Source: an uncultured Christensenellaceae bacterium (GTDB lineage Bacteria; Bacillota_A; Clostridia; Christensenellales; UBA3700). From it: a stretch of 20,299 bases of DNA. Position numbers and translations under genes: made by a program. Positions 1 to 20,299 of the stretch are shown piece after piece; the stretch's first letter is position 1, and every line of letters starts with the position of its first letter. The notes under the pieces are model-generated. The model had not been told where the DNA came from. It ran no database searches and saw only the letters and a list, made by a program, of their open reading frames with translations. Location of the stretch: contig CALWKT010000079.1 of the NCBI GenBank assembly GCA_944381335.1, positions 1-20,299 of the forward strand, written 5' to 3'.

Positions 1-19
1 AAAAGGAGATTTAGCGGAT

Positions 20-508
20 ATGAAAAAAAGACTTGTGGTGACGGTTGCGTCGGTATGCGTTCTTTTGGCAGTCCTTACCGCGTTTGCCGCATGCGACGGA
101 GACAAACTTTTCGAATCCTCCTGGGAAGCGGCTTTCATATGCAACGCGCAGGGAGAAATAATCGCCCGGGGAGAGGATTATGCCTATAACGAAAATGCCG
201 GCGTTGCTACGGTGACCTGTACGATATCCGCAGGAGGAGAGATCTCTCTCGTCTGGGCTGAAGGAAAAAAGACCCTTGACGGTCAAATGACAGAGGTAAG
301 CGAAGGCGCGGACAAATCAGTCAGATATTCGATCGCGTTTTCAGACGGTTCAACCGGCACCGCGACCTATCTTGCGAAAAAGGACTCCGTTTACCCTTTC
401 GATACCGATAAGGACGACGGCTTCGACCTGCCGGAGAGCTACGAACTGACTTTGAAGGTAGGAGAAGAATATACGCTTTATTTCGTCAGGGTCGCTCAGA
501 TAAAGTGA
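20..508 (+). CDS. Small predicted lipoprotein, function unknown
   Basis: This 162-residue protein starts with a classic lipoprotein signal: a basic N-terminus (MKKR), a hydrophobic stretch at residues 5-20, and a lipobox-like FAAC with the acceptor cysteine at residue 25. The mature part is acidic and soluble, so it is probably tethered to the outer face of the membrane. AAGGAG at 3-8 serves as the ribosome binding site, about 11 nt before the ATG. The mature domain has alternating polar and hydrophobic residues, suggesting a small beta-rich fold, and ends in a segment resembling strand repeats of surface proteins (residues 138-160). I do not recognise a named family. Its promoter lies left of the window. 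Downstream, a hairpin (527-555, no T-run) and the terminator at 626-654 close it off. Confidence is good for a real exported lipoprotein, nil for a specific role. Confidence 0.8.
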   Translation: MKKRLVVTVASVCVLLAVLTAFAACDGDKLFESSWEAAFICNAQGEIIARGEDYAYNENAGVATVTCTISAGGEISLVWAEGKKTLDGQMTEVSEGADKSVRYSIAFSDGSTGTATYLAKKDSVYPFDTDKDDGFDLPESYELTLKVGEEYTLYFVRVAQIK

Positions 509-526
509 TTCGTATGCAAACAGAGA

Positions 527-555
527 GGTGTCGTTGTCCGTGGCAGGACGGCACC
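527..555. other. Hairpin after the lipoprotein gene
   Basis: GGTGTCGT and TCC on the left pair with GGACGGCACC on the right, with a short bulge and a loop around GTGGCA. No T-run follows, so it is more likely an mRNA 3' end stabiliser than a terminator. Apart from this hairpin and the terminator at 626-654, I see nothing between 509 and 652. Confidence 0.35.
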
Positions 556-625
556 GTTCAGATAATCCGGCAGAAGTGAAAACAGCCGATTTTTAATTGC
601 GTTAAATCAAATAAACTAAATATAA

Positions 626-654
626 AAAACCGATACGAAAAGGGTATCGGTTTT
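626..654. terminator. Convergent intrinsic terminator between the lipoprotein and Xre genes
   Basis: AAAACCGATAC (626-636) and GTATCGGTTTT (644-654) form a perfect 11-bp stem with a 7-nt loop. On the minus strand the stem runs into a T-tract, so it mainly ends the Xre-type gene, whose stop codon overlaps the outer stem. On the plus strand TTTT also follows the stem, so it can serve the lipoprotein gene. Confidence 0.8.
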
Positions 655-853
655 ATCCGTTTATGAGATCTTCAAGGCTTATGCCGAAGATCGCCCCGAG
701 TTTTCTGAGCATTTCAATGCTCGGTTCGGTTCTCCCTTGTTCCCAGTTGGCATAACAACTTTCGACAACGCCGAGATTGTCGGCAACTTGTTTTTGAGTT
801 AAGGAACAGGATTTTCTGATCTCTCTTAAATTCCTGCAAAAAATTTTGTCCAT
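653..853 (-). CDS. Xre/Cro-type helix-turn-helix regulator
   Basis: A 66-residue protein that is essentially one HTH_3 domain. LTQKQVADNLGV (18-29) and the following SCYANWEQGRTEPSIEML (32-49) are the hallmark helix 2-turn-helix 3 and the NWEQGRTxPS turn of Xre/Cro/CI regulators. It has no effector or protease domain and should bind DNA as a dimer in the cytoplasm. The start at 853 has no good Shine-Dalgarno. A TAAAAT box on the minus strand at 869-874 would give a leader of only about 9 nt. Two 17-bp palindromes at 888-904 and 908-924 sit immediately upstream, between this gene and a divergent forward promoter, the usual arrangement for an autoregulating phage-type repressor. GACAAA half-site-like words also lie over its own start region (845-850 and 858-863, minus strand). 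No integrase, toxin or phage gene is visible beside it. Confidence 0.85.
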   Translation of the reverse strand: MDKIFCRNLREIRKSCSLTQKQVADNLGVVESCYANWEQGRTEPSIEMLRKLGAIFGISLEDLING

Positions 854-887
854 ATAATTTGTCCGTTCATTTTAATATTAAAACAAA

Positions 888-904
888 CTAGACAAAATGT
901 CTTG
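888..904. promoter_or_regulatory. Predicted operator O1 for the Xre-type regulator
   Basis: CTAGACAAAATGTCTTG is a 17-bp imperfect palindrome (two mismatched pairs). It sits upstream of the regulator gene, near the position expected for that gene's -35 box, and shares the CTAGACAA half-site with the palindrome at 908-924. The two begin exactly 20 bp apart, two helical turns. Assignment to the neighbouring regulator is inference from position. Confidence 0.6.
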
Positions 905-930
905 ACACTAGACAATTTATCTAGTAAAAT
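902..930 (+). promoter_or_regulatory. Strong forward promoter with operator O2 in its spacer
   Basis: TTGACA (902-907), a 17-bp spacer and TAAAAT (925-930) form a near-consensus sigma-A promoter pointing away from the Xre-type gene. The spacer (908-924) is itself a 17-bp palindrome, CTAGACAATTTATCTAG, with one mismatched pair. A dimer bound there would cover the space between -35 and -10 and block RNA polymerase. Predicted transcription start is about 937. Confidence 0.75.
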
Positions 931-936
931 AAGTTC

Positions 937-1097
937 GAAAATGAGTAAAGATATAAAAAATAACCGGTAGTATATAGAAACAAGTGGTTAACTGCTGGTA
1001 ATAAACAAAATTTGCATAAATGTGACTTTCTCTGCGTTTATTATACGTAAACGCGCTTTTTCTAAAAGGTACGGCGCTCTCCGGCGCCGTACTTTTT
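937..1097 (+). ncRNA. Candidate small RNA or micropeptide transcript under Xre-type control
   Basis: Starting about 7 nt after the TAAAAT box, a transcript of about 160 nt would end at the hairpin at 1064-1097. The only ORF near the start is ATG at 941, a 9-codon peptide (MSKDIKNNR, stop at 968-970), about 4 nt from the predicted RNA start and with no Shine-Dalgarno. Three stems are visible: ACCGGTAG with CTGCTGGT (963-970/992-999, two G-U pairs), GCGTTTA with TAAACGC (1034-1040/1048-1054, perfect), and the 14-bp terminator stem. I do not recognise a known RNA family. Alternatives are the 5' remnant of a decayed gene, or a leaderless micropeptide message. A real transcript seems likely; its nature is open. 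Confidence 0.5.
1064..1097 (+). terminator. Intrinsic terminator of the small transcript
   Basis: AAAAGGTACGGCGC (1064-1077) pairs with GCGCCGTACTTTTT (1084-1097) over 14 positions with one G-U pair and a 6-nt loop, ending in a T-run. The GC-rich core and T-run make this a textbook forward terminator. A second hairpin just before it (1034-1054) is also followed by a T-run at 1057-1061, giving a double terminator. Confidence 0.8.
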
Positions 1098-1214
1098 AAT
1101 TTCGATATAAAAATTCTCAAAATTTTCAACATTGCGTTTGTAGATTAACATACGGAATAGCGGATTGAACATTCGCTTTCAAACGGGACAAGTCACCTTG
1201 ACTAAGATAGCGAA

Positions 1215-1275
1215 GGAGCAAGGCATCGGGCGAAATTTTATGAAAAATAAAATGGAGCATAGTTGCCTTTGCTCC
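1215..1275. repeat. Nested fold-back sequence left of the repeat pair
   Basis: GGAGCAAGGCA (1215-1225) pairs with TGCCTTTGCTCC (1264-1275) with a one-base bulge. Inside it, ATTTTAT (1235-1241) pairs with ATAAAAT (1247-1253) around GAAAA. No gene is present between 1098 and 1291; this fold-back is the only structure I can point to there. Confidence 0.45.
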
Positions 1276-1291
1276 TGAGCATGTCCCGCCA

Positions 1292-1457
1292 ACGGCGTCG
1301 GCACAGTCGGCTTGTCGCTCACATTGTTAAAACAATGTTCGTCTACGCGCTCCGTGCCTCCTTTTTCCCAAAAATACTGCTACGCTTGTATTTTTGGGAG
1401 CCCTGGTTTATAAGAGCGACACTTGGCTGGACCAGAGCCGCTGGTAAATCCAGTCAT
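1292..1457. repeat. 166-bp structured direct repeat, copy 1
   Basis: This block recurs at 1576-1741 with the same length and only two base differences that I can see. It contains ACATTGTT-AA-AACAATGT (perfect 8-bp inverted repeat, 1321-1338), CCCAAAAATAC with GTATTTTTGGG (11-bp stem, perfect in this copy), and TGTCGCTC pairing with a downstream GAGCGACA that encloses both. Its right end, CCGCTGGTAAATCCAGTCA, matches the T-arm and 3' side of the nearby tRNA-Pro in inverted orientation, minus two bases. An ORF can be read through it but looks like no protein. Confidence 0.85.
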
Positions 1458-1468
1458 TTTTTATCCAT

Positions 1469-1574
1469 GTGACTGGATTTGTAAGGAAGGAGCAAAGCGA
1501 CTGACGGAATAGCGAGGAGCCTACCAGCGTAAGACTTTCTTAACGACGCGCGTCAGCAGCGGCCTCTGGTCCCG
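1469..1574 (-). pseudogene. Split tRNA-Pro 3'-half remnant
   Basis: Between the repeat copies, GTGACTGGATTTG (1469-1481) exactly matches the complement of the real tRNA-Pro T-arm/acceptor side (1798-1810). AGCGGCCTCTGGTCCCG (1558-1574) matches its variable and anticodon region (1815-1832) with one T missing. About 76 bases of unrelated sequence separate the two pieces. The orientation is the same as that of the intact tRNA gene. It looks like a decayed partial tRNA-Pro copy, ending in the anticodon loop right where repeat copy 2 begins. Confidence 0.5.
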
Positions 1575-1575
1575 G

Positions 1576-1741
1576 ACGGCGTCGGCACAGTCGGCTTGTC
1601 GCTCACATTGTTAAAACAATGTTCGTCTACGCGCTCCGTGCCTCCTTTTTCCCAAAAATACCGCTACGCTTGTATTTTCGGGAGCCCTGGTTTATAAGAG
1701 CGACACTTGGCTGGACCAGAGCCGCTGGTAAATCCAGTCAT
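1576..1741. repeat. 166-bp structured direct repeat, copy 2
   Basis: Second copy, offset by 284 bp from the first. The two differences fall in and beside the 11-bp stem: TACTGC becomes TACCGC in the loop side, and GTATTTTTGGG becomes GTATTTTCGGG, which breaks one pair. Its end (1722-1740) forms a 19-bp inverted repeat with the intact tRNA-Pro 3' side (1799-1819), interrupted by a two-base GA. It is neither a CRISPR repeat nor a recognisable insertion sequence end. Confidence 0.85.
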
Positions 1742-1751
1742 CCTTTGACCG

Positions 1752-1785
1752 AAAAAAATTAGCAGCGACGATCGTCGTTGCTAAT
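1752..1785 (-). terminator. Terminator of the tRNA operon
   Basis: On the minus strand ATTAGCAACGACG pairs with CGTCGCTGCTAAT (one A-C mismatch), followed by seven T residues (complement of 1752-1758). It lies directly downstream of tRNA-Pro and fits a Rho-independent terminator. Confidence 0.8.
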
Positions 1786-1789
1786 ATTT

Positions 1790-1866
1790 TGGTCGAGGTG
1801 ACTGGATTTGAACCAGCGGCCTCTTGGTCCCGAACCAAGCGCGCTACCAAACTGCGCTACACCTCG
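1790..1866 (-). tRNA. tRNA-Pro (anticodon CGG)
   Basis: The minus strand folds into a 77-nt cloverleaf including an encoded CCA (1790-1792). The acceptor CGAGGTG pairs with CACCTCG, with discriminator A. The D-arm contains AGCGCAGTTTGGTAGCGC. The anticodon stem CTTGG/CCAAG encloses TTCGGGA with anticodon CGG (reads CCG). The T-arm carries GGTTCAAATCC. It is the second gene of a two-tRNA unit and the source of the tRNA-like pieces in the repeats to its left. Confidence 0.95.
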
Positions 1867-1869
1867 AAA

Positions 1870-1894
1870 TAAAAACTTACGACAGGCGTAAGTT
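1870..1894 (-). terminator. Small hairpin between the two tRNA genes
   Basis: AACTTACG pairs with CGTAAGTT (8 bp, 5-nt loop). On the minus strand it is followed by TTTTTATTT. It could attenuate transcription between tRNA-Thr and tRNA-Pro or mark a processing site. It is short enough that read-through is likely. Confidence 0.45.
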
Positions 1895-1901
1895 CTTATT
1901 G

Positions 1902-1977
1902 TGGAGCTGATGGGCGGATTCGAACCGCCGACCTATTCATTACGAGTGAATTGCTCTACCGACTGAGCCACATCAGC
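1902..1977 (-). tRNA. tRNA-Thr (anticodon CGT)
   Basis: The minus strand gives a 76-nt cloverleaf with encoded CCA (1902-1904). The acceptor GCTGATG pairs with CATCAGC, with discriminator T. The D-arm contains GGCTCAGTCGGTAGAGC, and the anticodon loop CTCGTAA contains CGT, reading ACG. The T-arm contains GGTTCGAATCC. It is the first gene of the tRNA operon, 36 nt ahead of tRNA-Pro. Confidence 0.95.
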
Positions 1978-1992
1978 TTATCAAGCTAATTT

Positions 1993-2021
1993 ATTTTACT
2001 AAAATAATCGCCTTTTGTCAA
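1993..2021 (-). promoter_or_regulatory. Promoter of the tRNA-Thr/tRNA-Pro operon
   Basis: On the minus strand TTGACA (2016-2021), a 17-bp spacer and TAAAAT (1993-1998) lie just upstream of tRNA-Thr. Both hexamers are at or near consensus, as expected for a stable-RNA promoter. The stretch 2022-2123 between this promoter and the end of ribU holds nothing else I can support. Confidence 0.8.
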
Positions 2022-2123
2022 TTATGATAAGCATAATTTTTCAAATATTTATTTTGCGGAATGACCGTGCCGCTGACCGCAGGAAAACGCGTGATATCCT
2101 ACGTAAAACAGCGGAAATCCCGT

Positions 2124-2855
2124 TTATCCGTTCTGTTCCGGCGCAGAAGAAGCGGTTTTTTCGTTCTGAGCGGGTTCTTTATATTCGTTGATCACAACGG
2201 CGGCGACGCGCTTTCTGTTGAGTTCGTACTCCTTCTTGCGGCTGATGATCAGGAACTTGCTTTCTACCGTTTTCATCACCATGCTAACGGGCTTGTAGAT
2301 GACGAAGGTTATCAGCGCGCAGAGCAGACCTTTCATTATCGTGAAAGGCAGGTTGAATATGAGCAGACAATCCCACAGATCGTTCACCTTGGGATAAAGC
2401 GCCTGGTACATGCCGAGGATCGCTTCGTACGGCAGGAAATTGTAATAGACGGGGTAGACGATGTAATAGTTGGTCAGAAGACTGCCGAGTCCCATTACAA
2501 CAGAACCGATGAGCGCTCCGATCAGCGCGCCGACGCGGTTTCTCTTGTACTTGTAGATGATTCCCGCAGGTACGACGAACATGCAGCCGAGCAGGAAATT
2601 GGAAAGTTCTCCCACGCATCCCGTTGTTGAAGCCGTCATATTTATAAGGTTTTTTACAAGGCAGACGATTATGCCTGACACCGGACCAAGCGAGTATGCC
2701 GCGATCAACGCGGGAACTTCCGAGAAGTCGAGTTTGAGAAAAGACGGCATAAAGGGTACGCCGAAGCTCAGAAACATAAGTGCCGTGGATAGTGCTGCAA
2801 AAATAGCTGTGAACGCGATATAACGCGAACGCGAGTAGTGAAACTTATTGGTCAT
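2124..2855 (-). CDS. ribU: Riboflavin ECF transporter S component (RibU)
   Basis: This 243-residue integral membrane protein is the substrate-binding S component of an energy-coupling factor importer. It captures riboflavin outside the cell and works with shared EcfA/EcfA'/EcfT modules encoded elsewhere. LKLDFSEVPALI (40-51) is the signature of the RibU family. About six hydrophobic segments are visible (near 12-32, 45-68, 85-101, 107-131, 160-186, plus a weaker one). The C-terminal 50 residues are polar and charged, making it longer than a typical RibU of about 190-200 residues; the tail should face the cytoplasm. The gene stands alone, with an FMN riboswitch directly upstream that confirms the substrate class. 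The AAAGGA binding site lies inside the 3' strand of the riboswitch's closing helix, which points to translational control. Confidence 0.9.
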   Translation of the reverse strand: MTNKFHYSRSRYIAFTAIFAALSTALMFLSFGVPFMPSFLKLDFSEVPALIAAYSLGPVSGIIVCLVKNLINMTASTTGCVGELSNFLLGCMFVVPAGIIYKYKRNRVGALIGALIGSVVMGLGSLLTNYYIVYPVYYNFLPYEAILGMYQALYPKVNDLWDCLLIFNLPFTIMKGLLCALITFVIYKPVSMVMKTVESKFLIISRKKEYELNRKRVAAVVINEYKEPAQNEKTASSAPEQNG

Positions 2856-2861
2856 AAAACA

Positions 2862-2985
2862 TCCTTTCCTATCCGGACTTTACCGTCGGTAAGGGAATTT
2901 CACCCTTTCGGCGCCGCCTATTGAGTTATTTGCAGCGTTTGCGGACTTTACCGCCGGTGGGGAATTTCACCCACCCTCAAAGTGT
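2862..2985 (-). promoter_or_regulatory. FMN riboswitch (RFN element)
   Basis: The minus strand carries the conserved RFN core words in order: GGGTGAAATTCCCCACCGGC then GGTAAAGTCCGC on the 5' side, and GGGTGAAATTCCCTTACCG then ACGGTAAAGTCCGGATAGG on the 3' side. CTTT (2979-2982) can pair with AAAG (2864-2867) to close P1. That AAAG is part of the ribosome binding site of ribU. When FMN is bound, P1 should hide the site and stop translation. No T-run terminator lies between the element and the ATG, which supports translational rather than transcriptional control. Confidence 0.95.
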
Positions 2986-2993
2986 TCTATAAC

Positions 2994-3022
2994 ATTATGA
3001 AACGATTGCAAAATGTTGTCAA
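2994..3022 (-). promoter_or_regulatory. Promoter for the FMN riboswitch and ribU
   Basis: On the minus strand TTGACA (3017-3022), a 17-bp spacer and CATAAT (2994-2999) predict a start near 2987, at the very 5' edge of the riboswitch. It physically overlaps the divergent tsaE promoter. Confidence 0.7.
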
Positions 3023-3034
3023 GCGGTATATAAT
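3006..3034 (+). promoter_or_regulatory. Promoter of tsaE and the downstream cell-wall gene cluster
   Basis: TTGCAA (3006-3011), a 17-bp spacer and a perfect TATAAT (3029-3034). The expected transcription start, 7 nt after the -10 box, is 3041, the A of the tsaE ATG. No Shine-Dalgarno fits between, so the message is probably leaderless. Confidence 0.7.
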
Positions 3035-3040
3035 CAAAAT

Positions 3041-3457
3041 ATGAAATTTTTGTCTCATTCCGAAAAAGAAACTTATGCGTTTGCAAAGCGCGTTGCGGAC
3101 AGGCTGAAGGGCGGCGAAGTCATACTTCTCAACGGCGATCTCGGTGCGGGCAAGACCACTTTCACCAAGGGGCTTGCGAAGGCTCTCGGCGTTGAAGAAA
3201 CAGTCACTTCTCCCACGTTCACTTACGTCAGGGAATACGAAGGCAGACTTCCGCTTTTTCATTTCGACATGTACAGAGTCTCTGACACGGACGAAGTGTA
3301 CGAACTGGGGCTTGAGGAGTATTTCTACCGCGGCGGCGTGGTGGTTGCGGAGTGGAACAAATTCGACGACGTAAAAGATCCGATCGTGATCAACGTCACG
3401 TCGCTCGGCGGCAATCTCAGGGAGTTTGAAATAGACGATGAATATATTGGCGATTGA
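3041..3457 (+). CDS. tsaE: tRNA t6A synthesis ATPase TsaE
   Basis: TsaE is the ATPase that recycles the TsaB-TsaD complex during synthesis of threonylcarbamoyladenosine at position 37 of ANN-reading tRNAs, in the cytoplasm. The 138-residue length is within the usual range. It shows the Walker A GDLGAGKTT (32-40), the switch-like TSPTF (56-60), the family motif FHFDMYR (73-79), and an EEY near 92-94 followed by a VVAEW strand. It overlaps tsaB by 20 bp, so the two are co-translated partners. TsaD is not in the window. The start at 3041 has no ribosome binding site and coincides with the predicted RNA start. No ATG further in gives the conserved N-terminal strand, so a leaderless start is preferred. 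Confidence 0.93.
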   Translation: MKFLSHSEKETYAFAKRVADRLKGGEVILLNGDLGAGKTTFTKGLAKALGVEETVTSPTFTYVREYEGRLPLFHFDMYRVSDTDEVYELGLEEYFYRGGVVVAEWNKFDDVKDPIVINVTSLGGNLREFEIDDEYIGD

Positions 3458-4022
3458 CAGCACAACGGAAAGACTGCTCGTTTGTGCAAGAGTGAACGGC
3501 AGATATGCTGAGAAGATGAGCGGAGACGGGCTGAAAAAGCACAACGGGCTGATATTGCAATATGTGGACGGGGTGCTTGCGGAACTCAACGCAAAGCTCG
3601 GGGATATCGACGTATTCGCGGCGGTCGCGGGTCCCGGATCTTTCATGGGGATAAGAGTGGGAGTTTCAACGGTCAAAGCGTTTTCTCTCGCGCTGTCAAA
3701 ACCTGTCGTGGCGGTAGACGCGCTTGCGCTGATCGGGTACGGGATGACGGGAGATTTCATTACCGCGATAGACGCGAGAAACGACAATTTTTACGCGGCG
3801 ATGTATTCCGGAAGCGTCGACAACGTAGTCTGGGAAACGAGTGTAACCAAATCTCAGCTCGAGGCATACAATGTCAGCGTAACTTATCAGTCTCTGCCTG
3901 TCAGCGGCAAAAATCTGATCGGAATGGCGGCGGCACGGGCTGAAAAGGGGCTTTTCGAAAAGAACCTTTCTCCCGTATATCTGAAAAAATCTCAGGCTGA
4001 GAGGATGAAAGACGGTGACTGA
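3438..4022 (+). CDS. tsaB: tRNA t6A synthesis scaffold protein TsaB
   Basis: TsaB is the inactive ASKHA-fold partner that supports TsaD in making t6A37 and bridges to TsaE. The N-terminal MNILAIDSTTERL (1-13) is the phosphate-1 strand of the fold, and the AGPGSFMGIRVG block (about 65-76) is the TsaB signature GPGSFTGxRxG with T replaced by M. Its 194 residues are slightly short of the common 220-240, with the C-terminal portion reduced. It is translationally coupled to tsaE upstream (20-bp overlap) and to the rimI gene downstream (8-bp overlap). A GGAG stands 13 nt upstream, a weak site consistent with coupling. tsaE-tsaB-rimI is a widespread bacterial order, which strengthens all three assignments. 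Confidence 0.92.
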   Translation: MNILAIDSTTERLLVCARVNGRYAEKMSGDGLKKHNGLILQYVDGVLAELNAKLGDIDVFAAVAGPGSFMGIRVGVSTVKAFSLALSKPVVAVDALALIGYGMTGDFITAIDARNDNFYAAMYSGSVDNVVWETSVTKSQLEAYNVSVTYQSLPVSGKNLIGMAAARAEKGLFEKNLSPVYLKKSQAERMKDGD

Positions 4023-4479
4023 AGCGACTGACATGGTAAAAGAGCAGGCAAAAGAGATCGCCGATATAGAAAAAGCGTCTTTTTCCGAGCCGTGGAGTGA
4101 AACACAGATCGAAGGGATCGCCGGCAGATACGGCGTGGTCGCAAGAGTTATCGTCGACGACGACGGAAAAGTAGCGGGTTATTACAGTTACAACGTCGTC
4201 TGCGGAGACGGATACGTCAACAACGTCGCCGTCAGGGAAGACCTGCGTGGCAGGGGTATAGGAAAAGCGTTGATAAGAGACATGGTCTACACCGCTTCGC
4301 TTTACGGTCTGAACGGTCTGACCCTGGAAGTCAGAAGTTCCAACGCGGCAGCGAGAGGACTTTACGAAAGCTTCGGCTTTAAAGTCGGAGGAATAAGGAA
4401 GAAATTTTATCAGAATACCGAAGACGCGATAATCTATTGGTTGAACGTCGGAGGTAACGACAATTTTAAGCAGGAATAA
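4015..4479 (+). CDS. rimI: Ribosomal protein bS18 N-acetyltransferase RimI
   Basis: This 154-residue GNAT-family acetyltransferase transfers an acetyl group from acetyl-CoA to the N-terminus of ribosomal protein bS18 in the RimI family. KASFSEPWS (20-28) is the RimI-specific opening. VREDLRGRGIGKALI (73-87) contains the acetyl-CoA-binding R-x-x-G-x-G/A turn. SSNAAARGLYESFGFK (108-123) is motif B, and FYQNTEDAIIY (131-141) is the C-terminal RimI motif with its tyrosine and acidic pair. I take the GTG at 4015: a GAGG sits about 10 nt upstream and the 8-bp overlap with tsaB is typical. An ATG at 4033 is possible but has no ribosome binding site. Its 3' end carries the GGAGG that serves the hydrolase gene behind it. 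Confidence 0.9.
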   Translation: MTEATDMVKEQAKEIADIEKASFSEPWSETQIEGIAGRYGVVARVIVDDDGKVAGYYSYNVVCGDGYVNNVAVREDLRGRGIGKALIRDMVYTASLYGLNGLTLEVRSSNAAARGLYESFGFKVGGIRKKFYQNTEDAIIYWLNVGGNDNFKQE

Positions 4480-5206
4480 CCTTTATTACGAACATATCAT
4501 ATGCGGTAAGGACGGCGCGCCCGACGTCGTGTTTTTGCACGGCTGGGGCGGAGGCGTTCTTTCTTTTTTGCCCGTCGCTCAAAGGCTGAAGAAAGTCAAC
4601 AGCTTGCTTTTCGATTTTCCCGGGTTCGGCAAGTCGCCGCTTGACGGAGTGAAAACTGTCGAGGATTACGCTGAAAAGACGCTCGCGCTTATGGACGAAA
4701 CGGGTGTGAAAAAGGCGGTGCTCGTCGGTCATTCATTCGGGTGCAGAGTGGGCGCCTACATTGCGGCGAATCACCCGGAAAGAGTTTCCGGATTTATAAT
4801 TACCGACGGAGCGGGGTTAAAACCGAGACGCGGTTTCAGATATTATTTCAAAGTATATTCATACAAGATAAGGAGAAAGCTCGGGCTGGACGTTTCGGCG
4901 TGCGGTTCTGCTGATTACAGGGCGCTTTCCGCCCCGATGAAGGAGACTTTCGTAAACGTGGTCAACAGGTATACCGAAAGGGAGTGTTCGAGGATATGCT
5001 GTCCCACGCTCATCGTCTGGGGAAAAGAGGACAAGGACACTCCGTTTTATATGGCGAAGCGTTTTTGCAGACTGATAAAGGACAGCGCGGTCGTCACGTT
5101 TGACGGCGGTCACTTCTGCTACCTTGCGGAACTGCCGCGTTACGCCGCGATAACGGAAAAATTCGCTTCGGAGGTAAGTTATGGAATGGCTGGTGGCAAC
5201 GGTTAA
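4463..5206 (+). CDS. Alpha/beta hydrolase, probable ATT start
   Basis: An alpha/beta hydrolase of about 247 residues if started at 4463. Numbering from there, the oxyanion-region FLHGWGG is at 24-30, the nucleophile elbow GHSFG at 89-93 (Ser91), a likely acid Asp190 in WGKEDKD, and the catalytic His217 in GGHFCYLAE. Substrate unknown; the family includes esterases, lipases and C-C hydrolases, and the protein lacks a signal peptide. The first in-frame ATG/GTG/TTG-type codon is the GTG at 4529, but it falls inside the first core strand (VVFLHG) and has no ribosome binding site. Reading back, codons stay open to 4445, and GGAGG at 4450-4454 lies 8 nt before ATT 4463, giving a normal N-terminus. 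It overlaps rimI by 17 bp and the MurF-like gene by 26 bp, so it belongs to the operon and may act in cell-envelope metabolism. Confidence 0.8.
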   Translation: MLSRNNLYYEHIICGKDGAPDVVFLHGWGGGVLSFLPVAQRLKKVNSLLFDFPGFGKSPLDGVKTVEDYAEKTLALMDETGVKKAVLVGHSFGCRVGAYIAANHPERVSGFIITDGAGLKPRRGFRYYFKVYSYKIRRKLGLDVSACGSADYRALSAPMKETFVNVVNRYTERECSRICCPTLIVWGKEDKDTPFYMAKRFCRLIKDSAVVTFDGGHFCYLAELPRYAAITEKFASEVSYGMAGGNG

Positions 5207-6758
5207 CGCGTTTCTCGTGGTGACCGTGGGGATCAGGGCGGTCAACTACTATCAGCAGAACGGTTACAGGGCGGACGGCGCGAAAAAGCTGAAAAAGACA
5301 GCCGTTTCAATGTCTCTGTACGGCGTTGTCAACGCCTTCGTCTGCTACTTCGTATACTGCGTGAGCGCGGCGAGGGGATTTGAAAACGGATACGTGTTTT
5401 ATCTCGTTTTCTGCGTCGGCGGCGCCGTGTGGTTTTACTTCTCGCACAGAGAAAAACACGCGAGGACTCCGCTCAGACTGACCGGAAGGTGTATGAGATT
5501 TCTCGCGGCGTATTTTGCGGTCAGCGCCGCCGCCGGCATAGCCGCGGTCGCGGCGGGACGCGCGCTGAGCCGGAACGGCGTGAATCTGAGTTACGTGTTC
5601 CTGCCGCTCACTTATATGCTTTCGCCGGCGCTCGGAGCGTTTGCGGCGGCGATCATTTATCCGACAGAACAAGCCGTTGCCCGAATATATACCGAGGGTT
5701 GCAAAAAGGCGCTGGACGCAAAAACGGACTTGGTCAGAATAGGCGTTACGGGAAGCTACGGCAAGACGGGCGTAAAGAACATACTTGCGGCAATGCTCGC
5801 GAAAAAATACAGAGTTTACGCCACACCCGAAAGCTACAATACCCCTATGGGCATTTGTATCAGCGTGCGCGACATGCCGGACGACACGGAGATTTTCGTC
5901 GCGGAAATGGGCGCGAAAAGAAAGGGAGACATCAGCCTGCTTTGCGACATCGTGAAGCCCGTAACCGCAGTCATAACGGGCATAGCCGCCCAGCACCTTG
6001 CAACCTTCGGCTCGATCGGGAACGTGATGGCGACAAAAGCCGAACTTTCGGACTACGTTGCCGAAAGAGGAGGAAAAAGTTTCTTCAATACAGACAACGA
6101 TTACTGCAAGCTGATGTACAGAGAAAACAAAGGAGAGAAATACGGGACGGGTCCGGGAAGAGAGTGCTTTGCCGAAAAAATAAGCGTCGGAGAGGACGGA
6201 AGCGCGTTTACGCTGTGTTTTTCCGGCGGAGAAAGGGCGGAATGCGTGACCCGTCTGCTTGGCGCGCACAACGTCAGCAATATCACGCTCGCCGCCACAG
6301 TCGCTTATTCTTACGGCGTGAAGCCTGAGGATATCGCCGCCGCGGTATCAGAGCTGAAGCCGGTGCCTCACAGACTGGAGATGACGAAAACGTCTTCCGG
6401 AGTCACCGTGATCGACGACGGTTACAATTCAAACGAGCAGGGAGCGCGCGCGGCGCTGGACGTGCTGAGATCGTTCAAAGGCAGAAAGATCGCCGCGTGC
6501 CAGGGACTTGTGGAAATGGGAGAATCGGAACGGGACGCCAATTTTGCGCTGGGGAGAGAGATAGCTTTCGCCGCCGACGTCGCGGTCCTGATCGGACCGT
6601 ATGCGGCTGACATGAGAGAGGGCGCACTTTCTGCCGGAATGAAGGATTGCGACGTATACGTCAGAAAAAACCTGACAGAGGCGCAGGAACTGTTTTCACG
6701 GCTACTGAGGCGCGGAGACGTGCTGCTTATAGAAAACGATCTGCCGGACGGCTATTAA
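5181..6758 (+). CDS. murF: MurF-like Mur ligase with N-terminal membrane domain
   Basis: The C-terminal 340 residues form a Mur ligase: P-loop GVTGSYGKT (188-196), AEMGAKRKGDI (241-251) with the catalytic-site glutamate, QHLATFGS (271-278), the KAE lysine (286), GAHNVSNITLA (361-371), the linker PHRLE (396-400) and DDGYNSNEQG (412-421), matching MurF DDxYNANP. MurF adds D-Ala-D-Ala to UDP-MurNAc-tripeptide in the cytoplasm. The next gene, ddl, makes that dipeptide, which supports MurF over other Mur ligases. Unusually, residues 1-165 hold about five hydrophobic segments (near 1-22, 40-62, 70-88, 105-127, 135-160) instead of the soluble MurF N-terminal domain, so the enzyme should be membrane-anchored. 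The end reads LLIENDLPDGY, unlike the KGSR ending of classic MurF. GGAGG at 5170-5174 supports the ATG. A different ligase substrate cannot be excluded. Confidence 0.82.
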   Translation: MEWLVATVNAFLVVTVGIRAVNYYQQNGYRADGAKKLKKTAVSMSLYGVVNAFVCYFVYCVSAARGFENGYVFYLVFCVGGAVWFYFSHREKHARTPLRLTGRCMRFLAAYFAVSAAAGIAAVAAGRALSRNGVNLSYVFLPLTYMLSPALGAFAAAIIYPTEQAVARIYTEGCKKALDAKTDLVRIGVTGSYGKTGVKNILAAMLAKKYRVYATPESYNTPMGICISVRDMPDDTEIFVAEMGAKRKGDISLLCDIVKPVTAVITGIAAQHLATFGSIGNVMATKAELSDYVAERGGKSFFNTDNDYCKLMYRENKGEKYGTGPGRECFAEKISVGEDGSAFTLCFSGGERAECVTRLLGAHNVSNITLAATVAYSYGVKPEDIAAAVSELKPVPHRLEMTKTSSGVTVIDDGYNSNEQGARAALDVLRSFKGRKIAACQGLVEMGESERDANFALGREIAFAADVAVLIGPYAADMREGALSAGMKDCDVYVRKNLTEAQELFSRLLRRGDVLLIENDLPDGY

Positions 6759-6768
6759 GGAGGGTCTT

Positions 6769-7899
6769 ATGAACAAAAAAATTGCGCTCGCCGTGATCTA
6801 CGGCGGAGATTCGACCGAAAGAGACATATCCGTGATCACCGCGGTCCAGGCGATGAGGGTGTTGAAAGGGAAATACGATCTTTGCCCGCTTATGCTTGAG
6901 GACGGCGCGTTTTACGTCGTGAAGAATGCGGACGACATAAACAGCTATATAAAACGCTGTGGCAAAAAGCGCGTGTATCTCGACAAGGACGGTGTGTTCC
7001 GCACGGGTATTTCAGGCAGAAAACGAATTTTCAGACCTGACTGCTGTCTGATCTGCACGCACGGAGGAAGCGGTGAGAACGGCGGTCTGCAGGGATATCT
7101 GGACGTGATCGGGATCCCGTACACGTCCGCCGGGGTCACGGCAAGCGCGATCGGGATGGACAAGGCGCTTTCCAAGGTGATTTTCGCTTCTCTCGGTCTG
7201 AGAGTGACCCCGTACGTCGTCGTCTCAGGCGGCGAGGACGACGTTGCAAGGATAGAAAAGATGATCGGCTACCCGGTTATAGTCAAGCCGGTCGCGCAGG
7301 GATCTTCGATCGGTATTGCGGTTGCGAAAGACAGGAAAGCGCTTGAAAGTGCGCTGGCGACCGCGCTCAGCTTTGACGACCGCGCGATCTGCGAAAGAGC
7401 GCTGACGGATTTCACGGAACTCAATTGCGCCGCGCTGACGAGGGGCGGAGAGACTCTGGTCTCGGAAGCGGAAAAGCCTGTCGGTTGGGAGGAGTTCCTG
7501 ACTTTCGAGAAAAAGTATCTGGACGGTGACGGAAAGCTTTCCGGAGGAGGCAGGATATATCCGGCAGACGTACCGGAAGATGTCAGGAAAGAGCTGCGCA
7601 AAGCGACCGCGACGGCATACGAAGGCATAGGCGCGAAAGGGGTTGTAAGAGTGGATTTTCTGCTCGACAACAAGACGGGCGAACTTTACGTCAACGAAGT
7701 AAACACGGTGCCCGGCAGTCTCGCGACCTATCTGTTCGAGGAAAACGGTATGGACTATACGGATGTGGTCGGGTGCGCTGTCGAAGATGCGGTCAGACGA
7801 TCTGAAAACAAAAAAATCGTACAATTCGGTTCGAATGTGCTCGACGTTTACGGCAAAAGTTCGGCAAACGCTTGCAAAATGCACGGCAAGATATTATAA
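6769..7899 (+). CDS. ddl: D-alanine--D-alanine ligase
   Basis: Ddl joins two D-alanines with ATP to supply MurF. The 376-residue ATP-grasp protein shows the N-terminal GGDSTERDIS (12-21) with the binding glutamate, THGGSGENGGLQG (97-109), the ATP-grasp lysine in VKPVAQGSSIG (172-182), and the metal/substrate loop EVNTVPGSLATY (310-321). In the omega loop, FLTFEKKYL aligns with the FYDYxAKYL of standard ligases and keeps the last tyrosine (Tyr250), the residue that is Phe in D-Ala-D-Lac ligases. The product should therefore be D-Ala-D-Ala, the vancomycin-sensitive type. AAGGAGG overlaps the stop of the murF-like gene 5-6 nt before the ATG, so the two are co-translated. The last codons contain the icd promoter. 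Confidence 0.93.
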   Translation: MNKKIALAVIYGGDSTERDISVITAVQAMRVLKGKYDLCPLMLEDGAFYVVKNADDINSYIKRCGKKRVYLDKDGVFRTGISGRKRIFRPDCCLICTHGGSGENGGLQGYLDVIGIPYTSAGVTASAIGMDKALSKVIFASLGLRVTPYVVVSGGEDDVARIEKMIGYPVIVKPVAQGSSIGIAVAKDRKALESALATALSFDDRAICERALTDFTELNCAALTRGGETLVSEAEKPVGWEEFLTFEKKYLDGDGKLSGGGRIYPADVPEDVRKELRKATATAYEGIGAKGVVRVDFLLDNKTGELYVNEVNTVPGSLATYLFEENGMDYTDVVGCAVEDAVRRSENKKIVQFGSNVLDVYGKSSANACKMHGKIL

Positions 7900-7900
7900 T
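7872..7900 (+). promoter_or_regulatory. Promoter of icd inside the end of ddl
   Basis: TTGCAA (7872-7877), a 17-bp spacer and a perfect TATAAT (7895-7900), which includes the ddl stop codon. The predicted start near 7907 leaves a leader of about 39 nt that contains the GGAG of icd. The first ten bases, TTGCAAAATG, are identical to those of the tsaE promoter. Confidence 0.65.
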
Positions 7901-7945
7901 CATTTCAAAAGAAAAATTTCAGGCTTTTGCCTTACGGAGTTACAG

Positions 7946-9148
7946 ATGGACAAAATCAAAATGACTACGCCGCTCGTCGAAATGGACGGCGACGAAATGA
8001 CAAGGATAATATGGGGCTGGATAAAGGACATTCTGATCAGACCTTACGTCAATCTCCGCACCGAATATTACGACCTCGGGCTTGTCAACCGCGAACGCAC
8101 CGGCGACAAAGTAACGCACGACGCCGCCAACGCGATCAAGACTTACGGCGTGGGCGTCAAATGCGCTACTATCACGCCCAACGCGCAGAGAGTGACAGAA
8201 TACAATCTCTCGCAGATGTGGAAAAGTCCCAACGGAACGATCAGGGCAATTCTCGACGGCACCGTTTTCCGCGCTCCTATCCTCGTGAAGGGTATAAATC
8301 CGTATATCCCCACATGGACGTCTCCGATCACGATCGCGAGACACGCTTACGGCGACGTGTACAAGGACGTGGAAGCTTATGTCAAAAAGGGAGAAAGCGC
8401 AAAGCTCGTGATTAACGGTTCGGATAACGAACGCATAATCGAGATCTTCGATTTTTCCAGAACGGGCGGAGTGGTGCTCGGCATGCACAATACCGACAAC
8501 AGCATCACAAGCTTTGCAAAGAGCTGTTTCAACTACGCGCTGGACACCAAGCAGGACCTCTGGTTCTCGACGAAAGACACCATTTCAAAAACTTACGACC
8601 ACAGGTTCAAGGATATATTCCAGCAGATCTACGATAAAGAGTATAAGCAGAAGTTCGAAGAAGCCGGCATAACTTATTTCTACACCCTTATCGACGACGC
8701 GGTCGCAAGAGTCGTCCGCAGTAACGGCGGCATGATCTGGGCGTGCAAGAACTACGACGGCGACGTGATGAGCGACATGGTGGCGACGGCGTTCGGCTCG
8801 CTTGCAATGATGACGTCCGTCCTCGTTTCGCCGGACGGCAATTACGAATACGAAGCGGCTCACGGCACCGTGACCCGTCACTATTATAAGTACCGCGAAG
8901 GAAAACCCACGTCCACCAACCCCGTCGCAACAATTTTTGCATGGAGCGGTGCGCTCGGAAAGCGCGCTCAGATGGACGGGAACGCAGAACTGGCTGACTT
9001 TGCATCAAGGCTCGAAAAGGCGACGATAGAGACGATAGAGGACGGCTACATGACCGGAGACCTTGACGCGCTTTACAAGGGCGAGAAGCAGGTCGTCACT
9101 ATGCAGACGGAAGATTTTCTCAGAAAAATCGCTGAAAAACTTGGCTGA
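7946..9148 (+). CDS. icd: NADP-dependent isocitrate dehydrogenase
   Basis: A 400-residue isocitrate dehydrogenase of the eukaryote-like NADP class, oxidising isocitrate to 2-oxoglutarate plus CO2 and NADPH. Substrate-binding residues sit in SPNGTIRAILDGTVFR (94-109) with Ser94, Asn96, Arg100 and Arg109. The metal aspartates are in YTLIDDAVARVV and the following NYDGDVMSD. The NADP 2'-phosphate site AAHGTVTRHY carries the Arg-His pair typical of NADP preference. I take the ATG at 7946 because GGAG lies at 7936-7939 and the family begins with this MDKIKM-type N-terminus. The reading frame is open further upstream, but that stretch is ddl's 3' end in another frame. No aconitase or citrate synthase gene is adjacent. 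It probably feeds glutamate synthesis, and glutamate is the usual amino donor for branched-chain amino acids. Confidence 0.95.
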   Translation: MDKIKMTTPLVEMDGDEMTRIIWGWIKDILIRPYVNLRTEYYDLGLVNRERTGDKVTHDAANAIKTYGVGVKCATITPNAQRVTEYNLSQMWKSPNGTIRAILDGTVFRAPILVKGINPYIPTWTSPITIARHAYGDVYKDVEAYVKKGESAKLVINGSDNERIIEIFDFSRTGGVVLGMHNTDNSITSFAKSCFNYALDTKQDLWFSTKDTISKTYDHRFKDIFQQIYDKEYKQKFEEAGITYFYTLIDDAVARVVRSNGGMIWACKNYDGDVMSDMVATAFGSLAMMTSVLVSPDGNYEYEAAHGTVTRHYYKYREGKPTSTNPVATIFAWSGALGKRAQMDGNAELADFASRLEKATIETIEDGYMTGDLDALYKGEKQVVTMQTEDFLRKIAEKLG

Positions 9149-9174
9149 TACAGTTCAGGAATACGAAAACGGAG

Positions 9175-9197
9175 GCGGAGATCTTTCTCCGCTTTTT
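9175..9197 (+). terminator. Terminator after icd
   Basis: GCGGAGA (9175-9181) pairs with TCTCCGC (9186-9192) around a 4-nt loop, followed by TTTTTGTTTT. Strong intrinsic terminator that separates icd from the ilv operon. Confidence 0.9.
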
Positions 9198-9413
9198 GTT
9201 TTGCGTAAAACGTCTGCGGTCTGTGAAAATTACTGAGCGCGAGGGCATCGTTCAAGTTGATCGAATAAGGAAAAGACAATATTTATACAATTTATAAATA
9301 TACAAATTTCATTAATATTTTTGCATAAAATAAACTCTTATTTATAACGTTTGTCGAAGTTGCCGAAAATGCGTCCAATGAGGCGGTAAGGCGCAAAAAA
9401 AATCGGAATACAC
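9198..9413. other. Gene-free AT-rich stretch upstream of the ilv promoter
   Basis: No ORF of note. It is unusually AT-rich from about 9270 to 9350 and contains ATATTTATA-CAATT-TATAAATAT (9279-9301), a perfect 9-bp inverted repeat with a 5-nt spacer. This could be an upstream regulator site, an UP-element-like region or simply low-complexity sequence. I see no T-box motif. Confidence 0.5.
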
Positions 9414-9448
9414 TTGACTTTGACAGGCTTTTATATTATTATATTAAA
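9414..9448 (+). promoter_or_regulatory. Promoter of the ilv operon
   Basis: Two overlapping readings are possible: TTGACT (9414-9419)-17-TATTAT (9437-9442), or TTGACA (9420-9425)-16/17 with TATTAA/ATTAAA near 9442-9448. Either starts transcription at about 9449-9455, leaving a 70-75 nt leader. A hairpin, TGCAAGAAAA with TTTTGTTGCA (9466-9475/9480-9489, one G-G mismatch), lies in that leader. Confidence 0.65.
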
Positions 9449-9462
9449 TAATCTGATTATTT
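9446..9462. promoter_or_regulatory. Palindromic CodY-box-like operator
   Basis: AAATAATCTGATTATTT is a perfect 8-bp inverted repeat around one T, placed across the -10/start region. Its inner 15 bases match the CodY consensus AATTTTCWGAAAATT at 11 positions with the conserved TCTGA centre. CodY is the GTP/branched-chain-amino-acid-sensing repressor of ilv genes in Bacillota, so the position fits. Its assignment is inference; the codY gene is not in this window. Confidence 0.45.
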
Positions 9463-9525
9463 CCGTGCAAGAAAAGGCATTTTGTTGCATATTTAACTGC
9501 GCGGAAGAGTGAAATGTGAGGGATT

Positions 9526-12244
<2,719 letters not shown>

Positions 12245-12270
12245 GACGACGTAAAAATTCAATCAAAATA

Positions 12271-12300
12271 CAAGTCGCTTTGCCAATGCAAGGCGACTTG
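12271..12300 (+). other. Hairpin between ilvC and ilvD
   Basis: CAAGTCGCTTTGC pairs with GCAAGGCGACTTG (13 bp, one G-U) around CAAT. It is followed only by GTTT, too short for a strong terminator. It could be a partial terminator or a stabiliser/processing point that sets ilvC and ilvD levels apart. The ribosome binding site of ilvD (AAGGAG) follows at once. Confidence 0.55.
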
Positions 12301-12316
12301 GTTTAAGGAGACGAAT

Positions 12317-13981
12317 ATGGAACTTCGCAGTAAATATCTGACGAGCGGCGCGAATACCGCTCCTCAAAGATCACTTTTGTATGCGTGCGGATTCTCGAAG
12401 GAAGAGCTTGAAAGACCTCTTGTCGGCGTGGTATCCGCGCACAGCGATATCGTGCGAGGGCACATTCACCTCGACAAGGTGACCGAAGCGGTCAAAGCGG
12501 GCGTAAGAATGGCAGGCGGAACCCCGATCATGATCCCGTCCATCGGCGTTTGCGACGGCATTGCGATGGGTCATGTGGGTATGAATTACTCGCTCGCTTC
12601 GAGAGAACTGATCGCGGACAGCGTGGAGACGATGATCAACGCGCATTGTCTGGACGGCGTCGTGCTCGTACCCAACTGCGACAAGATCGTGCCCGGCATG
12701 GTCATGGCGGCGGTCAGAATGAATATCCCGGCGGTCGTCGTCAGCGGCGGTCCGATGATGGCGGGCATAGTCGACAAATGCGAGGTTTCGCTTTCCAAGA
12801 TGTTCGAAGCCGTCGGCGCTTACAAAGCCGGCATAATCGACGACGAAGGTCTGACCGAATACGAGAAGAAGGTCTGCCCGACGTGCGGCTCGTGCAGCGG
12901 TATGTATACGGCAAACAGCATGAACTGCCTCTGTGAAGCTATCGGCATCGCGCTTCCCGGCAACGGCACCATCCCCGCCGTTATGAGCGAGCGTACCGTG
13001 CTTGCAAAGCACGCAGGTATGGCGATAATGAATATGATCGAGAAAGGCATAAAAGCGCGCGACATCATAAACATGACGTCCATTCAGAACGCGCTGACCT
13101 GCGATATGGCGCTGGGTTGCTCGAGCAACAGCGTGCTTCACCTTCTCGCTATCGCAAACGAAGCAGGCGTCGAACTCGACCTCAACATCTTCAACGAATA
13201 CAGCGACAAGGTTCCCAACCTGTGCCACCTTGCACCGGCAGGTCCCACTCATATGCAGGATCTGTATGCGGCAGGCGGCGTTCAGGCTGTACTCAGCGAG
13301 CTGAGCAAGGGCGGATTCATCCACGGCGAAGCTATGACCGTCACGGGAAAGACGGTTGCAGAAAACATAAAGAACGTAAAAGTCCTCGACTACAAGGTGA
13401 TCAGAAGCCTTGACAATCCGTATTCGCAGACAGGCGGTCTCGCCATACTGTGGGGCAACATTGCCAAGGACGGCTGCGTGGTTAAGCGCAGTGCGGTCGC
13501 TCCCGAAATGCTGGTGCACACCGGTCCCGCGAGAGTGTTCGACGGCGAAGAGCAGGCTATTGAAGCCATTTACGGCAAGAAGATCAAGGACGGAGACGTC
13601 GTTGTGATAAGATACGAAGGTCCCAAGGGCGGTCCCGGTATGAGAGAGATGCTCAATCCGACCAGTGCGCTTGCCGGCATGAATCTGGACAAGAGCGTCG
13701 CGCTCATCACGGACGGCAGGTTCAGCGGCGCGTCGAGAGGAGCTTCGATCGGTCACGTCTGTCCCGAAGCGGCGGTCGGCGGCGAGATCGGTCTCATCAG
13801 AGAAGGAGATATGATCACCATTGATATCCCCGCCCACAAGATCAGCGCGGACGTTTCCGACGAAGAGTTTGAAAAGAGAAGAAAGACTCAGGTCATGCCC
13901 GAGCCCAGATTCAAGACCGGTTGGCTGAGCCGTTATTCAAGGCTCGTTACCAGCGCGGACAAGGGCGCGGTGCTCAGATAA
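12317..13981 (+). CDS. ilvD: Dihydroxy-acid dehydratase
   Basis: IlvD dehydrates dihydroxy acids to 2-keto-isovalerate and 2-keto-3-methylvalerate. The 554-residue protein matches the IlvD/Edd family along its length. It has [11 protein letters not shown] (118-128), the iron-sulfur signature [18 protein letters not shown] (187-204), SGGPMMAG (143-150), and near the C-terminus a [13 protein letters not shown] block and a [10 protein letters not shown] block. Cys121, Cys187, Cys190 and Cys193 are the candidate cluster ligands. Such clusters are oxygen-sensitive, which fits an anaerobe. AAGGAG sits 6-7 nt before the ATG. ilvA follows after 11 nt, so they are co-translated. A long antisense open frame opposite this gene is a codon-bias shadow. 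Confidence 0.96.
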
Positions 13982-13992
13982 AGAGGTAAGAT

Positions 13993-15186
13993 ATGTTGAC
14001 ATTGGACAAAATATACCATGCGGCGTTCGTACTCAAAGAGGCGATACGCCCCACGGATATGATATACGCCCCCAACCTCTGCAAGAAATACGAGGTCTAT
14101 CTGAAGGCGGAAAACCTTCAGGTGACCGGTTCGTTCAAGGTCAGAGGCGCGTATTACAAGACCTCACAACTCAGCGAGGAAGAGAAGAAAAAAGGCGTCA
14201 TCGCCTGTTCCGCGGGCAATCACGCACAGGGCGTTGCGCTGGCGGCGACAAGAAACGGCATCAAATCGCTGATCTGCCTTCCCGACGGCGCGCCGATATC
14301 GAAAGTGGAAGCAACACGTCGCCTTGGCGCCGAGATCTGCCTTGTAAAAGGCGTATATGACGACGCTTACAACAAGGCGCTTCAGCTCAAGGACGAGTGC
14401 GGCTATACCTTTATACATCCGTTTGACGACATCGACGTCATCGCGGGACAGGGCACGATCGGTCTTGAGATCCTCGATCAGCTTCCAAATGTGGACGCGG
14501 TAGTCGTGCCGATCGGCGGCGGCGGTCTGATCAGCGGCGTTGCGTACGCGATCAAGTGCCTTAAACCCAGCGTAAAGGTTTACGGCGTGCAGGCGAGCGG
14601 CGCTCCCAGCATGCTCAACAGCGTACACGATCACAAGATCGAAAAGCTTGACAGCGTTTCTACGATTGCGGACGGCATTGCGGTCAAAGAACCGGGCGCG
14701 AATACGTTTGAGTTCTGTAGCAAGTACGTTGACGAGATAGTAAGCGTAAGCGACGACGAAATATCAGCGGCGATCCTCAGTCTTATCGAACAGCAGAAGC
14801 TGGTCACGGAAGGCGCGGGCGCGGTTTCAGTCGCGGCGGTACTGTTCAACAAGATCCCCGTGGAAGGGAAGAAGGTGTGCTGTCTGCTTTCGGGCGGCAA
14901 TATCGACGTCACGATACTCTCCAGGGTCATCAAGAGAGGTCTGTTGATGTCGGGCAGAAACACGATGCTGATGATAGAGCTTCTGGACAAGCCCGGTCAG
15001 CTTAAGGACGTCGCGGCAATAATAGCCGACCTCGGCGGCAATGTCATTTCGGTGCATCACGAGAGAGCCAACGAGGGCAGCGACGTAAACGGCTGTTTCC
15101 TGCGTATACAGGTGGAGACCAAAAACTTTGACCACATCGCAGAGATCAGAAAAGCGCTCACCGAAAGAGGCTTCAAACTGGTATAA
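13993..15186 (+). CDS. ilvA: Threonine ammonia-lyase (threonine deaminase) with one ACT domain
   Basis: This PLP enzyme converts threonine to 2-ketobutyrate, the isoleucine precursor, releasing ammonia. Lys49 in TGSFKVRGA carries PLP, SAGNHAQG (73-80) binds the substrate, and PIGGGGLISG holds the cofactor phosphate. From about residue 320 a single ACT-like domain follows (LMIELLDKPGQLKDVAAII). With 397 residues it is shorter than the two-ACT biosynthetic IlvA of E. coli (514) and closer to the 400-residue clostridial/archaeal type, sometimes named TdcB-like. Operon position between ilvD and ridA argues for a biosynthetic role. GAGGTAAGAT provides a binding site before the ATG. Whether isoleucine inhibits it through the ACT domain cannot be read from the sequence. 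Confidence 0.93.
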   Translation: MLTLDKIYHAAFVLKEAIRPTDMIYAPNLCKKYEVYLKAENLQVTGSFKVRGAYYKTSQLSEEEKKKGVIACSAGNHAQGVALAATRNGIKSLICLPDGAPISKVEATRRLGAEICLVKGVYDDAYNKALQLKDECGYTFIHPFDDIDVIAGQGTIGLEILDQLPNVDAVVVPIGGGGLISGVAYAIKCLKPSVKVYGVQASGAPSMLNSVHDHKIEKLDSVSTIADGIAVKEPGANTFEFCSKYVDEIVSVSDDEISAAILSLIEQQKLVTEGAGAVSVAAVLFNKIPVEGKKVCCLLSGGNIDVTILSRVIKRGLLMSGRNTMLMIELLDKPGQLKDVAAIIADLGGNVISVHHERANEGSDVNGCFLRIQVETKNFDHIAEIRKALTERGFKLV

Positions 15187-15201
15187 TCAGGAGGTAACGA
15201 T

Positions 15202-15573
15202 ATGAAATACGTAAGCACAGACAAGGCTCCGCAGGCGATCGGACCATATTCACAGGCGATAATAAGCGGAGGCACCGTTTATACGTCCGGACAGATCGCA
15301 ATCAATCCCGCTACCGGCAACGTTGAGGGAAGCACGATCGAAGAGCAGACGGAACTGGTCTGCACCAACATAGAAAATCTTCTGAAGGCGGCAGGCACAG
15401 ACATTTCAAAGGTCGTCAAGACGGTTTGCTTTCTTGCCGATATGAACGATTTTGCCGAGTTCAACGCAGTGTATGCGAAACACTTCGTTTCAAAACCCGC
15501 GCGTTCGTGCGTTGCGGTCAAGACGCTTCCCAAGAACGTTCTTGTTGAAATCGACACGGTTTGCGAGCTGTAA
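15202..15573 (+). CDS. ridA: Enamine/imine deaminase RidA
   Basis: RidA hydrolyses the 2-aminocrotonate and 2-aminoacrylate enamines released by PLP enzymes such as threonine deaminase, protecting other enzymes from damage. The 123-residue length, IGPYSQAI (13-20), VYTSGQIAINPATG (26-39), and the substrate-clamping Arg101 in KPARSCVAV followed by VEIDTV (115-120) are hallmarks of the YjgF/YER057c/UK114 family. It acts as a cytoplasmic trimer in the family. It lies 15 nt behind ilvA, its chief source of substrate, with AGGAGG before the ATG, and closes the operon ahead of a terminator. Confidence 0.95.
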   Translation: MKYVSTDKAPQAIGPYSQAIISGGTVYTSGQIAINPATGNVEGSTIEEQTELVCTNIENLLKAAGTDISKVVKTVCFLADMNDFAEFNAVYAKHFVSKPARSCVAVKTLPKNVLVEIDTVCEL

Positions 15574-15592
15574 AGGGCAATAAGAAACTTTT

Positions 15593-15622
15593 AATCCCCG
15601 CCGTAAGGACGGGGATTTTTTT
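15593..15622 (+). terminator. Terminator of the ilv operon
   Basis: AATCCCCG (15593-15600) pairs with CGGGGATT (15610-15617) around a 9-nt loop and runs into TTTTTTT. Strong intrinsic terminator 20 nt after ridA. Confidence 0.92.
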
Positions 15623-15696
15623 GCGCAGAGAACTCAGGACTTTGCGCGATAAACTTTTCAAATGTAAGAGTGCAGAATATATCGTTGTTCTGAGTC

Positions 15697-15747
15697 TGTC
15701 CGACTTGACGGACAAGACATAAGAGCCGCTCCTTGTCGGAGCGGCTC
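15697..15747 (-). terminator. Inverted repeats after the MMPL transporter gene
   Basis: GAGCCGCTCC (15723-15732) and GGAGCGGCTC (15738-15747) form a perfect 10-bp stem 30 nt beyond the transporter's stop. TGTCCG and CGGACA (15697-15702/15709-15714) form a second one. Neither has a clear T-run on the minus strand, so termination is plausible but not certain. Nothing coding is visible in 15623-15776. Confidence 0.5.
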
Positions 15748-15776
15748 CAGGTTTATGCTTATGCGTCAATTATATT

Positions 15777-18356
15777 TCAGTTTTCAGAGTTCGTCTTTCG
15801 GTCTTCGCTTTGCTCCTGAACGGTCTCCGCGTTTGCGGGTTCGGCATTTTCAAGTTCTGCCGCGCTTACTCCGCCGATAATAACTCCCGACAGTCCGACT
15901 TTTGCGGCTTTGGCGAGACCTTTTGCCTGGGCTTTCTTGTCGTAAATAGGCACGTTGTCTTTGCCTTCGTCCGGGTCGCCTTTTCCGCGTCTGATATAAA
16001 TTCTGCGCGCGCTGCGTTCTTTAAGCGACAGAATAGACGGGAGCAGGGTGAACACGAGGATCAGACTGAATACCGTGCCGATCGCGATAAGGCGCGTGAT
16101 CTGTGCGACGATCACGTTGGTCGTCAGAGTATTGACCGCAACGCAGGCGAATATCAGTATCGCCGCCGACGTTATAACGCTGGGTGCGGCACGGTGTATG
16201 GCGTTCTTGACCGCAACAAGACCGGTGCAGCGCTCCTTTTCTTCATAATACTTGCTGGTGAACAGAATCGCGTAGTCAACCGTTGCGCCCAGCTGTATCG
16301 CGCTGACAATAAGATATGCTATGAAGTTTATCTTGTCGCCTATCAGGTAGACAAGCGTCAGGTTTGCCCAGATACCCGTTTCTATGACGAGCAGCAGGAT
16401 CACGCTCATGATCGGCTTGCGGAAAGTCAGTAGCAGTACCACGAAGACTATCACGGCGCTCAGCACGTTGACAAGAGTGAAGTCGTCGGGAGTGACGGAA
16501 TAGAGTTCGTACGCGCCCTGAACGAGACCGGTGATATACACGTTTTCCGTGCCGAACATATCGTTTGCTATAGATCTGATCTTGAGCATTGCGTTGTAGC
16601 TTTCCTCGTCTTCAGGCGCTCCGGTCAGGTTGATCGTGTAGAGCATATAATGAGTGGAACCTTCAGCTTTGTCATTGATGTTTGAAATAAAGCTTCCGAA
16701 CAGCTTTTCTTCAAGCACGTTTGAGATCACCATCCATCTGCCGCTGTTGGCTTTCAGAGTGGCAAGAGTGTCGCTGTCGATCATGGTGCCGAGAGAGAAC
16801 ACGTCGGTGACCTGAGCCGTGCCGTAGCCTGCGACGCCTGAGGTCATCTTGTCGTTTTCAGTGCCGACCTCTTTTACCTTTTCGATAAATTCGTATTGCT
16901 TGTCAAGATTGATGTTGTACGCCGCAGAAGCGGGGTTTCCGCTGAGGATGTCGCCTTCAGCGATGTTTTCGTACGTTGTGGGAACGCACATGATTATCTG
17001 GTTGTTCAGCTGAGATATTTCGCGCTGAGGCAGAGTCATTTCTTCAACCGGCGTTTCTTCCGTCATCGTTATATAGTTGAGCGGAGCTTTGCTCTGAAGT
17101 ATCGATGACGGGATCGCAACCGCAATGCAGAGCACGAGCACAAATATCGCAATGCCTTTATTTGTAATGGTTTTGCCCACAAAGTTGAGCCTCGGGGTGA
17201 TGATCCACTCATGGTGCGTTTTGTCAATGAGCTTGCGGCAGAACAGGATCAGGATCGGTTGTACGAACACGACGGCGAGCAGAGAGAGAAGCACGCCTTT
17301 CGCAAGTACGAAGCCGAGGTCGTAACCCATGCCGTAAGTCATGAAGAACAGAGCAACGAAACCGCCTATCGTCGTCAGCGCGCTCGCCATGATTGATTTC
17401 AGCGTCTTGGGCATCGCGGAGATCAGTGCTTCTTTGGGGTCTTTACCCGTGCGGCGTTCTTCGTAATAGGTGTGCATCAGGAAGATCGAGTAGTCCATCG
17501 AGATTGCCAGCTGAAGTATTGACGCGCACGAAGAAGTGATCGTTGAGATCGTACCCATCGGATTGCCGGCAATCAGGTTCGTGCCCATGTTGAGCAGGAT
17601 GGATATGCCGAGCGTTGCGAGGAATATGATGGGTTCAAGGTAACTGTTGGTGGAAACGAGCAGTATTATGAATACGCACACGACAGCCGCCGCGACGAAC
17701 TTGGGCATATCGTTGACCGAGCTGTCCACGAGGACGCGCGCGTTCTGAGCCATACCGCCGATATAATAGCAATCGTCGACGGACGAGACAGCTGTGATTT
17801 CTCCGGATTTTATCTTTTCGGAATAGGTATCTCTTATGATTTCTTCAACTTCGTCAAGCGCCGTAATGACAGCGTTGTCCGAGCCGGAACGTACGAAATA
17901 CAGGCTTACGACAAACGTATCGATGCCGTCTGTGTTGACCTGGAATTTGTTCTGGAGCATCTGCATCATCGGGTCAATGTCCAGGTAGTTTTCAAGGAGA
18001 GTGAGATCGTCGAAAGTGCCCATCCAGACCATCTTGCTGAGCAGGTTGACTTCTGCGCCGTTTTCCGTTACCGTTTTTCTGCCGATATTTTCGCTTTCTT
18101 CGAATTTTGCGACGATGCCGGCGACGTCCTCTTTTGTCAGATAGGAAAGACCGAGCGTACAGTCGCCCACGATCGAGAATTGCTGATTCAATATCTCTTT
18201 GCCTTTGACCGTGTCGCGGTCTTTATCGAGATAAGACAAAACGTCGCTTTCTTTCTGAACGAGCATGCTTCCCACAACTGAAAGGGCAAGCAGAATGATC
18301 AGTACACCAAGCACTATGTATCTGTATTTCAGAAGCCATCTGGTAAACTTAGCCAT
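15777..18356 (-). CDS. MMPL/RND-family transporter
   Basis: A large membrane exporter of 859 residues in the resistance-nodulation-division superfamily, MMPL branch, probably proton-driven. Two halves repeat the same plan: TM1 (10-33), an extracytoplasmic domain (34-215), TM2-6 (216-372); then TM7 (399-420), a second external domain (421-620), and TM8-12 (627-778). Each half has the MMPL motif after TM4/TM10: SMDYSIFLMHTYYEERRTGK (286-305) and VDYAILFTSKYYEEKE (693-708). Asp288 and Asp694 are the likely proton-relay residues. A charged, Glu/Ala-rich tail follows from about 785, cytoplasmic. Substrate unknown: such proteins in Gram-positives export lipids, glycolipids or drugs. GAGGAGA sits before the ATG. 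No accessory protein or regulator is adjacent. Confidence 0.9.
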   Translation of the reverse strand: MAKFTRWLLKYRYIVLGVLIILLALSVVGSMLVQKESDVLSYLDKDRDTVKGKEILNQQFSIVGDCTLGLSYLTKEDVAGIVAKFEESENIGRKTVTENGAEVNLLSKMVWMGTFDDLTLLENYLDIDPMMQMLQNKFQVNTDGIDTFVVSLYFVRSGSDNAVITALDEVEEIIRDTYSEKIKSGEITAVSSVDDCYYIGGMAQNARVLVDSSVNDMPKFVAAAVVCVFIILLVSTNSYLEPIIFLATLGISILLNMGTNLIAGNPMGTISTITSSCASILQLAISMDYSIFLMHTYYEERRTGKDPKEALISAMPKTLKSIMASALTTIGGFVALFFMTYGMGYDLGFVLAKGVLLSLLAVVFVQPILILFCRKLIDKTHHEWIITPRLNFVGKTITNKGIAIFVLVLCIAVAIPSSILQSKAPLNYITMTEETPVEEMTLPQREISQLNNQIIMCVPTTYENIAEGDILSGNPASAAYNINLDKQYEFIEKVKEVGTENDKMTSGVAGYGTAQVTDVFSLGTMIDSDTLATLKANSGRWMVISNVLEEKLFGSFISNINDKAEGSTHYMLYTINLTGAPEDEESYNAMLKIRSIANDMFGTENVYITGLVQGAYELYSVTPDDFTLVNVLSAVIVFVVLLLTFRKPIMSVILLLVIETGIWANLTLVYLIGDKINFIAYLIVSAIQLGATVDYAILFTSKYYEEKERCTGLVAVKNAIHRAAPSVITSAAILIFACVAVNTLTTNVIVAQITRLIAIGTVFSLILVFTLLPSILSLKERSARRIYIRRGKGDPDEGKDNVPIYDKKAQAKGLAKAAKVGLSGVIIGGVSAAELENAEPANAETVQEQSEDRKTNSEN

Positions 18357-18386
18357 AATATCTCCTCACTTTTTTTAACATATATA

Positions 18387-18415
18387 ATGATACCATAAAC
18401 GGATAAAATACTCAA
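18387..18415 (-). promoter_or_regulatory. Promoter of the MMPL transporter gene
   Basis: On the minus strand TTGAGT (18410-18415), a 17-bp spacer and TATCAT (18387-18392). The start would be near 18380, leaving a leader of about 24 nt with the GAGGAGA binding site. Confidence 0.6.
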
Positions 18416-18500
18416 TCGTTGAATAAGTGAAATTTCGTCTCTGAAATGTCAAATTTTTGTAAACATGTTTTCGGCGGGCGGCAACGTTTCGGGCTTTACG

Positions 18501-18527
18501 TTTTTTCGACGGAGTGTCGCGAAAAAA
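18501..18527. terminator. Hairpin flanked by T and A runs in the divergent intergenic region
   Basis: TTTTTTCG (18501-18508) pairs with CGAAAAAA (18520-18527), and AC with GT inside. It resembles a weak two-way terminator, or an operator between the divergent transporter and isomerase promoters. The rest of the 231-nt gap holds only the two promoters. Confidence 0.35.
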
Positions 18528-18552
18528 TCAAGTACACATTGCCAAATATTTG

Positions 18553-18580
18553 TTGCAACGACAATAAATAATGATATAAT
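18553..18580 (+). promoter_or_regulatory. Promoter of the TIM-barrel gene
   Basis: TTGCAA (18553-18558), a 16-bp spacer and a perfect TATAAT (18575-18580). The expected start is 18587 or 18588 and the ATG begins at 18588, with no Shine-Dalgarno possible, so the transcript is probably leaderless. Same hexamers as the tsaE and icd promoters. Confidence 0.7.
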
Positions 18581-18587
18581 AATTATT

Positions 18588-19397
18588 ATGGAAACAGGTA
18601 TTTCAACGGCTTCGTTTTTTCCGCGCCTTTACACAGAGGACGCACTCTCCAGAATAGGGGAACTGGGTGCAAAAGTTTCAGAGGTTTTTTTCGCTTCAAG
18701 ATGCGAATATACCGAGGATTTCGGCAAAGTATTGCTTGAGAGACTGAGCGACGCTCCTATGTTGCGAGTTCACTCCGTGCACGCCCTCACCAATCAGTTT
18801 GAGCCGGAACTTTACAGCCTGAACGACAGAGCGTACAAGGACGCGGAAGATACCTTTGAAGCGGTGTGTTCAGTCGCCCGGCAGATAGGCGCTCACAACT
18901 ATACTTTTCACGGCGCAACCATGCTGAAAAAAGCTGTCAAGTACAGTTTTAATTATGATCTCATTTCAGAGAGAGTCAACGTGCTGTGCGGTATTGCCGC
19001 AAAATACGGCGTCACGCTGTGTTACGAAAACGTGCACTGGGCGTATTTTTCAAATCCGCGGTTTTTTGCCGCGATAAAGGACCGCTGCCCGCAACTGGGC
19101 GCAACGCTTGACATAAAACAGGCGATGCAGTCCGAAATCAGCTGGAAAGACTACCTTTTTGAAATGAAGGGAAGACTCAGGACGGTCCATCTCTGCGATT
19201 ATGACGAAAACGGAAATCTTTGTCTGCCCGGGCAGGGAGTTTTCGATTTTGTGGAGTTTTATCGCGCGCTTGCCGAAGCCGGTTTTGACGGACCTTGCCT
19301 TATGGAAGTTTACACTAAGAGTTACAAGGATGAGAGCGAGCTGAAACGCGCGTTTGAATTTTTAAAAGAGTGCGAAATCAAAGCTTCAACCCGTTGA
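18588..19397 (+). CDS. Xylose-isomerase-like TIM-barrel protein (sugar phosphate isomerase/epimerase family)
   Basis: A 269-residue protein of the AP-endonuclease-2/xylose-isomerase-like fold, a TIM barrel with a metal site at the strand ends. Likely ligands are His108 (YTFHGA), Glu147 (CYENVHW), Asp175 (TLDIKQA), His201 (TVHLCDYDENG) and Glu240 (LMEVYT). The family holds sugar isomerases, epimerases and inosose dehydratase relatives; the substrate cannot be read off. I take the ATG at 18588. An in-frame ATG at 18465 would add about 41 residues that cover the promoter, have no ribosome binding site and look unlike a protein. The following gene, pgi, has its promoter overlapping this gene's stop, so the two are adjacent but separately driven. 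No signal peptide. Confidence 0.82.
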   Translation: METGISTASFFPRLYTEDALSRIGELGAKVSEVFFASRCEYTEDFGKVLLERLSDAPMLRVHSVHALTNQFEPELYSLNDRAYKDAEDTFEAVCSVARQIGAHNYTFHGATMLKKAVKYSFNYDLISERVNVLCGIAAKYGVTLCYENVHWAYFSNPRFFAAIKDRCPQLGATLDIKQAMQSEISWKDYLFEMKGRLRTVHLCDYDENGNLCLPGQGVFDFVEFYRALAEAGFDGPCLMEVYTKSYKDESELKRAFEFLKECEIKASTR

Positions 19398-19420
19398 CAT
19401 TTTTGCCGCCTTGGTATAAT
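19394..19420 (+). promoter_or_regulatory. Promoter of pgi
   Basis: TTGACA (19394-19399, containing the stop codon of the TIM-barrel gene) and an extended -10, TGGTATAAT (19412-19420). The spacing is 15 bp, short for sigma-A, but the TGn extension compensates. Start near 19427. Confidence 0.7.
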
Positions 19421-19426
19421 ATAAAC

Positions 19427-19563
19427 ACTGGTGTGTAGATAGGGTCAAACTGATTTTTTACCGTTTCAGGTTTGAATTCAGGTGTTTCCGGCGTATATTT
19501 CGCCGGCAGACTTACAGAATAAAATCACGCGCCTTTTTTCATGCGCGCCAAAGGAGTATTTAT
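19427..19563 (+). promoter_or_regulatory. Long structured 5' leader of pgi
   Basis: About 137 nt precede the ATG. Stems: TCAAAC (19445-19450) with GTTTGA (19470-19475), and CCGGCG (19488-19493) with CGCCGG (19501-19506). A CGCGC/GCGCG pair near 19528-19547 encloses a T-rich loop just before the AAGGAG binding site (19551-19556). I recognise no known riboswitch class. It may be a regulatory leader or just an mRNA stabiliser. Confidence 0.4.
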
Positions 19564-20299
19564 ATGCGTTATAACAAAAAAGAACTCAGAATCCGCGTGG
19601 ATTTCAACAATATGATGCGCAAGTCCATAGGTCACGAGGGCTTTTCCGAAAGACAGATCGCTTCTTATGTCGAAGAAGTTGAAGCGGCTTTTGCGGCAGT
19701 CAATGCCGGCAGAGGCAAGGGTATGATGGGTTGGACGGAACTTCCGTACAATCAGGACGAAGTCGTAGAAGATATACTCGCAACGGCAAAATACGTCCGC
19801 AAGAATTTTGAATATTTCGTCGTTCTCGGCATTGGCGGCAGCGCGCTCGGTCCCATCGCGGCTTTCCAGGCTATCTGCCATCTGCATTACAACGACCTGC
19901 CCAAGCGCAAGAGAAAGGGCCCCAAGTTCTACGTGGAAGACAACGTAGACCCTGAAAGAATGGCGGCGCTTTTCGACGTTATCGACGTTGAAAAGACGAT
20001 GTTCAACGTGATCACCAAGTCCGGCAGTACCTCCGAGACGATGACCCAGTACCTGATCATCAACGACATCCTCAAAGCAAAGCTGGGCGACAAGGCTAAG
20101 GATCACATCATCGCCACCACTTCCGCAAACAGCGGCAATCTGATCAAGATCGCTCAGAAAGAGGGCTACAAAACCTTCTATATCCCCGACGGCGTCGGCG
20201 GCAGATTCAGCGAGCTTTGCCCCGTAGGTCTGCTTCCCGCGGCGGTAGTCAATATCGATATCAAGGGTCTTCTGCAGGGCGCGCGCTATATGGACGAGC
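19564..20299 (+). CDS. pgi: Glucose-6-phosphate isomerase, 3' end cut by window
   Basis: The visible 245 residues are the N-terminal half of phosphoglucose isomerase, which interconverts glucose-6-phosphate and fructose-6-phosphate in glycolysis/gluconeogenesis. FVVLGIGGSALGP (85-97) opens the first SIS domain, VITKSGSTSET (149-159) is the phosphate-binding loop, and VGGRFSELCPVGLLPA (211-226) is the conserved block with the catalytic-site arginine. The reading frame runs open off the right edge, so the gene is simply truncated by the window. AAGGAG lies 7 nt before the ATG. It is probably the bacterial shorter form (about 450 residues). Confidence 0.95.
   Translation, partial: MRYNKKELRIRVDFNNMMRKSIGHEGFSERQIASYVEEVEAAFAAVNAGRGKGMMGWTELPYNQDEVVEDILATAKYVRKNFEYFVVLGIGGSALGPIAAFQAICHLHYNDLPKRKRKGPKFYVEDNVDPERMAALFDVIDVEKTMFNVITKSGSTSETMTQYLIINDILKAKLGDKAKDHIIATTSANSGNLIKIAQKEGYKTFYIPDGVGGRFSELCPVGLLPAAVVNIDIKGLLQGARYMDE

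Follow-up and report, generated by a model that had tools for sequence, protein, structure and literature searches.

The small Xre-type repressor gene of the window (the whole 20,299-nucleotide stretch of DNA that was analysed) and the double-operator promoter beside it probably form a self-contained, autoregulated switch, which serves as a socket for exchanged envelope cargo and which in one lineage, that of the window, carries an RNA. According to this reading, the 66-aa Xre protein would bind operator O1, lying over the abutting −35 elements of two divergent promoters, and operator O2, lying in the spacer of the rightward one, and would keep the strong rightward promoter off while setting its own level. 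The rightward promoter would be the only evident target of Xre. Unrelated, mostly membrane or secreted genes appear to have been exchanged at this promoter across relatives, and the window lineage would produce from it an RNA of about 125-160 nt, the conserved pyrimidine-rich core of which may act through its sequence; trans-acting regulation is its most likely role. The parts of the system are ordinary; the unusual aspect is the fixed control set against the turnover of cargo, together with the RNA output.

Architecture and conservation of the switch

The xre gene occupies positions 653..853 on the reverse strand. Its product, described in the original prediction as a 66-residue Xre/Cro regulator, matches Pfam HTH_3 with 51.7 bits against a curated cut-off of 23, which places it among the Cro/C1-type helix-turn-helix (Xre) regulators. 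The two 17-bp palindromes expected between this gene and a divergent promoter were also found: O1 (CTAGACAAAATGTCTTG) at 888..904, with six of eight palindromic pairs by hand count, and O2 (CTAGACAATTTATCTAG) at 908..924, with seven of eight, their centres being 20 bp apart. The rightward promoter on the forward strand consists of TTGACA (902..907) and TAAAAT (925..930) separated by 17 nt and agrees with the consensus at 11 of 12 positions, so that its predicted near-consensus character is borne out, and O2 does fill the whole −35/−10 spacer. From the spacing, transcription is expected to start near position 937. The putative leftward promoter, that of xre, would have its −35 element inside O1 (898-903), sharing two bases (902-903) with the rightward −35, and its −10 element, TAATAT, 17 nt away at 875..880 on the reverse strand. 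O1, which overlaps the −35 elements of both promoters, would block both of them, and O2 would block the rightward one; the locus may accordingly be described as an autoregulated divergent switch. At the other end of xre, a terminator-like hairpin of 11 pairs (626..654, reverse strand) lies between it and a convergent lipoprotein-like gene (20..508, forward strand; lipobox recognised by eye). This syntenic partner has a match at E ≤ 0.001 in 8 of 46 family genomes and adjoins xre in G006, G007, G009, G010 and G013; its product matched no family in Pfam, NCBIfam, PHROG or PADLOC.

The layout recurs across relatives. A scan of genome contigs for Xre gave 90 relatives, of which 80 (62-83% identity) were kept, making 81 loci together with the window; close Xre proteins (65-83% identity) occur in 14 of 99 relative genomes. 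The relatives come nearly all from uncultured Clostridia, many of them from animal guts according to record titles, and Pumilibacter intestinalis is the single cultured strain among them. O2 stands directly before a −10 element in 69 of the 81 loci. Within these 69, the spacer is 17 nt in 65 loci and 18 nt in four, the −35 element is TTGACA in 59, O1 fits its consensus in 65, and by sequence layout the operators overlap both divergent promoters in 65. The leftward arrangement is kept as well: AAGAYA lies within O1 as −35 element in 67 of 69 loci, the best −10, TAAAAT, is found 17 nt from it in 30 loci and 18 nt in six, and this TAAAAT-like −10 ends near the xre start codon. The strict O2 layout is absent from 12 of the 81 loci, including G010, where O2 has 16 nt, and G009, where it is degenerate. 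In two loci with distant Xre relatives, L034 and L040, the order O1, −35, O2 is kept and the operator words differ (TACCC... and TAGCT...), suggesting that regulator and operator change together.

Xre seems to have a single target, its own locus, because the strict O2 pattern is nearly unique in each genome. Of 99 relative genomes, 12 have this pattern: 11 of them carry a single site, located at xre, and the twelfth, G054, carries two, both inside coding genes. A control with the reversed pattern gave a match in one of the 99 genomes. The regulator itself is likewise uniform, as 76 of 81 Xre proteins share the recognition-helix stretch VVESCYANWEQGRTEP without any change. Cysteine 33 is present in 81 of 81 loci and cysteine 6 in 80; Xre has no sensor domain, and since C33 is invariant and C6 nearly so, an effect of redox state on the protein is worth testing.

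Cargo exchanged at the rightward promoter

The genes following the promoter were called with a simple ORF picker at the 80 loci of the relatives. A called ORF was obtained in 59 loci, nine have an accepted promoter but yielded no ORF call in the next 400 nt, and 12 lack an accepted promoter, the criterion applied here (68 of 80 loci) being different from that of the O2 plus −10 count (69 of 81). Among the nine promoter-only loci, L106, L115 and L119 contain ORFs without a ribosome site, as judged by eye, and L091 and L092 run off the contig. Six called ORFs that were weak, truncated, masked or doubtful (L055, L064, L098, L110, L123 and L130) were dropped, which left 53. The original supposition that no longer intact gene follows the promoter holds for the three nearest RNA-bearing species of the genus, but not for the wider relatives, 53 of 80 of which were called with protein cargo.

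The 53 cargo proteins fall into 27 blastp clusters, the largest of which comprise 12 zinc-ribbon/DUF4190-like proteins and nine members including several SHOCT or PH-like membrane proteins. Zinc ribbons were recognised with Pfam in 10 of the 53, SHOCT in nine, DUF4190 in five and BspA-type leucine-rich repeats in three. A hydrophobic 19-mer is present in 39 of 53 cargo proteins and in 121 of 316 background genes (those encoding 100 aa or more on three contigs of the genus), the two sets being unmatched for length. Exchange is also visible at the syntenic position of the window's locus, where four species have the RNA and G007 has a lipoprotein gene. In G001 the same position holds two zinc-ribbon membrane genes, similar (E 6e-21 and 2e-17) to L114, a cargo of other genera. 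In G012, a close sister of G006, the lipoprotein gene, xre and the RNA are all absent, the cassette missing as a unit beside tRNA genes. Moreover, a second Xre type of 85-87 aa (L014/L018) with palindromes of its own stands divergent to a lipoprotein gene in G039 and to a gene for a zinc-ribbon protein in G043, at a locus that adjoins seemingly the same neighbour gene, to judge from its first residues. From these comparisons the promoter is best understood as a socket in which genes, for the most part membrane or secreted, can be exchanged. As a separate observation, the promoter of L080 (G077) is followed by a gene for a Cys-rich peptide of 66 aa and then by another gene, which we take to be a radical-SAM enzyme; this locus is a possible modified-peptide cluster.

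The predicted RNA output and competing readings

In the window, the promoter leads to a predicted short non-coding transcript (937..1098, forward strand), which would end at about 1062 or at 1098. The RNA 937-1097 has a calculated folding energy of −44.6 kcal/mol (z −3.8), a value reached by none of 200 shuffles. The three stems that had been predicted within about 160 nt, two of them followed by T-runs, were located near 963-999, 1033-1055 (followed by CTTTTTCT) and 1063-1098 (ending in TTTTT). The last of these is a strong intrinsic terminator (1063..1098, forward strand) with a consensus helix of 11 pairs across four species. An RNA model, R1, searched on 396 genomes, scored 88-98 bits in G006, G013 and G010, which carry the homologues, and at most 36 bits elsewhere; it had matches at E ≤ 0.01 in 105 of the 396 genomes, those of up to 36 bits being taken as ordinary terminators without individual checking. 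Over 937-1097 there is no Rfam match at gathering score, the only such features of the window being an FMN riboswitch and two tRNAs. An ECF transporter gene at 2124-2987, probably for riboflavin, stands under the riboswitch (RF00050, 91.4 bits). Between the RNA and an intact tRNA-Pro, positions 1209-1810 are occupied by tRNA-Pro-derived repeats, made of anticodon-arm and T-arm fragments with inserts between them, and like repeats fill the same interval in G001, G006, G007, G009, G010, G012 and G013. Of the outputs originally envisaged, the comparison favours the small RNA, as a predicted short terminated transcript without a conserved ORF in the genus; for the window lineage a non-coding RNA of roughly 125-160 nt is predicted.

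It may be asked whether this transcript has a function at all. If the cargo was lost and the promoter now reads leftover terminators, the RNA would be a functionless remnant of an emptied socket. The protein cargo of most relatives and the lipoprotein gene of G007 at the same locus are in line with such a loss, as is the 5′ part of the RNA, which contains the first stem as well as the 9-codon ORF and cannot be aligned between the four species. The outputs of L110 and L120 also seem, by eye, to stop early without an ORF, a terminator having been marked by the scan in L120 only. However, a sequence-conserved core is present at 1024..1065 (forward strand), and its 34-nt part, 1032-1065, differs from the window at no position in G013, at one in G006 and at two in G010 (94-100% identity), whereas the four-fold sites of the nearby xre and lipoprotein genes are only 22-53% identical in pairwise comparison. 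Moreover, O2, the promoter and the RNA core have been lost together in G009, which still has the xre ORF and a site resembling O1. These observations make a functionless remnant a rather unlikely explanation. A tree of five neighbouring proteins groups the window with G009 (0.96) and G006 with G012 (1.00), its other branches being weak. This distribution is best explained by an RNA that is old in the genus and has disappeared from G009 and G012, transfer being a possible alternative.

A phage- or defence-derived immunity cassette was also considered. Xre would then be a former CI/Cro-type repressor, and its cargo would be envelope proteins resembling those of superinfection exclusion, expressed once infection or entry titrates the repressor. 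The types of cargo do resemble those found beside phage repressors: among the 53 proteins, phrog_888 is matched in nine, phrog_2546 in nine and SHOCT in nine. The accessible part of PMC3952083 describes an Ltp lipoprotein gene in a lysogeny module beside the repressor, and a further point in favour is the absence of the whole cassette beside tRNA genes in G012. Nevertheless, both phrogs are of unknown function, and PADLOC matches to the cargo are single and mostly to helix-turn-helix domains. Reading of the ORFs in the window revealed no phage genes, there was no match to phage or plasmid DNA, and a single weak relative (41%) was found in viral contigs. An output of non-coding RNA also fits poorly with this explanation, which is judged unlikely for the locus; a minimal immunity module, as had been suggested, may still describe the class of cargo taken together.

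The conserved core could, alternatively, be a DNA element, such as a protein-binding or recombination site. It contains a near-palindrome, GCGTTTA-TTATACG-TAAACGC, and its helix shows no upkeep by compensation at the level of RNA, the sequence being conserved instead. The arms of the palindrome are, however, broken in G006 and G010, and the core always lies between promoter and terminator; it was not found elsewhere in 46 family genomes at up to three mismatches, nor in viral contigs. A role as DNA is therefore regarded as quite improbable. A leaderless micropeptide, or any other tiny peptide from 937-1097, is the least credible output: the ATG at 941 stands 4 nt from the expected start and a reading frame that crosses the core gives TFSAFIIRKRAFSK, in which the interspecies changes are mostly mild (by eye), but the 9-codon ORF (MSKDIKNNR, 941..970, forward strand) is missing in all three other RNA-bearing species and in G006 and G013 the core frame, judged by eye, lacks a start codon (ATG, GTG or TTG).

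The preferred reading, a regulatory RNA at an exchangeable position, leaves the question of what is conserved in it. The expectation that the stems would be kept while the sequence varies is not supported: compensated pairs, two in number, occur only in the terminator helix, along with two unpaired cells. In the core hairpin, two of nine pairs are broken, once each in two of the four species, and none is compensated; locally, this hairpin fails to form in G010 and has lost strength in G006. The covariation score was reached by a shuffle control in 47 of 500 cases with only four sequences, and it is therefore weak evidence for structure. The lack of a conserved ORF, together with the weakening or loss of the core hairpin in two of the four species, suggests that the constraint acts on the sequence of the RNA. 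The mRNA of the adjoining lipoprotein gene is not favoured as a target, its duplex energies ranking 5 of 16, 138 of 143, 21 of 76 and 75 of 124. Tests of other genes, covering the window and parts of three genomes, did not yield a target. Among 143 genes, the core formed its strongest duplex with the start region of G006:C10:6251-6994, presumably a SurE-like gene (−34.1 kcal/mol; mean −15.0, sd 4.5). A search with 13-mers of the core in six genomes, with 15-28 matches per genome, was uninformative, and no overlapping opposite-strand gene, such as the toxin ORF to which the RNA of a type I toxin-antitoxin system would be antisense, was recognised at the RNA by reading. Against the favoured reading stand the fact that most relatives have a gene instead of an RNA after the promoter, and the occurrence of the RNA in four species only, with its proposed function drawn from one conserved 34-nt stretch. 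Furthermore, among the RNA-bearing species, G013 has neither O1 nor a recognisable −35 element and O2 of G010 has 16 nt, which indicates that tight control was not kept throughout.

Related systems and significance

A limited search of the open literature found no paper describing this locus; several known systems resemble it in part. A close likeness is to the Cro/CI-type divergent switches of phages and integrative and conjugative elements, which share the small HTH_3 repressor, the paired operators over divergent promoters and the layout for autoregulation. Accordingly, the Xre profile matched the solved structure of the ICEBs1 regulator (7t8i, E 6e-10) and also that of DdrO (6rnz). The present locus differs from such switches in the absence of genes for phage or conjugation functions, in its single operator pair, in the exchange of cargo and, in one lineage, in the RNA output; with no phage DNA match and one weak relative in viral contigs, it does not class as a phage lysogeny module. 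The score against the RstR family (NF041951), 49.7 bits, is below the NCBIfam cut-off of 80. Controller proteins of restriction-modification systems are also Xre proteins of about 66-80 aa with two adjacent operators near their own gene and a concentration-set switch. The C-boxes of these controllers are, in the part of PMC5282649 consulted, inverted repeats with a GACT core. In contrast, the operator word here is CTAGAYAAnnTTRTCTAG, the PADLOC Control_protein model gives only 27.3 bits, no C-box with a GACT/AGTC core is present, and no restriction-modification genes were recognised by reading the translations of the window ORFs.

RptR-type repressors of defence islands, as presented in the accessible portion of PMC12255303, are comparable: they too are small and repress their own promoter, their sites are conserved in many genomes, and the modules that follow vary. 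In that portion, RptR recognises TAGCTA repeats of 6 bp and is not presented as belonging to this Xre family, and what lies downstream here is envelope-type genes or an RNA. Finally, the Ltp-type superinfection-exclusion lipoproteins provide, within the same part of PMC3952083, another case of a small lipoprotein gene near a repressor, but the lipoprotein of the window has no family match and there is no prophage.

Beyond the single locus, a tentative generalisation, at present more doubtful than probable, is that gut Clostridia of the Christensenellales type use plug-in sockets, in which a fixed repressor and a fixed double-operator promoter stand at sites prone to exchange, in this case next to tRNA genes. 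What is swapped in under this one control would be genes for modified peptides, unrelated surface proteins or a regulatory RNA, and the switch, not the cargo, would be conserved. If this were true, these bacteria would possess a dedicated system that diversifies one repressed, inducible cell-surface trait, which the window lineage would have turned into an RNA regulator. A regulator and operator pair kept nearly fixed in many genera, with repeatedly replaced targets, would invert the picture of conserved genes under drifting control, and the locus would offer a compact case of protein output replaced by RNA output at one promoter. One 17-bp word would then give a handle on a large number of unstudied repressed envelope genes in common gut Clostridia, and the signal that may lift repression by a sensor-less repressor would become directly testable.
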